A stretch of 64,000 nucleotides of DNA from Prosthecobacter debontii (GTDB lineage Bacteria; Verrucomicrobiota; Verrucomicrobiia; Verrucomicrobiales; Akkermansiaceae). The stretch's first letter is position 1. Every line of letters starts with the position of its first letter. Below the pieces are notes generated by a model. It saw nothing but the letters and a program-made list of their open reading frames with translations, was not told the origin of the DNA and made no database searches. Shown here in pieces: positions 1-64,000 of the stretch. Made by a program: the position numbers and the translations under genes. The DNA lies in the NCBI GenBank assembly GCA_945870855.1, contig CAMBTP010000010.1:1-64000 (forward strand), written 5' to 3'.

Positions 1-1
1 C

Positions 2-742
2 GGTGCGGCAATTGCCAAGGCGTCTGACGGTGTCGGCAACGGCGTGTCTCCCCAGCCATCTGCAGCCGTGTTCTCCAACAACACTTGGGGCACATTCGCT
101 GGTGGTGCAGGCCTCGTGATCGGCGCAGCCGGTTCACCGACTGGAACGGGTAACTCCGCCGTTGGAACAGATCCTTTGCTTGTTGGCATCAGCCGCACGG
201 CAAATGGTGGTCTTGATCCACGTCCTAACCTCGCCAGCCCACTGCGCAATTCGCCTCTGAGTGCCGCACCAGCCGGCGCGCCTGCAGGTTTCTTCGAAAC
301 CACCACCTACCGTGGTGCCTTCGGTGACACCAACTGGCTTAACGGATGGACTTACCTCAGCCAAAATGGCTACCTCACCGGTTATCCGGATGCAGGCAGC
401 AGCACTGGTGAGCCAGCGTTCGCAGATGTAGATAATGACGGTGTCTCCGATACCTCTGAGGTTGATCCGGCGCTTGTTGCCCTCGGCTTCGTGGTCGGTA
501 ACGACGATTCCGCACTCTTCGAGGATCTGTTCACGGAAACCTCCATCCTCGACCTCCGCACGACTGCGGGTGTCACGGTGCAGAAGACCAACGCCGCCAC
601 CAACAACGTCACCCTTACGGTGCCGGTTCAGAAATCCACTGACCTGGATACCTGGATAGACGCAGGCGTCATGACCCTCCCAGCCTTCACCGGAGCAGCT
701 GGTAAGGAGTTCTATCGCTTGGAAGTTCAAGACGCTAACTAA
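2..742 (+). CDS. C-terminal part of a large secreted protein (5' end outside window)
   Basis: The frame is open from the first bases of the window, so the gene begins upstream. The visible ~246 residues have a Gly/Ala/Thr/Asn-rich composition typical of exported surface proteins. They hold a segment 'GAFGDTNWLNGWTYLS', an aspartate-rich 'DVDNDGVSDTSEVDP' stretch resembling thrombospondin type-3/EF-hand calcium loops, and a terminal 'KEFYRLEV' motif that I associate with exported verrucomicrobial proteins. No catalytic motif is visible. A strong terminator follows, separating it from the Ton operon. The function is unknown; a calcium-stabilised surface protein is an inference. Confidence 0.8.
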   Translation, partial: GAAIAKASDGVGNGVSPQPSAAVFSNNTWGTFAGGAGLVIGAAGSPTGTGNSAVGTDPLLVGISRTANGGLDPRPNLASPLRNSPLSAAPAGAPAGFFETTTYRGAFGDTNWLNGWTYLSQNGYLTGYPDAGSSTGEPAFADVDNDGVSDTSEVDPALVALGFVVGNDDSALFEDLFTETSILDLRTTAGVTVQKTNAATNNVTLTVPVQKSTDLDTWIDAGVMTLPAFTGAAGKEFYRLEVQDAN

Positions 743-770
743 GCGCTCAATCTGACGAAATCGTCACACT

Positions 771-803
771 GGGGTCGTCGGCAAATGCCGGCGGCCCCTT
801 TTT
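771..803 (+). terminator. Rho-independent terminator
   Basis: A 12-bp stem (771-782 with 787-798, two G-U pairs) closes an AAAT loop and is followed by five T residues. It lies 29 bp after the stop of the upstream secreted-protein gene and just before the Ton operon, so it isolates that operon from readthrough. Confidence 0.9.
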
Positions 804-823
804 ACTATCCGCACTTCACCGCC

Positions 824-1603
824 ATGCGCCATTTACCATTTTTTCTAATCCTTGGATTTTCCCCGTTCCTACAAGCCCAGGAGCAGGTAATCTCGCCCAC
901 GGAAGAACTCCGTGTCACCGTTAACGAATGGGTCGCTGCGATGCGCCAGATCCAGCAAGAAGAGAACGATTGGACGCGGGATCAGGAAGTTCTGACGAAT
1001 TACCGCGAGGGCCTGGAGAAGGAAATCGCCGATCTGAAGGAGAAAATCGCCGACGCGAAAACCAAGAAAGCGGGGGCCGACAGCGAGTCGCTGAAGCAAA
1101 CCGGGGAGCGCGACCGTTTCGTCGCGGCCAAGGATGAGCTTGCGAAACTTGTCCGCACCCTTGAGGAAAGCATGGCTGCCAAGCTTCCGCTGATCCCTGC
1201 TCCTTTGCGCGCCGAAGCCAAGGTTTCGCAAGCCATCGAGGATCTCGAGCGGGACATGAAACTGCCCGAGGACAAGCGTTCCGAAGGCGTTTCCAAGCGT
1301 TTGCTGAACCTCATTAACCTTACATCCGAGATCGAGAAATTCCAGCAGACCATCGTCCTGCGCCAGGAACTGCGCACCGATGACGCGGGACGCGAGTTCA
1401 ACATGGAGGTTGTATATCTGGGTCTTTCCGCTGCCTACGCAGTCAACGAGGACGGTAGCCTAGCCTTGGTCGGTAAGCCCACCGAGAAGGACGGCTGGAA
1501 ATTCGAGGAACGCAAGGAACTCGCCGCCGAGATCAGAAAACTCATCGACTGCACGACGGGCGACAGCGACCCCGCATTCATTTCCCTACCCATTTCCAAG
1601 TAA
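824..1603 (+). CDS. DUF3450-like periplasmic coiled-coil protein of Ton operon
   Basis: The chosen ATG gives a clean signal peptide ending near 'LQAQ'; an upstream in-frame start would add 13 residues encoded partly by the terminator. The mature protein has a long charged coiled coil (about residues 35-110, 'DLKEKIADAKTKK') and a C-terminal globular part with 'DDAGREFNMEVVYLGLSAAYAV'. This matches the DUF3450 family, which in proteobacteria precedes TtpC in TonB systems. The next gene starts 6 bp downstream. It probably assembles in the periplasm with TtpC and assists the ExbB/ExbD motor; that role is inferred from family and context. Confidence 0.75.
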   Translation: MRHLPFFLILGFSPFLQAQEQVISPTEELRVTVNEWVAAMRQIQQEENDWTRDQEVLTNYREGLEKEIADLKEKIADAKTKKAGADSESLKQTGERDRFVAAKDELAKLVRTLEESMAAKLPLIPAPLRAEAKVSQAIEDLERDMKLPEDKRSEGVSKRLLNLINLTSEIEKFQQTIVLRQELRTDDAGREFNMEVVYLGLSAAYAVNEDGSLALVGKPTEKDGWKFEERKELAAEIRKLIDCTTGDSDPAFISLPISK

Positions 1604-1609
1604 CATCCC

Positions 1610-3058
1610 ATGAGCCGCATCAGAAACATCACTCTCTCCATAGGCCTAGCGCTCGCGCCTGTAGCAGCCGCGCAGACACCGGTCGAAACCGCCAAGGCCG
1701 ACCTCGCGAAGTCGGTCAAGGAACTCGGCGACACGAAAAAGGAATACGGCGATCTGCGCCGCGCCCTTTACCGTGACATCAACCGCCTCGACGACGAGGC
1801 CTTGCAACTCGGCAAGGAACTCCGCGATCTCCAGCGCGAGGAAGAGCGCCGCACCGCCACGATCAAAACGCTGGAGCGTGAGGTAGAAGGGCGTAAGACG
1901 GATTTCAACTATTCGGTAGGCATTCTCAGCCAATATTCCAAGGCCTTGGTAACACGCCTGCATCCGGCAGAGAATCAGCTCTACCGTGGGAAGGTGGAGG
2001 AGATCGACCAGAAGGCAGCAGCCGCTCAGGATGATCCGAAGGCGGAAATGACGGAGCGCGTGAAAGTCCTAGAGATCGGCATCAATCGAGTGGGCGAAGT
2101 GGCTGGAGGGCATCGCTTTGACGGCAAGGCGCTGCGCAACGGCAGCGAATCCATCGAAGGCAAGCTCCTCGTGATGGGGCCGTCCGTATTCTTCGCCAAG
2201 AAGGGCGGCGGCTTCGAGGGTGTGGCTACCTTCGCGGAAACGGGGACTCCGCTACCAACCGTCGTAGCGATCGCGGACTCCAAGGGCGGGATTTCCGAGG
2301 CGATTTCTGAAATGAAAGGTGAGCTTCCTTTCGATGGCTCGATGGGCAAGGCGATCGAGGTGGCGGCCGCGCAGGATACGCTGTGGGAGACCATTGAGAA
2401 GGGTGGCTACGTCGGCCATGCGATCCTTGTCCTCGGAGCCATCTCTTTCCTGATCGCGTTCCTCAAGATGATCCAGGTATCGAGATTCAAGGTTCTGCCT
2501 CGCCACGAGTTGAACCTGATCCTAGACGATCTTCTCAACGGGAAGCGTGCGGATGCGGCGAAAAAAGCCAGCCTGATCCCCGGCGACGCAGGGGATCTGA
2601 TCCGGATCGGTGTGGAAAACTTTCACGAGAAACGCCGCGTGCTGGAAGAATCCCTTTTCGAGAAACTCGTCACGATCAGGCCCAAGCTCGACAGTTACCT
2701 TCCTTTCCTCGCCCTCACCGCAGCAGCCGGCCCACTGATGGGTCTCCTCGGCACCGTGCTCGGTATCATCAAGACCTTCCAGGCCATGGCCCTCTACGGC
2801 AGCGGCAACCAGAAGAACTTCACAGCCGGTATTTCCGAAGCACTCATCACCACAGCGGAAGGCCTGATCGTTGCGATCCCTGTCCTCGTCGTCCACGGCC
2901 TGCTCAAGAGCGTGGTGAAATCGAAATTCGGTGAGATCGAGGGATCTGCCATCGCCCTGATCAACGGCACCACGGAACGCGAGAAGCCCCATCAAACGAA
3001 GGCTGAGCGTGACGCGGAGGACGATGACGACACCGATCTTGTTCCCACTACCGCCTGA
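1610..3058 (+). CDS. TtpC-like MotA/TolQ/ExbB-domain protein with periplasmic coiled-coil N-terminus
   Basis: 482 residues. A signal peptide (about 1-21) is followed by a coiled coil (about 22-110), a periplasmic globular region (about 130-250), and a MotA/TolQ/ExbB proton-channel domain with membrane segments near 268-290, 350-385 and 405-430 ('LTAAAGPLMGLLGTVLGIIKTF'). This extended ExbB architecture is that of TtpC, the fourth component of TonB2-type systems in Vibrio and relatives. The acidic C-terminal tail is cytoplasmic. It sits between the DUF3450-like gene and exbB with 6-8 bp gaps, so it is co-transcribed. It probably couples proton flow to TonB. Confidence 0.85.
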   Translation: MSRIRNITLSIGLALAPVAAAQTPVETAKADLAKSVKELGDTKKEYGDLRRALYRDINRLDDEALQLGKELRDLQREEERRTATIKTLEREVEGRKTDFNYSVGILSQYSKALVTRLHPAENQLYRGKVEEIDQKAAAAQDDPKAEMTERVKVLEIGINRVGEVAGGHRFDGKALRNGSESIEGKLLVMGPSVFFAKKGGGFEGVATFAETGTPLPTVVAIADSKGGISEAISEMKGELPFDGSMGKAIEVAAAQDTLWETIEKGGYVGHAILVLGAISFLIAFLKMIQVSRFKVLPRHELNLILDDLLNGKRADAAKKASLIPGDAGDLIRIGVENFHEKRRVLEESLFEKLVTIRPKLDSYLPFLALTAAAGPLMGLLGTVLGIIKTFQAMALYGSGNQKNFTAGISEALITTAEGLIVAIPVLVVHGLLKSVVKSKFGEIEGSAIALINGTTEREKPHQTKAERDAEDDDDTDLVPTTA

Positions 3059-3066
3059 ACTGAACC

Positions 3067-3675
3067 ATGACAGGAATCTTCAAAGACGGTCTCGATCTCT
3101 TTATCTCCGGAGGGGAGATCATGTATATGCTCGGCGTTGTCGCGTGCATCCTCTACGCGTATTGCTTCGCCGCGCTTGCTTACGTGAACCGGGGAAATCT
3201 CAACGACAAGGACGTGGATAAGTGGGCGGAATGGATCGAAGATCCCACCAAGGCTAAAGGCCGTCTTGGCGAAGCGCTCAGTTACGTTCTCCATGGACCG
3301 CGCTTGAGCATAAAGACCGTCGGACGTCGTTTTGAGGAAATTCGGATCAACCTCGTTTCGAACATCGACCGCCGCCTTCTGGTGATCAATACGCTCGTCG
3401 CCGCCGCACCACTAGCCGGATTGCTCGGCACGGTGACCGGTATGCTCGCAATGTTCTTAGGGCTTTCGCAAGGCACCGGCGCATCCGGAATGCAAAAAGT
3501 AGCGGACGGAATGCAGGAGGCTCTCATCACCACCCAGACCGGCCTGACGGTGGCGCTTCCTGGTCTCTTCCTCGGTCTCATTATCAAGTCCAAGCGCGAC
3601 CGCATCGCCGGCACGCTTGCCCGCTTGGAAAGTCTCATCCTTACCTCGCGTTTCCACCGCGAACCCAACCCCTGA
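3067..3675 (+). CDS. exbB: ExbB proton-channel protein
   Basis: 202 residues with the MotA/TolQ/ExbB pattern: a first membrane helix near residues 17-38 and a pair near 108-132 and 155-178, with 'AAPLAGLLGTVTGMLAMF' and the 'GMQEALITTQTGLTVALPGLF' segment. It forms the inner-membrane proton channel that powers TonB. It lies 8 bp after the TtpC-like gene and 10 bp before exbD. Length and motifs are typical of compact ExbB proteins found beside TtpC. Confidence 0.9.
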   Translation: MTGIFKDGLDLFISGGEIMYMLGVVACILYAYCFAALAYVNRGNLNDKDVDKWAEWIEDPTKAKGRLGEALSYVLHGPRLSIKTVGRRFEEIRINLVSNIDRRLLVINTLVAAAPLAGLLGTVTGMLAMFLGLSQGTGASGMQKVADGMQEALITTQTGLTVALPGLFLGLIIKSKRDRIAGTLARLESLILTSRFHREPNP

Positions 3676-3685
3676 TCCACAAACC

Positions 3686-4093
3686 ATGCTAGGACGCAAC
3701 ATAGGCGACGAAGCCGACGAACCCGTGATCATCGACCTCTCCTCGATGATCGACTGCGTTTTCATCCTCCTGATTTTCTTCATCGTCTCCACGGTTTTCG
3801 TCGAGGAAACGGGCGTGAAGGTGAATAAGCCGGATGTGGGCGGTGCCAGTGCGCTGGAGAAAAATTCCATCCTGCTGGCCGTGACCTCAGAGGACAAGGT
3901 GTTTTACGGCGGTGAAAGCGTCGGTGTGCAGGGTGTGATCGGAAAGATCAAACCCCTTCTCTCAGAAACGCCAGACATGAGTGTGATCATCCAAGGCGAC
4001 AAGGATTCCACTCACGGCATCGTCCAGCAAGTCCACGGCCAAGCCCTTCTCGCCGGAGCGATGAAAGATAGAATTTCCGTCTCCACCAAATAA
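3686..4093 (+). CDS. exbD: ExbD/TolR biopolymer transport protein
   Basis: 135 residues. A short cytoplasmic head leads to one membrane helix (about 20-42) holding the proton-relay aspartate D23 in 'SSMIDCVFILLIFF', followed by a periplasmic ExbD/TolR domain. The ATG at 3686 was preferred to an in-frame start at 3617, which would lie deep inside exbB. It partners ExbB in using the proton gradient. It is followed by a 57-bp AT-rich spacer with repeated TTTCAG units before tonB. Confidence 0.9.
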   Translation: MLGRNIGDEADEPVIIDLSSMIDCVFILLIFFIVSTVFVEETGVKVNKPDVGGASALEKNSILLAVTSEDKVFYGGESVGVQGVIGKIKPLLSETPDMSVIIQGDKDSTHGIVQQVHGQALLAGAMKDRISVSTK

Positions 4094-4150
4094 ACTCAGC
4101 AACTTAGTTTTCAGCGTTTCAGATTTTAGCATTTCAGCTTTTACCCATCC

Positions 4151-4801
4151 ATGTCCCGCCACGTTTACAGACCGCCCCGAGGCAAGTTCACCGGCATCTT
4201 CGCGGTGCTCGGGGGGCTTATCGCGACCATCGCGGTCTTTGTGGCGATCCCGCTTTCGCAAAAACTCAGCCAGATGCTCGACCCCAAGCAAGCTGTGCCG
4301 CCTGAGATGACCGTTGAGCCACCTGAGGAAATGGACTTTGAAACCGAGGAGCCTCCCGAGGAGATGGAGGAAGAACCGGAGCCGGAAGAGATGGTGGAGG
4401 AATCCTCGGATCTCGATATGGGCATCGATTTAGGCGATCTCACAGCAGGCACTGGTGGCGGCTTTGTAATGGAGATACCGAACTTCGGGATGAAAGGCGG
4501 CGAAGATGCCATCGGCGGTGACCTCGACGCACCTCCCCAGCCAACCAGTAAAATTCAGCCCACCTACCCGAACTCGCTTCTCAGCCAAGGCAAGGGCGGA
4601 CGGGTGCTCATCTCCTGCACGATCGATGCCACAGGAAAAGTCGTTGGCACCTCGATCAAGTCCTCTTCCGGCCATCCCGATCTCGACAAGGCCGCCATCA
4701 ACGCGGTCAATCGCTGGAAATTCAAACCCGGCACAAAAGGCGGCAAGCCCGTCAAATCCGTCGCCGTCGTCCCTTTCAATTTCGAAGTGAAAAAAAGCTA
4801 A
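4151..4801 (+). CDS. tonB: TonB energy transducer
   Basis: 216 residues: a basic N-terminus, a membrane anchor (about 14-35), an extremely acidic Pro/Glu linker (about 48-92), and a C-terminal TonB domain (about 130-214) containing 'PTYPNSLLSQGKGGRVLISC' and 'INAVNRWKFKPG'. The usual linker is Pro/Lys-rich; here it is Pro/Glu-rich, as in TonB2-type proteins. It should carry energy from the ExbB/ExbD/TtpC complex to outer-membrane receptors. The next gene begins 6 bp downstream. Confidence 0.9.
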   Translation: MSRHVYRPPRGKFTGIFAVLGGLIATIAVFVAIPLSQKLSQMLDPKQAVPPEMTVEPPEEMDFETEEPPEEMEEEPEPEEMVEESSDLDMGIDLGDLTAGTGGGFVMEIPNFGMKGGEDAIGGDLDAPPQPTSKIQPTYPNSLLSQGKGGRVLISCTIDATGKVVGTSIKSSSGHPDLDKAAINAVNRWKFKPGTKGGKPVKSVAVVPFNFEVKKS

Positions 4802-4806
4802 CCACC

Positions 4807-6255
4807 ATGCTCCGTCCCATCCTTGCCATCGCCCTCCTTGGAACGCTCGCCGCCCATGCCGAGCGCATCATCCCGCCGGCCAACCTTTTCCGTGACCCCA
4901 CCTTCGTCCGCGATTTCGTCGGCAGCTACGGTTTCCTCTCCGATGTGGAGCCGAAGGTTTCCACGGAGGAGCAGGCGCTACTCGTGACTGTCCGCGAAAT
5001 GTTCGAGGGTTCCCGTTTCCGCGACGCCGAACAGGAGATCGTCCGCTTCATCCAGGTGATCGAGAATCCGACCGACCCGGAAATCCCCAAGGGCGAGATC
5101 AGCCCGGCGATGGTGTTCGTGCTGGGAAATCTCTATTTCCAGGCCGAGCGCACCGACGAGGCGCGCCGCGCTTTCCTCGAGGCGATCCGCCGCTTCCCGC
5201 GCTTCCGCCGCGCCCACACGAACCTCGGTTATCTCTACATTTCCAAAAACATGACCGACGAGGCGCTGCCGATGCTGCAGAAAGCCATCGAGCTCGGCGA
5301 GAACTCCAGCCGTGCCTACGGACTGCTCGGATACTGCCATCTTCTCAAGAAAAACGCCCTCGCCGCCGAGAATGCCTACCGCCAAGCCTATCTGTTAGAT
5401 CCCGCCTCGCGCGATTGGAAGCTCGGCCTCGCGCAGGCGCTCATGGCGCAGGAGAAATACGCGGAATCCGCCAACCTCATCGGCACGCTCATCGAGGAGA
5501 ACCCGAACGACAAGCAGCTCTGGCTCCAGCAAACCAACGCCTACCTCGCGATGGAGAAAAAGGAAGAGGCTGCCGTGAATCTAGAGATGCTGCGCATCAA
5601 GGGTCTCGCCGACGAATCGAACCTCAGCCTGCTCGGCAACCTTTACATGGATCGCAACGAGCCGCAGCTAGCGCTGCTCGCCTACCTTGCGGCGATGGAG
5701 AAATCGGCGAAGCTCAACATCGCGCAGACCCTCAAATCAGCCAAAATCCTGAGCGACTACGGTTTCCCTGACAAGGCGGACGACTTCATCACCGAGGTGC
5801 GGAAAAAGGCTGGCGATGCGATTTCTGATGGGGACAAGCTCAGCCTCACGCTCACCGAGGTGAGTGTGGCTCAGGCGAAGAAGCAGCCCGACCGCGTGGA
5901 GGCCTTGCTCAACCAGCTTTTGGAAATGAACCCCGCCAACGGCGATGTCCTCCTTGAACTCGCTCGGCACAAGGATCTACTCTCCCGCGAGGAGGCAGAT
6001 CCAGAAAAACGCGCCGCGCTCGTCGTCGAGGCACGCACGAACTACCAGCTTGCCCTCCGCAACGAGGCCGTCGCCTATCCCGCCAACCTCGCACTCGGGC
6101 AGATGCTGGTCCGTGAGCGCCGCTACCCCGAGGCGATGCCCCATCTGCAAACCGCGCTGGAACTGAAGAAAAGCGATAGCCTCGAGCAATACGTTTCCCG
6201 CGTCCGCCGCGCCGCCGACCGCGAGCAGGATCGTATAGACCAAGAAGCGCCATGA
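4807..6255 (+). CDS. Secreted TPR protein of Ton operon
   Basis: 482 residues. A signal peptide (about 1-18) precedes a long alpha-solenoid with clear tetratricopeptide repeats, for example 'FPRFRRAHTNLGYLYISKNMTDEALPMLQKAIEL' split over residues 127-160, repeating to about 470. A TPR protein after tonB is a standard last component of TtpC-type systems in Shewanella and Vibrio. It probably acts as a periplasmic scaffold. Its stop overlaps the start of the porin-like gene by 4 bp, so the two are translationally coupled. Confidence 0.85.
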   Translation: MLRPILAIALLGTLAAHAERIIPPANLFRDPTFVRDFVGSYGFLSDVEPKVSTEEQALLVTVREMFEGSRFRDAEQEIVRFIQVIENPTDPEIPKGEISPAMVFVLGNLYFQAERTDEARRAFLEAIRRFPRFRRAHTNLGYLYISKNMTDEALPMLQKAIELGENSSRAYGLLGYCHLLKKNALAAENAYRQAYLLDPASRDWKLGLAQALMAQEKYAESANLIGTLIEENPNDKQLWLQQTNAYLAMEKKEEAAVNLEMLRIKGLADESNLSLLGNLYMDRNEPQLALLAYLAAMEKSAKLNIAQTLKSAKILSDYGFPDKADDFITEVRKKAGDAISDGDKLSLTLTEVSVAQAKKQPDRVEALLNQLLEMNPANGDVLLELARHKDLLSREEADPEKRAALVVEARTNYQLALRNEAVAYPANLALGQMLVRERRYPEAMPHLQTALELKKSDSLEQYVSRVRRAADREQDRIDQEAP

Positions 6256-7568
6256 GAATTTTCCCGCTCCATATCCTGCTGCTTGCTGCGCCTTTCGCCT
6301 CCGCGAACGAGGCGCTGGACGTGCTCGAAGGAAAGATCGACGCGAACAGCGTGATCTTGCCGCCGCGCGAGGTGCCCGAGGGCGAGGAAGCGGAGGACGG
6401 CGAGGGTAGCGATGGGAACGTCGAGAACATCATCTACCTGCCGCCGGAGTGGGCGCCCAGCCCGCTTGACGGTCTGTGGTCGCGATCCATCCTCTACGAT
6501 AACGCGGCGAATCCATGGGTGCAGCAGTTCGCCGTCACCGGGCAATACGATGTGATCGCGAGCTCCGGCAAGGCGGAGACGGAACTCTCCGGCAACACCG
6601 ACCTCGATGGCACCCGCACCCGTCGGGCACGCCTCGGAGCACGCATTCTGGCTTTCAATAACACGGAGATTGAGGCCATGGGCGAGTTCGCAGGAGACAC
6701 CCAATACCGCGGTGTGGAGCGACTCAAGGCCTACACCCAGGTTTCCCAGACAACCGGTGTGACCTACGGAAAATTCAGCCCCAATTACGGAACGGAATCG
6801 AGGGTTGAGCCATCGCTTTCCCCCTATCCCTACCGTGGGACACTCACAAATATGCTCGCGCCCGCCGCCGCGTTGGGAGCCAGCATCCACCACGCCGGGA
6901 AAAAGCTCGATTACGACCTCGGTTGGTTTTCCAGCGATTACGATCCCGAGTTTGGCTCTATGGGCGGCGATGGGATGTTGAATGTCAGTGTCTCCGGTTC
7001 CTTCGTGGAAAAAACTGGCGAATCCCTTGCCCGCACCAAGTGGCACGCCGATTACCTCCACAACTTCGATGCCGGACGATCCAACCCGCAAGGATACGAC
7101 ATCGCCGGTCAGCGCTCCGCGAACGGCAACCAGCTCATCGTGCAGAACCCCGCTTACCGCCACCTTTTCTCGATCGGATTAAAAACGGAATCCGACAACT
7201 CTTCCTTTACCGGAGATTTCCAACTAGCCAAGGGTGACACCACGGTCTGGGGGTTATCCCTTGGTGCGACCCATTGGCTCGTCCCCGGCACGCTGAACCT
7301 CGTCGGCCGCTACCAATACGCGGGCACCGATGACGCGCGCGGAATCGTTGCCGCTCCCGGAAATTCCGGCGAACTCCGCTACGACGCCTCGCCGTTTTTC
7401 ACGGGCGACGAATACCACTCGTTCTACCTCGGCACGAACTTGCACCTCTACAAAGACAGCCTCCTGCTCCGCAACGGCGTTGAATACATGATCCTCAACG
7501 ACGAGGTTGGAAACAGCTTCAACACCGAGGCGGTCACCTGGCAAACCGGTGCACAAATCTCCTTCTAA
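6252..7568 (+). CDS. Porin-like outer-membrane beta-barrel protein
   Basis: 438 residues with a signal peptide (about 1-18), an acidic low-complexity stretch (about 35-60), and then alternating amphipathic strands ending in 'QTGAQISF', a terminal Phe typical of BAM substrates. The segment 'YGKFSPNYGTESRVEPS' followed by 'SIHHAGKKLDYDLGWFSSD' resembles OprO/OprP-type porins. Its coupling to the Ton operon suggests the system serves this barrel, although no plug domain or TonB box is evident, so the link is inferred. Confidence 0.7.
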   Translation: MRIFPLHILLLAAPFASANEALDVLEGKIDANSVILPPREVPEGEEAEDGEGSDGNVENIIYLPPEWAPSPLDGLWSRSILYDNAANPWVQQFAVTGQYDVIASSGKAETELSGNTDLDGTRTRRARLGARILAFNNTEIEAMGEFAGDTQYRGVERLKAYTQVSQTTGVTYGKFSPNYGTESRVEPSLSPYPYRGTLTNMLAPAAALGASIHHAGKKLDYDLGWFSSDYDPEFGSMGGDGMLNVSVSGSFVEKTGESLARTKWHADYLHNFDAGRSNPQGYDIAGQRSANGNQLIVQNPAYRHLFSIGLKTESDNSSFTGDFQLAKGDTTVWGLSLGATHWLVPGTLNLVGRYQYAGTDDARGIVAAPGNSGELRYDASPFFTGDEYHSFYLGTNLHLYKDSLLLRNGVEYMILNDEVGNSFNTEAVTWQTGAQISF

Positions 7569-7602
7569 TTATCACCAATAAACAACAACGACATCCATTA
7601 AA

Positions 7603-8205
7603 ATGAAAGCAATCCTACTCGCTCTCGCCCTCATCACCCCTGCCTTTGCAGTTGGCTTCGACACAGAAGGCTTCGGCCAGCGCCTTAACGGCTGGAAGAA
7701 GAACGGAACGGCGCTCTATGACTTCACAGACGCTCAATACTGCACCTACAAGCCTACCATGACGCAAACGACAGATGGCGGGTTCTACATCACCACACAG
7801 GTCGATCTCATCGCCTTCGGTGATGCGGGTGCAGTTTCCCACATCGACATGACTTTCAGCGCCGGTGGCATGTTGCTCAGCGCCCAGCTCCGCTCGACGA
7901 TCGGCCGCAAGACGATCGACACCGGTCTTGTCCGCCGCCCCGAGGCACCCACAGCGCCTGCTGTAGCGGAAGGTGAGCCTGCGCCGAATGTCATGCCGTT
8001 TCACGCGGCTGAAGAACTCATCATCGAGCTCTTCAATCGCTACGACACGGAAATGCGCAAGGTTTCCGAGGGCAAGGATGCCGAGAAACGCGACCTCTTC
8101 AGCCGCCTCGGCGGGAGCAAGAATGCAAAGACCGCAAACCTCGCCGCCGGCCTTCGCCACAACTGCAACCTCATGCTCATGCATGTCGGCGGCGGTGCAA
8201 GGTAA
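7603..8205 (+). CDS. Secreted protein of unknown function
   Basis: 200 residues beginning with a signal peptide (MKAILLALALITPAFA). The mature part has a predicted beta-rich N-terminal half ('GFYITTQVDLIAFGDAGAVSHIDMTFSAGG') and a helical C-terminal half. I recognise no family. It follows the porin-like gene by 34 bp on the same strand, so it may belong to the same transcript. A paired-palindrome repeat begins 8 bp after its stop. Confidence 0.6.
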   Translation: MKAILLALALITPAFAVGFDTEGFGQRLNGWKKNGTALYDFTDAQYCTYKPTMTQTTDGGFYITTQVDLIAFGDAGAVSHIDMTFSAGGMLLSAQLRSTIGRKTIDTGLVRRPEAPTAPAVAEGEPAPNVMPFHAAEELIIELFNRYDTEMRKVSEGKDAEKRDLFSRLGGSKNAKTANLAAGLRHNCNLMLMHVGGGAR

Positions 8206-8212
8206 TCACCGC

Positions 8213-8362
8213 GGTAGGGTCGTTTTGACAAAACGACCCACCCTGTGCGTCCAATAAGATCTAAAATCTGTGTCTCATCGTCTCGCGGCGTGATGCGGAG
8301 CTCACCTCCCATCACCGTGCAAACACACGCAGCGTGGGTCATTTTGTCAAAATGACCCTACC
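8213..8362 (+). repeat. REP-like paired palindrome, family A copy 1
   Basis: A 150-bp element bounded by inverted arms. The left arm starts GGTAG and contains the near-perfect palindrome GGTCGTTTTGACAAAACGACC; the right arm is its inverted counterpart and ends CTACC. The interior differs from, but is partly shared with, the second copy at 63809-63957 ('CCCATCACCGTG' near the right arm). It carries no gene. Its right end overlaps the 3' end of folB and supplies that gene's TAG stop codon. Confidence 0.85.
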
Positions 8363-8714
8363 TCTCCCGCTTGATCCTGACGGAGACGGAATCCGCGTCC
8401 GTCAGGATGCGCTTTTCAACCTCCACGTCCACGCAGGAGAGGGGATAGCCTGATAGTAGAAAATCTGCGATCTCGGTGGCGAGCGTTTCGATGAGATTCC
8501 TCGGTTTTAGCGCTGCGAGGGCGATCAATCTACGGGATACCTCGTAGTAGTCCACGGTGTTTTCGACCTTGTCTTGAAGTCCGTGAAAACCTTGCGAAGG
8601 CCGCATCCGGATGGTGATCCAGAGCGTCTGCGGATGCGCACGCTCCTCATCCGGCACGCCGATGTGGGTCTGCACCGCGAGGCGGCGGATTTCGATTTCG
8701 TCTCCTAGGTTCAT
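8358..8714 (-). CDS. folB: Dihydroneopterin aldolase
   Basis: 118 residues, the usual length. It has the FolB start 'EIEIRRLAVQTHIGVPDEER', the central 'VENTVDYYEVSRRLIALA' and 'NLIETLATEIADFLL', and an ending 'VDVEVEKRI'. The enzyme converts 7,8-dihydroneopterin to 6-hydroxymethyl-7,8-dihydropterin in folate synthesis. Its ATG overlaps the stop of the HAD-Nudix gene by 4 bp. The last codon and stop lie within a REP-like repeat, so the present C-terminus may have been set by that insertion. Confidence 0.92.
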   Translation of the reverse strand: MNLGDEIEIRRLAVQTHIGVPDEERAHPQTLWITIRMRPSQGFHGLQDKVENTVDYYEVSRRLIALAALKPRNLIETLATEIADFLLSGYPLSCVDVEVEKRILTDADSVSVRIKRER

Positions 8715-9748
8715 AGTAGTAGCTTGTTTTCGATCACACGGTTGAGAAGCTGGATCGTCGCGGTGTTCAGTTCCAAGGTGAACGCTTCCTCGATCGTCAC
8801 CCAGCGGAATTCCTCGGCTTCATCATTGAGAGTCACATCGTATGAGTCGGCCTTGGCGAGGTAGTTGAGCAGGATGAAATGCTCCGGGCGGATGAAAGTG
8901 GGGGAGAAGATGGATTCCTGCACCATCACGAATTGGATTCCGGAAATTTCCAATGCGGTTTCCTCGCGGATTTCCCGGATCAGAGCGGCTTCGCAATTTT
9001 CGCCGCGCTCGATTTTGCCGCCGGGGATGCCCCAGAGGTCGCTCCATTTGTGGGTGCGGATCATCAGCACTTTGCCATGTCCGTCGTGGATCAAGGCCCC
9101 GACGGTTGCGATGGGACGCTCCGCTTTGCGTTTTTCAAACATCCGCACCAGCACACCGAGATCCGGCACGGTGATGTCCGGCCTGACCGCCGCGAGAACT
9201 TCCGCATGGTGGTAACCCGTCAGCACCGCGATGGAGGAGATACCGCCGTGGCGCGCGGTCTCGATGTCATGGGTCATGTCACCGACGAACGCGGTTTCCT
9301 CCCGATCCAGTCCGTGGGTCTCGATGATGAAGTCGATCAGATCTCTTTTATCGAGCACGCCTGCATAGGTTTTTTCGAAAAAATCCTGCATACTGAATTC
9401 ATGGAGCTGCCGCAGGAACGCATCCGCATCCATCGATGTCAGAACGAACATCCGCATCCCGCGTGCCTGTGCCCATTCTAGTTTTTCCCTGGCATGGGGT
9501 AGAACCGTAACCGGTGTCACTGCAGCATCGAAGGCCGGGCGGAAATGCGACTCGAGCTCCTCCAGAGAAACGCCCGGCAGGATCTCTGCGTAGAACTCGC
9601 GGTAAGGCAGCCGAAAACCGCGCCGGAAGCCCTCGCGGTCGTAGGGCGCGATGCCGTATTTCCCGAGCACGGCGTTCGTCGCCTCGATCACCGGCCCCAT
9701 GTCATCCACGAGCGTGCCTGACCAATCGAATATGAGGTTTCTAAACAT
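8711..9748 (-). CDS. HAD phosphatase-Nudix hydrolase fusion, candidate dihydroneopterin triphosphate hydrolase
   Basis: 345 residues. Residues 1-205 are a HAD-superfamily phosphatase: motif I 'DWSGTLVDD' (nucleophile D8, with Ser10 where many HADs have a second Asp), motif II near 'FVLTS', and motif IV 'FVGDMTHDIETA' (about 154-165). Residues 211-345 are a Nudix domain with box G244-x5-E250-x7-R258-E-I-R-E-E. The gene overlaps folB by 4 bp. A Nudix pyrophosphohydrolase plus a phosphatase are exactly the two activities needed between GTP cyclohydrolase and FolB, so a bifunctional folate-pathway enzyme is a reasonable inference, not proven. Confidence 0.8.
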   Translation of the reverse strand: MFRNLIFDWSGTLVDDMGPVIEATNAVLGKYGIAPYDREGFRRGFRLPYREFYAEILPGVSLEELESHFRPAFDAAVTPVTVLPHAREKLEWAQARGMRMFVLTSMDADAFLRQLHEFSMQDFFEKTYAGVLDKRDLIDFIIETHGLDREETAFVGDMTHDIETARHGGISSIAVLTGYHHAEVLAAVRPDITVPDLGVLVRMFEKRKAERPIATVGALIHDGHGKVLMIRTHKWSDLWGIPGGKIERGENCEAALIREIREETALEISGIQFVMVQESIFSPTFIRPEHFILLNYLAKADSYDVTLNDEAEEFRWVTIEEAFTLELNTATIQLLNRVIENKLLL

Positions 9749-9749
9749 A

Positions 9750-10142
9750 CTATCCCAAAGTGAATCTAACGGATTTGATTTTATCCTCGCCGAAACGCTC
9801 CCGAATCCTGCGGAGCAGATCGGGTTTCATTTGCTCAAGATGGAAGCGCATGGCGGGCTGGGTGACACGGAGGATCAGGTTGCCCTCCTTGGCCGAGACT
9901 GGTTCGGTATTTGCGCCGATGAAATCGCCGGCGATCTCCTTCCAAGCTTTTTTCACCTCTTCTTCGTCGAGGCTATCGGCGAAAAACTGACTCTTGAGAA
10001 TCGCATCCACCCAGGCCGCTGCCGAGGAAACGTTCCTGTTCGTGTTCAATGGCTTTTCACAGCCAAGCCACTCGCTGACCAATTCGTCGTGAATGACCTC
10101 GCGCCGCGTCGGTTTCTGTCTCCGTGGCGCGGCCATGGCCAT
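9750..10142 (-). CDS. DUF721 (DciA-like) protein
   Basis: 130 residues. The basic N-terminus and the C-terminal half 'VKKAWKEIAGDFIGANTEPVSAKEGNLILRV' followed by 'AMRFHLEQMKPDLLRRIRERFG' match the DUF721/DciA family, whose proteobacterial members help load the replicative helicase. It lies 1 bp upstream of the HAD-Nudix gene and its start abuts the ferredoxin stop, so all four genes look co-transcribed. A helicase-loading role here is by family only. Confidence 0.75.
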   Translation of the reverse strand: MAMAAPRRQKPTRREVIHDELVSEWLGCEKPLNTNRNVSSAAAWVDAILKSQFFADSLDEEEVKKAWKEIAGDFIGANTEPVSAKEGNLILRVTQPAMRFHLEQMKPDLLRRIRERFGEDKIKSVRFTLG

Positions 10143-10390
10143 TAGGCGTCTCCGTCTTTAGCTCCGTCTTCGCCGATGGCTTCGACCGGGCAACCCTCCA
10201 TCGCCTCGCGGCACTGGGCTTCCTCCTCGGCATTCTCCGGTTGTTTGAAAACGAAAGAGTAACCCTCGTCGTCGGCGCGCGTGAAGTTGCTCGGCGCGGT
10301 CTCACGGCAGAGATCGCAATCGATGCACTGGCTGTCCACGTAGAATTTTCCGCCTACGTTCTCCTCGTTCTTATCTTCTTTGTCGGCCAT
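10142..10390 (-). CDS. Ferredoxin
   Basis: 82 residues, very acidic. Cysteines C22-x2-C25-x2-C28 and C67-P form a single iron-sulfur cluster site of the 4Fe-4S/3Fe-4S ferredoxin type; C60 is an extra cysteine. The core reads 'KFYVDSQCIDCDLCRETAP'. It is a soluble electron carrier and the first gene of the ferredoxin-DUF721-HAD/Nudix-folB transcript. Its redox partner cannot be deduced from the neighbours. Confidence 0.88.
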   Translation of the reverse strand: MADKEDKNEENVGGKFYVDSQCIDCDLCRETAPSNFTRADDEGYSFVFKQPENAEEEAQCREAMEGCPVEAIGEDGAKDGDA

Positions 10391-10495
10391 ATCTGTAAAG
10401 TGGTTTCCCGCCCCTTGGATGCATTCGGAAAGGGCTTATTGCAACTTCAATTTGTTTACTCGTCAGAAGGAGTTGCTCCGGTTTTTCTTTCGAGT

Positions 10496-10567
10496 TTACT
10501 GATCTTCATAGAAATGAAATCCGTCAATAAGATCTCCCTTGGCGGGTTCGAGTATCCTGACGTTCAC
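10496..10567 (-). pseudogene. Truncated ParE-type toxin remnant
   Basis: A GTG overlaps the stop codon of the antitoxin gene and starts a 23-codon frame reading 'VNVRILEPAKGDLIDGFHFYED' before a TAA. This is the characteristic N-terminus of ParE/RelE-family toxins paired with this antitoxin family. The remaining ~75 codons are absent, so the toxin is dead. Confidence 0.65.
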
Positions 10568-10782
10568 CGGATCGAGGCCTCGATTTCCTTCTTCGCATCC
10601 TCCCAGTCGATTACACGAATCTCTCCTCGTTCATAAGCATCGCGGCGCTCATCGAGAAGATCCTTATGCCACTGTGGCACTTCGAGTTCGTCGGGCTCCG
10701 GTGAGATTTCTGCCCAAACTGCTTCTAAAAGAGCGAGTTTCTCATGCATGGGGAGTTTGCGGATTTCTTCCTTTGCAATCAT
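10564..10782 (-). CDS. Addiction-module antitoxin (TIGR02574 type)
   Basis: 72 residues: 'MIAKEEIRKLPMHEKLALLEAVWAEI' start (split here over residues 1-26), an acidic middle, and 'VPQWHKDLLDERRDAYERGE' near the C-terminus. This is the pattern of the putative addiction-module component family that pairs with ParE toxins. It is intact although the following toxin is truncated to 23 codons, leaving an orphan antitoxin. Confidence 0.8.
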   Translation of the reverse strand: MIAKEEIRKLPMHEKLALLEAVWAEISPEPDELEVPQWHKDLLDERRDAYERGEIRVIDWEDAKKEIEASIR

Positions 10783-10885
10783 GTCAGAAATTTACTCTAC
10801 AGGAATAAAGTCGGCAACTTCAATTTATCGCACCTGCGCACAGGGCGATCAAGTTAGGGATCGGCTCGGTTATGGGAGGCGGAGC

Positions 10886-11019
10886 CTTTTGAGTGCGGGG
10901 AGAATCACCGCTTTTGTATCCTTAGGCGTGACACGGCTTTGGTTCGGAAAGTTCGCGGCACCCCGGCAAAACGGCCCGCTGTTGAACAAAAGCGGCGAAT
11001 GATCGCGCGCACTCAAAAG
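10886..11019. repeat. Inverted-repeat element between antitoxin and glyS
   Basis: The left arm (10886-10917) carries CTTTTGAGTGCG and then CCGCTTTTGT; the right arm (10986-11019) carries the same two blocks as reverse complements in mirrored order. The ends are 134 bp apart and a GGAG lies just outside the left arm at 10881. The interior has no gene. It resembles a small non-autonomous mobile element or REP pair; no second copy is visible in the window. Confidence 0.55.
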
Positions 11020-11058
11020 CCCCCGCACGGGCAGCCCTGTATTTCCAGGCTTAGCGGA

Positions 11059-12459
11059 TCATTCAACGGCTTGCTCCCTGGCTTGATGGCCGCGCACCCG
11101 CGCAAGCAACCACGGCAGCAACTCATCGATGCTAAGGCGCTCTTGCTCCATGGAATCGCGGTGACGGATGGTGACGGTGCCTTTAAGATCAGGGGTTTCC
11201 TCGCCGAGGGTTTCGAAATCGACGGTGACGCAGAATGGCGTGCCGACCTCGTCCTGGCGGCGGTAACGACGGCCGACGGCTCCGCTGTCGTCGTAGAACA
11301 CATTCATCCACGGCTGGAGCGATTTTTGGATTTCGCGGCAGATGCGGACTTGTTCCTCGTTTTTTTTCAGGAGTGGGAAAATGGCGACCTTGATCGGTGC
11401 CATGGAGGGCATAAACCGCATGACCGTGCGCATATCGCTCTTGCCGTCGGTGCCGAGTTCCTCCTCGTCGAAGGCCTCACAGATTAGCGCGAGCACCGTG
11501 CGGTCGCAACCGGCGGAGGGCTCGACGACGTGCGGCAGGAAGCGCTCCTTGGTCTCCTCGTCGAAGTATTCCAGCGGCCTGCCGGAACCTTTCGCATGGA
11601 CGCCGAGATCGTAATCTGTGCGGTAAGCGACGCCTTCCAACTCCTGGATGCCGAAGGGGAACTCGTATTCGATGTCGTAGGTTTTCTTCGAGTAAAACGC
11701 GCGGTCGCCGTCTGGCACGTCAAGGATGTGGAGCTTGGCGCGCGGGATGCCGATTTCCTCGTAAAAGCAGAGGCGGGTTTCCAGCCACTCATCGGTGAGG
11801 CGCATGCCGTCTTCCGGGCGGCAAAAATACTCGATTTCCATTTGCTCGAACTCGCGGGAGCGGAAGGTGAAATTGCGCGGATTGATCTCGTTGCGGAACG
11901 ATTTTCCGATCTGCGCGATACCGAAGGGTAGTTTCACGCGGTTGGAATCGAGGATGTTCTTGTATTGGCAGAAAATCGATTGCGCGGTCTCCGGGCGAAG
12001 GTAGGCGATCTGCTCGCCGGTTGCTCCGAAGTTTGTCTGGAGCATGAGGTTGAACTCACGCGGTTCGGTGAGTTCGCATTTCGGGGATGCACCGGGGCAA
12101 ACGCTCGGCTTCTCCTTGCATTCGTAGGTGTCGAGGTTGTCCGCGCGGAAGCGACCCTTGCAGGTCTTACAATCGACCATCGGATCGCTGAAGCCGCCGA
12201 TGTGGCCGGAAGATTGCAGGACTGCTTCCATCGTCAAAATCGCGCCGTCCATGCCGAGCACGTCGTCGCGTTCCTGGACGGTTTTGCGCCACCAGTAGTC
12301 CTTGAGGTTGCGTTTCAGTTCCGCGCCGAGCGGGCCGTAGTCCCAGCAGCCGTTGAGTCCGCCGTAAAGTTCTCCTGCTTGAAAAATAAAGCCTCTGCGT
12401 TTGCACAGGGAGACGATTTTCTCCATCCGCACTGGGTCTGTAACATCCTTGTTTGCCAT
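11059..12459 (-). CDS. glyS: Glycyl-tRNA synthetase (single-chain, alpha2 type)
   Basis: 466 residues from the ATG at 12459; longer upstream starts lack conservation. The start 'MANKDVTDPVRMEKIVSLCKR' leads to 'GELYGGLNGCWDYGPLGAELK', a zinc-binding insertion with 'CKTCKGRFRADNLDTYEC', class II motif 2 'FRNEINPRNFTFRSREFEQME' in part, and a C-terminal anticodon-binding domain ('VAIFPLLKKNEEQVRICREI'). It charges tRNA-Gly. This is the eukaryote/archaea/Gram-positive-like homodimeric form, not the alpha2beta2 GlyQ/GlyS form. Confidence 0.95.
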   Translation of the reverse strand: MANKDVTDPVRMEKIVSLCKRRGFIFQAGELYGGLNGCWDYGPLGAELKRNLKDYWWRKTVQERDDVLGMDGAILTMEAVLQSSGHIGGFSDPMVDCKTCKGRFRADNLDTYECKEKPSVCPGASPKCELTEPREFNLMLQTNFGATGEQIAYLRPETAQSIFCQYKNILDSNRVKLPFGIAQIGKSFRNEINPRNFTFRSREFEQMEIEYFCRPEDGMRLTDEWLETRLCFYEEIGIPRAKLHILDVPDGDRAFYSKKTYDIEYEFPFGIQELEGVAYRTDYDLGVHAKGSGRPLEYFDEETKERFLPHVVEPSAGCDRTVLALICEAFDEEELGTDGKSDMRTVMRFMPSMAPIKVAIFPLLKKNEEQVRICREIQKSLQPWMNVFYDDSGAVGRRYRRQDEVGTPFCVTVDFETLGEETPDLKGTVTIRHRDSMEQERLSIDELLPWLLARVRGHQAREQAVE

Positions 12460-12654
12460 AAGATTTCTCCCGCTGCCGGGGACGCGTAGGAAATCACAGG
12501 GGCAAAGCGGCGGCAAGAGAAAGAAGGGGAGAAAGAAGGGGTGGGATCGCTGCGGCGAACCCAGCTCCCCCGATGGAGAGCATGAATCCGCCGCAGCCCA
12601 TCCACTAACCACGGGAATGCGGGAAAATAAAGCGCGAAGCGTGCCAGCGGCCTT

Positions 12655-12700
12655 GAAAACTCAAATCTCAAATCTCAAATCTCAAATCTCAAATCTCAAT
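12655..12700. repeat. Heptad tandem repeat
   Basis: About six consecutive copies of the 7-bp unit TCAAATC lie between the divergent glyS and alaS genes. Looser versions of the same T/C/A pattern occur at 20168-20196, 24259-24287, 30965-31000 and 62201-62226. No protein or RNA feature explains it. Confidence 0.85.
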
Positions 12701-12818
12701 GAAGACATTTGGCCGGGCTTTGCGTCCCCTCTGTGGCCTCTGCGACTCTGCGTTGACCTTCTGTCCCGAAGTTTAGTGTTTAAAGTTTCCCCCTCTTTGT
12801 CCAAGTTCCCGCCCTGCC

Positions 12819-15800
12819 ATGACCGCCTCTGAGATCCGCCAATCTTTCCTCGATTTTTTCCGTGAGAAACAGCACACCATCGTGCCCTCCGCCTCGCTGC
12901 TCCCGCAGTCGCCGGGCCTGCTTTTTACGAACGCGGGGATGAACCCGTTCGTGCCGTATTTCCTCGGAGTCGAGAAAGCACCTTACGATCCGCCGCGTGC
13001 CGCAGATACCCAGAAATGCATCCGCGCGGGTGGCAAGCACAACGACCTCGAAGACGTCGGCTACGACACCTACCACCACACGATGTTCGAAATGCTGGGG
13101 AACTGGTCGTTCGGGAATTATTTCAAGAAAGAGGCGATCGCGTGGGCGTGGGAACTCGTCGTCGGGCGCTGGGGGCTGCCCGCGCACCGACTCTACGCCT
13201 CGGTCTATGCGCCGAAGGAGGGCGATCCCGGAAATTTCGACCAAGAAGCCTACGACATCTGGGCAGAACTTTTCCGCGCGGCGGGTTGTGATCCTGAAAT
13301 CCAAATCGTTCACGGCAACGTGAAAGATAATTTCTGGATGATGGGCGAAACAGGTCCTTGCGGTCCCTGCTCCGAACTGCACGTCGATCTAACACCCGAG
13401 GGGAATCCCGTCACCGGCCGCAACCTCGTCAATAACGACTCCGACCTCTGCATCGAGATCTGGAACCTCGTCTTCATCCAATACAACGCCGAGGCCGATG
13501 GCAGCTTCCGCGAGCTGCCCGCGAAACACGTCGATACCGGGATGGGCTTCGAACGCGCCTGCTCGATCATCCAGGGCACCAAGGGCTTCACCGATTTCTC
13601 GAAAAAGCCCTCAAACTACGCCACCGACGTTTTCACGCCCCTCTTTAGTAAACTGGAGGAACTCAGCGGAAAAACCTACACCGACATCTACCCCGAGCCC
13701 GGAGCCGACCGCTCCGCCTTCACACAGGAGATGAAAACCGCCATCGCTTTCCGCGTAATTGCAGATCACTTGCGGACTCTATCATTTTCCATCGCAGACG
13801 GGATCATGCCTGGGAATAACGGCAGGAACTACGTGCTGCGCCGGATCTTGCGTCGGGCTGTTAGATACGGAAGGCAGCTTGGTTTCTCAGGAGAAAAGCC
13901 GTTTTTCGGCGCTCTGGTGGAAACGTTGGTGAATGAAATGGGCGGAGTTTTCCCGGAGCTAAAGAACCGGCAGGATGTGATCGAACAAACGCTGGCGAAC
14001 GAAGAATCGAGCTTTAACCAGACGCTGGATCGGGGATTAAAACGCTTCGAAGAAGCGGTCGGGGAGCACACGCGCCCTCGCGTGTCGCATGAGGCGCCCT
14101 CGCCTCATGCTGGCCCGAATTCACAAAAAGCCTCCGAACCCACCTATTCACGCCGCAACCTCCCCCATTTTGAGCGCCCGTGGGGCAAATACATGGTTAC
14201 ATTTACCACGCTAGATCGCGACCTCCTCAGCGATGCCGAGCGCAGCATCGTTCTCGATTCCATCTTGCACTCGCGCAAGCTCGGCCAGATCCATCTCTAC
14301 GCCGCCTGCGTCATGCCGGATCACGTTCATCTACTCATCGAGCCTCAGGTGAAATCCTACGATGACGATTCCAAGCCTGTGTTTTTTAGCCTAACGGAAA
14401 TTCTCCAACCGATTAAATCCGTCACGTCCCATACAATCCTCAAGCATCGCCGGATTGATCTAAACAATGAGAACATTAAGCATCTTTGGGAAAAGGAATG
14501 GTTCGATCGTTTAATCCGTAGTGAATCCGATCTGGTTGAGAAATATGAATATATTCTCGGCAATCCAGTGATGGAGAAACTTGTCGAAAACTCTCCGGAC
14601 TACGCTTGGACATGGTGTAGGGAGTTTGTTCGTGACGCGGGCCATGCAGGAGACGAGGGCGTCTCCTGCGACACGCGAGGGCGCGTGTGCTCCCCGATTT
14701 CTGGCGAGATCGCTTTTGAACTTTACGACACCTTCGGCTTCCCCATCGACCTCACAGAACTCCTCGCATCCGAGTTGGGATTGGAAGTAGATATGCCCCG
14801 CTTCGAGGAGCTTATGGAGCAGCAACAAGAACGCTCACGCGCCGCGCAGAAATCTAACATCGTCCGTGCCCTCGATATTTCCACGGAAGCCGTCACCGAA
14901 TTCCTAGGTTTTGAGAACGACGAATGCGAAGCCACAATCCTCGAAATCCATCCGCAGGAAGACGCGCTCTTCGTCATCACCGACAAGACCGTTTTCTACG
15001 CCGAGATGGGCGGTCAAGCGGGAGACACAGGAACGCTCAACGACATCCCCGTCACCGGCGTCCAACAAATCGGCAAAGCCCGTGCTCTGATCATTCAAAA
15101 ATCAGAAATCAACAATCATCAATCGTCAATCAATCCGGGCGACAAAGTAGTCATTAAAATAGCCCAAGATCGCCGCCGCCCCATCGAAGCCCACCACACC
15201 GCCACGCACCTTCTCCACTGGGCGCTGCACGAGGTCGTTTCCGCAGACGCCGCGCAGCAGGGTTCCTCAGTGGATGAGAATCGACTGCGCTTCGACTTCA
15301 ACAGCGCGGCCGTAACGTCCGAGCAGGTGGCCGAGATGGAGGAGATGGTGAACGGCGCGATCAAGCAGGGTCTGACCGTTTCATGGACAGAAGTGAAACA
15401 CGCCGATATCAAGCACCGCGAGGATATCATGCAGTTCTTCGGCGACAAATATGGCGACACCGTCCGCGTCGTCCAGATCGGCGGGCAGGCGAACCAGCTC
15501 AACGGTCCTTCCATGGAACTTTGCGGCGGCACCCACGTCCGCAACACCTCGGAGATCGGACTTTTCAAGATCAAGAGCGAGGGAGCGATCGCATCCGGCG
15601 TGCGTCGTATTGAGGCGGCTTGCGGTGATGCTGCATGGAATCTCATTCGCGAGAACGTCGAGCGCTGGGATGTGGATCTCAAGGCCGCCACTGAAAAACT
15701 AAAAGCCGCCAACGCGAAGCTTTCCGAACTCGGTGGAGAGCCGCTCAGCGTCAATGAATTCCCCCACATTATGGACGCGATGCTTGTTGAACGCGCGGAC

Positions 15801-16262
15801 ATCGGCGAACTCAACGCCACTTTCGCCCACGGTATGCGCACGCTGGAGGAAACCAAGGAAGCCGCCATCGAGGCCGAGAAACGGATCAAGAAAATCCAAT
15901 CCGCCCAAGCCGGCGCGCTCGCCGATGAATCGCTCGCCGAACTTATCGCGTTGGGCAAACCGATCATCGTTTCCTTCGAGTCCGACGCGTCACTGCTCCA
16001 GGAACTTCAGAACGGCCTGAAGAAAAAGAATTTCCCCGGCCCGGCTCTTCTCATCGTCGATGACGGCGAGAAACTCCACCTCGCCGTCCACTGCGGCGCG
16101 GATGCCTTGGCTTCCGGTCTCAAAGCCGGTGATCTCCTCCGCGATCTAGCCGCCCTCGCCGGCGGTAAAGGCGGCGGCAAGCCCGATCAGGCACGGGGCG
16201 CAGCACCGGATCGTGGGAAGCTGGAAGAAATCAAGGCGGCGATGATGGCGCGAGTTTCTTAG
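12819..16262 (+). CDS. alaS: Alanyl-tRNA synthetase with in-frame RAYT insertion
   Basis: 1147 residues, about 210 longer than a usual AlaRS. Residues 1-415 hold the class II catalytic core ('SFLDFFREKQHTIVPSASLL', 'NDLEDVGYDTYHHTMFEMLG') and tRNA-recognition domain. Residues about 416-626 derive from an inserted REP-associated transposase element. AlaRS resumes at 'ISGEIAFELYDTFGFPIDL', followed by the editing domain ('HHTATHLLHWALHEV', 'CGGTHVRNTSEIG') and the C-Ala domain ending 'GGKGGGKPDQARGAAP'. The join lies in a variable linker, so aminoacylation may survive. It charges tRNA-Ala. No other alaS is in the window; the gene is normally essential, so this copy is presumably functional. Confidence 0.95.
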   Translation: MTASEIRQSFLDFFREKQHTIVPSASLLPQSPGLLFTNAGMNPFVPYFLGVEKAPYDPPRAADTQKCIRAGGKHNDLEDVGYDTYHHTMFEMLGNWSFGNYFKKEAIAWAWELVVGRWGLPAHRLYASVYAPKEGDPGNFDQEAYDIWAELFRAAGCDPEIQIVHGNVKDNFWMMGETGPCGPCSELHVDLTPEGNPVTGRNLVNNDSDLCIEIWNLVFIQYNAEADGSFRELPAKHVDTGMGFERACSIIQGTKGFTDFSKKPSNYATDVFTPLFSKLEELSGKTYTDIYPEPGADRSAFTQEMKTAIAFRVIADHLRTLSFSIADGIMPGNNGRNYVLRRILRRAVRYGRQLGFSGEKPFFGALVETLVNEMGGVFPELKNRQDVIEQTLANEESSFNQTLDRGLKRFEEAVGEHTRPRVSHEAPSPHAGPNSQKASEPTYSRRNLPHFERPWGKYMVTFTTLDRDLLSDAERSIVLDSILHSRKLGQIHLYAACVMPDHVHLLIEPQVKSYDDDSKPVFFSLTEILQPIKSVTSHTILKHRRIDLNNENIKHLWEKEWFDRLIRSESDLVEKYEYILGNPVMEKLVENSPDYAWTWCREFVRDAGHAGDEGVSCDTRGRVCSPISGEIAFELYDTFGFPIDLTELLASELGLEVDMPRFEELMEQQQERSRAAQKSNIVRALDISTEAVTEFLGFENDECEATILEIHPQEDALFVITDKTVFYAEMGGQAGDTGTLNDIPVTGVQQIGKARALIIQKSEINNHQSSINPGDKVVIKIAQDRRRPIEAHHTATHLLHWALHEVVSADAAQQGSSVDENRLRFDFNSAAVTSEQVAEMEEMVNGAIKQGLTVSWTEVKHADIKHREDIMQFFGDKYGDTVRVVQIGGQANQLNGPSMELCGGTHVRNTSEIGLFKIKSEGAIASGVRRIEAACGDAAWNLIRENVERWDVDLKAATEKLKAANAKLSELGGEPLSVNEFPHIMDAMLVERADIGELNATFAHGMRTLEETKEAAIEAEKRIKKIQSAQAGALADESLAELIALGKPIIVSFESDASLLQELQNGLKKKNFPGPALLIVDDGEKLHLAVHCGADALASGLKAGDLLRDLAALAGGKGGGKPDQARGAAPDRGKLEEIKAAMMARVS
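14061..14117 (+). repeat. Left inverted end of alaS RAYT element (two REP hairpins)
   Basis: Begins GGGGAG and contains two tandem hairpins, ACACGCG-CCCT-CGCGTGT and GCATGAGGCG-CCCT-CGCCTCATGC, both with a CCCT loop. It is translated in frame within alaS. Confidence 0.9.
14638..14695 (-). repeat. Right inverted end of alaS RAYT element
   Basis: The reverse complement of the left end with compensatory changes in the inner hairpin (GCAGGAGACG/CGTCTCCTGC type), so hairpin structure is conserved while sequence drifts. It ends CTCCCC, matching GGGGAG at the other end. Confidence 0.9.
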
Positions 16263-16279
16263 TCGTAGAACTTTTAGGA

Positions 16280-16687
16280 TTAGATCCCGATGACCTGTAG
16301 CGCACCATGCTGTTCATTCCAGAGAATGATCTTCTCATCCGCTGTGATCAGTGGGATTCCGAGTGTGATCGCTGTCGCCACGATGATGCGGTCGGCGGGA
16401 TCACCGTGAAAATCTGGCAGTTGGCAGCTCGTAGTCGATATCTCCGAAGTGAGCGGGGCGAGTGCGACAGGAGGCTTTAAGTTTTCTGAGAACCATGTCG
16501 GTTCGTTCGGTTTCAACTCAAGCCGACCTTTCATAGCCAGCATGGACACCTCCCATTGCGAAATCGCAGAAACAAAAGCGGTTCCTGAAAATTCGCGGAT
16601 TTTTACGGCTCGCGCGTCACCTGCAGCGGCCCAAACCCAGACATGAGTGTCGAACACCGCCGCGACGAGATTCTCAACCTTCGGCAT
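16280..16687 (-). CDS. PIN-domain toxin
   Basis: 135 residues with PIN-domain acidic residues: D13 in 'AVFDTHVWVWAAAGD', E in 'ISQWEVSMLAMKGRL', and 'DPADRIIVATAITLGIPLITADEKI'. PIN toxins are Mg-dependent RNases. The start overlaps the antitoxin gene's 3' end by 14 bp. The pair lies just after alaS on the opposite strand and appears intact. Confidence 0.88.
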   Translation of the reverse strand: MPKVENLVAAVFDTHVWVWAAAGDARAVKIREFSGTAFVSAISQWEVSMLAMKGRLELKPNEPTWFSENLKPPVALAPLTSEISTTSCQLPDFHGDPADRIIVATAITLGIPLITADEKIILWNEQHGALQVIGI

Positions 16688-16898
16688 CCCAGAATTCCCC
16701 CGTGCTTAGGATTTCTCCGGTAATCACCGTCGTCTCTCTTGCGCGGCCGAAAAGTTTGCCGGGCGAGCTGGAGGAAACCGGAACCAACTCGGCGGCCGGT
16801 TGGCCATGACGGGTGATTGTGACGCGGGCTTTCTCCTTGCTGACTTTTTCAATCACTCCAAGGCACTTGGCCTTGAATTCGGTCACCGTCATTTCCAT
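16674..16898 (-). CDS. Phd/YefM-family antitoxin
   Basis: 74 residues starting 'MEMTVTEFKAKCLGVIEKV', then 'ARVTITRHGQPAAELVPV', the standard Phd/YefM DNA-binding fold, with a C-terminal tail that should cover the toxin. It is expected to neutralise the overlapping PIN toxin and repress the operon. Confidence 0.88.
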   Translation of the reverse strand: MEMTVTEFKAKCLGVIEKVSKEKARVTITRHGQPAAELVPVSSSSPGKLFGRARETTVITGEILSTGEFWDAEG

Positions 16899-16981
16899 AA
16901 AATGACTATAGCATGACCATATTTTGGAGCAAGTGGTTTGTTCTGGACACGAATCGGACAGATTGGTCTGAGTCCGTATCC

Positions 16982-17419
16982 TCAGCCTTTCATTCCATCA
17001 AGCCTCCCCGCCGCATAGGCTCCGAAAACTTTCAGAATCTCATCACGCACGCGGCGGAAGACGGCGAACTGCTCTTCTTCTGTGCCGGTGGCATGAGCTG
17101 GATCGTCGAAGGGCCAGTGGTGGCGGTTCATCTGGCCGGGGAACATCGGGCAGGCTTGGTCGGCGTTGCCGCAGACGGTGATGACGGTTTCCACTTGGTC
17201 ATCGAGAAAGATGTTCATGTGCTTCGAGTGGTGGCCGGTGGTTTCGATGCCGATTTCCTCGAGCGCGCGGATTGCGAGCGGGTGGACGTATCCGGCGGGA
17301 TTCGAGCCGGCGCTTTCGACGCGGAAATTTTGGCCGAGGGCTTTGCGCAGAATCGCTTCGGCGAGGTGTGAGCGGCAGGAGTTGCCGGTGCATAGGATGA
17401 GGATGGCGGGAGGTTTCAT
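16982..17419 (-). CDS. arsC: Arsenate reductase, low-molecular-weight phosphatase type
   Basis: 145 residues. The P-loop 'LCTGNSCRS' (C10, C15) is followed by '[25 protein letters not shown]' in part and the redox-cysteine segment '[17 protein letters not shown]'. This is the thioredoxin-coupled ArsC fold that reduces arsenate to arsenite. It is the last gene of the arsR-DUF6428-aquaporin-arsC operon and overlaps the aquaporin stop by 4 bp. The arsenite it makes would leave through the neighbouring channel. Confidence 0.92.
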
Positions 17420-18072
17420 GGATTCGTTTCTGGTTTGCGAGTGATTATGAAAAGAGGAATGGCAAGGATTGCGCCTAGGATCGTGGAAAATATGTAGAGC
17501 CAGATGTGTTGAAAATTTCCACTCACCAATGCAGGCCCCAAGGAGCGAGCAGGATTCATGGAGGCACCGCAGATCGGGCCAGCGAACATCGCTTCGAGTC
17601 CCACAACGGAACCGATGGCAATCGCTGCGGTAATTCCTTTTTCCCTCGCTCCGTGGGAGACGCTGAGAATTGTCAGCATCAGGATGGCAGTTAGAATGAC
17701 CTCCAGCAAAAAGCTCTGAGAAATGGATCCCGATGGGAGTGTCATACCCAGCGATTGTGAGGTAGGGAAAAGCAATTTGAGTGTGCCGCTGGCCGCCAGG
17801 GCACCGAGCAGTTGGGCGGTGATATATGCCGGAAGATCTGCGAAGGGAAATCGTCCAGCGACGGCGAAGCTGATCGAAACCGCTGGATTGAGATGCGCGC
17901 CGCTCACATCCCCGAAAGTGTAGATCATCGCTGCGACAACGAGTCCGAAGGTCAGCGCGACGCCAACATGGGTCACGATTCCTCCTGAAATCTCATTCAC
18001 AATCATTGCTCCTGTCCCTGCAAAAATCATGATGAATGTGCCGAGGAATTCTGCGAAGAAACGATGCTTCAT
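17416..18072 (-). CDS. Aquaporin-family channel (AqpS-like) of ars operon
   Basis: 218 residues, six predicted membrane helices and both NPA boxes ('[13 protein letters not shown]' and '[14 protein letters not shown]'). In Sinorhizobium meliloti an aquaglyceroporin, AqpS, replaces the ArsB pump and lets arsenite flow out passively; the same arrangement is seen here between the DUF6428 gene and arsC. Substrate selectivity is inferred from context. Confidence 0.88.
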
Positions 18073-18076
18073 AATT

Positions 18077-18556
18077 TCAGCAGGTTTGGCCCGGCGCGCA
18101 GCAAGTTGATTTCCCGGCGAGGGCGGGGAGGCGGTTGATGGAGGGCAGTCCGCAAAGCTCCGGAGCGAGGCATTCGGTGTGCTTGTGAGCGAGGGCGAGG
18201 ATGACGGCGTCGCCGGTGATCTCGTGGCTGCTGATGGTGTATTGGGAAATTATGCGATCCTCGTATTCGATCTCCACCGGCACGGAATCATTCGGCAATA
18301 CGGATTTTCCTGCTTCTAAAATTCCCGCCATTTTCCCGGTCTCGATGCGGTGGTCGTAATCCTCACCGACCCAGATCTGGAGCTGGCAGGTTTCGGTTTC
18401 GCGCCGCGTGCCTCCGCAATCGAGGAAGGTCTTTCGGACGTGGCCGATCTCGGTGACGTGGAAGGATTGCGGTATCGCATCGCCGTCCGGCAGACGGATG
18501 CGGAAATGGCGGTCAGCATTTTCGGCGAGGAGGGATTTCAGTTCGGAGAGTTTCAT
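18077..18556 (-). CDS. DUF6428-family protein of ars operon
   Basis: 159 residues from the ATG at 18556, which overlaps the arsR stop in an ATGA. It starts 'MKLSELKSLLAENADRHFRI' and contains 'GHVRKTFLDCGGTRRETETC' and 'QLQIWVGEDYDHRIETGK', ending in a Cys-containing tail 'KSTCCAPGQTC'. I recall this family being common beside arsR in several phyla. Its function is not established; the cysteine-rich C-terminus could bind arsenite, which is inference. Confidence 0.72.
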   Translation of the reverse strand: MKLSELKSLLAENADRHFRIRLPDGDAIPQSFHVTEIGHVRKTFLDCGGTRRETETCQLQIWVGEDYDHRIETGKMAGILEAGKSVLPNDSVPVEIEYEDRIISQYTISSHEITGDAVILALAHKHTECLAPELCGLPSINRLPALAGKSTCCAPGQTC

Positions 18557-18912
18557 GGTGTGGAGAGTTTGATGGGGCCGGGGCAGCAGCTGCTTTCGCG
18601 ATCCTTGAGGCGGGCTTTGGCCTTTTTTAGATCGGTCTTGTGGTTGGGGTCGCTGGGGAGTGTTTCGATAAGGTGAGTGAGAAGCGGGAGGTGCTTGCGG
18701 TGGATGCGAAAATACGTCCATTTCCCGCAACGCTCGCTCTCTAGCAGGCCTGCCTTGCGGATGATCTGCACGTGGCTGGAAACGGAGGACTGCGGCATGC
18801 CCAGGATGTCCGCGAGTTCGCAAACGCAGAGCGCGCGATCCACCACGAGCCGGACGATGCGCCAGCGGGTGTCATCGCCGAGGGCGCGGAAGAAGGAGGG
18901 GGCGGAGTTCAT
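18553..18912 (-). CDS. arsR: ArsR-family transcriptional repressor
   Basis: 119 residues with a winged helix-turn-helix ('LGDDTRWRIVRLVVDRALCV' then 'CELADILGMPQSSVSSHVQI'). Cysteines in 'LCVCEL' within the helix-turn-helix region match the classical arsenite-sensing site of ArsR. It heads the operon, and a candidate inverted-repeat operator lies 14 bp upstream of its start. Confidence 0.92.
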   Translation of the reverse strand: MNSAPSFFRALGDDTRWRIVRLVVDRALCVCELADILGMPQSSVSSHVQIIRKAGLLESERCGKWTYFRIHRKHLPLLTHLIETLPSDPNHKTDLKKAKARLKDRESSCCPGPIKLSTP

Positions 18913-18925
18913 CGTGACGGAAAAT

Positions 18926-18951
18926 AACGTGACGAAAAATCTCGTTACGTC
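18926..18951 (-). promoter_or_regulatory. Candidate ArsR operator
   Basis: Imperfect inverted repeat AACGTGACGA-6 bp-TCGTTACGTC (8 of 10 paired) immediately upstream of arsR. Position and symmetry fit autoregulation by the dimeric repressor. Confidence 0.5.
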
Positions 18952-18956
18952 AAGGA

Positions 18957-19109
18957 ATGTTTCCGATACTGATTGTGATTATCGGGCTGATATTGGGCGG
19001 CGTGATCGGATTTCCGCTTTTCCAAACCTCTTTACAGGAAACGCCGCGCGTCGTTGAATTACCGCACCATGTCTTTGACCATCAAACCAAAATCCGAATG
19101 TGCCTTTGA
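18957..19109 (+). CDS. Possible 50-residue membrane peptide
   Basis: A short frame starting ATG at 18957 encodes a hydrophobic segment 'MFPILIVIIGLILGGVIGF' and a polar tail, overlapping the kinase gene by about 40 bp. It could be a small membrane protein or chance; no family is recognised. Confidence 0.22.
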   Translation: MFPILIVIIGLILGGVIGFPLFQTSLQETPRVVELPHHVFDHQTKIRMCL

Positions 19110-20166
19110 CCAGATCTCGCTTGGCGAGGTAATGCTGCGCTTAGATCCCGGCGAGGGACGTATCCGCACCGCGCGGAGTTTTGCAGCTTGGGAAGGCGGC
19201 GGGGAATACAATACTTCACGCGGCCTGCGGAAATGCTTTGGCTACAAGACCGCTGTGGTCACCTCGTTCGTGGACAACGAGGTGGGCCATCTCATCGAGG
19301 ATTTCATCATGCAGGGCGGAGTGGCGACGGATTTCATCCAGTGGCGCGAGGACGATGGGATTGGCCGTTCTGTTAGAAACGGTCTGAACTTTACAGAGCG
19401 TGGTTTCGGCATCCGTGGTGCGGTGGGAAATCCGGATCGCGGCAATACGGCGGCGTCCCAACTCAAGCTGGGCGACGTGGATTGGGATTACATTTTCGGA
19501 AAACTCGGCGTTCGCTGGTTCCACACGGGTGGTATCTATGCGGCTCTTTCCGAGAGCACGGCGGACGTCACTGTCGAGGCGGTCAAGGCGGCGAATAAAT
19601 ACGGAACCATCGTTTCCTACGACCTCAACTACCGTCCTTCCCTATGGAAAACCATCGGCGGCCTCGCGAAGGCGCGGGAGGTGAACCGCGAGATTGCGAA
19701 ATACGTGGATGTGATGATCGGCAACGAAGAGGATTTCACCGCGTCACTCGGTTTCGAGGTCGAAGGCGTGGATCATAATATCTCGCACATCGAGCTCGAC
19801 GCGTTCAAGGCGATGATCGAGACGGCGGTCAAAGAGTTTCCGAATTTCAAGGTCGCGGCGACAACCCTGCGCGGGGTGAAAACAGCGACGATTAACGACT
19901 GGTCGGCGATCCTCTGGCATGACGGAGTTTTCCACGAATCGCGGAAATACGATGATCTGGAAATCCTCGACCGCGTTGGCGGGGGGGATTCGTTCGCATC
20001 CGGCGTCCAGTTCGGCTTCCTAGAATTTAATGACGCGCAGAAGGCCGTGGAATATGGTGCGGCGCACGGCGCGCTGGCATCGACCACACCCGGCGATACC
20101 TCGATGGCGACACGCAATGAGGTTGAGAAACAGATCTCCGGCGGCGGGGCGAGGGTGGTGCGGTAA
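19069..20166 (+). CDS. PfkB-family sugar kinase, probably 2-dehydro-3-deoxygluconate kinase
   Basis: 365 residues from the ATG at 19069. It has the ribokinase-type N-terminus ('ISLGEVMLRLDPGEGR'), a substrate region 'WEGGGEYNTSRGLRK', and the catalytic anion-hole motif 'RVGGGDSFASGVQFG'. Similarity in length and motif spacing points to KDG kinase (KdgK), which phosphorylates the keto-deoxy sugar from uronate and galactose catabolism. That would fit the polysaccharide genes further on, but exact substrate is uncertain. Confidence 0.82.
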   Translation: MSLTIKPKSECAFDQISLGEVMLRLDPGEGRIRTARSFAAWEGGGEYNTSRGLRKCFGYKTAVVTSFVDNEVGHLIEDFIMQGGVATDFIQWREDDGIGRSVRNGLNFTERGFGIRGAVGNPDRGNTAASQLKLGDVDWDYIFGKLGVRWFHTGGIYAALSESTADVTVEAVKAANKYGTIVSYDLNYRPSLWKTIGGLAKAREVNREIAKYVDVMIGNEEDFTASLGFEVEGVDHNISHIELDAFKAMIETAVKEFPNFKVAATTLRGVKTATINDWSAILWHDGVFHESRKYDDLEILDRVGGGDSFASGVQFGFLEFNDAQKAVEYGAAHGALASTTPGDTSMATRNEVEKQISGGGARVVR

Positions 20167-20223
20167 GTTTCAACTCTCAAATTTCAACCTTCAAGGAAGA
20201 GGGGATGCGAAGTAAAATTGATG

Positions 20224-20453
20224 ATGAGGAAAATAACATTGGATGAAGCGGCGTATGAGCGTCTGAAAGATTGGAAGAAGGGCTCGCGAGAGTCTTTTCC
20301 AGTGCGGTGAAGCGTGTGATTCCAGCACCCGGAACTTTCGGCGCGTTTTTGAGCCATGTGCAGTCCGCGGGTAATTATGATGAGGAGAAGGATGCCCTGA
20401 TGGAGGAGGCGATCAATGCGCGTTCCGCGGTAAAGGAGGATCCGTGGATCTGA
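20224..20453 (+). pseudogene. Frameshifted VapB-type antitoxin
   Basis: Starts 'MRKITLDEAAYERLKDWKKG' and then breaks at a TTTT run near 20295; reading on in the next frame gives 'SSAVKRVIPAPGTFGAFLSH' and an intact C-terminus ending 'KEDPWI'. One missing T explains the break, so it is a recent inactivation or a sequence error. Confidence 0.65.
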
Positions 20454-20542
20454 TCACGGACACGACGTTTCTGATCGGCTTTTTGAGAAACCAACGGCAT
20501 TTCAGAGAGATCAAGGGTCTGAAGCTCGAAGTGATCGCTTGA
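20444..20542 (+). pseudogene. PIN-toxin remnant with internal deletion
   Basis: A GTG overlapping the antitoxin end starts 'VDLITDTTFLIGFLRNQ', a PIN N-terminus, which runs after about 20 residues into 'EIKGLKLEVIA', a typical PIN C-terminus. Roughly 90 central codons are missing. Confidence 0.6.
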
Positions 20543-20566
20543 TCCCCGCTGGACTCTGCTGTCCTT

Positions 20567-21481
20567 ATGCTCCAAGTTCACGCCGTGCCGGAAACTGAAA
20601 AGAAAATCATCGAGACGCCAACGCTGAGTCAGGATCTCAGCGTGCTGATGAAGGTGCGGCTGAATTTCTTCGTGCTGGTGACGGCGTTTTTCGGCTACTT
20701 GCTGGCGCGAAAGGGGCACTCGATGGAGTGGGTGACGCTGTTTCACACACTCATCGGCACGGCGGCGGCGGCGTTTGGGTCGGCGGCGTTTAACCAGTTG
20801 ATGGAGATCGATCTAGATCTGCTGATGAAGCGTACAGCGGACAGGCCGCTGCCCGCGCGGCGCATGAGTCCGATGACGGCCTTCGCGGTGGGCTGGATGC
20901 TTTCGGCGGTCGGGATCATTCATCTTGCGGTGATGGTGAACGCGCAGGCCGCGTATCTTACTGCGGCGACCGTGGCGATTTACGTCTTCATTTACACACC
21001 GATGAAGCGGATGAGTTCGATGAACACCTTGGTCGGCGCGATTCCAGGTGCGATCCCGCCAGTGATTGGCTGGGTGGGTGGCGGCGGAGGGATGCTCGCG
21101 CCGGAATCGTGGTTTTTGTTCGGCATCTTGTTTTTCTGGCAGCTCCCGCATTTCGTGGCGATCAACTGGCTGTGCCGTGCGGAGTATGAAGAAGCGGGCT
21201 ACAAGATGTGGTCGAATGGCGATCTCAGTGGCAAAAAAAGCGGGATTCTTTGTGCGATGTTTTCGCTAGTGCTGGCGGTATTTTCAATGCTGCCTGGGGT
21301 CTGGGGTTTCACCAGCGTGTTGTGGCTGATTGGTGGCCCGATCTTCGGGTTGGCGATCATGGCGCTTTCGTTTCGGTTCATCATGGATGGTGAGAGAAAA
21401 TCCTGCCGCGTGCTATTTTTCTCGACCCTGATTTATCTACCTGTCGCGCTCTCGCTACTGCTGATCGCTTGGCGGCGGTGA
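20567..21481 (+). CDS. ctaB: Protoheme IX farnesyltransferase (heme o synthase)
   Basis: 304 residues, a UbiA-family prenyltransferase with about eight to nine membrane helices. The first aspartate-rich motif is 'NQLMEIDLDLLMKRTADRPL', and 'PIVNWVG'-type second motif is represented by 'IPPVIGWVGGGGG' and 'EEAGYKMWS'. It adds a farnesyl chain to heme b to make heme o for terminal oxidases. No oxidase genes lie adjacent; it follows the decayed toxin-antitoxin remnant. Confidence 0.9.
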   Translation: MLQVHAVPETEKKIIETPTLSQDLSVLMKVRLNFFVLVTAFFGYLLARKGHSMEWVTLFHTLIGTAAAAFGSAAFNQLMEIDLDLLMKRTADRPLPARRMSPMTAFAVGWMLSAVGIIHLAVMVNAQAAYLTAATVAIYVFIYTPMKRMSSMNTLVGAIPGAIPPVIGWVGGGGGMLAPESWFLFGILFFWQLPHFVAINWLCRAEYEEAGYKMWSNGDLSGKKSGILCAMFSLVLAVFSMLPGVWGFTSVLWLIGGPIFGLAIMALSFRFIMDGERKSCRVLFFSTLIYLPVALSLLLIAWRR

Positions 21482-21551
21482 AAAGTTATTCTTTATTATT
21501 TACTAAGCATGAGATCGGATCGATACCATCGTTAACGCTAAAACCAATACC

Positions 21552-22205
21552 ATGAAACCCACTAAACTACTTGTCGCCGCCCTTTTCTGTCTCAACCTTT
21601 CCGCCGGTTTGGCGGAGGAAACGAAGGCCGACGACGGCTTCAAGCCCCTCTTCGATGGCAAGGCGCTGGAGGGTTGGAAGAATCACTACAAGCATGGCGA
21701 GGCCAAGGTGGTGGACGGCGAGATCCATCTCATCGCGAACCAGAAATTCTTCCTCGTGACCGAAAAGAAATACGCGAATTTCATTTTCGAAGGAGAGGTG
21801 CTACTGCCCGAGGGCCAGGCGAACAGCGGGTTCATGTTCAGGGCGCATGCGGAACCGGGCAATGTTCACGGATACCAATCCGAGGTGGACGGCGATCCGA
21901 AGCGCGCGTGGTCGGGCGGCCTGTATGACGAGGGGCGCAGGCAATGGTTTATTAGCCCGATCAAAGGCAACAAAGAGAGCGAGCAGGCGTTTCGGAAACG
22001 CGCTGGCGATACGTTCAAGCGCAACGGATGGAATACTTACCGCATCACCTGCAAGGGCAACAAGATCACCATTGCGGTGAACGGCGTGGTCACCACAGAT
22101 ATTGAGGATGACGCGGACGCAAGCGGCGTGATCGGCATCCAGCACCACGGGGAGAAGGGGCAGACATATAAGTTCCGTAACTTACGTATCAAGGAACTGG
22201 AATGA
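21552..22205 (+). CDS. Secreted DUF1080 (3-keto-disaccharide hydrolase-like) protein
   Basis: 217 residues with a signal peptide (about 1-21). The mature part is a single concanavalin-like DUF1080 domain: 'FKPLFDGKALEGWKNHYKHG', 'GEVLLPEGQANSGFMFRAHA' and the terminal 'GVIGIQHHGEKGQTYKFRNL'. Family members act on 3-keto-sugars or bind glycans in the periplasm. A secreted sugar isomerase-like gene lies 0.9 kb downstream on the other strand, a combination often seen in 3-keto-sugar metabolism. Confidence 0.85.
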   Translation: MKPTKLLVAALFCLNLSAGLAEETKADDGFKPLFDGKALEGWKNHYKHGEAKVVDGEIHLIANQKFFLVTEKKYANFIFEGEVLLPEGQANSGFMFRAHAEPGNVHGYQSEVDGDPKRAWSGGLYDEGRRQWFISPIKGNKESEQAFRKRAGDTFKRNGWNTYRITCKGNKITIAVNGVVTTDIEDDADASGVIGIQHHGEKGQTYKFRNLRIKELE

Positions 22206-22294
22206 TCGGTTCGTTGGATTTTTACCGCAGGGGCGCGGAGGCCGCGAAGGGACGCGGAGCTGGGTTGTGTTGAAATCCAAATTTTTCATGAGCC

Positions 22295-23020
22295 ATGAGC
22301 GCGAGTGTTGAGTTGATCCGAGCCGGGAGAGTTCTTGCCGATGAACTCCGCCCGCTGCGTTTTTCCGAACCCGTTACACATACCTACCTGACGCTCGATT
22401 ACGCGGCGGTGGGGCATGAGGCTTATATGGAAAAGTTTGGGGCGTCACGCAAGCGGGTCTTATTTCTCGGGATGAATCCCGGGCCATACGGCATGGCGCA
22501 GACTGGGATTCCGTTCGGCGAAATCTCGGCGGTGCGGGATTGGATGGGGCTGAGTCCGGAGATCGGGAAACCAGCGGACGAGCATCCGAAGCGGAAAATC
22601 CTCGGCATGGATTGCCCGAAATCCGAGGTGAGCGGACGACGCTTGTGGGGTTTGTTTTCGGAAAAATTCCCGAAAGCGGAGGACTTTTTCAAAGACCATT
22701 TAGTAATCAATTTCTGCCCGCTGGTCTGGATGAAGGATACGGGCGCGAACCTCACGCCGGACAAGATCCGGGCGGCGGAGATGGCGGCGGTGGACGCTGC
22801 TTGTCAGAAGCATTTGCGGCGCGTCATCGAAATCCTAGAACCTGAATTTCTGATCGGCGTCGGCGGCTACGCGGAGGGCCAGATGATCACCGCGAAAGAG
22901 GCTTTGGGAATCCATGCGGCTACTGGCAGGATTCTGCACCCATCGCCCGCATCTCCTGCCGCAAACCGTGGCTGGGCCGAGGTGGCGGAGAGGCAGCTCA
23001 GGGAGCTGGGGCTGTGGTGA
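22295..23020 (+). CDS. SMUG-type uracil-DNA glycosylase
   Basis: 241 residues. The active-site motif 'FLGMNPGPYGMAQTGIPFGE' and the second motif 'ILHPSPASPAANRGW' are those of single-strand-selective monofunctional uracil-DNA glycosylase (SMUG). It removes uracil and oxidised pyrimidines from DNA. SMUG is scattered in bacteria. The preceding 90 bp holds a GCGGAG-rich repeat, and a paired palindrome follows 12 bp after the stop. Confidence 0.9.
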   Translation: MSASVELIRAGRVLADELRPLRFSEPVTHTYLTLDYAAVGHEAYMEKFGASRKRVLFLGMNPGPYGMAQTGIPFGEISAVRDWMGLSPEIGKPADEHPKRKILGMDCPKSEVSGRRLWGLFSEKFPKAEDFFKDHLVINFCPLVWMKDTGANLTPDKIRAAEMAAVDAACQKHLRRVIEILEPEFLIGVGGYAEGQMITAKEALGIHAATGRILHPSPASPAANRGWAEVAERQLRELGLW

Positions 23021-23031
23021 AAAATCCCCAA

Positions 23032-23139
23032 GGAGCGGCGGATCGGAATCCGCCGAAGCCCATGGGAACTCGATGAAGAGTGCGTCCGCTCTACCCATCG
23101 TCACTCCATGGGCTGGGGCGGATTCTGATCCGCCCCTCC
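23032..23139. repeat. REP-like paired palindrome, family C
   Basis: 108 bp. Left arm GGAGCGGCGGATCGGAATCC and right arm its inverted counterpart (GGAGGGGCGGATCAGAATCC read on the other strand); each arm is itself a hairpin (GGCGGAT/ATCCGCC). The sequence CCATGG flanks the inner side of both arms. It lies between convergent genes. Confidence 0.85.
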
Positions 23140-23147
23140 ATGCCGAA

Positions 23148-23990
23148 TCACTTCGGATTCGCCTTCACGAAGTCAATGGCTGCCTTCACTTGCGGGACGT
23201 TTTCCTTCCATTCGTTCTCGTGCTCGATGGAGATGTGGCCGTCGAACTTCTGCTTCATTAGCTCGTCCAAGCAGGCTTTCACATCGACCACGCCGGTGCC
23301 GACGGTGACCACGGGGGCTTGGCCGAATTTTTCCTTGTCCTTGAGATGGACGCTGATGATGCGGCCATCGAGGATGCGCAGGCACTCGACGGGCTTAAGG
23401 TTCGAGGTGCACCAGTGGCCGAGATCCGCGCAGGCGCCGACACGCTTGTCGCGGCTTTCGACGACTCCGAGGATGTAGAGCGGATTCCAGACCTTGTATT
23501 TCGGATTATCCATAGAGCCGCCATGTTCATGGAAGGCAACTTTCACATCTGTTTCCTTGGCAGCGGCTTCCCAAGCCACGATCTGCTCGGTCGATTCGGT
23601 GCAGATGGCGTAGAGACCCAGTCGTTTCGCGAAAGCCATGATCTTGTTCACCTCCTCCGCGTTGTTTGCACCGACAACGCCGTAGTTCACTGCGCGGACA
23701 CCTTGGCGTTTGCATTCCGCAAGCAGTTCGATAATGGCCTCCTCTGACATGGTGTGATGAATTTTCACATCGGAATCGGGTTTCATCGTTTGGCCTGGGT
23801 AAATTTCGATCATGTTGCCGCCCGCTTCCTTGGTCTTGGCGATCGCCTCGAAGGTGGTGAACTCCTTGAAAGTGTATGCCTGCGCGCCGATGAACCAACC
23901 GTTCTGGCGGAGCGATTCTGGGATCGGTTCGGCATGGATAGCGGAGGTCACTGCTAGAGCGAGAAGGGTTAGTTGAAGGATCGGTTTCAT
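23148..23990 (-). CDS. Secreted sugar phosphate isomerase/epimerase-like protein
   Basis: 280 residues: signal peptide (about 1-20), then a xylose-isomerase-like TIM barrel with 'WFIGAQAYTFKEFTTFEAI', 'FHEHGG', 'GACADLGHWCTSNLKP' and 'ISVHLKDKEKFGQAPVVTVG'. The His/Glu/Asp residues in these segments are the usual metal ligands. Export of such a protein is common in Verrucomicrobia and Planctomycetes, where members act on keto-sugars. It probably works with the DUF1080 protein nearby; substrate unknown. Confidence 0.82.
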   Translation of the reverse strand: MKPILQLTLLALAVTSAIHAEPIPESLRQNGWFIGAQAYTFKEFTTFEAIAKTKEAGGNMIEIYPGQTMKPDSDVKIHHTMSEEAIIELLAECKRQGVRAVNYGVVGANNAEEVNKIMAFAKRLGLYAICTESTEQIVAWEAAAKETDVKVAFHEHGGSMDNPKYKVWNPLYILGVVESRDKRVGACADLGHWCTSNLKPVECLRILDGRIISVHLKDKEKFGQAPVVTVGTGVVDVKACLDELMKQKFDGHISIEHENEWKENVPQVKAAIDFVKANPK

Positions 23991-24183
23991 GTATGTAATA
24001 ATTTGTTCGGAATAAGGATGCAGTCTTGGGTGGTCACGGGAATTTTCCAGTAATTATTGGCAGCCTGTCGAGATTTACAAAAATGAGTTTGTGAGGAAAA
24101 TTTTGCCTCCCGGGATTTCCGTGTTGCCAAGGGCGGGATGGCTCGCGTATTTTCCCGCGTCCCGGGCGAAGATTTCCCCGATA

Positions 24184-24257
24184 AGCCTTATAGTGTAATG
24201 GTAACACTCCGGATTTTGATTCCGTCATTCTAGGTTCGAGTCCTAGTAAGGCTACCA
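24184..24257 (+). tRNA. tRNA-Gln (anticodon TTG)
   Basis: Cloverleaf with 7-bp acceptor AGCCTTA/TAAGGCT, D arm GTGT/ACAC, anticodon loop TTTTGAT with anticodon TTG at 24216-24218, T arm containing GGTTCGAGTCC, and an encoded CCA. The first pair of the anticodon stem is mismatched (C with T). Confidence 0.93.
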
Positions 24258-24324
24258 ATTCTCAACTTCTAAGTTTCAAATTTCAAAGAAGAGCGGGGAG
24301 TTCTGAAATATTTCGAACCGTCGC

Positions 24325-25521
24325 ATGCGTCCCGTTTCCTCCAAATTTCCGCTGTTTGCTTTCGAGGCCATGGGTTCGCTGGCCTGCGGTTTTTATGGGA
24401 ACTACATCTTCTTCCTGTTCCGCGACCGGCATGATTTTGGAAATCTCGGCAATCTCGGAGTCGCCGCGCTGATGGGTCTTGTGATCGCGCTGGCATCGTG
24501 GCGGAGCGGAAAAATTGCCCAGCGCCAAGGTAGTGTCCGGACGATGGTTACGGGCCTGCTCGGGATGATCGTAGCGCTTGCGATCGGTGCGTGTTTTTCG
24601 TCACTTCCGGTGCAGTTGGCCGTTCTCGTCTTTTGGGCCGCCTCGCAGTTCATGGTGTGGCCGGCCCTTGAGGCACTTGTGACAGAGGGTGTTAGCGGCG
24701 CCGCCCGCGCGCATCTCGTGGGCGTTTACAGCGTGGTTTGGGCGATGTGCTCGGCGCTGTCGTATTTTTTCGGAGGCGGTCTGTTCGAGTGGCTCGGAAG
24801 TGGTAGTATTTTCTGGCTACCACCGGGATTGCACTTTTTGCAGCTGGTCGTGTTATGGAGATATGCCCGCCATTACGAGGAAGCGTCACCGATGCCTCTT
24901 GGGGAATCCCCTCCGCGTGAGGAAATGCCTCCTGCTATGCACGGGGCATGTCCCCGGTTATTCCAGCGGATGGCCTGGATCGCGAATCCCTTTGCCTGCG
25001 TCGCGGCTTTCACCCTGCTGGCCATGATTCCGGAGCTTGCGCGGAGGATGGGCCTGAGCATCACAATCGCCGGATTCTTCTGCTCGATCTGGTTTTTCGC
25101 CCGGCTGGCGGCCTTCTTCGTGATGTGGCGATGGCCGGGCTGGCACTACCGGTTCCGGTGGCTGCTGGGTGGCTACATTCTCCTGATCATGGGCTTCGCC
25201 ACCGTGCTCACGGCCAATGGTTTGTGGTGGCTCGGTGCCGGCCAGGTGGCTTTCGGGCTGGCGGTGGGCGTGCTTTATTATGCGTCGCTTTTTTATTCGA
25301 TGGACGTGGGTGAAGCGCGCGCCGAGCAAGGCGGCATCCACGAGGCGTTGATGGGTGCGGGAAATTTCGTGGGGCCGGGGATCGGAGCCCTGAGCCTGCT
25401 GATCGTCCCACAATTTCCCCAAGGCGGAGTCTGGGCGGTGAGCGGGCTGTTGGCGCTAGGATTGGCGGGATTGCTAGGAATTCGCTTCCGTTCGGGAAAC
25501 ATCCATGCAAATTCAAATTAG
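24325..25521 (+). CDS. MFS transporter
   Basis: 398 residues with about twelve hydrophobic helices, a central cytoplasmic loop (about 190-210) and weak MFS loop motif 'GKIAQRQGSVRTMV' after helix 2. 'GGIHEALMGAGNFVGPGIGAL' sits in the C-terminal half. It has no transporter signature that fixes the substrate. It overlaps the XylR regulator gene by 17 bp, so the two are probably co-expressed and the substrate may be the regulator's sugar ligand. Confidence 0.82.
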   Translation: MRPVSSKFPLFAFEAMGSLACGFYGNYIFFLFRDRHDFGNLGNLGVAALMGLVIALASWRSGKIAQRQGSVRTMVTGLLGMIVALAIGACFSSLPVQLAVLVFWAASQFMVWPALEALVTEGVSGAARAHLVGVYSVVWAMCSALSYFFGGGLFEWLGSGSIFWLPPGLHFLQLVVLWRYARHYEEASPMPLGESPPREEMPPAMHGACPRLFQRMAWIANPFACVAAFTLLAMIPELARRMGLSITIAGFFCSIWFFARLAAFFVMWRWPGWHYRFRWLLGGYILLIMGFATVLTANGLWWLGAGQVAFGLAVGVLYYASLFYSMDVGEARAEQGGIHEALMGAGNFVGPGIGALSLLIVPQFPQGGVWAVSGLLALGLAGLLGIRFRSGNIHANSN

Positions 25522-26731
25522 CCCCATGAAGACGCAGCCTGCTGAAAAACACATTCCCCGCGTGGCGCTGTTAGTCGAATCCTCGCGCAGCTATGGCCGC
25601 GAAATGCTGATGGGCATCGCCAGATACCTGCGAATCCATGGCCACTGGTCGGTTGAATTTGAGGAATCCGAGCCTTGGGTAAAAGTCCCCGAGTGGTTCG
25701 ACCGCTGGAAGTGGGATGGCGTCATCGCCCGAGTTCAGACTCCCGCGATCGCCCGGGCGGTGGGCGCGCTTGGCGTGCCAGTCGTGGATCTCAGTGGCTG
25801 CCTGCCTGATTTACCGTTTCCAATCATTCGTTCCGATGAGACGGTGGTCGGCCGGATGGCGGCGGAACATCTGCTGGCACGCGGCTTCCAGAGCTTTGCC
25901 TACTGTGGTCTTAATGGCTTCGACTGGTCGGACCGGCGTCGTGTCGCCTTTGAAGAACGGCTGGCGGCGGCGGGTTGTCAGTGCGAGGTGTTCGATACCC
26001 CCAAGCGCCGCAATTCCAAGAAGGATCATGATCAACATGGCAAGCGCTTCGAGCAGGACTTGATGCGTTGGTTGGAATCCCTGCCGGATCAGACCGGCCT
26101 GATGGCTTGCAACGACTCGCGCGGCCGGCAGGTGCTCAACTGCTGCCGGGAACTGGGCATCACCGTTCCAGATTCCCTGGCGGTCATCGGTGTGGACAAG
26201 GATGAAGTGCTTTGCGAGCTCTCCAGTCTCCCGTTATCGAGCGTCATTATCAACGCGCAACAGATCGGGTACGACGCGGCGGCTCTGTTGGACCGCCTCA
26301 TGGCCGGGGAAAGCGCGCCTGATACACCGGCTTTGGTCAAACCCATCGGCGTGGCGGAGAGGCATTCCACCGATGTGCTTGCGATCGCAGACCGGCAAAT
26401 CGCCGCAGCCCTGAAATACATTCGCGAACACGCGTGTGACGACGGAATGGACGTGGAGTCCCTGCTCAGAGCGGTTCCGCTGTCCAGAAGTGTCATGGAG
26501 CGGCGCTTCTCACAAATCCTCGGAAGCTCACCCAAAGGGGAAATCCTTCGCGTCCGTCTGGGCCGGGTCTGCCAACTACTGGCCGAGTCCGACCTTACAC
26601 TCGCCGCAGTGGCTCAATTAGCGGGGTTTGATCACCCGGAATACATGAGTCGTTTGTTCAGAAAGAAGATGGGAATCACCCCCGGGGAGTTTCGCAAGCG
26701 AGCGGGCGTGGCTGGGTTGCCGCAGCGCTGA
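25505..26731 (+). CDS. XylR-type AraC-family regulator with LacI-like sensor domain
   Basis: 408 residues; an in-frame ATG at 25526, just after the transporter stop, is an equally likely start. Residues about 20-285 are a periplasmic-binding-protein-like sensor ('RVALLVESSRSYGREMLMGI', 'GLMACNDSRGRQVLNCCREL', 'AVIGVDKDEVLCELSS'). Residues about 300-400 are an AraC helix-turn-helix pair ('CQLLAESDLTLAAVAQLAGF', 'YMSRLFRKKMGITPGEFRK'). It should bind a sugar and activate sugar-use genes. Its last ~170 bp and ~125 bp beyond are duplicated at 28368. Confidence 0.9.
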   Translation: MQIQISPMKTQPAEKHIPRVALLVESSRSYGREMLMGIARYLRIHGHWSVEFEESEPWVKVPEWFDRWKWDGVIARVQTPAIARAVGALGVPVVDLSGCLPDLPFPIIRSDETVVGRMAAEHLLARGFQSFAYCGLNGFDWSDRRRVAFEERLAAAGCQCEVFDTPKRRNSKKDHDQHGKRFEQDLMRWLESLPDQTGLMACNDSRGRQVLNCCRELGITVPDSLAVIGVDKDEVLCELSSLPLSSVIINAQQIGYDAAALLDRLMAGESAPDTPALVKPIGVAERHSTDVLAIADRQIAAALKYIREHACDDGMDVESLLRAVPLSRSVMERRFSQILGSSPKGEILRVRLGRVCQLLAESDLTLAAVAQLAGFDHPEYMSRLFRKKMGITPGEFRKRAGVAGLPQR

Positions 26732-26857
26732 TTGGGTATGACCACGCGAAGCGCTCAACAGCCAGGCGGAAGTGGATTTCCTCATGAAGTTGATGAGTGG
26801 TAAAAATCACGAAATACACGGGGTAATAATGGTCAATTATCACAATAACTCGGCTTT
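26562..26857 (+). repeat. Direct repeat copy 1 (xylR 3' end and flank)
   Basis: 296 bp nearly identical to 28368-28657, differing by about a dozen substitutions and a 6-bp deletion. Covers the last 57 codons of the regulator and ~125 bp of flank. Confidence 0.92.
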
Positions 26858-26900
26858 TAGCCTTGCTTGCCTGCATTTCATGCTTTATGTATTTGCATAT

Positions 26901-27142
26901 GAAGAACAACCATTGATGTGCCTGATGACTTGCTCAAGCGGGTAAGGCCATTGCTGGCTGAGAGAAAAATGACCTTTCGCTCGCTGGTGATTGATGCGGT
27001 TGAGCGCGCGATCGAGGTTCCTGCGACTTCCTTCCGGCTGCGGGACGCATCCGCCGGATGGGCCGGAGATGGCACAGCGGTTTCCAGCGAGGCGATCAAC
27101 CGCGCGATCAATGAAGCGCGGGAACCTTCCTTCCAAGGGTGA
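26901..27142 (+). pseudogene. Antitoxin remnant with disrupted start
   Basis: The frame reads 'RTTIDVPDDLLKRVRPLL', then 'FRSLVIDAVERAIEVP', a ribbon-helix-helix VapB-type antitoxin. Its normal start would be ATGAGAACA; the DNA has ATGAAGAACA, a 1-base insertion that shifts the frame, leaving a GTG at 26918 as the only in-frame start. After its stop the expected PIN toxin begins 'MIV' and ends at once in TGA, so the toxin is gone. Confidence 0.55.
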
Positions 27143-27246
27143 TGATCGTGTGACTCCATGCTGACGGTAGAAATGGGTAAAATCGGGTAACATAATGAGC
27201 GGCCCACTGATACTTCCCGAGCCGAACGAGCTTCGATTGGAACTCA

Positions 27247-27330
27247 CATGCCCATGAAAATTGGTGAAAGAATAGACCTTCGAGGCTTGTCTCTTTCGCT
27301 TCTTCATGGGCATGCGGGTAGAAAACCCGC
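27247..27330. other. Long hairpin followed by short hairpin
   Basis: CATGCCCATGAA (27247-27258) pairs with TTCATGGGCATG (27303-27314), with further inner pairing, and directly abuts a second hairpin GCGGG/CCCGC (27314-27330). It lies in the gap between the antitoxin remnant and vapC. It could be a terminator-like structure or the end of a mobile element. Confidence 0.5.
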
Positions 27331-27419
27331 GATCCCGGAGGTGCTGGTTGAAAACCCAGTCTATCACAGGATCAGCCTTGTGTTCAATTCTTGCATGAAT
27401 GACACAATCCCGCTCGTAT

Positions 27420-27824
27420 TTACAGTCCGCGAACCACCATGTCTGGTGCGGCATGCCGGAAGTGCCCGATATTGAGGGTGCGGATTTCCGCGCAATGGCA
27501 GAGCCTGGCGGTCTGTACGTGCAACGCATCGTAGATTCCCCCGCCGCGAACCCCTTTCCCTGATGCCGAGCCGATCATTTCGAGATACTCCGCAACGCCC
27601 ATGGGCTGGACGTCGAGTCGTTCAGCCAAATCTTTCACCATGGCTGCGGCATCCGCTGGCGAAATCCTCAGCCGGGCGTCGCCCGTCAGCGTGGCGTAAA
27701 CCTCGGCCAATGCGTGAGCGGACGTCGTGTGGCCTCCATTCACCAATTCGTCGGCGGCGGCGTATTTCGGGCTGTTGCTGAGACACGACTCAACTAGGAT
27801 CGAACTATCGAGGAAGCACTTCAT
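27420..27824 (-). CDS. vapC: VapC-like PIN-domain ribonuclease toxin
   Basis: 134 residues from the ATG at 27824. PIN motifs are 'MKCFLDSSILVESCL' (first Asp), 'TSAHALAEVYATLTG' (Glu) and 'GGGIYDALHVQTARL' (Asp), then 'IRTLNIGHFRHAAPDM'. The start overlaps the antitoxin stop by 4 bp. It appears intact, unlike the adjacent remnants. Confidence 0.88.
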   Translation of the reverse strand: MKCFLDSSILVESCLSNSPKYAAADELVNGGHTTSAHALAEVYATLTGDARLRISPADAAAMVKDLAERLDVQPMGVAEYLEMIGSASGKGVRGGGIYDALHVQTARLCHCAEIRTLNIGHFRHAAPDMVVRGL

Positions 27825-28078
27825 CGGCGTGTTCTCCGCTGCCGCATGGCAGTTACGGCCTCGCCGCTGTCCCAGTTCTCCGGCAATGGCCCCGCATATA
27901 CCAACCGCCCGCGCTTGCGCGCCGTGACGCCACCGCTTTGCTCCGGTGCTGTGATCAAGGCGGTATTGTCCACGACCTCGACGTTGATTACCATGCACCC
28001 TTCAATCCCGATCGCTTCGCGGATCCTCTTGGGCAGCACCAATCGTCCAACTTTATCCATTGAAATGGTCGTTTTCAT
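27821..28078 (-). CDS. vapB: VapB antitoxin, AbrB/SpoVT type
   Basis: 85 residues from the ATG at 28078. The N-terminal swapped-hairpin AbrB fold reads 'MKTTISMDKVGRLVLPKRIR' and continues 'EAIGIEGCMVINVEVVDN'; the C-terminus is basic and should wrap the toxin. Upstream, ACCAATTACCATAAAATTGG may serve as an autoregulatory palindrome. Confidence 0.88.
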   Translation of the reverse strand: MKTTISMDKVGRLVLPKRIREAIGIEGCMVINVEVVDNTALITAPEQSGGVTARKRGRLVYAGPLPENWDSGEAVTAMRQRRTRR

Positions 28079-28303
28079 GGGAATAAGATACCAATTACCA
28101 TAAAATTGGCAAATGCAATTTCGAAGGAAATCGGCCAAACCAAAGGGGTGTGCCTGCAGTCCGGTTCACGTTTATTTGCCTTCCACACCAGGGTTCCTAC
28201 ACAAGGGAACAGAGAAGATTTTCGACCACGGATTTCAGGCATGATCACGGATGAAGACCTTGAGCTGGGCTGGATTTCGACATGCTTGGAAACCTCATTG
28301 TGC

Positions 28304-28346
28304 GACGACAATTATACTTACCCCCTGACGACAATTAAAATTACCC
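28304..28346. repeat. Pair of 20-bp direct repeats (possible IS end)
   Basis: GACGACAATTATACTTACCC and GACGACAATTAAAATTACCC lie 23 bp apart. Tandem copies of such ~20-bp units are typical of transposase-binding ends of IS21-type elements. No transposase gene is nearby. Confidence 0.4.
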
Positions 28347-28367
28347 ATTGAAGGGGAGGTTTTCTGA

Positions 28368-28531
28368 GCCGGGTCTGCCAACTGCTGGCCGAGTCCGACC
28401 TTACGCTCGCCGCAGTGGCTCAATTAGCGGGGTTTGAGCACCCGGAATACATGAGTCGTTTGTTCAAGGGCAAGATGGGAATCACCCCCGGGGAGTTTCG
28501 CAAGCAGGCAGGTGGGTTGCCGCTGCTTTGA
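28368..28531 (+). pseudogene. C-terminal fragment of XylR regulator
   Basis: In-frame with the intact regulator: 'CQLLAESDLTLAAVAQLAGF' then 'YMSRLFKGKMGITPGEFRKQ', ending 'GGLPLL'. Only the second helix-turn-helix survives; no start precedes it. It is the coding part of direct repeat copy 2. Confidence 0.85.
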
Positions 28532-28657
28532 TTGGGTATGACCACGCGAAGCGCTCAACAGCTAGGCGGAAGTGGATTTCCTCATGAAGCTGATAAGTGG
28601 TAAAAATCACGAAATACACGGGGTAATAATGGTCAATTATCACAATAATTCGGCTTT
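28368..28657 (+). repeat. Direct repeat copy 2
   Basis: 290-bp partner of 26562-26857. The two copies enclose the vapBC pair and antitoxin remnant, about 1.8 kb unit spacing. Homology stops 42 bp before the DUF4143 ATPase start. Confidence 0.92.
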
Positions 28658-28698
28658 ATGATTGACCCGCCAGTGGTGGCGTGGGAGAATTTCGTGGC

Positions 28699-30021
28699 AT
28701 GAAACGCGATATTTACAAGGATCTGCTGAATTGGAGGAGCTCCGCCTATCGTAAACCACTGATTCTTCGGGGTGCCCGCCAGACTGGAAAGACGTATATT
28801 CTTCGCGAGTTTGGGAGATGCGAATATCGACGTTGCCACTACTTCAATTTCGAACAGGACTCCCGGCTGGGCTCGCTTTTTACCGGCGACCTTTCCCCGG
28901 ATCGGATCATCAGGGATCTTGCTCTCTATGGCGGAAACGAGATCCATCACTCCGAAGATCTGATCATTTTCGATGAGATCCAGGCGTCCAACGATGCCCT
29001 CAATTCACTGAAATACTTTCAGGAACAAGCCAACGAGTATCACATTGCTGCAGCCGGATCATTGCTGGGGGTCTGGATGTCCCAGCCGAAGTCCTTTCCC
29101 GTCGGCAAAGTGGATTTCCTCGATCTGCATCCGATGACATTCTATGAATTTCTGGATGCCGTGGGCCAAGCCGCCTACCGGACCTACCTCGAAGGCATTG
29201 ATCGAATCGCACCACTTCCCGATGCCCTGCACCATGAGCTGACTGGTTTGTTGCGGCGTTACTATTATGTGGGCGGCATGCCCGAAGTGGTGCTTCGCCA
29301 CGCTGCGGATCCCGGCGGGGCGGATTGCCGCTCCGTCCAGCGGGCGATTCTGGACTCGTATTCGCTCGACTTCGCCAAGCACGCTCCGGCGGCGGATATT
29401 CCCAAGTTGTCGCTGGTGTGGGAATCGCTGCCATCCCAACTCGCCCGTGAAAACAAGAAGTTTTTGTTTTCGCTGGCCAAGCAAGGAGCACGCGCGCGCG
29501 AATATGAAAACGCTCTGACTTGGCTGGTCAACGCGGGCTTGATCCATTGTTGCTCGCTTGTGGCCACACCCAGGATTCCTCTCAAAGCCCATGCAGACGG
29601 ATCCAGCTTCAAAGTGTATGCGTGCGATGTAGGCCTTCTGGGCGCCCTTGCACGCGTGCCGCCCGATGCCGTGCAAAGCGATCTGTCGATCCTCACGGAA
29701 TATCAGGGAGCCTTTGTCGAAAACCATGTCGCGCAGCATCTAGCGGTCATGACGGATGGCCCGCTTCACTATTGGAAGAACGTGGGCCGCGATGCCGAAG
29801 TGGATTTCCTCCTTCAGCACGGCTCGAAGATATATCCGATTGAAGCCAAATCCGGAACGAATGTTCGCGCCAAGAGTCTGGCATTCTATCTTGCGAAATA
29901 CGATCCATCACTGGCCGTCCGGACATCGCTCCGCAACCTGAAAATCGATGGCCGGGTGTTGAATATTCCGCTCTATGCGTTTCAAAGTCTTCCGCGGTTT
30001 CTCGCGCTTGCCGCCCTCTAG
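28699..30021 (+). CDS. AAA ATPase with DUF4143 domain
   Basis: 440 residues from the ATG at 28699. Walker A G25-A-R-Q-T-G-K-T32, Walker B 'DLIIFDEIQASNDALN', a central helical region, and a C-terminal DUF4143 nuclease-like domain with 'GRDAEVDFLLQHGSKIYPIE' then 'AKSG', which carries the D-x(n)-E-x-K pattern of restriction-endonuclease folds. Such proteins are common singletons in accessory regions. The cellular role is unknown; DNA or toxin-antitoxin-related functions have been proposed for the family. Confidence 0.88.
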   Translation: MKRDIYKDLLNWRSSAYRKPLILRGARQTGKTYILREFGRCEYRRCHYFNFEQDSRLGSLFTGDLSPDRIIRDLALYGGNEIHHSEDLIIFDEIQASNDALNSLKYFQEQANEYHIAAAGSLLGVWMSQPKSFPVGKVDFLDLHPMTFYEFLDAVGQAAYRTYLEGIDRIAPLPDALHHELTGLLRRYYYVGGMPEVVLRHAADPGGADCRSVQRAILDSYSLDFAKHAPAADIPKLSLVWESLPSQLARENKKFLFSLAKQGARAREYENALTWLVNAGLIHCCSLVATPRIPLKAHADGSSFKVYACDVGLLGALARVPPDAVQSDLSILTEYQGAFVENHVAQHLAVMTDGPLHYWKNVGRDAEVDFLLQHGSKIYPIEAKSGTNVRAKSLAFYLAKYDPSLAVRTSLRNLKIDGRVLNIPLYAFQSLPRFLALAAL

Positions 30022-30090
30022 CTGCGTCTCTTGGGTGGCAGGCGAAACATCGCCCCTTCATCAGGACAGCTCATCCTCTACGGCAAGGAA

Positions 30091-30131
30091 GATTGACGCA
30101 AAAGTCCAAAAGATTGACGCAAAGGTTCAAT
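30091..30131. repeat. Pair of ~20-bp direct repeats
   Basis: GATTGACGCAAAAGTCCAAAA is followed 21 bp later by GATTGACGCAAAGGTTCAA. The arrangement mirrors the repeats at 28304 and may be another IS end or a regulator site upstream of the PEP-CTERM gene. Confidence 0.4.
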
Positions 30132-30161
30132 GACTTTTGCCCATGTCTCTGGTCTAATGAG

Positions 30162-30203
30162 GGGAATCACCGCTCTCGGTTACGCCCGAAAGCTGCGATT
30201 CCC
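30162..30203 (+). promoter_or_regulatory. Structured 5' leader of PEP-CTERM gene
   Basis: GGGAATC (30162-30168) can pair with GATTCCC (30197-30203), enclosing an inner stem CTCGG/CCGA. It lies 36 bp before the start codon and is followed by A-rich sequence. It could be a regulatory leader; I do not recognise a known riboswitch class. Confidence 0.35.
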
Positions 30204-30238
30204 AAAAATAAAACAAAACAACGAAACCAACAAATATC

Positions 30239-30964
30239 ATGAAAATTAAATTCGCAATACTATCTTTCATAGGCTTTTCCTACCTACTCCCCTGTGCAAA
30301 CGGAGCCGCTTTGCTCATTGATTTGTATGCACCTAGTGCAAATCCTACCTCATCAACAGACTGGTCAAACGCAGGGGTTACGGAATCCTTGACAGGCGCG
30401 GCTGGCGGAACTTTCACCGCCGGTATTGGAACGTTCAATATCAGTGGTGGTATTGGTTCCTCCCTTACCGGCTCAAGTGGTTCTAGTAGTGCAGCAACAT
30501 TTCCTGGCAACACAATGCTAAACAGTTATATTTATTCGCTTCCCGGTGGTAGCGTTACCATTACCATCACTGGATTAGCCAATGGTTCGGGAGTTCCGAA
30601 CAATTTAACAGGCGCTCTAGGATCAATGACCGGCACATTCACAATCGCAGCAAACCAAGCTTATAAATTATATCTTTTTGGTGCAGGAGATGCCAATAAT
30701 CAGAATACTACCTTCACAGTGGGTGGAATTAATAAGACCACGAGTACCCCGATTATTGGCACTGCGGCAAATGCCGGTCACTTCGTAACATACGATTTAA
30801 CGACTCCGAGTAACCTTACGGGTTACACATTGCCGATCAGTTTCACGGGCGGATCAGGTAGTTTCGGTGCATTGAATGGATTGGCCCTTGTGCAAGTCCC
30901 CGAACCATCCGTCGCGCTGCTCGGCGGACTCGGCATGCTCGCGCTGCTGCGCCGCAGAAGGTAA
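30239..30964 (+). CDS. PEP-CTERM surface protein
   Basis: 241 residues: signal peptide (about 1-22), a Gly/Ser/Thr/Asn-rich beta domain, and a C-terminal sorting signal 'VPEPSVALLGGLGMLALLRRRR' in part (PEP motif, hydrophobic helix, Arg cluster). PEP-CTERM proteins are recognised by exosortase, cleaved and placed at the cell surface. AT content is higher than in neighbours and the codon choice differs (many AAT/ATT/TTA), which may reflect surface-protein evolution or transfer. Confidence 0.92.
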   Translation: MKIKFAILSFIGFSYLLPCANGAALLIDLYAPSANPTSSTDWSNAGVTESLTGAAGGTFTAGIGTFNISGGIGSSLTGSSGSSSAATFPGNTMLNSYIYSLPGGSVTITITGLANGSGVPNNLTGALGSMTGTFTIAANQAYKLYLFGAGDANNQNTTFTVGGINKTTSTPIIGTAANAGHFVTYDLTTPSNLTGYTLPISFTGGSGSFGALNGLALVQVPEPSVALLGGLGMLALLRRRR

Positions 30965-31312
30965 TTTGAAATTCTGAATGTTGAATTTTGAAAGGAAGAT
31001 AGAAAGCATTCTGCCAGGTGCGGCTCTCTCTCTTCCTGACCTAAGACTTTTGACCTTCAGACCTTCGACATCTTCATTCACCTTTCACCCCGTTGGGGAC
31101 AAGTGGGCGCGCCCGGCCCAGGCTTCGTAAAACTACGCCGGGCAGGCTGGTCACGCACTACCGATTTCACATTTTGCCTCTGAAAGGAGGCAATCCAGGG
31201 CGGGCTCCGGTTAATGGGTTTTCCGGGGTTCGCCCAAACCCATACTGCTGTGACCGCACCCCGTTCCATCCAAGACATCCGAAGTTAGAATCAATCGACA
31301 CACATTCATCCG
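30965..31312. other. Gene-free spacer
   Basis: 348 bp without a supportable gene. It opens with a TTTGAAATTCTGAATG-type AT spacer of the kind seen elsewhere in the window, then becomes GC-rich with short pairing CACCCCGTTGGGG-like sequence near 31087-31100. It presumably holds the promoter of the pseudopilin and glycosidase cluster. Confidence 0.6.
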
Positions 31313-31969
31313 ATGAAACCATCCACACGCACCCGTTCGCCGGGCTTCTCCCTGACCGAGATATTGGTCGTGTTCGTCATCATCATCGTCCTTGCGGCGA
31401 TTGCGATGATCTCCACCAAAGCTTTGCGCGAAAAAGCGGGAGCAGCCGTCTGTACTCAGAACCTCAGGCAAATCGGAGTGGGTTTGCACTCATACATCGC
31501 GGACAACAACGGGCGCTTTCCGGATGGGTCGGTCGATGTTTCATCGCCAGGCAAAGGAATGTGCTGGTACGATGCCGCCGCTCAGAACATGGGGCGGCAG
31601 TATAACCAGCCCTTGCCAAGCTGCTTTGGTTGTCCATCCGGCCATGGCAAAGCGTATCAACCCTCGTGGCCTTACACGGGCGATTACGCGGCGAACGCGC
31701 ATCTAGGCTCGGAAATTCGGACGCTCGCCGCGGTGAATAATCCCGCAACGACTCCCTACGTCCAGGATACGGTGAAGCAGAACCAATTCGCTTACTGGAT
31801 ATTCGGCGAAGGCAGGTCATGGTCGTCTTTCGCCGACCGTCATGCTGGCCGCGGTAATATCCTATGGGTGGATGGCCATGTTTCCTCATTCACGTATGCC
31901 GAGTATATGGAATATGCAAACAAGCCATCCCACGGTGGAGCCTATGGCTTTGTCAGGGGGGGCAGGTAG
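31313..31969 (+). CDS. Type II secretion-like pseudopilin, H-x-DG family
   Basis: 218 residues. The prepilin site is G11-F12 with E16 as Glu5 ('PGFSLTEILVVFVIIIVLAA'), followed by a long N-terminal helix, and the C-terminus holds 'DRHAGRGNILWVDGHVSSF', the H-x-DG signature of the expanded Planctomycetes/Verrucomicrobia family. It ends 9 bp before the first beta-helix gene, so it is probably part of that transcript. Its role is not established; surface display or secretion aid is inferred. Confidence 0.88.
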   Translation: MKPSTRTRSPGFSLTEILVVFVIIIVLAAIAMISTKALREKAGAAVCTQNLRQIGVGLHSYIADNNGRFPDGSVDVSSPGKGMCWYDAAAQNMGRQYNQPLPSCFGCPSGHGKAYQPSWPYTGDYAANAHLGSEIRTLAAVNNPATTPYVQDTVKQNQFAYWIFGEGRSWSSFADRHAGRGNILWVDGHVSSFTYAEYMEYANKPSHGGAYGFVRGGR

Positions 31970-31977
31970 CAACATTC

Positions 31978-33789
31978 ATGAAATTCCCTCCCATCACACC
32001 CAGGGCGTTCGCCCTATCATCCATCGCGTTCACGACGCTCGCCCTGTTGTCCATTGCCTACGTCCCAGCGGCGGAAACGCCAGCCGGGCTGAAGCAGGTC
32101 AATGTCAAAGACTTTGGTGCCAAAGGCGACGGCGTGACCGATGACACGGCGGCGATCAATGCCGCCATTGTTGCGGCACAGAAGCAGGGCGCGGGCGCTG
32201 TCGTCTCGCTACCTTCGGGCCGCTACAAGACGGCGCTGGGAGCGGAAAAGTCGATCCGCATCAAGGGTGCTGACGGGCTGACCTTTCAAGGCGAAGGCGA
32301 CACGACCATCGTCTCGGGTGACCTGAATGAGCCAGTGTTCCGCATCGATGACAGCAAGAGCGTAACCGTTCGGAAAATCTCGATTGATCACGACCCTCTG
32401 GGTTACACGCAGGGAACGATCACGGCTGTGGACATCCCGAACATGACTTGCGAAGTCTCGATCGACCCCGGATATCCCGCGCCAAACGATCCGTCGTTCA
32501 AAGGCTCGCAGGTGCATCCGTTCGTGTTTCCGGAGAAGAATTACTACCAACTTGACCGCCATTGGCCCAACCCGGTTGAAATGGTGAAAACCGGCGAGCA
32601 CACGTGGAGTTGGAAACTGCAAGGGCCGCCCCATATCGAAAACTGGCCCGGCAAGAGGTTTTTCATCTACACGGAGAGCCGCAGCCACGCCTTCATCCTG
32701 AGCAATCTCCGCGACACGACCCTGGAAGACATCAATTACTGGGGCGGCGGGGCAAACGCGGGCTTTTACATCAGGGGGCTGGAAGGCACCACGACGTTCC
32801 GACGCTTTGTGATTGGAGTGCCTCCCGGCTCAAATCGACTTTATTCCTGCGCGGGCGGCGGCCAGGTCAGCGGCCTGCGCGGAAAGCTTCTGCTGGATCA
32901 GTGCGACTTTTCCAAAATCGACGACGACGGCATTGATATCTTGTCCAATTACACGCGCATCATCGAGCAAAGGGACAAGCGGACGCTGCTCGTGCAGTCA
33001 AAAAAACACGATTACCGCACGGGCGACCGGGTGGAGCTCTGGGACTGGCAGCACAAAAAAATGCGGGCGGCCGCCACCATCACAACAGCCACGCCCAACG
33101 CCGACGGAACGTTTGCCATCGCCCTGGATCGGGATGTCGTGACCGAGCGCGTCGGGGCGGGCACCGGCATGAACTTCAGCCGCGAGTCCATGACCGATGG
33201 CATCGACCGGCTCATCAACGTGGCGACGGTGGGGCAGGAAACCATCATCCGCGACAGCAAGTTTCAGGTCTTTCGGGCGAAGTGCCTCAACCTGAAAGCC
33301 GCCAACTGCACGATAGAACGCTGCACTTTCCGCAACAGCTTCCAGCCCGCGGTTTTCGCCGGACCCGAATGGTATTTCGAGGAAGGTTCGTCCATCCGCA
33401 ACCTTACCGTACGCGACTGCACGTTCACCGACAACAACCACCCCAACATTGTCATCGGCGCTTCGCCGATTTCGGGAGTGCCCGGCGAAAAACCCATCGT
33501 GAGCGATGCGCCGGAACACACCTCTTACGACAGCACGAACATCCTGATCGAAGGTAATTCGTTTTCCGGCTACGGAACCACTCCGAGTGTCTTCGGATGG
33601 AACTGGCCCGTCGGCCCGGCCATCGCCATCACCAACGCGGCCCAGGTCGTGATCCGCGGCAACACGTTCGGCCCGCTCGCCGAGAGTGCGCCCGAAGGCA
33701 CGCCGAAAGTCCTCGTTGAGAAATCCAATGACGTGCAGTTCATCGACAACAAAGGGATATCCGCCGAGGAAGCGACAGAACGGCGGTAA
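31978..33789 (+). CDS. Secreted right-handed beta-helix enzyme, GH110/pectate-lyase-like
   Basis: 603 residues from the ATG at 31978. Signal peptide (about 1-32), then a pectate-lyase-3-type cap 'VNVKDFGAKGDGVTDDTAAI' and a long parallel beta-helix. A 'DDDGIDILSNYTRI' segment (D315-D317) occupies the position of '[10 protein letters not shown]' in the GH110 neighbour and 'DDCVNINGKYHYV' in the third paralogue, followed in all three by a small beta-barrel insertion. This suggests a divergent glycosidase; substrate unknown. Confidence 0.75.
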   Translation: MKFPPITPRAFALSSIAFTTLALLSIAYVPAAETPAGLKQVNVKDFGAKGDGVTDDTAAINAAIVAAQKQGAGAVVSLPSGRYKTALGAEKSIRIKGADGLTFQGEGDTTIVSGDLNEPVFRIDDSKSVTVRKISIDHDPLGYTQGTITAVDIPNMTCEVSIDPGYPAPNDPSFKGSQVHPFVFPEKNYYQLDRHWPNPVEMVKTGEHTWSWKLQGPPHIENWPGKRFFIYTESRSHAFILSNLRDTTLEDINYWGGGANAGFYIRGLEGTTTFRRFVIGVPPGSNRLYSCAGGGQVSGLRGKLLLDQCDFSKIDDDGIDILSNYTRIIEQRDKRTLLVQSKKHDYRTGDRVELWDWQHKKMRAAATITTATPNADGTFAIALDRDVVTERVGAGTGMNFSRESMTDGIDRLINVATVGQETIIRDSKFQVFRAKCLNLKAANCTIERCTFRNSFQPAVFAGPEWYFEEGSSIRNLTVRDCTFTDNNHPNIVIGASPISGVPGEKPIVSDAPEHTSYDSTNILIEGNSFSGYGTTPSVFGWNWPVGPAIAITNAAQVVIRGNTFGPLAESAPEGTPKVLVEKSNDVQFIDNKGISAEEATERR

Positions 33790-33839
33790 TCCGGCGGATC
33801 ACCGGGAAGCGCTCCCGATCCAATCATTTGACAATCACC

Positions 33840-35636
33840 ATGAAACTCACCCCACACCCCATCAATGCCGGTATTTGCCTGCTATCCATTCTATCCTTCG
33901 GAGCCGCCACCGCGCGCGAAGCGGTCGTGCTCGACATGGCGGCCTTCGGCGCGAAGGCCGACGGCAGCGACACGACCCCCGGCTTGCGGGCTGCTCTGGA
34001 AAAAGTCCGCAGCGGTCAGGCGACTAAGCTGATATTTCCACCCGGGCGTTATGATTTCTATCCCGAGCGTGCTTCCGAGCAATACCTGTTTGTCAGCAAC
34101 AATGACGAGGGACTCAAGCGCATCGCGTTTCCCCTGACGGACATCGAGGGATTGGAAATCGATGGCGGTGGATCGACGTTCGTATTCCACGGCTACACCG
34201 TCCCGTTTCTGATCGAAGAATCCAGTGGCATCACTCTCAGGAATTTCTCGGTGGATTTCAGCCGTCCGTTTCACTCGGAAGGGAAAGTCCTAGCGATCAC
34301 GCCCGACCATGTCGATCTGGAGATTTCGGAGGAATACCCCCACGAGATCCGCAACGGCGTGCTCGTGTTCACCAATGGACACAAGGCAAGCGGCCCCGCG
34401 ACGACGGTGAGCAGCGGAGAGGTTCTTTACCCCTACGGCAGCCTGCTCGCCTTCGATCCGGTGAAACGCGAGACCGCTTTCATGGCCAAGGATCGGTACG
34501 AGGTGGGGCAGGGCATTGTCGCGGAGAAACTCGGCCCCGATCAGGTGCGGATCAGGATCACTGACATCTCCGCGAAGGTAGGCGATGTGCTGGTTTTCAG
34601 CCCGAAAAACCGCGATGTCCCCGGGATTGTCATTTCCGATAGCTCCGGCGTCCACCTCACGGACATCACGCTGCACCATTGCGGTGGCATGGGGGTGATC
34701 GCCCAGCGCAGCGCCGATATCTTCGTGAAAAAAATGCGGGTGACTCCGCCTGCCGGTGGGAAGAGGATCGTGAGCACCACGGCGGACGCCACCCACTTCG
34801 TGAACTGCAAGGGCAGGATCGAACTGGTGGATTGCCTTTTCGAACAGCAGAAGGATGACGCTACGAACGTTCACGGGCTCTATGCGAAGATCACACACAT
34901 CTTTTCCCCCACGCGCTTCGAGGTCACCCTCATCCACCCGCAGCAGTCCGGCATCGATTTCATCAAGGCAGGCACCCGCCTTGAGCTGAACGACGGCCCG
35001 AGTTTGCGTGAGGAAGGATTCGCGACAGTCAAATCCGTGGAGCGCATCAACAAGCAAAAAACCATTGTCGAAATAGAGGGCGCCCTGCCCGAGAGCGTCA
35101 CTCTCGGCGATTCGGTGGCGGATGCCGATGCGAACACCGCTGCAGTCCTGATCCGGAATTGTGTGATGCGCGGCAACCGCGCCCGCGGCATCCTGCTCGG
35201 CTCGCGTGGGCCGATGGTCGTCGAGGGCAACACCTTCCACATCCCCGGCGCGGCGATCCTGTTCGAGGGCGACTCGCGTTTCTGGTTCGAGCAAGCGGGA
35301 GTGCGCGACGTCGTGATCCGGGGCAACACCTTCGACAACTGCAACTACGGCGTCTGGGGCACCGGATGCATCCAGGTCGGCTCCGGCATCGCGGATGAAT
35401 TCAAAAGCGTCTCCCGATACAACCGCAACATCCGGATCGAGAATAACCTCTTCCGCGCCTTCAGTCCGCTGCCCCTGCTTTCCATCTACTCGGTGGATGG
35501 CCTCACTTTCACCGGCAACCGGTTGGAGAGAACGAAGACCTATCCCGCGCCAGATGCAGGCGAGTGGAAAATGTTCAAGATCACGGATTCCGATAACGTA
35601 AAAGTTGAGGAGCCTGCCACCCTTTCCAACAATTGA
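33840..35636 (+). CDS. GH110-family alpha-1,3-galactosidase
   Basis: 598 residues with a signal peptide (about 1-24). Strong GH110 features: '[20 protein letters not shown]', '[13 protein letters not shown]', '[18 protein letters not shown]', and '[16 protein letters not shown]' (D339-D340, conserved acidic pair), then '[20 protein letters not shown]' and '[19 protein letters not shown]'. GH110 enzymes remove terminal alpha-1,3-linked galactose, for example from blood-group-B glycans or marine galactans. It lies between a paralogue and a sulfatase, suggesting sulfated galactan degradation. Confidence 0.9.
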
Positions 35637-35676
35637 CGCGGATTGCACCCATCAGAAAAAACCTATCAAAAGCAGT

Positions 35677-37326
35677 TTGAAAACAACCTCAATCATCCAC
35701 TCTTTCACATGGGTTTTCTGTTCCGCTCTGTTTGCCTCATTAGCCCACGCTGCACCTGAATCCCGACAACCCAACATCCTCTTCGTGATCGCCGACGATT
35801 GGGGCTGGGGAGACGCCGGTGTTTATGGACGCACGTGGATCAAGACCCCCGCGTTTGACCGCGTGGCGAACGAGGGACTGCGCTTCGACAACGCCTACAC
35901 GCCCAACGCCAAATGCGCGCCTTCGCGGTCGGCGATTCTCACCGGACGCAATTCATGGCAGCTCAAGGAAGCCGCCAACCACGGCGGATTTTTTCCAAAC
36001 GAGTTCAAGGTCTATCCCGAAACGCTTGGTCGGCACGGCTACTTTGTGGGCATGACGGGAAAAGGCTGGGCACCCGGCATCGCCCTAAATGCCGAGGGTA
36101 AACCCCGACCGCTCACAGGGCAGGCTTTCGAGAAACGCACCGCCCCCAAACCCACCTCCGAGACCAACGCCAACGACTACGCCGCCAATTTCACCGACTT
36201 CCTCGATGCCGCGCCCGAAGACGGCCCGTGGTGCTTCTGGATGGGTGTCCTCGAACCCCACCGAGATTACGAATCCGGCACGGGTGTTTCCAAAGGGGGT
36301 AAAAAAATCACCGACATCGAACGCGTGCCCTCCTACTGGCCGGACACGCCCGCCGTGCGCAATGACATGCTCGACTACGCGCTCGAAGTCGAACACTTCG
36401 ACCGCCACCTTGGACGTGTAATCGAGGAGTTAGAAAAACGCGGCCAGCTCGAAAACACCCTGATCGTCGTGACCTCGGACAACGGCCGTCCGTTTCCCCG
36501 TGAAAAGGGCAACCTCTACGAAGCCGCGAACCATCTTCCCTTCGCCGTGTTATGGAAAGGCGGCATCAAATCCCCCGGTCGCGTGGTTCGCGATTATGTC
36601 AGCTTCGTGGATCTTGCCCCGACCTTTCTCGACGTCGCCGGGATCCCGTGGGCGGAGTCCGGCATGGCTCCCACCTCGGGCATCAGTCTCACCGATGTTT
36701 TTAAATCCGGCAAAACCGACGCCATCCAGCCGGGACGCGACCACGTCATCCTCGGCCAGGAACGGCACGACGTCGGGCGCCCGCACGACCAGGGCTATCC
36801 AATCCGAAGCATCATCAAGGACGGCTGGCTCTACTCGCGCAATTTCACCCCCGATCGCTGGCCATCAGGCAATCCCGAGACCGGCTACCTCAACACCGAT
36901 GGCAGCCCGACCAAAACCGAAATCCTGACCGCCAACCGCGCCAAACCGAACGATCCCCACTGGCTGCTGTGCTTCGGCAAACGCCCGCCGGAAGAACTGT
37001 TCGACCTGAAAACCGATCCCGACTGCGTGAACAACCTCGCCGCCGTGACCGGGCAGCAATCGCGCCGCGCCGCACTTGAAACGCAGTTGCTGGCCAAACT
37101 CAAGGATCAGGAAGACCCGCGCATCTCCGGCCATGGCGAGGTGTTCGACAACTACCCCTACGCAGGCAAGGAACGCGGACTGTATGACCGCTATCTCAAA
37201 GGTGAAAAACTGGACACTGGCTGGGTGAACTCCACCGACGCCGAGCCAGCTCCATTCCCATTAGGTGGAGAAACTCACAACTCCACCGGACTCCCGGCTT
37301 CGCCATTTCGAACAACTGAACAATAA
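35677..37326 (+). CDS. S1-family sulfatase
   Basis: 549 residues from a TTG at 35677, chosen because it begins a clean signal peptide ('[20 protein letters not shown]'); an upstream in-frame start overlaps the GH110 gene. The core is '[20 protein letters not shown]' with metal Asp pair (40-41), the formylglycine site C80-A-P-S-R, 'GKGWAP', and '[20 protein letters not shown]'. It needs formylglycine-generating enzyme for activation. It removes sulfate esters in the periplasm, presumably from the glycan attacked by the flanking beta-helix enzymes. The gene ends 5 bp before the next. Confidence 0.92.
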
Positions 37327-37331
37327 GAGAT

Positions 37332-39074
37332 ATGCACATCATCCCCACCCTTCGCCCTTTCGTTCAACTCACATTGCTCGCTGTCACGGCTGTGGTGCTT
37401 CTAGGGAGTTGCCGCAAGACTAACTCATCCAAACCGGTGGCCGAATTGCCGGAGAAAGTCGTGCTCATCGAACAGTCCGCAGACCTTCGGGCGTTGATCG
37501 ACGCAGAGCTTGCGGCGGGCAAGAAGCGCATCGTGATTCCGCAAGGGCGTTATCACGTATCTTCGGAGCAGGGATTCCATCTTCAATTCAAGAACCTCTC
37601 CGATGTGGAAATCATCGCCGAGAACGTCGAGATGGTTTGCACGTCAACGGTTCAGGCTGTGTCATTCGATCATTGTTCGAATGTGACCCTGCGCGGACTG
37701 ACCGTGGACTACGATCCACTGCCTTTCACTCAGGGCAAAATCATCGCCATGGCACCCGACAAGAGTTGGATGGATTTCGAGGTGGCAAAGGGATATCCGG
37801 AAAACGAATTGCAGGAACGCATCCAGATCTATGACCCGGCGACGGGCGAACTCCGCAGGGGGGACGCTTCATGGGATCAGAAAATCGAGGCGCTCGGGGA
37901 ACACCGCTATCGTGTTGGAAAGGGTGGAAACTACCGGTTCGATCCCCTGAACGACACCGAGCAGGTGGGTGATATCCTCGTGACGAACAACCATTTCGGC
38001 CAACAGGCATCGCCCCACGCTATCGCGTTGCAGGGCTGCAAGAGAGTGCGTCTCGAAGACATCACCGTCTTCGCCTCGCCTTGTTTCGGCTTTCTCGAAC
38101 ACGACTGCGATGGTTCTGAATACATCCGCTGCAAGGTGGATCGCCGCGGCCTGGCGGACGATCCGGTGAAACGCGACCAGCCGCGCATGCGTTCGCTGAA
38201 TGCCGATGCGTTTCACAGCAAGGATGCCGCCAAGGGCCCCGCCATCATCGGATGCACGGCCCGTTTCCAGGGCGACGACTGCGTGAACATCAACGGGAAA
38301 TACCATTACGTGAGCGGCGCCCAAGGTCGGCTCGTGCGCATCGCGGTTCTCAACAACCAGCTTAAGATCAAGGTCGGCGATCCGGTGGAGTTCCTACCCA
38401 ATTCGGGGCCGCGCCCGCCGGATGCAGTGGTGATGGACATGCAGCCGGATCCCGCGCCGATCACCGGGGAGGAAAAAAACCTGGTCCAAAAGCTCGGCCT
38501 CAACGAGAACATCCGGACGTGGCTTCTGACAGGAAAGGCGCAGTTTTACACGCTTACGCTGGATCGAGAAATCGAGGTGCCCGCCGGTTCCGCGGTTTGT
38601 TGTCCGCTGAGGGTTGGCAATGGCTTTGCCGTCAAGGACTGCGACTTCGGGCACAACCGCTCGCGCGGCGTCCTCATCAAGGCCAGCAACGGCGAAGTGA
38701 GCGGCAACCGCATCATCAACAGCCGCATGGCGGCCGTGCTGGTTTCTCCAGAATTCTGGTGGATGGAAGCCGGCATGTCCTCTGATGTGGTGGTGAGGGA
38801 CAACGTCATCAAAGGCTGCCCGCAGACACCGATCCAGATTCACGCCCATGGCGGCAACCGCGAGATCCTGCCCGCCGGCGCGCTCCGCAACATTTCCATC
38901 CTCAACAACCGCTTCGAGGACTGCGTGTGGCCGCTTGTCCACGTGACCTCAACATCGAATCTTAAAATCGAAGGGAATCTTTTCCCTGAATTGCCGCCCG
39001 CAAAAACCGACGGAGCCGAGCTGCCACAGGCAGTGGTCTTGGAAAACTGCGAGCCCGCACCAGGCGGGCGATAA
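37332..39074 (+). CDS. Beta-helix lipoprotein, GH110-like
   Basis: 580 residues. A lipobox 'VVLLGSC' puts the lipidated cysteine at C27, so the protein is membrane-anchored, unlike its two secreted relatives. The helix region has 'NVTLRGLTVDYDPLPFTQGK' (compare 'VRKISIDHDPLGYTQGT' in the first enzyme) and 'GDDCVNINGKYHYVSGAQGR' with D315-D316. It is the last gene of the cluster. A glycosidase acting on oligosaccharides at the cell surface is inferred. Confidence 0.75.
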   Translation: MHIIPTLRPFVQLTLLAVTAVVLLGSCRKTNSSKPVAELPEKVVLIEQSADLRALIDAELAAGKKRIVIPQGRYHVSSEQGFHLQFKNLSDVEIIAENVEMVCTSTVQAVSFDHCSNVTLRGLTVDYDPLPFTQGKIIAMAPDKSWMDFEVAKGYPENELQERIQIYDPATGELRRGDASWDQKIEALGEHRYRVGKGGNYRFDPLNDTEQVGDILVTNNHFGQQASPHAIALQGCKRVRLEDITVFASPCFGFLEHDCDGSEYIRCKVDRRGLADDPVKRDQPRMRSLNADAFHSKDAAKGPAIIGCTARFQGDDCVNINGKYHYVSGAQGRLVRIAVLNNQLKIKVGDPVEFLPNSGPRPPDAVVMDMQPDPAPITGEEKNLVQKLGLNENIRTWLLTGKAQFYTLTLDREIEVPAGSAVCCPLRVGNGFAVKDCDFGHNRSRGVLIKASNGEVSGNRIINSRMAAVLVSPEFWWMEAGMSSDVVVRDNVIKGCPQTPIQIHAHGGNREILPAGALRNISILNNRFEDCVWPLVHVTSTSNLKIEGNLFPELPPAKTDGAELPQAVVLENCEPAPGGR

Positions 39075-39079
39075 TCCGT

Positions 39080-40363
39080 TCAGAGATCGTTGATCGAGCC
39101 GAAGTCGGGCGAGAACAGTCGCTTGTAGGTTCTCGCCGCGTAGCCGTCGGTCATGCCCGCGAGGTAATCGCAGACGAGGCGGGCGCGGGCTTCTGCATCG
39201 GCGGCTTGTTCGATTTCGCGGACGGTATCCGCGGGGAGGAGTTGGAAATCTTGGCCGTCGATGCGCTCGCCTTTCACGTAACGTGTTTCCAAGATTTCCC
39301 AGAGCTGGCGAAGCATCCGCGAGCCTTTGTGTTCGAGTTGTTTCAGCTGCGGGGAGAGGAAGACGAGCTCGAAGGCGAGTTTTTTGAAAAGCTCACTCTC
39401 GGCGCGGACGGCGGGATCGACGGTGAGGCGGTATTTGTAGCGGTTCGTGGCCGCGGAGAGGAAATTCACATCCTTCTCCAGCGAGGTGGCGCGGATGTAT
39501 GCGCCGATGCGTTTGCCGACGAATGGATCCACTTTCCGCCTGCGGATCGCACGGATCAGGTCTCCGAGGGGTGTGCCTTCGGAAGTGTCCGTGCCGGTGG
39601 CTTCCGCCCAGCTTTCGATTTTCTCCACATGCAGAAAACCGGCGCGGACGCTGTCGGAGAGGTCGTTCAGAGAGTAGGCGGTGTCGTCCGCCCAATCCAT
39701 GATCTGGCACTCGATGGACTTGAAGGAATCGCGCTCTTTGCCAGGAGTCAGCTCCGCAGGGAAATCATTTCCCGCCAGCGCCCAGTCGAGGAAGTGCGCC
39801 TGCGAATCGTAGATGAAATGGTTTTTCGGAGGAGCGCCGCCGGCTTTGAGTTCGCTCCAGAGTGTCTTGTATTTCAGGATGCCGTCGAGGAACGCGCGCG
39901 AGGGATCCATGCCTGTGTGCTTGGCGGAAAAGATGCGCTCGGTGAGCAGGCGCAGCGTTTGGGCGTTGCCTTCGAAACCGCCGTTTCCGGCAAGCAGATG
40001 GTTCAGCGTGCGCTCGCCCGCATGGCCGAAGGGTGGGTGGCCGAGATCATGGGAAAGGCAGATCGCCTCAATCAGATCGGGGTCGATGTGGAAGTCATCG
40101 GAAAGCAGGGAGCTTGGCTGGCGCAGCAGCCAAGCAGATATTGATTTTCCAATCTGCGCGACCTCCAGCGAGTGCGTGAGGCGGGTGCGGTAGAAATCGT
40201 ATTCGCCGGACCAGAAAACCTGGGTCTTGTTCTGCAGGCGGCGGAAGGTGGGCGTGTGGAGCACTCGGTCACGATCGACCTGGAAAGGTGTGCGGTAATC
40301 TCCGGCGTCCGATTTCCCGGACATCCGCTCGGTGTCGAAGGCTCCGTAAAACTCGTTCCGCAT
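39080..40363 (-). CDS. dGTPase-like HD-domain phosphohydrolase
   Basis: 427 residues from the ATG at 40363; an upstream TTG would add 26 poorly conserved residues. HD motifs are 'YRTRLTHSLEVAQIG' and 'ICLSHDLGHPPFGHAGERTL', with 'DYRTPFQVDRDRVLHTPTFR' at the start, as in deoxyguanosinetriphosphate triphosphohydrolase-like proteins. They hydrolyse dNTPs to nucleosides plus triphosphate. It is convergent with the beta-helix lipoprotein gene, with only a 5-bp gap. Confidence 0.92.
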   Translation of the reverse strand: MRNEFYGAFDTERMSGKSDAGDYRTPFQVDRDRVLHTPTFRRLQNKTQVFWSGEYDFYRTRLTHSLEVAQIGKSISAWLLRQPSSLLSDDFHIDPDLIEAICLSHDLGHPPFGHAGERTLNHLLAGNGGFEGNAQTLRLLTERIFSAKHTGMDPSRAFLDGILKYKTLWSELKAGGAPPKNHFIYDSQAHFLDWALAGNDFPAELTPGKERDSFKSIECQIMDWADDTAYSLNDLSDSVRAGFLHVEKIESWAEATGTDTSEGTPLGDLIRAIRRRKVDPFVGKRIGAYIRATSLEKDVNFLSAATNRYKYRLTVDPAVRAESELFKKLAFELVFLSPQLKQLEHKGSRMLRQLWEILETRYVKGERIDGQDFQLLPADTVREIEQAADAEARARLVCDYLAGMTDGYAARTYKRLFSPDFGSINDL

Positions 40364-40430
40364 GAAAGAGTTTGCGTGTGCGCGGTTACGGGTTTCAAGG
40401 GTAGAGTTGGGGAAATGGAATGAAGAGGGT

Positions 40431-40535
40431 TTCACCGCCAATACGCCAAGTTCGCCAAGCTAGACAGATGTTTGAATAAGAGGGAGGAATTCGGTATGAA
40501 TCTTCCTTGGCGCCCTTGGCGACTTGGCGGTTCAA
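40431..40535. repeat. Inverted repeat built of CGCCAAG-type units
   Basis: TTTCACCGCCAATACGCCAAG (40431-40451) faces CTTGGCGACTTGGCGGTTCAAA (about 40515-40536), with CGCCAAG units internal to each arm. Similar purine-rich units (CGCGGAGG, CGCAGAGG) occur at 22228-22262 and, inverted, at 12719-12757. It is a dispersed intergenic repeat of unknown role. Confidence 0.6.
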
Positions 40536-40588
40536 ATTCTTCTCGGGGTTGGTTGCAGAGTGGTTTGAGAACTGCTAGTTGTTCTGGG

Positions 40589-41050
40589 ATGGTAACAAAG
40601 CAAGTGATCAGGGCGGCGACGGGATGGTTGGAACTGGGCATGCCCGACGACGCGCTGGAGGAGCTTGCGGCGTTGACGGGTGAGGATGGCAGGGAGCGGC
40701 GGGTGCTTGAGCTGAAACTCTCGGCGAAGATGGCGAAGGAGGATTGGCAACATGCTTCTACGACCGCGCTGGAACTTTGTGAGCAGGCGGCGGACGAACC
40801 GGATTTTTTTATGAGCGCGGCGTATTGCCTCCACGAGGCGGGCCGCACGGCGGAGGCACGCGATTGCCTGCTGCATGGACCGGGTGTGCTCGTGGAGTTT
40901 CCCGTCTATCATTACAACATGGCCTGTTATCTCTGGACGCTCGGCGAACAGGAAGCGGCAAGAAGTTGCTTAGACAAAGCCGTCGCAATGGACGAGGGCT
41001 TCCTCGAAGCAGCACGCACGGACAGGGATCTGGTGGGGATGGATATCTGA
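40589..41050 (+). CDS. TPR-like protein
   Basis: 153 residues from the ATG at 40589; upstream in-frame codons run through the inverted repeat. Helical repeats such as 'AATGWLELGMPDDALEELAAL', 'AAYCLHEAGRTAEARDCLL' and 'MACYLWTLGEQEAARSCLDK' are TPR-like. No signal peptide, so cytoplasmic. Function unknown. Confidence 0.8.
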   Translation: MVTKQVIRAATGWLELGMPDDALEELAALTGEDGRERRVLELKLSAKMAKEDWQHASTTALELCEQAADEPDFFMSAAYCLHEAGRTAEARDCLLHGPGVLVEFPVYHYNMACYLWTLGEQEAARSCLDKAVAMDEGFLEAARTDRDLVGMDI

Positions 41051-41136
41051 TGGATCACGGGTGCCGAAAGAGCGGTGAGAGTTAATTTCTACACTTGGAG
41101 TTTGATCTCCGCGCCGCGCGATTTCACCCTCTGCGC

Positions 41137-41601
41137 ATGACAGACAACACTCTTGCCAAGATCGAAGCGCTCGGACTGAAACTTCCCGTAGTGCCGACCC
41201 CCATCGCTGCCTATGTGAACTATGTCCGCACCGGTAACCTGCTTTTCCTCTCCGGCGGGCTGCCCATCGATGGTGACGTGAAAATTCTCGGCAAAGTTCC
41301 TTCCGTCTGCTCGGTGGAGAAAGCGGTCGAGGGCGCACGTATCATCGTGCTGAACCGTCTTGCGGTGATCAAGGAGGCGATCGGCTCGCTGGACAACGTG
41401 AAGCAGATCGTGACGCTCAATGGCTTCGTCAACTCGGAGCCGGATTTCACCGGTCATCCGGTGGTGGTGAACGGCGCGTCGGAGTTGCTCGTGGAAATTT
41501 TCGGCGAGCGCGGCAAGCATTCCCGCACGGCTCTCGGCGTGGCTGCACTACCGCTCGATGTCGCGGTGGAGATCAATCTGATCGTCGAGGTGGCGGATTG
41601 A
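41137..41601 (+). CDS. RidA/YjgF-family protein
   Basis: 154 residues from the ATG at 41137. It starts '[20 protein letters not shown]' and contains '[20 protein letters not shown]' and '[20 protein letters not shown]', the YjgF-like 150-160 residue subgroup. RidA proteins remove reactive enamine/imine intermediates of amino-acid metabolism; whether this subgroup does so is uncertain. It converges on ubiE with a 6-bp gap. Confidence 0.88.
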
Positions 41602-41607
41602 TAAATC

Positions 41608-42282
41608 TCAGATTTTCACGGCCTCGTAAGCGGTGACGACGCCGAAGGTCATGGGTGTGGCGGTGGCGTTGCCGTAGCCGTTTGCTTCGAGGAGGGCGAT
41701 CATGTCCTTGCCGGAGGGGAATTGCTCGATGGAATCGCCGAGGTATTCGTAGGCGTCTTTCTGGCCTGTGAGAAGACCGGCGAGTTTGGGCAGGACGTGG
41801 TGGAGATATAGGCGGTAAATTGTTTGGAAAGGCGGCGGCGGTTGGGAGAAATCGAGGATGAAAAGATGACCGCCGGGCTTGATCACGCGGCGCATCTCGC
41901 GGAGTGCGAGCGGGTAATCTCCCATGTTCCGTAGACCGAAGGCGACGGTAATGACATCGAACTCATCTGTTTCGAAAGGGAGATCCAACGCATCCGCTAC
42001 CAGCGTTTTCCTGACACCGCGTGAGGAAGCATGGGCGAGCATTTCCGCACAGAAATCCGTGGCGATTACGTCGCAGTCTGGGATCTCGTCCTGGATCTTC
42101 AGCGCGAGGTCGCCTGTGCCGCTGGCTACATCCATCAGCTTGCGGGGGCGGAGTTGCTTGATCCGTTTCGTGATGAGGTGTCGCCACCAGAAATCCATCC
42201 CGCCGGAGAGGACATGGTTGGTAAGGACGTAGCGATCCGCGATGCGAGCGAAGGCGTTTTTGACGTAGGCGGGATCGGGCAT
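41608..42282 (-). CDS. ubiE: Demethylmenaquinone methyltransferase
   Basis: 224 residues, SAM-dependent. Typical UbiE/MenG motifs: '[20 protein letters not shown]', '[20 protein letters not shown]', '[20 protein letters not shown]' and '[18 protein letters not shown]'. It methylates demethylmenaquinone in menaquinone synthesis (or the ubiquinone precursor). It follows trpB by 3 bp, so the two are co-transcribed despite unrelated pathways. Confidence 0.93.
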
Positions 42283-42285
42283 GAA

Positions 42286-43479
42286 TTAGAGGAGATATCT
42301 CGCCGCTTGTTCCACGTCCTTATCGCCGCGGCCGGAGAGGTTGGCGATGATGATGTAGTTTTCTGGAAGGGAGGCTGCGACTTTGGAAATGTAGGCGATG
42401 GCGTGGGCGCTTTCCAAGGCAGGGATGATGCCTTCGGTGTGGGCGAGTTCCTTGAATCCAGCGAGCGCTTCATCGTCGGTAGCGTAGGTGTATTCCACGC
42501 GACCGGCCTCTTGAAGAAATGCGTGCTCGGGGCCGATGGCGGCGTAGTCGAGTCCGGCGGAGACGGAATGAGTGAGTTCGATCTGGCCGTCAGAATTGGC
42601 AAGCAACCAGGTTTTCGTCCCCTGGAGGATACCGAGTTTCCCGCCTTGGAATCGTGCGGCGTGGCGCTCGGGGATGATCCCGTCGCCGCCTGCTTCAACA
42701 CCGACCATGCGGACATTTTCATCGCCGAGGAAAGGGTGGAACAGCCCGATCGCATTCGATCCGCCGCCCACGCAGGCAACGAGCATATCTGGCAGGCGAC
42801 CTTCACGCTCGAGAATTTGCTCTCTGGTTTCCACACCGATCACGCGGTGGAAATCCCGAACGATCATCGGAAACGGATGCGAGCCTAGAGCGGAGCCGAT
42901 GATGTAATGGGTGTTCTCCACGCTGGCGACCCAATCGCGCATCGCTTCGTTGACCGCTTCTTTCAGCGTAGCTTGGCCGGCGGTGACGGCGCAGACTTCC
43001 GCTCCCATCAGCCGCATCCGGGCGACGTTGAGCGCCTGCCTTTCCATATCGACCTTGCCCATGTAAACCACGCACTCCATCCCGAAGCGCGCGCAAACCG
43101 TAGCGGTGGCGACACCATGCTGACCCGCTCCCGTTTCGGCGATGATGCGGGTTTTACCAAGACGTTTCGCAAGAAGGATTTGGCCGAGGGCGTTGTTAAT
43201 TTTGTGCGCACCGGTGTGGAGTAAATCCTCGCGTTTCAGATAGATTTTTGCGCCGCCGAGTTTCTCCGTCCAGCGCTCCGCGAAATACAGTGGGGTAGGG
43301 CGGCCGACGTAGTTTTTCAGTAAGTCGTCGAGCTCCGCTTGGAACGCGGGGTCGGCCTTGGCTTCCTCGTAAGCTTTCGCGAGATCTTGGAGCGGGGTCA
43401 TCAGGGTCTCGGGGACGAACATTCCTCCGAATTGTCCGAAGTGACCCTTCGAGTCGGGTAGTGTGGGTGCTGCAATCAT
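42286..43479 (-). CDS. trpB: Tryptophan synthase beta chain
   Basis: 397 residues from the ATG at 43479. PLP lysine lies in '[20 protein letters not shown]'; other signatures are '[19 protein letters not shown]', '[20 protein letters not shown]' and '[14 protein letters not shown]'. It joins indole and serine to tryptophan. No trpA is adjacent; the preceding gene is a degenerate L,D-transpeptidase whose stop overlaps the trpB start (ATGA). Confidence 0.95.
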
Positions 43480-43793
43480 GGTAGTTTCCAAACGGGTTTG
43501 AGCTTCTTGTAATCGGCGCTAGGCAATAGGACGTAGAGCGGGCGGCGGCTCGGGTCAACCGCTGCGATGAGTTGGCGGAGTTTATCCTCGGACATGGTGG
43601 TGCATCCGGCGGTGGCTGCGGCACCTTCTCGCCGCCAGACATCGCCCTTTTTCTCGAAAAACGAGATGGTTACATGTGAGCTGTTCCAGCCATCGGCCAG
43701 CCCGACCACGCATTGGCTGGAGCCAGCCGGCAACTCGAACGCGCCGGAAACCATCGGCGTGAGGAGTAGGCAGGCCAGCGGAAAAAATTTCAT
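43476..43793 (-). pseudogene. Internally deleted L,D-transpeptidase-like secreted protein
   Basis: 105 residues with a signal peptide (about 1-18). The N-terminal part 'SSQCVVGLADGWNSSHVTIS' and the C-terminal part 'TAGCTTMSEDKLRQLIAAVD', '[11 protein letters not shown]' are the two ends of a YkuD-like L,D-transpeptidase family of about 200-250 residues. The middle, including the catalytic histidine region, is missing; the cysteine in 'TAGCT' remains. The frame is intact, so a small stable product is possible, but cross-linking activity is unlikely. Confidence 0.7.
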
Positions 43794-44066
43794 ACCCGCA
43801 ATGTGACGCATTTTTCCCGCGAGGCAAATGCTAGTCGCGAGAATGGGGCGGGGGATCACCCCTGATTCGCGCGCACCCAAGCTCCGGCGTATTCGTTTCT
43901 CATCCCGCCCAAGCTCGTTTATCCTTGGATACGGAATTTTCCGACCAAATACTCTGGTTCTTTGTTCCGATGAACTTGATCGCCTTGACACGCGGGCTTT
44001 CATCGCGGAGATGATTTTCTATTGACCGCTATCCGCGTTCCGATAGTAAACGCCTACCGAAATAAA

Positions 44067-46964
44067 ATGCCCTGCAGGATAAAATTTTCCGCCCTATCGC
44101 TTGCCGCCCTCTTTTGTGTGGCTTCGACAATCTCGGTATTCTCACAGACTCCCCCGGCAGCCCCGGCGACTCCCGTGCTTCCGGTTATCGCCACGCCAGC
44201 TGTGCTGAACCAAATGTATAGCGAGGCAGAGGCAGCCTTCGCCGCGAAGGAATACGACAAGGCGATCGCCAAGATTGAGGAGCTTCTCAAAATACTCGGC
44301 CCAGGCAGGGATGCGCCTTACGAGTTGCTCTTTTTTAACATCGGCCTCGCCAACCTGCTCAGCGAAAAGTTTCCCGAAGCAGAGGTATCTTTCCAGGATT
44401 GCATCAAGCGCTTTCCGAAAGGCGAATATAGCTCGCGCTACCATCTCGGCCTCGGCCGGGCGAGCATGCTCCAGCCCGATGAGGCGAAAAAGCAGCAAGC
44501 CATAGCCGCCCTGAAAGTGGCAGCAGCAGATCCCAAATACCGCTCCGAAGCTGGCCTCTGGCTGGGACTGGTTTACACAGAGACTGGAAAGCTCGATGAA
44601 GCCCTTAAAGTATTCCAAAGCCTGATGGGCTCCGACGTCCGGACACCTCAACAGACAACCGCAGCCGTCCAGGTGATCGGGTTGCTTGCGGACGTCGGAA
44701 AACTGGAGGATCTGACCTCCTACCTTGACCGCTTGTCCTACCAAGCCGGCGTGCGCGATGCGATCGCCTGGTATGCGAACCAGGTCCTCGTGCGCGGCGA
44801 TGAGCTGGTTTCCAGTAACGCCTATGAAGCAGCGCTGGCCATCTACCGGTCGGTGCCCTCCCGCAACCAGATCATAGAAATTCAGAATTCCTCCCTTGGG
44901 GCGATGCGCGCTGACCGCAAGATCCTCGAAGACCGTGTGGAGTCGGAGAAGACGAAAGAAATCAATAAGCGCTCGAATGCATCCGAAATGCTCACCGGAC
45001 TCAAACCCGCCATCGAGCTCGCCGAGGAAGCACTAAAAGCCATCGAAGCTAAAACCGATCTGGACGCCGCCCTGCTCATGCGGCGCGGACGCTGCCTGTT
45101 TTATCTGAACCGCTACGAAGAGGCGCTCGTCTGTTTCCGGACGATCCGCGATAAGTATCCCACGGCCTCTGATGCGGACTCCGCCGCCTACGCCGAGATC
45201 GTAATTTTCCACAAACTGGGCAACCTTCCGGAGATTCAGGACAAGTGCAAACTGTTCATGAGGAATTTCCCGAAATCCAATAACATGGAGCACGTGGCCA
45301 CCCTTGCCGGCGAGCTACTTGTCCAAAGCGGAAACTGGAAGGAGGTCGAGAATTTCTACAGCAAACTGGAGACCAGTTTCCCTGAATCCGAAAGCCTCGA
45401 CCGCTATGTTTTCTTCCAAGCCGTCGCAGCATTCCAGGACGGGAACTTGACCAAGTCCACCCCTTTACTGGAAAAATTCCTTAAACAATATCCCAACAGC
45501 CCCCTCTGCGAGAACGCGATGTATTACATCGCGATGTCATATTTCCTGGGCAATAAATACAAGGAAACGCTCGCCGCCTGCAGCGCATACCTCAAGAAGT
45601 TTCCCGATGGCTCCTACGCCGGCGACATGCGCTACCGCCTCTCTTTCATCGACTTCAACGACACAGAGCCAGACCAGTCCCCGAAGATCATCCGCGAACT
45701 CACCGAATTCCTCAAGGATCACCCGAGTGACGTCTCGAACGGCTCAATGTATTGTCTCCTGGCTGATACCTACAAGCGTATCGATAAAGCTGATGAGGCC
45801 TTAGAGAACTACACCAAGGCGGTGTGGACCGACAGCCCTGATGATGCAATCCAGTATGCCCTCGATTCAGCCACGGCCATCCTTCAGGATCGTAAGGATT
45901 GGGATGGCACCGCCCGCCTTCACGCCGAGTTCATGAAACGCAAGCCGGAAAGCCAACTCGCATTGTTTTCGGCAAGCTGGGTGGCGAAAATGAAGACCCG
46001 CGAGGGCAAGGGTGCCGAAGCCGCACAGATCCTAGGCGATACGATCAAGATCCGGATCGCAAACCCCTCCAATGAACAGGTTGAGTTTCTCATCGATGAA
46101 CTCGTTAAAACGCTCGTCCCGCGGATAAAGCCCAAGGACATCGATACCGAAGCCCTTGATAAAGAACTCGTAGCGCTTTTCGAAAAGATCGCTGCCGGAC
46201 AGGATAACTTGACCACTTTCGCGCGCTCCTACTACGCCCGCGCCCGCCTTGCACAGTTGCTGCGGCGCAACGATCGCTCCGATTTTTACCTAAAGGCGAT
46301 CGCGACCAACACCGCCAAAGATCCATCCGCCCTGAGCCCTGCTTTACTCGCCGTTTCCGGTGAAATACTGCTCAAGAGCGGTGAACTCGACGCCGCTGAG
46401 GCCATGTTCAAGCGGCTCACCGACCGCTACAAAGACTCGCTATTCTCGGACGCCGGGCCAGTCGGCATGGGATACGTCGCGCTCGCCCGCGAACAGCCGG
46501 CCGAGGCTCTGCGCATCTTCGAGGATGCCCTGGAAAATAATCCCGGCACATCTCGCTTCAAGGAAACCACCCTCGGCAAGCTTGAGGCACTCGTGGAGCT
46601 CGAAAAATACGATGAAGCAAGCAAACTCGCCCTCCAATTGATTGGTGACAAGATGTTCCGCGGGGAGTTCGCTGGGAAGGCCTACCTGCTTCTTGGCCGG
46701 GTGTATCGTGGACAAGCCGCAGATGCCTCCGGCGCAGAGGCGACTGAGCTACTCAAGAAAGCGCACGGCACCTACCAGCGCGTTTATGTCGCTTACCAGG
46801 CATTTCCGGATACCTGCGCCGAGGCCTATTGGCAGGCTTACGAGACCGCTAAACAGCTCGGGGAGAAAAAAATTGCCAAGGAGACGCTTCTTGCTCTGAG
46901 AAATCACCCCAAACTTCAAAATACCGCTCAATCAAAGGAAGCGCAGAACACAACCACCGAGTAA
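44067..46964 (+). CDS. Large secreted TPR protein of second Ton-like locus
   Basis: 965 residues from the ATG at 44067, with a signal peptide (about 1-27) and a Pro/Ala spacer. The rest is an alpha-solenoid of many TPR-like units ('SEAEAAFAAKEYDKAIAKIE', 'YNRYEEALVCFRTIRDKYP'-type repeats, 'MYYIAMSYFLGNKYKETLAA'). It resembles YbgF/BamD-like periplasmic scaffolds. It is followed after 6 bp by a smaller TPR-like protein and then ExbB, ExbD, ExbD, placing it in that complex. Confidence 0.85.
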   Translation: MPCRIKFSALSLAALFCVASTISVFSQTPPAAPATPVLPVIATPAVLNQMYSEAEAAFAAKEYDKAIAKIEELLKILGPGRDAPYELLFFNIGLANLLSEKFPEAEVSFQDCIKRFPKGEYSSRYHLGLGRASMLQPDEAKKQQAIAALKVAAADPKYRSEAGLWLGLVYTETGKLDEALKVFQSLMGSDVRTPQQTTAAVQVIGLLADVGKLEDLTSYLDRLSYQAGVRDAIAWYANQVLVRGDELVSSNAYEAALAIYRSVPSRNQIIEIQNSSLGAMRADRKILEDRVESEKTKEINKRSNASEMLTGLKPAIELAEEALKAIEAKTDLDAALLMRRGRCLFYLNRYEEALVCFRTIRDKYPTASDADSAAYAEIVIFHKLGNLPEIQDKCKLFMRNFPKSNNMEHVATLAGELLVQSGNWKEVENFYSKLETSFPESESLDRYVFFQAVAAFQDGNLTKSTPLLEKFLKQYPNSPLCENAMYYIAMSYFLGNKYKETLAACSAYLKKFPDGSYAGDMRYRLSFIDFNDTEPDQSPKIIRELTEFLKDHPSDVSNGSMYCLLADTYKRIDKADEALENYTKAVWTDSPDDAIQYALDSATAILQDRKDWDGTARLHAEFMKRKPESQLALFSASWVAKMKTREGKGAEAAQILGDTIKIRIANPSNEQVEFLIDELVKTLVPRIKPKDIDTEALDKELVALFEKIAAGQDNLTTFARSYYARARLAQLLRRNDRSDFYLKAIATNTAKDPSALSPALLAVSGEILLKSGELDAAEAMFKRLTDRYKDSLFSDAGPVGMGYVALAREQPAEALRIFEDALENNPGTSRFKETTLGKLEALVELEKYDEASKLALQLIGDKMFRGEFAGKAYLLLGRVYRGQAADASGAEATELLKKAHGTYQRVYVAYQAFPDTCAEAYWQAYETAKQLGEKKIAKETLLALRNHPKLQNTAQSKEAQNTTTE

Positions 46965-46970
46965 GCATAT

Positions 46971-47801
46971 ATGCCTATTTTACCCATGACTTTCCGTGTC
47001 CTGCTCGTCATCCTGCCTTTCCAGTTCGGCACGGCGGAAACTCTCCAGCTGGTGCTTCAGAGCGGTCGCTCCGTGCCTGTCGCCGCCTTGTCCATGCAAG
47101 GCGACACCTTCACTGTCAAAACTTTGATTCCAGGCTTCAAAATCGGCCAAACCATACCCCTGACATTGGCCGACCATATTTACGGAGATAAACCCGCCCT
47201 GATTAACCAGGCCATCGCACTCAACCTCGCCGGCAGACCCAAGGAAGCCCGTGATATGCTGCTACCGGTGGTCAAAGAACACGCAATCACAGCAAAGATC
47301 CCAGGTAATTTCTGGCTCGAAGCTTCCCGCGCCCTGCTCGTAGCCCACGCCCTAAACGGCGAAACAGCAGATGCCACTGCCATCGGCAAGGAGATTGCCG
47401 AGGCGACTGCTGCTCAAGGCATCGAACCTTTTGTGCTGCTTGGTAAAGCGCTGTTGCTACCCGCCACAACCAGTTTCCAGGATCGGGACAGCGCCCTGCG
47501 CGACCTCACCACCGACAACCTGCCCGAGGATCTACGTGCCTCCGCGTCATATTTTCGCGGCAACCTCCTGAAAGAGGAAAAGAAAAAGCCCGAGGCGCTC
47601 GAGGTTTATTTATCTGTGCCTTGCCTCTATCCTGCGGGCGGCCTTATCATAAATGCGGCAGCTGAGATGCAGGCAGCTGAGATCCTTGTGGAGCTCAATC
47701 GCCGGGATGAGGCTATTCTACTAATCAAATCCGCGCTTTACGCTACCAAAGGCACCATACTAGAACTTCAGGCAACCTCTCGGATTGAAAGCCTGAAATA
47801 A
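46971..47801 (+). CDS. Secreted TPR-like protein of second Ton-like locus
   Basis: 276 residues: a signal peptide (about 1-22), a short beta segment ('LQLVLQSGRSVPVAALSMQG'), then helical repeats ('INQAIALNLAGRPKEARDML', 'ILVELNRRDEAILLIKSALY'). I recognise no named family. It sits between the large TPR gene and exbB in an apparent operon, so a periplasmic accessory role is likely. Confidence 0.7.
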   Translation: MPILPMTFRVLLVILPFQFGTAETLQLVLQSGRSVPVAALSMQGDTFTVKTLIPGFKIGQTIPLTLADHIYGDKPALINQAIALNLAGRPKEARDMLLPVVKEHAITAKIPGNFWLEASRALLVAHALNGETADATAIGKEIAEATAAQGIEPFVLLGKALLLPATTSFQDRDSALRDLTTDNLPEDLRASASYFRGNLLKEEKKKPEALEVYLSVPCLYPAGGLIINAAAEMQAAEILVELNRRDEAILLIKSALYATKGTILELQATSRIESLK

Positions 47802-47837
47802 CGATCTAACTCTCACCAACACGTCATCACATCCACT

Positions 47838-48626
47838 ATGAAAAACACCATCCGTAAGGCAGCGATCACCGGATTATTGCTGCTACCCATGACCGCTATC
47901 GGAGCCTCCACCAAGGCTGGAGTCACCGAGAAAACCTTCATCGACGTTTACAATGAAGGCGGCTGGTGCATGCACTTCATCATGCTTTTCTCCATCGCCA
48001 CCGTCTGGCTGATCATCGATATCTGGATCCGCACCAATTCCAAGAAGATGACCCCCGAGGCCGATGTCCTCTCCGCCCAGCAGCACTTCCTCGCCGGTGA
48101 TTACATGGGTGCCTACGCATCAATGAAGTCCGCTGTCAGCCCCTTCGCCCAGGTGGTGCGCGCCGCACTCGGCTCCGTCGGATACGGCAAGGATATCACT
48201 GAGGAGGCGTTGCTCTCCGAAGTGGACAAGATCAACTCTACCATGCAGACCCGTATCAACTACCTTTCCGTCATCGGGGTTTGCACGCCGATGGTCGGCC
48301 TGCTCGGAACGGTCGCCGGTATGCGCGGCGCGTTCGGTGAGCTCGGTGCCTCCGGCATCGGCGATCCAGCAGCCCTTTCCGGCCACATCGGCGAGGTGCT
48401 TATCGCCACCGCGTCAGGCCTTTTCGTAGCGATTCCTGCCTTCATGGGTTTCTACTTCCTGCGCAACAAGCTTCAGGCAGCCGTCCACCAGCTTCAGGAC
48501 AAGGCGGAAATGCTCTTCCGCCACGCCCCCTACGACTACCTAAAGGACACGGATGTCGGTCAGGAAGCCACCTATGCCGCCATGCCAAACTGGCTCGCCG
48601 AGCCTGAGTCTGACGTGCAGGCCTGA
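47838..48626 (+). CDS. exbB: MotA/TolQ/ExbB proton-channel protein (second locus)
   Basis: 262 residues. The N-terminus looks like a signal sequence ('ITGLLLLPMTAIGAS'), then three membrane segments at about 38-57, 150-175 and 188-210, with 'VCTPMVGLLGTVAGMRGAFG' and 'IGEVLIATASGLFVAIPAFM', the ExbB core. It pairs with the two ExbD proteins that follow. A signal peptide on ExbB is seen in several Planctomycetes/Verrucomicrobia homologues. Confidence 0.9.
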   Translation: MKNTIRKAAITGLLLLPMTAIGASTKAGVTEKTFIDVYNEGGWCMHFIMLFSIATVWLIIDIWIRTNSKKMTPEADVLSAQQHFLAGDYMGAYASMKSAVSPFAQVVRAALGSVGYGKDITEEALLSEVDKINSTMQTRINYLSVIGVCTPMVGLLGTVAGMRGAFGELGASGIGDPAALSGHIGEVLIATASGLFVAIPAFMGFYFLRNKLQAAVHQLQDKAEMLFRHAPYDYLKDTDVGQEATYAAMPNWLAEPESDVQA

Positions 48627-48667
48627 TAGGCTTACGCAAAACCCAATAAAACCAACATCTAACGACC

Positions 48668-49102
48668 ATGGCAGGAGGCGGAGGAGGAGACAGCGGCGAA
48701 CCGGAATTCCAGATCGCCCCGATGATCGATGTGCTGCTGGTGCTGCTCATTTTCTTCATGAGCATCACCTCGGCGGAGGTGCTCAAGGTGGACAAGAACA
48801 TCGTCCTGCCCGTCTCGCCGAACGCGAAGAAACGGGATCCGGAGTTCTCCAAACACGAGATGGCCATCAACGTGCGCTGGAACGCAAAGGAGAGTAAAGC
48901 CTACGTGAATGTGGACGACCGGAAGTTTCCCGATCTCGCGCTGGCCGTAACTTATTTCCAGGAAAAGAAAAAGAATGATCCGCAGATTCGCGCTGTCATC
49001 CGCGGTGATAAGTCTCTTCCCGCCATCGAGATCCAACGGGTGATGAATATCATCGGCGAGGGTGGAATTGCCGACCTTTCGTTCGCCGCCTCCAATAAAT
49101 AA
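48668..49102 (+). CDS. exbD: ExbD/TolR protein 1 (second locus)
   Basis: 144 residues; Gly-rich head, then a membrane helix with the proton-relay aspartate D21 ('FQIAPMIDVLLVLLIFFMSI') and a periplasmic domain ('KAYVNVDDRKFPDLALAVTY', 'VIRGDKSLPAIEIQRVMNII'). It lies 41 bp after exbB and 5 bp before the second exbD. Confidence 0.9.
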   Translation: MAGGGGGDSGEPEFQIAPMIDVLLVLLIFFMSITSAEVLKVDKNIVLPVSPNAKKRDPEFSKHEMAINVRWNAKESKAYVNVDDRKFPDLALAVTYFQEKKKNDPQIRAVIRGDKSLPAIEIQRVMNIIGEGGIADLSFAASNK

Positions 49103-49107
49103 AACCC

Positions 49108-49560
49108 ATGAAACGAAGCAGGAAAAAGCCGACAGCGGAGGTTAACCTCGGATTCCAGATCGCGCCGATGATCGACGTCGTATTCGTCATCATGCTATAC
49201 TTTATGGTCATGGCTGGCGCGGTTCAGGTCGAGAACGCCCACAACACGAAACTGCCCGGCACTGTCCAGGTCGAGAGTTCGGACACACCCATGCCCGACG
49301 AGATCGCCATCCGCATCGAGGATGACGGGCAGGTTTACCTCAACGACGATCCGCTCGACACAGCGGAGGCGAAACTCCTTAACGAACTTGCTTCCAACCT
49401 CAATCAGTTGCGTGAAAGCAGCGATGCCTCGCGCTCCGAAGTGCTGGTTACCATCTACGCAAACGAACAGGCGAAATATGAGAGGGTAATCGATGTGCTC
49501 GACGCGCTCACCATCGCTAAGATCACCAATGTCACCTTCCAGGCAGGTGCCCCGGAATAA
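49108..49560 (+). CDS. exbD: ExbD/TolR protein 2 (second locus)
   Basis: 150 residues with a basic head and aspartate D23 in 'FQIAPMIDVVFVIMLYFMVM'; the periplasmic part has 'DEIAIRIEDDGQVYLNDDPL' and 'ERVIDVLDALTIAKITNVTF'. Having two different exbD genes in tandem suggests a hetero-dimeric ExbD in the motor. It is 33 bp upstream of the toroid protein gene. Confidence 0.9.
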   Translation: MKRSRKKPTAEVNLGFQIAPMIDVVFVIMLYFMVMAGAVQVENAHNTKLPGTVQVESSDTPMPDEIAIRIEDDGQVYLNDDPLDTAEAKLLNELASNLNQLRESSDASRSEVLVTIYANEQAKYERVIDVLDALTIAKITNVTFQAGAPE

Positions 49561-49593
49561 TCCCGATTAGAATCCCAACCGAAAACCCGAACC

Positions 49594-51138
49594 ATGGAAA
49601 CTGACCAGCAGCAGGCAGTGCACACCGAACCCCAGAGAAAGAAGATCGGCTTCTGGGCCAAGTTCGGCGGTGGGTCGTTTACGATCGCCGTCCTGATCCA
49701 TGTCCTGTTTGCGATACTCGGCGGGATCTGGATCGCCCAGCGGATCTACCAGCCTGAGAAGAAAATCGATTTCCTTCCCGGCGGCGGCGAAGCGGGCGGC
49801 GGCGCGCGCAGCGCGCAATCCAAGGTTCAGGAGAAGAAGCGGGCTCAGATCACCCCCACGTCCAACATGAAGCGAGTCTTTGCTGAGGGTGCTGCTTCCA
49901 CTTTTTCCATACCCGATCCCGGCGATAACTTCGGTGAGATGTCCGCGCTTAGTTCACTCGGCGGCGGTGGCGGGATGTCCGGCGGCTTAGGTGGCTCTGG
50001 CAGCGGCGGCGGTTTCGGCTCTGGCGCGGGCTCTGGCAACGGTCTTGGCTTGGGCACGGGCACAGGCAAGCTCTTCGGCTTGATTCCGCAAGCCCTGAGC
50101 AAACGCTGTTCCAAGGAGGACCGGCTCGCCCGCCTTAGGGAAAACGGCGGCACCCCGGAATGCGAGGAGGCGGTTGTGAAAGGTCTTCGCTGGCTCAAGG
50201 CGAACCAGAATCCAGATGGATCATGGGCCCAAGCCAACAAAACAGCAATGACTGGCTTAGCACTGCTGGCCTACTTCGGCCACTGTGAAACTCCAATTTC
50301 CGAGGAATTCGGTGAATCATGTCTCAAGGGTATCGTTTATTTGGTAGCGTTCGGCACCAAGACTGACGGGATGCTTGCCCCAAATATCACCAGCCAAAAC
50401 GGAGCATACGAGCACGGTATCGCCACTTACGCCTTGGCCGAAGCGGCCACCTTCTGCAAGGAGCTCAAGCTCGACATCCCCCAACTCGCCGAAGTTACCG
50501 AAAAGGCCGGGCAGTTCATCATCGATAATCAAAATGAAAATGGTGGGTGGGCTTACGGGTATGACAAGACCAAGATGGGTCACACCGACACCTCAGTAGT
50601 TGGTTGGCAACTCCAAGCCCTCAAGGCATGCAGCCATACCAATATCAAATATAAGGGTATGAAAACCGCCGTGGATGATGGCCTCGATTACATGGAGGGT
50701 TGCCAAGCGGAAGACGGCAGCTTCGGTTACACAGGCCGCGGCGGCAGACCTGCGCTCACCGGAGTGGGCGTGCTTTGCTACCAGATGTGGGGCAAGGAGA
50801 AATCCAAAGGCACACGTGAGGGGGTGAAATACATCAAGGACACCTTCAAGTTTAAGTGGGACACGCAGGACTCCGACCTTTACAGCCACTATTACGCATC
50901 CCAAGCCATGATGCAATCGGGCGGATCTTATTGGAGGTTCTACAACGATCTTTTCCGAGACGAAATCCTGAAGAATCAGAATGAGGATGGCTCATGGAAG
51001 GCTCCCGCGTTCGAGGGGCACGGCCTAGAGCCGGCGAAGGTGATCTACCGCACCACGCTCAGCGTCCTGATGCTTGAGGTCTACTACCGCTTCCTCGCGA
51101 CCAGCGGCGGAAGCCGGCTCGACCGTCCCGGTATCTGA
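49594..51138 (+). CDS. Membrane-anchored prenyltransferase/squalene-cyclase-like (alpha/alpha toroid) protein
   Basis: 514 residues. A cytoplasmic N-terminus, one membrane helix (about 29-50, 'SFTIAVLIHVLFAILGGIWI'), a Gly-rich linker (about 125-160), then a periplasmic alpha/alpha toroid with QW-like repeats: 'GLRWLKANQNPDGSWAQANK', 'FIIDNQNENGGWAYGYDK', 'YMEGCQAEDGSFGYTGRGG', 'ILKNQNEDGSWKAP'. No DxDD cyclase motif is visible, so terpene cyclisation is unlikely. Its topology is TonB-like (anchor, linker, periplasmic head) and it follows ExbB-ExbD-ExbD, so it may be the motor's output arm. Confidence 0.85.
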   Translation: METDQQQAVHTEPQRKKIGFWAKFGGGSFTIAVLIHVLFAILGGIWIAQRIYQPEKKIDFLPGGGEAGGGARSAQSKVQEKKRAQITPTSNMKRVFAEGAASTFSIPDPGDNFGEMSALSSLGGGGGMSGGLGGSGSGGGFGSGAGSGNGLGLGTGTGKLFGLIPQALSKRCSKEDRLARLRENGGTPECEEAVVKGLRWLKANQNPDGSWAQANKTAMTGLALLAYFGHCETPISEEFGESCLKGIVYLVAFGTKTDGMLAPNITSQNGAYEHGIATYALAEAATFCKELKLDIPQLAEVTEKAGQFIIDNQNENGGWAYGYDKTKMGHTDTSVVGWQLQALKACSHTNIKYKGMKTAVDDGLDYMEGCQAEDGSFGYTGRGGRPALTGVGVLCYQMWGKEKSKGTREGVKYIKDTFKFKWDTQDSDLYSHYYASQAMMQSGGSYWRFYNDLFRDEILKNQNEDGSWKAPAFEGHGLEPAKVIYRTTLSVLMLEVYYRFLATSGGSRLDRPGI

Positions 51139-51295
51139 CCCTTCGCGGTTCAATAACTCTTTTCTGACAAAGTCTTGTGACTGTCCTTCCCTAGTGTGGG
51201 AGCCCTGCTTGAACTATCCCTCTTTTCAGTTGACCCGTTCGGGAATCAGTCCAGATTGTTTCCGTAATTGAGACACGTTCTCAATAAATTTGGCC

Positions 51296-52417
51296 ATGCC
51301 TCACCCTAATCTGCCTTCCTCTTCCCCCCCAACTGTCTCGGCGTTCGCGCCAAGAAAGAGGATTCCGGCGTCGTCACATATCTCATTCAACCCAAACTCC
51401 TCCTCACCTGCACCTCCTAAATTACCGCGGCGAGATCCACTTCCGGAACGACAAGGCGATGAAAAAATGATCCCGGAGGAATGTCTTGGATGCCTTGAAT
51501 CGCTGAAATCCAAGCCGATCCGCACCTACATTGCGGCACCCATCCAAGTCGATAGCAGGAAGTCTTACCTCTCCTATCAATCCAGGTTATTTAGCGTCAG
51601 GAACTTAATCACCGGAGCTTTATCGATAATCATCGGGGGCGCGCTCCTAGCGTTTTTACTCACGCTAATTGGAATGTCGGGAGTCCTCGAAAAACTTTCA
51701 AGTCGGTCGGACCTGACGTTCCAGAGTGTCGAGATTTACGATCTCAATCCGCTTGTGCCGCCCTCCAGTGCGAGCCCTAAGGCGTCACCGTCCCAGCCGA
51801 GCACATCGCCGCCTCCCAGTTTACCTCCCGTCCCGGCTGTACGAGCGGTGCAAACGGCAGACATTCCCTCACCGGCAGAACAATTCATCCAGCAGCCTGT
51901 GCTCAGTTCGTTCAGTCACGTTCCGGATTTATCCTTACCCAAACCGTTTAAGGAGACACCGCAGAAAGAGAAACCCAAGGAAACATCGGACCAGACATCC
52001 ACGGAAAAACCGAAGCAGACTTCAGAACAAGCAACCAAGAAAACATCCAACGAGGCCTCTGAGGAAGCGACTAAGCAGACATCGAATCAGGCTTCAAAAC
52101 GATCATCCGCACAGCCCGCCGCAAAATCCCAATATGGCATCAGTGAATTGGACGGCACGCCGCGGCTGCTACGCCACGGAACCGCCACTTTCCCCGTCAG
52201 CCTAAGCCGAAAAGGCATCTCGCGCGGCACGGTCATTTTTGAGGTGGAACTTTCCGCCTTAGGTTCGGTCCGAATCCAGCGCGTAGTTTCCACCACCCAT
52301 CCGGATCTCGTCGAGCCCGCTCGCCGCGTCGCATCCAGCGCCCGTTTCACCCCGCCCAAGCGCGATGGCCAAGTTGTAAATGCCGTTATGCGCTGGCCCA
52401 TCATCATCGAGAAATGA
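51296..52417 (+). CDS. TonB-family protein (second locus)
   Basis: 373 residues from the ATG at 51296; an internal ATG at 51467 would give 316 residues and may be the true start. A membrane helix lies near residues 100-126, followed by a Pro/Ser region, a Lys/Thr/Ser/Gln repeat tract ('QTSEQATKKTSNEASEEATK'), and a C-terminal TonB domain with 'GTVIFEVELSALGSVRIQRV' and 'PARRVASSARFTPPKRDGQV'. It should accept energy from the ExbB/ExbD motor upstream. It starts 157 bp after the toroid gene, so it may have its own promoter. Confidence 0.78.
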   Translation: MPHPNLPSSSPPTVSAFAPRKRIPASSHISFNPNSSSPAPPKLPRRDPLPERQGDEKMIPEECLGCLESLKSKPIRTYIAAPIQVDSRKSYLSYQSRLFSVRNLITGALSIIIGGALLAFLLTLIGMSGVLEKLSSRSDLTFQSVEIYDLNPLVPPSSASPKASPSQPSTSPPPSLPPVPAVRAVQTADIPSPAEQFIQQPVLSSFSHVPDLSLPKPFKETPQKEKPKETSDQTSTEKPKQTSEQATKKTSNEASEEATKQTSNQASKRSSAQPAAKSQYGISELDGTPRLLRHGTATFPVSLSRKGISRGTVIFEVELSALGSVRIQRVVSTTHPDLVEPARRVASSARFTPPKRDGQVVNAVMRWPIIIEK

Positions 52418-52509
52418 GCTGATTATAAATGCTAGGAATTTGCTTTTTTGGAAAATTTCCCTGAAAAATGGAGTTTCCCCGACCTATAATTTCCCCTCAT
52501 CCTCTATCT

Positions 52510-53589
52510 ATGCGAGCGAAAGCCATCTCACTTCTTCAGGAACTCACAGAAGCTCACTCCATCTCCGGTCATGAGGACGAGGTGCGGGCTATTTTTGTGG
52601 ATGAGCTTTCCGACTGCGGGCAACTAGCGACGGACAAGAATGGATCGGTGATTTGTGCGCATTCCAACGAAGGGCCGCGGGTGTTGATCGCTGGGCACAT
52701 GGATGAGGTGGGTTTCATGGTGCAGAACATCACGCCGGACGGCTTCATCCAGTTTGTGACCATCGGCGGATGGTGGTCACAGGTGATGCTGGCGCAGCGG
52801 GTGCAGATCCTCACGCGCAGCGGAGAAAAAATCATCGGCGTAACCGGCAGTAAGCCACCGCATTTCCTACCCGCCGCGCAGCGCGACAACGCGGTGCCGG
52901 TCGAGGCGATGTTCATCGATGTGGGAGCGACCTCGCGGCGGGAGCTGATCGAGGATTTCGGGATCTCCATCGGCGATCCGATTGCGCCGTGGTCGCCGTT
53001 CACGCCGCTTGCCAAGCAAAACCATTTCATGGCGAAAGCCTTCGATAACCGCGTGGGCATGGCTTGCGTGATCCAAGCGGCGCAGGAGTTGGCAGAAATG
53101 GATCACCCGAACGAACTGATTTTCGCGGGCAGTGTGCAGGAGGAGGTCGGCTTGCGCGGTGCGAAGACGCTGGCGAATTTCGTGAAACCGGATGTGGCTA
53201 TCGTATTGGAAGGGCCGCCCGCGGATGACACGCCGGGCTTCAATCACTCGGAAAGCCAAGGCAAGCTCGGCGGCGGGGTGCAGATCCGCCTTTTCGATCC
53301 CTCTGCTATCGCGAACCCGCGCCTCGCGGAGCTGGTCATCGAGACAGCGCGGCGCGCGAGCATCCCTTTTCAAGTAACCGTCCGCCGCAGCGGCGGCACC
53401 GATGCAGGAGCCTTCCACATGGCCAACGACGGCATCCCGTCCATCGTCCTTGGTTGCCCCGCCCGCTACATCCACTCTCACAACAGTATCATCGACATCG
53501 ACGACTACCTCGCGATGGTATCGCTAACTATCGCGCTCGCGGAAACTTTGGATGAAACCGCGGTTGAAGAATTGACGAAGTTTTTGTGA
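52510..53589 (+). CDS. M42-family metallopeptidase
   Basis: 359 residues from the ATG at 52510. Features of M42 aminopeptidases/endoglucanase-like peptidases: 'VLIAGHMDEVGFMVQNITPD', 'HFMAKAFDNRVGMACVIQAA', 'GSVQEEVGLRGAKTLANFVK' (catalytic Glu pair) and 'RYIHSHNSIIDIDDY'. The His, Asp and Glu residues bind two metal ions. It trims peptides in the cytoplasm. A REP pair begins 15 bp after its stop. Confidence 0.93.
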   Translation: MRAKAISLLQELTEAHSISGHEDEVRAIFVDELSDCGQLATDKNGSVICAHSNEGPRVLIAGHMDEVGFMVQNITPDGFIQFVTIGGWWSQVMLAQRVQILTRSGEKIIGVTGSKPPHFLPAAQRDNAVPVEAMFIDVGATSRRELIEDFGISIGDPIAPWSPFTPLAKQNHFMAKAFDNRVGMACVIQAAQELAEMDHPNELIFAGSVQEEVGLRGAKTLANFVKPDVAIVLEGPPADDTPGFNHSESQGKLGGGVQIRLFDPSAIANPRLAELVIETARRASIPFQVTVRRSGGTDAGAFHMANDGIPSIVLGCPARYIHSHNSIIDIDDYLAMVSLTIALAETLDETAVEELTKFL

Positions 53590-53604
53590 GTTGCAGATTA
53601 AAGC

Positions 53605-53675
53605 GGAGCCGCGTTCTCCAGAACGCGTGTGCGGCGTGAATCGCGGGTGACTCGCGTTCTGGAGAACGCGGCTCC
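53605..53675 (+). repeat. REP pair, family B, copy 1 (3' side of RAYT)
   Basis: 71 bp: GGAGCCGCGTTCTCCAGAAC... then a 25-bp spacer and the exact inverted arm. Each arm contains CGCGTTCT/AGAACGCG. It ends 2 bp before the transposase stop codon. Confidence 0.92.
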
Positions 53676-53677
53676 GG

Positions 53678-54316
53678 TCAGGCTAGCATCAGTTTCACCC
53701 AATCCGCTTCATAGAGTGTGAACTCTCCCTCGCGTAGTTTCTCGGGATTCCTTCTCACATATCTCGCTGCGCGGATCATGTGTTTCCAGTCCCGGATCAT
53801 CGTATCGAAATAATCCTTCTGCCACAGCCTGCCTTCCTGCCCAAGGATCACGTTGATCCTACGCGCGGTATATTTTTTCCATCCGCCCACGACCTTTTCC
53901 AGCGACTCTCCCACCGCCATAGAGAACAGCACATGCGCATGGTTCGGCATGATAACCCATGCGTGCATATCGTAACGGCTCCCGTCCGCGTGTTGGAAGG
54001 AATCCTCTACCACACTCCTGACTTCAGTCCTTTTCAGGACACAGGAACCGTGCCCGTTATCCAGCAGACGCTCGATGCCCATGGTGATAGTTCGGTGGTA
54101 TTCCGTCTCCACCTCCGGCTCCCATGGCTTGGGATGCTCTGCAAGCCATGCGTCGCGCTCCGCCCGCCATTTTATCATGAGTTCCTCCGGTATGGAGTCC
54201 GCCAGGCGCCATGTCAGGAAATACGTTGCTCCCGGTTGTTGCCAGTGCGGTAGCTTCCCGCCGGTTTTGCGGATTTCGATGAATTCGTTGAAAAACGCAT
54301 TGTCGAAATCCTCCAA
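53678..54316 (-). CDS. REP-associated tyrosine transposase (RAYT)
   Basis: 212 residues from a TTG start. Y1/IS200-like fold with HUH motif H126-A-H128 in 'VIMPNHAHVLFS', 'LWQKDYFDTMIRDWKHMIRA', and catalytic tyrosine Y186 in 'ARYVRRNPEKL'. RAYTs nick single-stranded REP sequences and are thought to spread them. It is flanked on both sides by direct copies of the same 71-bp REP pair, a typical REPtron arrangement. Confidence 0.92.
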   Translation of the reverse strand: MEDFDNAFFNEFIEIRKTGGKLPHWQQPGATYFLTWRLADSIPEELMIKWRAERDAWLAEHPKPWEPEVETEYHRTITMGIERLLDNGHGSCVLKRTEVRSVVEDSFQHADGSRYDMHAWVIMPNHAHVLFSMAVGESLEKVVGGWKKYTARRINVILGQEGRLWQKDYFDTMIRDWKHMIRAARYVRRNPEKLREGEFTLYEADWVKLMLA

Positions 54317-54354
54317 AGCCTTGATTTTTTTGAAAGGAAAATCGGAGCAAATAC

Positions 54355-54425
54355 GGAGCCGCGTTGTCCAGAACGCGTGGGCGGCGTGAATCGCGGGTGA
54401 CTCGCGTTCTGGAGAACGCGGCTCC
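54355..54425 (+). repeat. REP pair, family B, copy 2 (5' side of RAYT)
   Basis: 71 bp, same orientation as copy 1 and differing at only two positions (TTGTCC for TTCTCC; TGGG for TGTG). Confidence 0.92.
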
Positions 54426-54506
54426 GCAAAAACGCTTTTGAAAACCTGCTGCTTTTTTACATTTTGGCCCTTGGAACTGAGCTGAAAGAAGAAATCGATA
54501 TCATGA

Positions 54507-56348
54507 TCATTCCACAGTGACGCTTTTTGCGAGGTTTCGTGGTTGGTCGATCTCGCAGCCGCGCAGGTGGGCGACGTGGTAGGAGAAAAGCTGTAAGGCC
54601 ACGGTGGCGGGGATGGTCGCTACAAGTGGATGGGCGCGGGGGATCGCGATGAAATCATCCATGACTTCTTCAGCATCGTGGTCGCCCTCGGTGACGATGC
54701 CGAGGATACGTGCTCCGCGAGCGCGGCATTCCTCGATGTTGCCCAGGGTCTTGTCCTTCGCAGGGCCTTCGCAGGCGACGGCGATCACCGGCGTGCCTTT
54801 CTGAAGCAATGCGATAGGGCCGTGCTTGAGCTCGGCAGCGTGGTATCCCTCCGCGTGGATGTAGGAAATTTCCTTAAGTTTAAGAGCACCCTCAAGTGCC
54901 ACGGGAAACATCGGCCCGCGCCCGATGAAGAATGCGTGTTCGTTGTCCACATAGCGTGCGGCGATCTCGGCGATAGTGTCGTTCTTTTCGATTACGCGTC
55001 GAACTAACTCTGGGATGGACTCGATTTCCCGCGCCAGTTTCAAACCCTCGTCGCGGGAAAATCTGCGCCCGCGCCCGAGTTTCAGCGCCATCATCAGCAG
55101 CACGGAGACCTGGGAGGTGAAGGCCTTTGTCGATGCCACGGAAATCTCTGGACCGGCGTGGAGATAGACACCGCGCCCTGTCTCACGGGCGATGGTAGAG
55201 CCGACGACATTGACGAGACTCATCACGAAAGCGCCCTTCTGTTTCGCTTCCCTCACGGCGGCGAGGGTGTCTGCCGTTTCACCGGACTGGGAGATGGCGA
55301 TGACGAAATCGCGGTTGCCAAGGATGGGATTGCGGTAGCGGAACTCGGCGGCTTGCTGCACTTCCGCATGGATGTCGGCGAGATCTTCGAAGGCGTATTC
55401 ACCGACCATCGCCGCATGCAGCGATGTCCCGCAGCCGACCATCACCACCCGCGAGAGATCCGCCAATTCGCGTTGCGAGGTGCCCATGCCGGCTAATACC
55501 GATGAGCCGAGTTGGAGATCGAGCCGACCGCGGATCGCGTTCGCGAGGGATTCCGGCTGTTCGTGGATTTCCTTGAGCATGAAATGCTCGAAGCCGCCCT
55601 TCTCCGCCGCTGCCGAGTCCAGACCTAGTTCGGCGATTTCGCGTGTCACGGGAACATTGTTGAGGTCGCGGATGTCCACCGCATCCGCAGTGACTATGGC
55701 GATGTCGTTGTCATCGAGATAGATGACCCGTTGGGTGTGGGCGAGGATGGCGGATGCATCCGATGCGATGATCGCCTCGCTGTTGCCCACCCCGATCACG
55801 ATGGGGCTGCCGCGCCGAGCGGTGATGATTTTTCCTGGCTCCTTCGCTGAGATGACCGCGATGCCGAAGGTGCCCTCCACCTGATGCAGCGCGTCGCATA
55901 CGGCTTGGAAAAGATCGCCTTTGTTACAATCACCGATGAGATGGGCGAGGACTTCGGTATCCGTTTCCGAGAGGAAATGATGACCTTTCGTCTCAAGCCG
56001 GGAGCGCAGGGCTCGGTAGTTCTCGATGATGCCATTGTGAACGAGTGCGATGCCGCCGGTTTCATCGAGATGGGGATGAGCGTTGACCTCTGTCGGCGGG
56101 CCGTGGGTGGCCCAGCGGGTGTGGGCGATGCCGGTCGCTGCATTTTGGAATAACTCCGGTGTCCAATCGGTGCGCGCCCTCTCACTAAGGTTCGCCACTT
56201 TTCCGGCGGCCTTGGAGACGCGCACATTGTCGCCATCTAACAGGGCAAGTCCTGCCGAGTCATAACCGCGGTATTCGAGCCGTTTCAATCCGCCGATCAG
56301 CACCGATGCTGCGTTTGCTTTTCCTATGTATCCTACGATTCCACACAT
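54507..56348 (-). CDS. glmS: Glutamine-fructose-6-phosphate aminotransferase
   Basis: 613 residues, usual length. Catalytic Cys2 in 'MCGIVGYIGKANAASVLIGG', glutaminase domain to about 220 ('GIAHTRWATHGPPTEVNAHP'), then two SIS domains ('MVGCGTSLHAAMVGEYAFED', 'IAISQSGETADTLAAVREAK', 'HAEGYHAAELKHGPIALLQK') and the ending 'NLAKSVTVE'. It makes glucosamine-6-phosphate for peptidoglycan and LPS. It is last in a glmM-acyltransferase-glmS operon, 14 bp after the acyltransferase. Confidence 0.96.
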   Translation of the reverse strand: MCGIVGYIGKANAASVLIGGLKRLEYRGYDSAGLALLDGDNVRVSKAAGKVANLSERARTDWTPELFQNAATGIAHTRWATHGPPTEVNAHPHLDETGGIALVHNGIIENYRALRSRLETKGHHFLSETDTEVLAHLIGDCNKGDLFQAVCDALHQVEGTFGIAVISAKEPGKIITARRGSPIVIGVGNSEAIIASDASAILAHTQRVIYLDDNDIAIVTADAVDIRDLNNVPVTREIAELGLDSAAAEKGGFEHFMLKEIHEQPESLANAIRGRLDLQLGSSVLAGMGTSQRELADLSRVVMVGCGTSLHAAMVGEYAFEDLADIHAEVQQAAEFRYRNPILGNRDFVIAISQSGETADTLAAVREAKQKGAFVMSLVNVVGSTIARETGRGVYLHAGPEISVASTKAFTSQVSVLLMMALKLGRGRRFSRDEGLKLAREIESIPELVRRVIEKNDTIAEIAARYVDNEHAFFIGRGPMFPVALEGALKLKEISYIHAEGYHAAELKHGPIALLQKGTPVIAVACEGPAKDKTLGNIEECRARGARILGIVTEGDHDAEEVMDDFIAIPRAHPLVATIPATVALQLFSYHVAHLRGCEIDQPRNLAKSVTVE

Positions 56349-56362
56349 GATGTTAAATTGTT

Positions 56363-57037
56363 TTAAGCTTGAATGTCTTTTCTTACCACATCGCCGGGCA
56401 GGGTAAACAGGCCGGGGCCGATTTTTCTGCCCGGATAAACCAGCGTGCCAATGCCGGTGTGCACGCCGTCGCCAATGACCGTTCCGAACTTCCTACGACC
56501 GGTATCGACCAGTTCCTTGCCGACGCGCGAGATGTGGTTGCCGCCGTCGTGGCGGAAGTTAGAAACGATGGTGCCCGCGCCGAGGTTCACGTTTGCGCCG
56601 AGGATCGAATCGCCGACGTAAGAGAGGTGACCCACGTTCGAGCCGCTGAGGATGAGGCTGTTTTTGATCTCGACGGATTGGCCGATGTGGCAGTTGTCAC
56701 CGATGCTAGTAGAGCCACGCACATAGCAGTTGGGGCCGATCTTGCAGCCCTCGCCGATGACGACATTGCCCTCGATGTAAACGCCCGGCAGAATACGTGA
56801 GCCTTTGCCTAGCTTCAGCTTGCCCTCGATCACGGCAGCGGGATGGACTTCGCCGGAAATTTCATCTTCCCACACAGCCATGATCCGCTCCTGGATTGCT
56901 AGCAGATCCCAGGGGTAACGGCAGGCGGAGATCATTGCGTGCAGTTCATCATCCGCCGTTTCCAGCCACTCCGAGAGCGGGCGGTTTGCTACTGGAAAGT
57001 CGCCGGTGATCGTCAATGGCCAGTTGTCCTCGTTCAT
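56363..57037 (-). CDS. GlmU-like left-handed beta-helix acyltransferase
   Basis: 224 residues from the ATG at 57037, overlapping glmM by 4 bp. The N-terminus is helical; residues about 65-215 form hexapeptide repeats ('VHPAAVIEGKLKLGKGSRIL', 'GSNVGHLSYVGDSILGANVN'). The 'VGHLSYVGDS' and 'TIVSNFRHDGG' segments recall the acetyltransferase half of GlmU. Its place between glmM and glmS supports acetylation of glucosamine-1-phosphate, with uridylylation done by another protein. Confidence 0.85.
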   Translation of the reverse strand: MNEDNWPLTITGDFPVANRPLSEWLETADDELHAMISACRYPWDLLAIQERIMAVWEDEISGEVHPAAVIEGKLKLGKGSRILPGVYIEGNVVIGEGCKIGPNCYVRGSTSIGDNCHIGQSVEIKNSLILSGSNVGHLSYVGDSILGANVNLGAGTIVSNFRHDGGNHISRVGKELVDTGRRKFGTVIGDGVHTGIGTLVYPGRKIGPGLFTLPGDVVRKDIQA

Positions 57038-58395
57038 CCAATTTCCTCCGTGATCGTGTTCCTGAATTGATCGATCCAATGATCCACCGTATCCGCGTCG
57101 CGGTGCTCGACGAGTATGCGGATCTTGTTCTCCGTGCCCGAGTAGCGGACGAGCTGACGGCCATTTTTTCCGAACGCATTTTTAGCTGCGGAAATGAGCG
57201 CCGTCAGTTTCGGGAGAGCGCTGATGGGAGTTTTCTCGCGCACTGGCAGATTGAGTAGGGTGCTCGGATACTCCGTCATCACGGCGGCCAGCTCCGCGAG
57301 AGTTTGTCCGGTCGATTTCATCATCCGGCACACTTGCAGCGCGCTGACTATACCGTCGCCCGTCGTCGCGTGATCTGCGAAAATTAGGTGTCCCGAGTTC
57401 TCGCCGCCGAAAACGATTTCTTTCTCTCGCATCAATTCCAGGACCATGCGATCGCCAACGCCGGCGCGGAAAACGGAAATCCCTTCGCGCCGGAGCGCCT
57501 CATCCATGCCGAGGTTACTCATCACGGTCGCGACCATCGCATCGCCTTGTAACTTACCTGATCGCTTCAGGGAGATTGCACACATCGCCATCACGCGGTC
57601 GCCGCTTAGGACGTTTCCGGAGGCATCGGTGAAAATCACGCGGTCGGCGTCGCCATCAAGCGAGATCCCGAAATCAGCACCGGATTGTTTCACCAATTCG
57701 CCCGCCTTGGCGGCATAAAGTGCGCCGCAGCTTTCGTTGATGTTGCGTCCATCGGGAGTCACCGCCATCACGATCACCTCCGCGCCGAGTTCTCTGAAAA
57801 TTTGCGGTGCGATCTCGAAGCCCGAGCCGTTGCCTGCGTCCACCACTATTTTCAACCCGCTGAGATCCATCCCTCCGATACTGGCTTTCGCGCGATCCGC
57901 GTATTGCCGCAGCCCTTGCGGAAAATTCTCATCACTGCCCTTTGCAGAACTCTCTGAGATCCACTCCTCGGAAAGCAATAAAGCCTCAATTTCCGCTTCC
58001 ATCGCTTCGGAAAGTTTGAAACCACCCGCACCGAATACTTTCATTCCGTTGTCGGTATAGGGATTGTGGGAGGCGGTCAGCATAACCCCGGCGACGGCGG
58101 CCATTTCCTGCACTAGCAAAGCTACGGCGGGAGTCGGCACAACACCCAGCCGAATCACCTGGGCACCTGCATCAAGCAGCCCGGCCACTAATCCCTGCTC
58201 CAGCATTCCGCCGGATTCCCGAGTGTCGCGGCCAATAAGCACTCGCGCGCCGGTTTTACTGCCAAACACCTTCATTACCGCCCGTCCTAGCAGCTCCGCT
58301 ATTCGTGCGTTGACCGGATACTCGTTCGCCCTCCCCCTGATTCCATCCGTGCCAAAAAGCTTTGCCATCTCAGTAGAGAAATCTTTTCCATCCAT
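57034..58395 (-). CDS. glmM: Phosphoglucosamine mutase
   Basis: 453 residues; the conventional GlmM start 'MAKLFGTDGIRGRANEYPVN' is ten residues in, so 58368 is an alternative start. The phosphoserine loop is 'MLTASHNPYTDNGMKVFG', metal loop 'ISLDGDADRVIFTDASG', sugar loop 'FGGENSGHLIFADHATTGDG', and phosphate-binding 'RYSGTENKIRILVE'. It converts glucosamine-6-phosphate to glucosamine-1-phosphate. First gene of the amino-sugar operon. Confidence 0.95.
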   Translation of the reverse strand: MDGKDFSTEMAKLFGTDGIRGRANEYPVNARIAELLGRAVMKVFGSKTGARVLIGRDTRESGGMLEQGLVAGLLDAGAQVIRLGVVPTPAVALLVQEMAAVAGVMLTASHNPYTDNGMKVFGAGGFKLSEAMEAEIEALLLSEEWISESSAKGSDENFPQGLRQYADRAKASIGGMDLSGLKIVVDAGNGSGFEIAPQIFRELGAEVIVMAVTPDGRNINESCGALYAAKAGELVKQSGADFGISLDGDADRVIFTDASGNVLSGDRVMAMCAISLKRSGKLQGDAMVATVMSNLGMDEALRREGISVFRAGVGDRMVLELMREKEIVFGGENSGHLIFADHATTGDGIVSALQVCRMMKSTGQTLAELAAVMTEYPSTLLNLPVREKTPISALPKLTALISAAKNAFGKNGRQLVRYSGTENKIRILVEHRDADTVDHWIDQFRNTITEEIG

Positions 58396-58504
58396 AGCTT
58401 ACGGACAAGGCGTAAATACACGATTTTTGTCACACAAAAAACGCGGTTTTTTTCTTCTCTCGCCAAACATGTATTCCAAAAGTAAAAAAGTTTAAGTCCT
58501 TCTT

Positions 58505-59482
58505 ATGAGCACAGATTCATCGAACTCCAGCCCCGATCCGAAGATCGACAGCAACATTTCCAAAATGGTCGATAACTCGTCCGAGAGGGATTTCTGGGAT
58601 ATTGATTTAGGCGAAGAGGACATCGCAATTCCTTCAGAAGGGATTCTGCGTAATCCAGTCCAACTCCCCGCCCAGCGCAATGCCGTATCAAATGGCAAAA
58701 CGACAAATCCCCCCGAGCAAAGCCCCCATTCAACAGAGCCAGCAGAACTGACCGAGCTTGAGCCGAAATTCGAAGAGCCTGCCAAGCCTGGTAAAGATCA
58801 AGTTACGGAGACTGCTGCGGAGACGGAAGATGATATCTTCAAAGACCTCTCGACTACGGAGCAAGAGATTTCCGCAAAGGAATCGGAAGAATTCGAAAAT
58901 GTCGCGGAGGAGAAGGTAGATCAGAAGCCCATTTCGATCATTTCCACCATCTCCTCCTTGTCCAAGATTGAGAAAATCGCGATCTCATCACTATGCGTGG
59001 TTCTCGGGTTTGGCGCGATCCTGACCTTGATCCATTTTACTAACTACGTTCCGACACGCACGCTCGTCGGCGATGTGATCAATTTTCCAGTGTCAGGAAA
59101 AATCGTAAAGATCACGGCAGCTAGCACCTATTGGCGGAAGCCGGTTAGGACAGGTGAAAATGCAGATGTCGTCGAGTGGGATACCCAGCTTATCCCGGAA
59201 TTGAAACTCAGCCTCAGTTCGAAGTCGGGCGCGATCCGGGTGTTTTTCCGTAATGAGGAAGGCGTCATGGTGGGCGATGGCATCACTCGCACCGTGGAGG
59301 GAAACACAGAGATCACGGTAGCATCAACGGCGGGCTTCGAGAATATGGGAATGCATACGGCTTATCGCACAGGGGATTCCAATCGATGGGTTGTGCAGGT
59401 TTTTGAAGCGCCAGATGCGACGTCTCCACGGGAAAAATTATGCAAGGTTCTTGAGATGGATATTGCCACTCAGATCCGCTGA
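58505..59482 (+). CDS. Single-pass membrane protein of unknown function
   Basis: 325 residues. A very acidic, Ser/Pro/Glu-rich cytoplasmic N-terminus (about 1-155) leads to one membrane helix (about 160-183, 'IAISSLCVVLGFGAILTLIH') and a periplasmic beta-rich domain ('VINFPVSGKIVKITAASTYW', 'WVVQVFEAPDATSP'). No family is recognised. It is divergent from glmM with a 110-bp intergenic region and upstream of hemQ. Confidence 0.75.
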   Translation: MSTDSSNSSPDPKIDSNISKMVDNSSERDFWDIDLGEEDIAIPSEGILRNPVQLPAQRNAVSNGKTTNPPEQSPHSTEPAELTELEPKFEEPAKPGKDQVTETAAETEDDIFKDLSTTEQEISAKESEEFENVAEEKVDQKPISIISTISSLSKIEKIAISSLCVVLGFGAILTLIHFTNYVPTRTLVGDVINFPVSGKIVKITAASTYWRKPVRTGENADVVEWDTQLIPELKLSLSSKSGAIRVFFRNEEGVMVGDGITRTVEGNTEITVASTAGFENMGMHTAYRTGDSNRWVVQVFEAPDATSPREKLCKVLEMDIATQIR

Positions 59483-59540
59483 TCTGTCGGTAACGCGAAT
59501 TGTGGTTTGAAGTTTTCTGCGAGGGGTTTAGAACCCATTC

Positions 59541-60338
59541 ATGTCCCCACTCATCCCGAAAGAAGGCTGGCACGTCCTCCACCTTTTCTACCACATCGAT
59601 CACTCGCAATGGTCTCTTTTTTCCGAGGATGAACAGCGCCAAGCGAAAGTTCGCCTCACTGAATTGATCCAGGAAATCCGAGCCACGCCGGACACCCAGC
59701 TTCTCACGTTTTCCATCGTCTCGCCCAAGGGCGACCTCGGATTCATGCTGCTGACTCCGGATCTGCACGTCGCGAATTTCTTTGAGAAACAGCTCACGCT
59801 CTCCCTCGGCCCGGAGATCCTGACGCCCTCTTATTCCTATTTCTCGCTCACCGAGCCTTCCGAATATACCATGACCCGCGAGCAATTTATCGAAGAGGAA
59901 AAGCTCACGCCCGGCACCCCGGAGGCCGATGAAAAGCTCGCGGAGTTCGATAAACGAATGACGCACTACCGCTCCTACCGCATCTATCCACAGCTTCCCG
60001 ATTGGCCGGTCGTTTGTTTCTACCCGATGTCGAAGCGCCGCTCCGGCACCGACAACTGGTATTCCCTCGATTACGAAGCCCGCCGCGCATTGATGGCGGG
60101 GCACGCCCGTGTCGGCCGCACCTACTCGGGTCGCATCCTCCAGCTCATCACCGGCTCTACTGGCCTCGACGAGCATGAGTGGGGCGTCACGCTGCTTTCC
60201 AAGACCACCGAAGACATCAAGGCTATCGTCTATGAAATGCGCTTCGACGAGGTCTCCGCGCGCTACGCCGAGTTCGGCGATTTCTACATCTGCCTCCAGC
60301 TTCCGCTCGCCGAGCTTTTCAAGCGGCTCTGCCTCTAA
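59541..60338 (+). CDS. hemQ: Coproheme decarboxylase (HemQ/ChdC, chlorite-dismutase family)
   Basis: 265 residues. Family features include 'WHVLHLFYHIDHSQWSLFSE', 'VVCFYPMSKRRSGTDNWYSL', 'TGSTGLDEHEWGVTLLSKTT' and 'MRFDEVSARYAEFGDFYICL'. The histidine-free distal pocket of HemQ-type proteins fits, as opposed to true chlorite dismutase with its distal arginine motif. It converts coproheme to heme b. It lies 6 bp before the holB-like gene. Confidence 0.9.
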   Translation: MSPLIPKEGWHVLHLFYHIDHSQWSLFSEDEQRQAKVRLTELIQEIRATPDTQLLTFSIVSPKGDLGFMLLTPDLHVANFFEKQLTLSLGPEILTPSYSYFSLTEPSEYTMTREQFIEEEKLTPGTPEADEKLAEFDKRMTHYRSYRIYPQLPDWPVVCFYPMSKRRSGTDNWYSLDYEARRALMAGHARVGRTYSGRILQLITGSTGLDEHEWGVTLLSKTTEDIKAIVYEMRFDEVSARYAEFGDFYICLQLPLAELFKRLCL

Positions 60339-60344
60339 AACGCC

Positions 60345-61355
60345 ATGTCGCAGTCCGCCGAAAAAGCCTTCGAACTCATTAGCGCCGCCCATGGCAGGGG
60401 GCGGCTCGCCCACGCATTCCTCGTTTCCGGTGCACTGGGCTGTGGGAAAGAGAACCTCGCCTCGCGCCTCGTTTCCTTGGTTAACAACTCGGGCGAAAGC
60501 GGCGGCATGGATCTCTTTGGTGAGCCGGTTGTGGAAAAAGTTTTGCCGCTCGATGAACAGGAAGGCGGCTGGGTGCGCATCATCCGCCCGCGCTCGAAAT
60601 CACGGCGCATTTCCGTTACTGAAATTCGCGATCTCGAGCACACCCTCCATCTCGCAGCTCCCAGAGGCATGACCAAAGTGGGAGTGATCGTAGATGCCGA
60701 CCGCATGAACGAGCAGGCCGAGAACGCGTTTCTCAAAACCCTTGAGGAACCCCCGAACGGCACTCTACTACTACTACTCAGCACCCGCCCGCAGCGGCTT
60801 CTGCCGACTATCCTTTCCCGCTGCGTGCAGGTAAAACTAACAGGAGGAAGCCCCCTCGGTGCAGACGGCGGTGACGAACTCGTCGCCGCCCTTGGCAAGG
60901 CCGCCGCACGAGGTTTCGGCAGCCCCATCGCCGCGCTCCACATGAAATCCGTGTTCACCGATTTCCTCGCCGTGAAACGTGAGGAGGTCGAAGCTGCCGC
61001 AAAATTGGCGACAAAGGAAGAAATCTCTGCCTATCGCGATGGCACCGATGGCTCATGGCTCAAGGAACGTGAGGATTTCCACAAAGCCGCCGCCGAGGCC
61101 GACTACCTCGATGCCCGCAACCGCTACCTCGATGTGATCCTTGCCTGGCTCGCCGACCTCATCCGCATCAAGACCGGATCCGGCGGCCTCGATTTTCCGG
61201 AGTCCGCGCCTCTGTTAGAAAAAATCGCCGAGACGGAAAGCGTATTCCGCATTTGTACGCGCCTTGAAGCCCTCGAAAAGCTGCGTCAGACGCTGGAGAC
61301 CAACGCCTCGGAGCCGCTTGCACTTGAGGTCGGATTCCTCAAGGCTTTCGCCTAA
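60345..61355 (+). CDS. holB: DNA polymerase III delta-prime-like clamp-loader subunit
   Basis: 336 residues, AAA+ clamp-loader fold. 'LAHAFLVSGALGCGKENLAS' is a degenerate Walker A (GKE in place of GKT), as expected for a delta-prime subunit that does not hydrolyse ATP. Other signatures are 'SVTEIRDLEHTLHLAAPRGM', 'NAFLKTLEEPPNGTLLLLLS' and 'LPTILSRCVQVKL' (SRC motif). It is coupled to hemQ by position only. Confidence 0.88.
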   Translation: MSQSAEKAFELISAAHGRGRLAHAFLVSGALGCGKENLASRLVSLVNNSGESGGMDLFGEPVVEKVLPLDEQEGGWVRIIRPRSKSRRISVTEIRDLEHTLHLAAPRGMTKVGVIVDADRMNEQAENAFLKTLEEPPNGTLLLLLSTRPQRLLPTILSRCVQVKLTGGSPLGADGGDELVAALGKAAARGFGSPIAALHMKSVFTDFLAVKREEVEAAAKLATKEEISAYRDGTDGSWLKEREDFHKAAAEADYLDARNRYLDVILAWLADLIRIKTGSGGLDFPESAPLLEKIAETESVFRICTRLEALEKLRQTLETNASEPLALEVGFLKAFA

Positions 61356-61549
61356 AACTCGCCATCCTAGTTTGCAGCGGACTTAGCCTCACTGCTGACC
61401 GATTCGAGAAGTATCTCAAAGCCAACAAGCTAATTGCCTGAGCCAAAGGTCATCCGCACAATACTTTTACCATCAGTCGAAAATAAAAGCGCCCCCCTGC
61501 AACCATCCGGACTTGACCGCAACCCGCTGCCCGCGCTCCCTCCTACGTA

Positions 61550-62200
61550 GTGAACTTTTTTATCACAGGAACCGACACCGCCGTTGGCAAGACATACCTC
61601 ACCCGGCTGATGATAGCATCTCTCCGTGCTGAAGGGCGTGACGCCTACGGCTTCAAGCCCATCTCGTGTGGCGACCGTGACGATGGGCGCATGCTTGCCG
61701 AGATTTCAGGGAATCTTCCCATCGACGTGGCTAATCCTCTCCACTTCGCCTCACCCGTCGCTCCCTACGTTGCTGCGCTGCTGGAAAATAAATCCATCGA
61801 TCCCGCAGTTCTCGTGGAGTCCTACCAGAAATTTTCCGAAGACAAGGAGATCGTTCTCGTCGAGGGCGCGGGTGGCTGGGAGGTCCCCATCACCGAGAAC
61901 TATTTCATTTCCGATCTCGCGAAGGATCTCGGCCTGCCCGTCATACTCGTCGCCGCAAATCGCCTCGGTGCGCTTAACCACATTCTCCTCACCCTCGCCG
62001 CCATCGAGGCGAAAGGCCTCACCTGCGCCGGGATCATCCTCAACCAGCTTGAGGACGAAATGGACACCCCGATGATCACCAACAAAGGCATCCTCGCCTC
62101 ACTCACCGACATTCCCGTCCTCGACCACATCATCCACAACCAGGATTTCCTCTCCCCCGAACTCATGGATCTGCTCATGGGTCATCCCGCTCTTCCTTGA
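61550..62200 (+). CDS. bioD: Dethiobiotin synthetase
   Basis: 216 residues with a GTG start. P-loop 'FITGTDTAVGKTYLTRLMIA', 'GFKPISCGDRDDGRML', 'LVEGAGGWEVPITENYFISD' and 'VAANRLGALNHILLTLAAIE' are typical BioD. It closes the ureido ring of dethiobiotin from diaminopelargonate. No other bio genes are in the window. Confidence 0.93.
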   Translation: MNFFITGTDTAVGKTYLTRLMIASLRAEGRDAYGFKPISCGDRDDGRMLAEISGNLPIDVANPLHFASPVAPYVAALLENKSIDPAVLVESYQKFSEDKEIVLVEGAGGWEVPITENYFISDLAKDLGLPVILVAANRLGALNHILLTLAAIEAKGLTCAGIILNQLEDEMDTPMITNKGILASLTDIPVLDHIIHNQDFLSPELMDLLMGHPALP

Positions 62201-62227
62201 GGTTTAAAGTTTAAAAATTAAAGTTTC

Positions 62228-63466
62228 ATGCCCTCTAAAAATTTCCATGTCCGCCAAGCCGCCGTCTCCGCCCTCCGCGCTTGGGCGAAGGGGCATGATT
62301 ACGCGGAAAGCCTCGTCGAGCGCCACGCCCAGCGCCGCATGCTTTCCTCCGCGGATCGTGCTCTCTTGCAGGCCATCCTGTTCGGAGTCCTCCGTCACCG
62401 CCGCATCTTGGATCACTGGATTGGGAAACTCCGCAAAGGCAAGCTCGACGCCGATACCCGCGATATCCTCCGCGTCGGCCTCTGCCAGATTCTTATCCTT
62501 AACATCCCCGACCATGCCGCCGTCAACGAAACCGTGGAGGCTGGCAAAACCTCCGTCCGCCCGCTAATTAACGCAGTTCTCCGCAAGGCGATCACCTCCC
62601 GCAAGCGCCTTATGGAGGAGCTCGATGAAATGCCGCCCGCCGTTCTTTATTCGCACCCCGACTGGCTCTACAACCGCTGGCGGAAATCGTTTGGCAAGGA
62701 AACCGCCATCGCGATTATGGAGTGGAACAACCAGCCCGCTGAAACCTTCTTCCGACTCAATCCCCTCGGAGAGGCTGACGCCAGTCTGCCCCCCGGCGAA
62801 GCCTTGGAACACGCCCCCGGATATTTCCTGTTAGAAGGTAAACTCCCCACCAAACTTCTCGCCGAAGGCAAGCTCTACATCCAGGATCCAGCTACTAGAC
62901 ATTCCGTAGAACTGCTCAATCCCAAGCCCGGCGAGAAAATCCTCGATGCCTGCGCCGCCCCCGGTGGCAAGGCCTTCCTCATCGCCGCCGCCCTTGGTGG
63001 CGGCGCAGGACTCACCTGCACCGACTCTAACGAGAAGCGCCTCCCGCGCCTTGAGGAAAACCTCTCTCGCCTCCACATCCAGGCCGATGAAATTTCCGTC
63101 CACGACTGGCGGAAGCCCGCCCCCGAGCGTTTCCTCGGAGCACTCGATGCCATCCTGCTCGACGTCCCTTGCTCGAACACCGGCGTGATCCGCCGTCGTG
63201 TCGATGTCCGCTGGCGCCTCCAGCCCTCCGATATCGATGACCTTACCGTCATCCAATCGGAAATCCTCGCCAACGCCTTGCCATGCCTCAAGCCCGGCGG
63301 GCGCATCGTCTATTCCACCTGTTCCATCGAGGACGCCGAAAACATCGACCTCGTAAAAGCCTTCGCCGAAGCCCACGGCCTTCGTGTGGAAAAATCCGTC
63401 CGCATCATCCCCACCGAACACGGCACCGACGGAGCCTTCGCCGCCGTGTTGCGCCGGGAGAAGTGA
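62228..63466 (+). CDS. rsmB: 16S rRNA (cytosine-5) methyltransferase RsmB
   Basis: 412 residues. N-terminal NusB-like RNA-binding domain (about 1-135, 'RALLQAILFGVLRHRRILDH'), then a Rossmann methyltransferase: SAM motif 'ILDACAAPGGKAFLIAAALG', catalytic 'LLDVPCSNTGVIRRRVDVRW', and 'GRIVYSTCSIEDAENIDLVK' with the second cysteine. It methylates C967-equivalent in 16S rRNA. It follows bioD after an AT-rich spacer containing repeated TTTAAAG. Confidence 0.93.
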   Translation: MPSKNFHVRQAAVSALRAWAKGHDYAESLVERHAQRRMLSSADRALLQAILFGVLRHRRILDHWIGKLRKGKLDADTRDILRVGLCQILILNIPDHAAVNETVEAGKTSVRPLINAVLRKAITSRKRLMEELDEMPPAVLYSHPDWLYNRWRKSFGKETAIAIMEWNNQPAETFFRLNPLGEADASLPPGEALEHAPGYFLLEGKLPTKLLAEGKLYIQDPATRHSVELLNPKPGEKILDACAAPGGKAFLIAAALGGGAGLTCTDSNEKRLPRLEENLSRLHIQADEISVHDWRKPAPERFLGALDAILLDVPCSNTGVIRRRVDVRWRLQPSDIDDLTVIQSEILANALPCLKPGGRIVYSTCSIEDAENIDLVKAFAEAHGLRVEKSVRIIPTEHGTDGAFAAVLRREK

Positions 63467-63483
63467 TCCGCCACGCAAGAGGC

Positions 63484-63567
63484 GGACCGCGAGTCTTTAG
63501 CTCGCCCCGGAGAATCAAGGCGAATGGAAATAGCTAGGCACTGGGGCGTGCTAAAGACCCGCGCTCC
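63484..63567. repeat. REP-like paired palindrome, family E
   Basis: 84 bp. Left arm GGACCGCGAGTCTTTAGCTC faces right arm that reads GGAGCGCGGGTCTTTAGCAC on the other strand; arms contain GCGAG/CTCGC-type hairpins. Located just after rsmB. Confidence 0.8.
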
Positions 63568-63808
63568 GTTCACATCCCACAGCTTGACTGAAAAGGCTAC
63601 ATCGATAAATCCACCCGATTAAATCGCACCCGCGATGGGAATGTGCCCGAACCTTGGATTCTTCTCCGTCCGGGTTTTGCGGCAACAGAGTCGGGCGTAG
63701 AACCGGTGATTGTTTCTCCTGTAATCAAGCAGCGAGAGATGATAGTGGTCGGCTACGGGGTTTTGCTTCAGTGGGAGATGCTGAGGGATTCGGCGTGGAT
63801 TGAGATTC
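63568..63808. other. Gene-free stretch
   Basis: Between two REP-like elements, 241 bp without a supportable coding frame. A minus-strand frame ('YHLSLLDYRRNNHRFYARLC') is open but has no start, family or context; it may be a degraded gene end. Confidence 0.5.
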
Positions 63809-63957
63809 GGTAGGGTCGTTTTGCCAAAACGACCCACCCTGTGCGCACAACCTGAACTGTAACCTTCTCCAACCCGTGGCATCGTTGAAGTGGAGTGTTC
63901 CTCCCATCACCGTGCTGACAGGCGCTGCGTGGGTCATTTTGGCAAAATGACCCTACC
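63809..63957 (+). repeat. REP-like paired palindrome, family A copy 2
   Basis: 149 bp, same arms as the element at 8213-8362 with a matching change in both halves of each palindrome (GGCAAAA for GACAAAA type), a compensatory pattern. The interior differs from copy 1 except near the arms. Confidence 0.85.
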
Positions 63958-63963
63958 GCATGT

Positions 63964-64000
63964 TCACTCCGCCGCCTTCACCTCGATCCTTGGGAAAACC
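63964..64000 (-). CDS. Possible 3' end of a gene running off the window
   Basis: On the minus strand the last bases read 'VFPRIEVKAAE' then TGA, a plausible protein C-terminus placed just after a REP element. Too short to identify. Confidence 0.3.
   Translation of the reverse strand, partial: VFPRIEVKAAE

Follow-up and report, generated by a model that had tools for sequence, protein, structure and literature searches.

A toroid-headed, TonB-shaped protein encoded behind an ExbB-ExbD-ExbD motor in Verrucomicrobiota, a candidate trans-envelope force transducer

The window analysed here is the whole stretch of 64,000 nucleotides of Prosthecobacter debontii, and the source genome assembly comprises 2.98 Mb in 91 contigs. 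The genes and protein features of the locus are listed in Table 1. All genes from TPR1 to the toroid gene lie on the forward strand with intergenic gaps of only 5 to 41 bp, and a gap of 151 bp separates the toroid gene from the gene for a TonB_C-domain protein. The sequence-only reading of this locus had listed an ExbB gene, two exbD genes, a toroid gene and a TonB-domain gene, with two secreted TPR proteins ahead of the motor; all of the former were found in place with Pfam support, and the two TPR genes were confirmed directly upstream of ExbB. TPR1 exceeds the cut-off of the TIGR02795 (tol_pal_ybgF) model with a value of 5.2e-29, and though its start is listed as a TTG, an internal ATG is the likelier one. 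The orthologues of TPR1 and TPR2 hold the same places ahead of the motor in relatives.

Table 1. Genes and protein features of the motor-toroid locus, in positions of the window
Feature	Position	Strand	Evidence or remark
TPR1, large secreted TPR protein	44022..46964	+	CpoB/YbgF- and BamD-like repeats
TPR2, second secreted TPR-like protein	46971..47801	+	weak TPR match
ExbB/TolQ-type motor subunit	47838..48626	+	PF01618 (MotA_ExbB), E 3.8e-24
ExbD1, transmembrane Asp (APMID)	48668..49102	+	PF02472, E 5e-16
ExbD2, transmembrane Asp (APMID)	49108..49560	+	PF02472, E 1.7e-21
Toroid-headed, TonB-shaped candidate force transducer, 514 residues	49594..51138	+	PF13243 (SQHop_cyclase_C), E 1.4e-08
Transducer transmembrane helix, aa 26-49	49669..49740	+	AlphaFold2, motif
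A32-x3-H36, equivalent to the TonB/TolA Ser-His motif, within the transducer helix	49687-49701	+	
P54-EKKIDFL-P62, conserved proline-flanked strand, candidate ExbD-binding D-box	49753..49779	+	inferred from position and pattern
Disordered Gly-rich linker, aa 63-166	49780..50091	+	conserved segment ITPxxNxKRVFAEGA...IPDPGDxFGEMSxLSSL
Periplasmic alpha6/alpha6 toroid head, aa 167-503	50092..51102	+	QW repeats kept, DxDD absent
TonB_C-domain protein	51290..52417	+	PF03544, E 2.2e-06

The toroid protein was modelled with AlphaFold2 from 46 sequences (window and GTDB), and the model contains one membrane helix (residues 26-49), a linker of about residues 55-166 and then the head, with pLDDT values below 50 over most of the length of the linker and above 90 for most residues of the head. 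The head forms a full alpha6/alpha6 toroid, for which the top PDB chain by VIA-align was the squalene-hopene cyclase 2sqc (Z 27.3, rmsd 2.9, 288 residues, 18% identity), and GH76 mannanases and sugar epimerases were among its other PDB neighbours. Only squalene-cyclase toroid models of Pfam matched the protein, with no TonB_C or TolA C-terminal domain among the matches. The QW repeats are retained in the head. No DxDD was found in the window protein, where the DVDDTA of squalene-hopene cyclase reads GHTDTS, and none appeared among the states listed at the equivalent position of 158 aligned toroids; the domain therefore has the toroid fold of terpene cyclases, yet a cyclase role is not expected. 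No evidence for enzymatic activity of the head was seen, nor any against ligand binding. The AlphaFold2 model, the 2sqc match and the alignment bear out the anatomy first read from the letters, namely an anchor, a Gly-rich linker and an alpha/alpha toroid without DxDD.

The closest solved motor relative of the window ExbB by sequence is TolQ (E 2.2e-11), and the ExbB positions were assigned by alignment to solved TolQ. T158 and T191, the pore or proton-path threonines (T148 and T181 of E. coli ExbB), and P200 are each kept in 73/73 ExbB orthologues, with S52 kept in 70 and W57 in 48 of the 73. The transmembrane Asp is retained in all ExbD1 (44/44) and ExbD2 (54/54) orthologues, and therefore both proteins could be working axle subunits, presumably as an ExbD1/ExbD2 heterodimer.

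In the solved Ton and Tol motors, the TonB or TolA helix lies on the transmembrane helices of ExbB or TolQ outside the pore, with ExbD or TolR inside the pore (PMC12215075). Docking takes place through the Ser-x3-His of the SHLS motif, and in TonB the residues Ser16 and His20 touch Ser34 and Trp38 of ExbB, with Trp38 touching Pro190 (PMC12215075). The sequence-only reading expected the helix of the toroid protein to dock into the ExbB pore, which is the wrong criterion because the TonB/TolA helix sits outside it in these structures. The helix of the window protein retains the His and has Ala in place of Ser (Ala32-His36), and [S/A]xxxH was observed in 77/77 anchors of motor-bearing genomes, 60 with Ser and 17 with Ala. 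Four anchor-like helices have no His, namely that of an uncoupled paralogue in the window's own genome (L050) and three helices of genomes that do not have this motor. The second half of SHLS, Leu-x3-Ser, is absent, as the window protein has G43 and I47 at those positions; this Leu-Ser half is poorly conserved in Ton proteins too (PMC12215075).

Directly after the helix stands a proline-flanked strand, which is PEKxVDFxP (PEKKIDFLP in the window) or, in distant members, PDIEVTVVEP. The D-box of TonB (QPISVTMVTPAD), with the strand PISVTMVTP, is captured by ExbD through strand recruitment (PMC10907165), and the strand of the toroid proteins is comparable to it. The strict D-box pattern was present in 12 of the 26 distant motor-linked toroids, which is under half of them, vs 2.0 expected by shuffling, and none of 1000 shuffles reached 12; the PEKKIDFLP of the window is a loose, shorter match to it. 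Judged from the letters, the strand resembles the TonB D-box in place and pattern and is a candidate for the binding of ExbD.

A search of the own family with the full toroid protein gave matches limited to residues 3-162, that is, the same helix and Gly-rich linker carrying other heads, either PA14-like (L044, L045, L047 and L048) or vWA (L046 and L049). The regions examined contained 82 open frames with the anchor, of which 18 carry a toroid, 41 a PA14-like and 15 a vWA head, with eight others that include a DxSGS type and fragments. The PA14-like head was assigned by Pfam alone (best 1.5e-06, over the cut-off in L048 and L111), and the model of the PA14-type head built from three sequences had a mean pLDDT of 34. 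The DxSGS type (L101, L117, L123 and L124) gave no Pfam match at 0.05 and is vWA-like by eye only. The toroid is a head other than that of TonB on a protein of TonB topology, as had been proposed from the window, but not the sole one, since the same anchor also bears PA14-like and vWA domains.

The anchor profile (A1) matched at E <= 1e-6 in 26 of the 117 family genomes, with a maximum of 13 matches in G082, where the motor has no local transducer and the 13 anchored proteins are dispersed over the chromosome. Most of the PA14-like and vWA paralogues stand alone at a distance from the motor, and no clear cluster was seen among the recurrent neighbours of these orphans, which were searched as a hint of cargo. 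In Haloferula sp. BvORR071 (L205) both the toroid and a PA14 paralogue adjoin the motor. The orthologue of the window ExbB (E <= 1e-40) is single-copy and occurs in 18 of the 117 family genomes, which are exactly the 18 with a best anchor E <1e-18, and this motor is missing from the eight genomes with weak anchors (1e-7 to 1e-9). The probability of this co-occurrence by chance is 1/C(117,18), about 1.5e-21, under the assumption that the genomes are independent, which they are not; the presence and absence of motor and strong anchor co-vary within the genera g1, g7 and g11 as well. In Akkermansiaceae recombination has placed this anchor on heads of the PA14-like and vWA kinds as well, and therefore one motor can probably energise several transducers; one motor serving many transducers would be the simplest reading of the co-occurrence and the scattered anchors.

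Within the own family, the toroids with an H-anchor lie directly 3' of TPR1-TPR2-ExbB-ExbD1-ExbD2, with L102 being the sole exception. The named GTDB relatives belong to Akkermansiaceae and Verrucomicrobiaceae and are mostly MAGs together with Haloferula and Luteolibacter isolates, and a toroid of this set was counted only where the sequence upstream of it extended over at least 2.5 kb. The motor and/or ExbD2 was found upstream of 37 of the 42 toroids with an [SA]xxxH helix, and motor or ExbD2 upstream of 0/33 His-less toroids, an association of the His with the motor neighbourhood that gave a Fisher p of 2.8e-16 with phylogeny ignored. Five of those 37 have ExbD2 adjoining the toroid and no recognised ExbB in place, and five of the 42 H-anchored toroids with context do not adjoin the motor. 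G026 and G036, like G082, possess the motor with no toroid behind it.

The distant survey covered 30 genomes that were selected by toroid score and not by neighbourhood, and ExbB-ExbD-ExbD lies directly upstream of the toroid in 24 of the 27 genomes from other families of the phylum with enough context. These distant motor-toroid loci represent 14 further families, in which the anchor is no longer alignable. Across the phylum the arrangement is seen in about 16 families. Nearly all the distant toroids have an SxxxH helix, with L307, L315, L320 and L322 as motor-linked exceptions, and no further transducer-like genes were found beside the distant motors, where the toroid is the sole local transducer candidate. 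The synteny check suggested for this gene set has a positive outcome in both surveys, and the motor-toroid arrangement is far beyond chance. Since the synteny is kept across families in genomes that were not picked by neighbourhood, the pairing of motor and toroid is probably old. Toroid genes lying mostly away from exbB and exbD, the observation named beforehand as speaking against the coupling, were encountered only in the sub-lineage with the His-less helix; these toroids with neither the His nor a motor would seem to be a side lineage of derived origin.

The motorless forms bear on a reading in which the toroid protein, as a periplasmic enzyme or binding protein tethered to the membrane, is merely co-transcribed with a motor driving something else, and in which the tether does no more than keep the toroid at the inner membrane. 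Toroids with a His-less helix are widespread without an adjoining motor, so the head works motor-free in some lineages, and conserved polar residues are present in the heads of both the His-helix and the His-less forms. We nevertheless regard this reading as unlikely, because the helix His tracks the motor and a candidate D-box strand follows the helix, because several head types share one anchor whose strong matches are limited to motor-bearing genomes, and because the distant motor loci offer the toroid as their only local transducer candidate.

The regular TonB-domain protein that was said to follow the toroid is indeed present at 51290, but it is not a conserved member of the set, because none of the loci searched yielded a relative of it. 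Its position downstream in the window would fit an ordinary Ton system in which it serves as the transducer and the toroid is an accessory, a reading that we consider very improbable in view of its lack of relatives in the searched loci, its helix without SxxxH, its distance of 151 bp from the toroid gene and a separate ExbB-ExbB-ExbD-TonB set in the same window at about 1610-4801. Many relatives instead have another ExbB-ExbD-TPR cluster behind the toroid, which the window genome carries on another contig (L056). Scarcely any more probable is a toroid that senses or regulates the motor, for example as a ligand-binding cap gating proton flow, and does not act as its output arm. Small or glycan ligands are often bound by this fold, as with the mannanases and epimerases among its PDB neighbours, and ExbD2 and the toroid are at times paired without ExbB in place. 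Against this, output arms such as TonB, TolA and the vWA transducers are likewise built of a helix, a long disordered tether and a head, and many head-swapped paralogues exist per motor.

We therefore favour, with considerable confidence, the explanation that TPR1-TPR2-ExbB-ExbD1-ExbD2-toroid constitutes a proton-driven trans-envelope force machine with a toroid-headed arm; the proposal of a proton-driven motor with a TonB-shaped toroid partner is supported by the synteny, the [S/A]xxxH helix, the candidate D-box strand and the retained motor residues. An ExbB pentamer would enclose the ExbD1/ExbD2 pair, which proton flow would turn or move, and the toroid protein may dock outside ExbB with its single membrane helix, the Ser/Ala-His face of which would make the contact. 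The linker strand right after the helix would then be caught by the periplasmic domains of ExbD, so that proton flow would pull or move the Gly-rich tether ending in the alpha6/alpha6 toroid. This toroid may serve as a ligand-binding head and act on a partner in the periplasm, the outer membrane or the cell wall, in the way that TonB and TolA act on theirs, and TPR1 and TPR2 are probable periplasmic adaptors, like CpoB in the Tol system. Proteins with the same anchor and PA14-like or vWA heads may be further transducers of the one motor in Akkermansiaceae. The gene set, the fold, the docking motif, the gene order and the co-occurrence are seen in the sequences and the predicted structure, whereas physical coupling, the transmission of force, the ExbD heterodimer and the functions attributed to the heads and the TPR proteins are inferred from them. 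The broader proposal, which we hold with some reserve though as the somewhat likelier case, is that TPR-TPR-ExbB-ExbD-ExbD represents a general periplasmic motor of Verrucomicrobiota with a phylum-wide toroid transducer, to which up to 13 plug-in transducers per genome with toroid, PA14-like or vWA heads are added in Akkermansiaceae.

The nearest published counterparts are the vWA-headed transducers encoded behind TPR-TolQ-TolR-TolR in the PVC group, which were proposed to be driven by the PMF (PMC12204202, Mol Biol Evol 2025). They share with the present set the upstream TPR gene, the tolQ-like gene and the tolR-like pair, as well as an SHLS-type helix, a disordered linker and a non-TonB head, whereas here the head is a toroid (or PA14-like), the linker is Gly-rich and one motor appears to serve many transducers. 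The vWA C-terminal domain is absent from the window protein and present on same-anchor paralogues, and the main text of PMC12204202 contains no mention of squalene or prenyl. TonB resembles the toroid protein in its single Ser/Ala-x3-His helix, extended tether and periplasmic head, and in the ExbB/ExbD motor with conserved Thr, Asp and Pro; the toroid system differs in having no TonB C-terminal domain, two different ExbDs, a Gly-rich and not a Pro-rich tether, and TPR partners. The likeness to Tol-Pal lies in TolQ as the nearest solved motor and in TPR1 passing the tol_pal_ybgF/CpoB cut-off, but the toroid protein has no TolA C-terminal domain and the genome has no TolB_N match. A role in replacing Tol-Pal was considered because of this absent TolB_N match and was set aside, as most of the sampled Akkermansiaceae are also without this motor. 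With the squalene-hopene and other type II terpene cyclases the protein shares the alpha6/alpha6 toroid and the QW repeats, and it departs from them in its single toroid domain, the missing DxDD, the periplasmic membrane tether and the proton motor encoded with it.

The toroid transducer consequently falls outside the TonB/TolA family because the TonB_C or TolA C-terminal domain is absent, though it would work in a TonB/TolA-like manner, outside the vWA class because its head is not vWA, and outside the cyclases because it has no DxDD. As vWA-headed transducers were already proposed in 2025, the novelty lies in the toroid head within a family of transducers with swappable heads. Full-text literature searches, limited in coverage, returned no earlier description of toroids with ExbD in this group.

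To our knowledge, the outputs described for TonB/Tol-type motors are few, namely nutrient import, envelope constriction, gliding and phage defence. A phylum-wide motor with a terpene-cyclase-type toroid arm would be a distinct and directly testable output, and the head-swapped paralogues would turn the anchor into a natural module with which to ask which features of a transducer an ExbB/ExbD motor must recognise. The finding also offers a functional class for the many genes that carry a squalene-cyclase- or prenyltransferase-like annotation, and it extends the vWA transducer class. The occurrence of the same arm with other heads in related genomes suggests a versatile, little-known mode of delivering force across the envelope.

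At the end of the window opposite to the toroid motor, a separate ExbB-ExbB-ExbD-TonB-like set was found, which is a Ton system of a more conventional kind. An open frame in the window looks, judging from its sequence, like a putative REP-associated transposase.

Large secreted beta-repeat proteins with an autotransporter-like look were observed near five orphan PA14-headed or anchor-bearing loci, which may be due to chance. The toroids with a His-less helix, including L220, L221, L231, other motorless GTDB loci and the own-genome paralogue, share a KKVxTNxxxKPSAPS stretch and a conserved KETPVIVTY strand after the helix.

The own genome encodes another ExbB-ExbD-ExbD-TPR cluster, and an OmpA/Pal-like (OmpA-domain) gene is located ~1.7 kb upstream of it (L324); no TolB_N match was obtained in this genome. 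Many relatives (L176-L199) harbor an additional ExbB-ExbD-TPR cluster 3′ of the toroid gene, and the counterpart in the window genome lies on another contig (L056).

Features and their coordinates
Feature	Position	Strand	Basis
More conventional Ton set	window 1610-4801		
Open frame, REP-associated transposase-like	window 53678-54316	minus	look of sequence (HAWVIMPNHAHVLF)
His-less toroid, own-genome paralogue	L050:7269-8720		
ExbB-ExbD-ExbD-TPR cluster, own genome (G000:C8)	L051 5954-12002		
Orphan loci with nearby beta-repeat protein	L100, L107, L109, L122, L130		

The motor operons of two family genomes (L154 in G082 and L155 in G036) contain no toroid, with extra ExbD2-type genes in its stead. 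At five loci, L206, L211, L213, L216 and L218, ExbD2 and the toroid were paired with no recognised ExbB in place, and the TPR genes were also present at L206. Because such pairs occur without a recognised ExbB, toroid specificity of ExbD2 is suggested.
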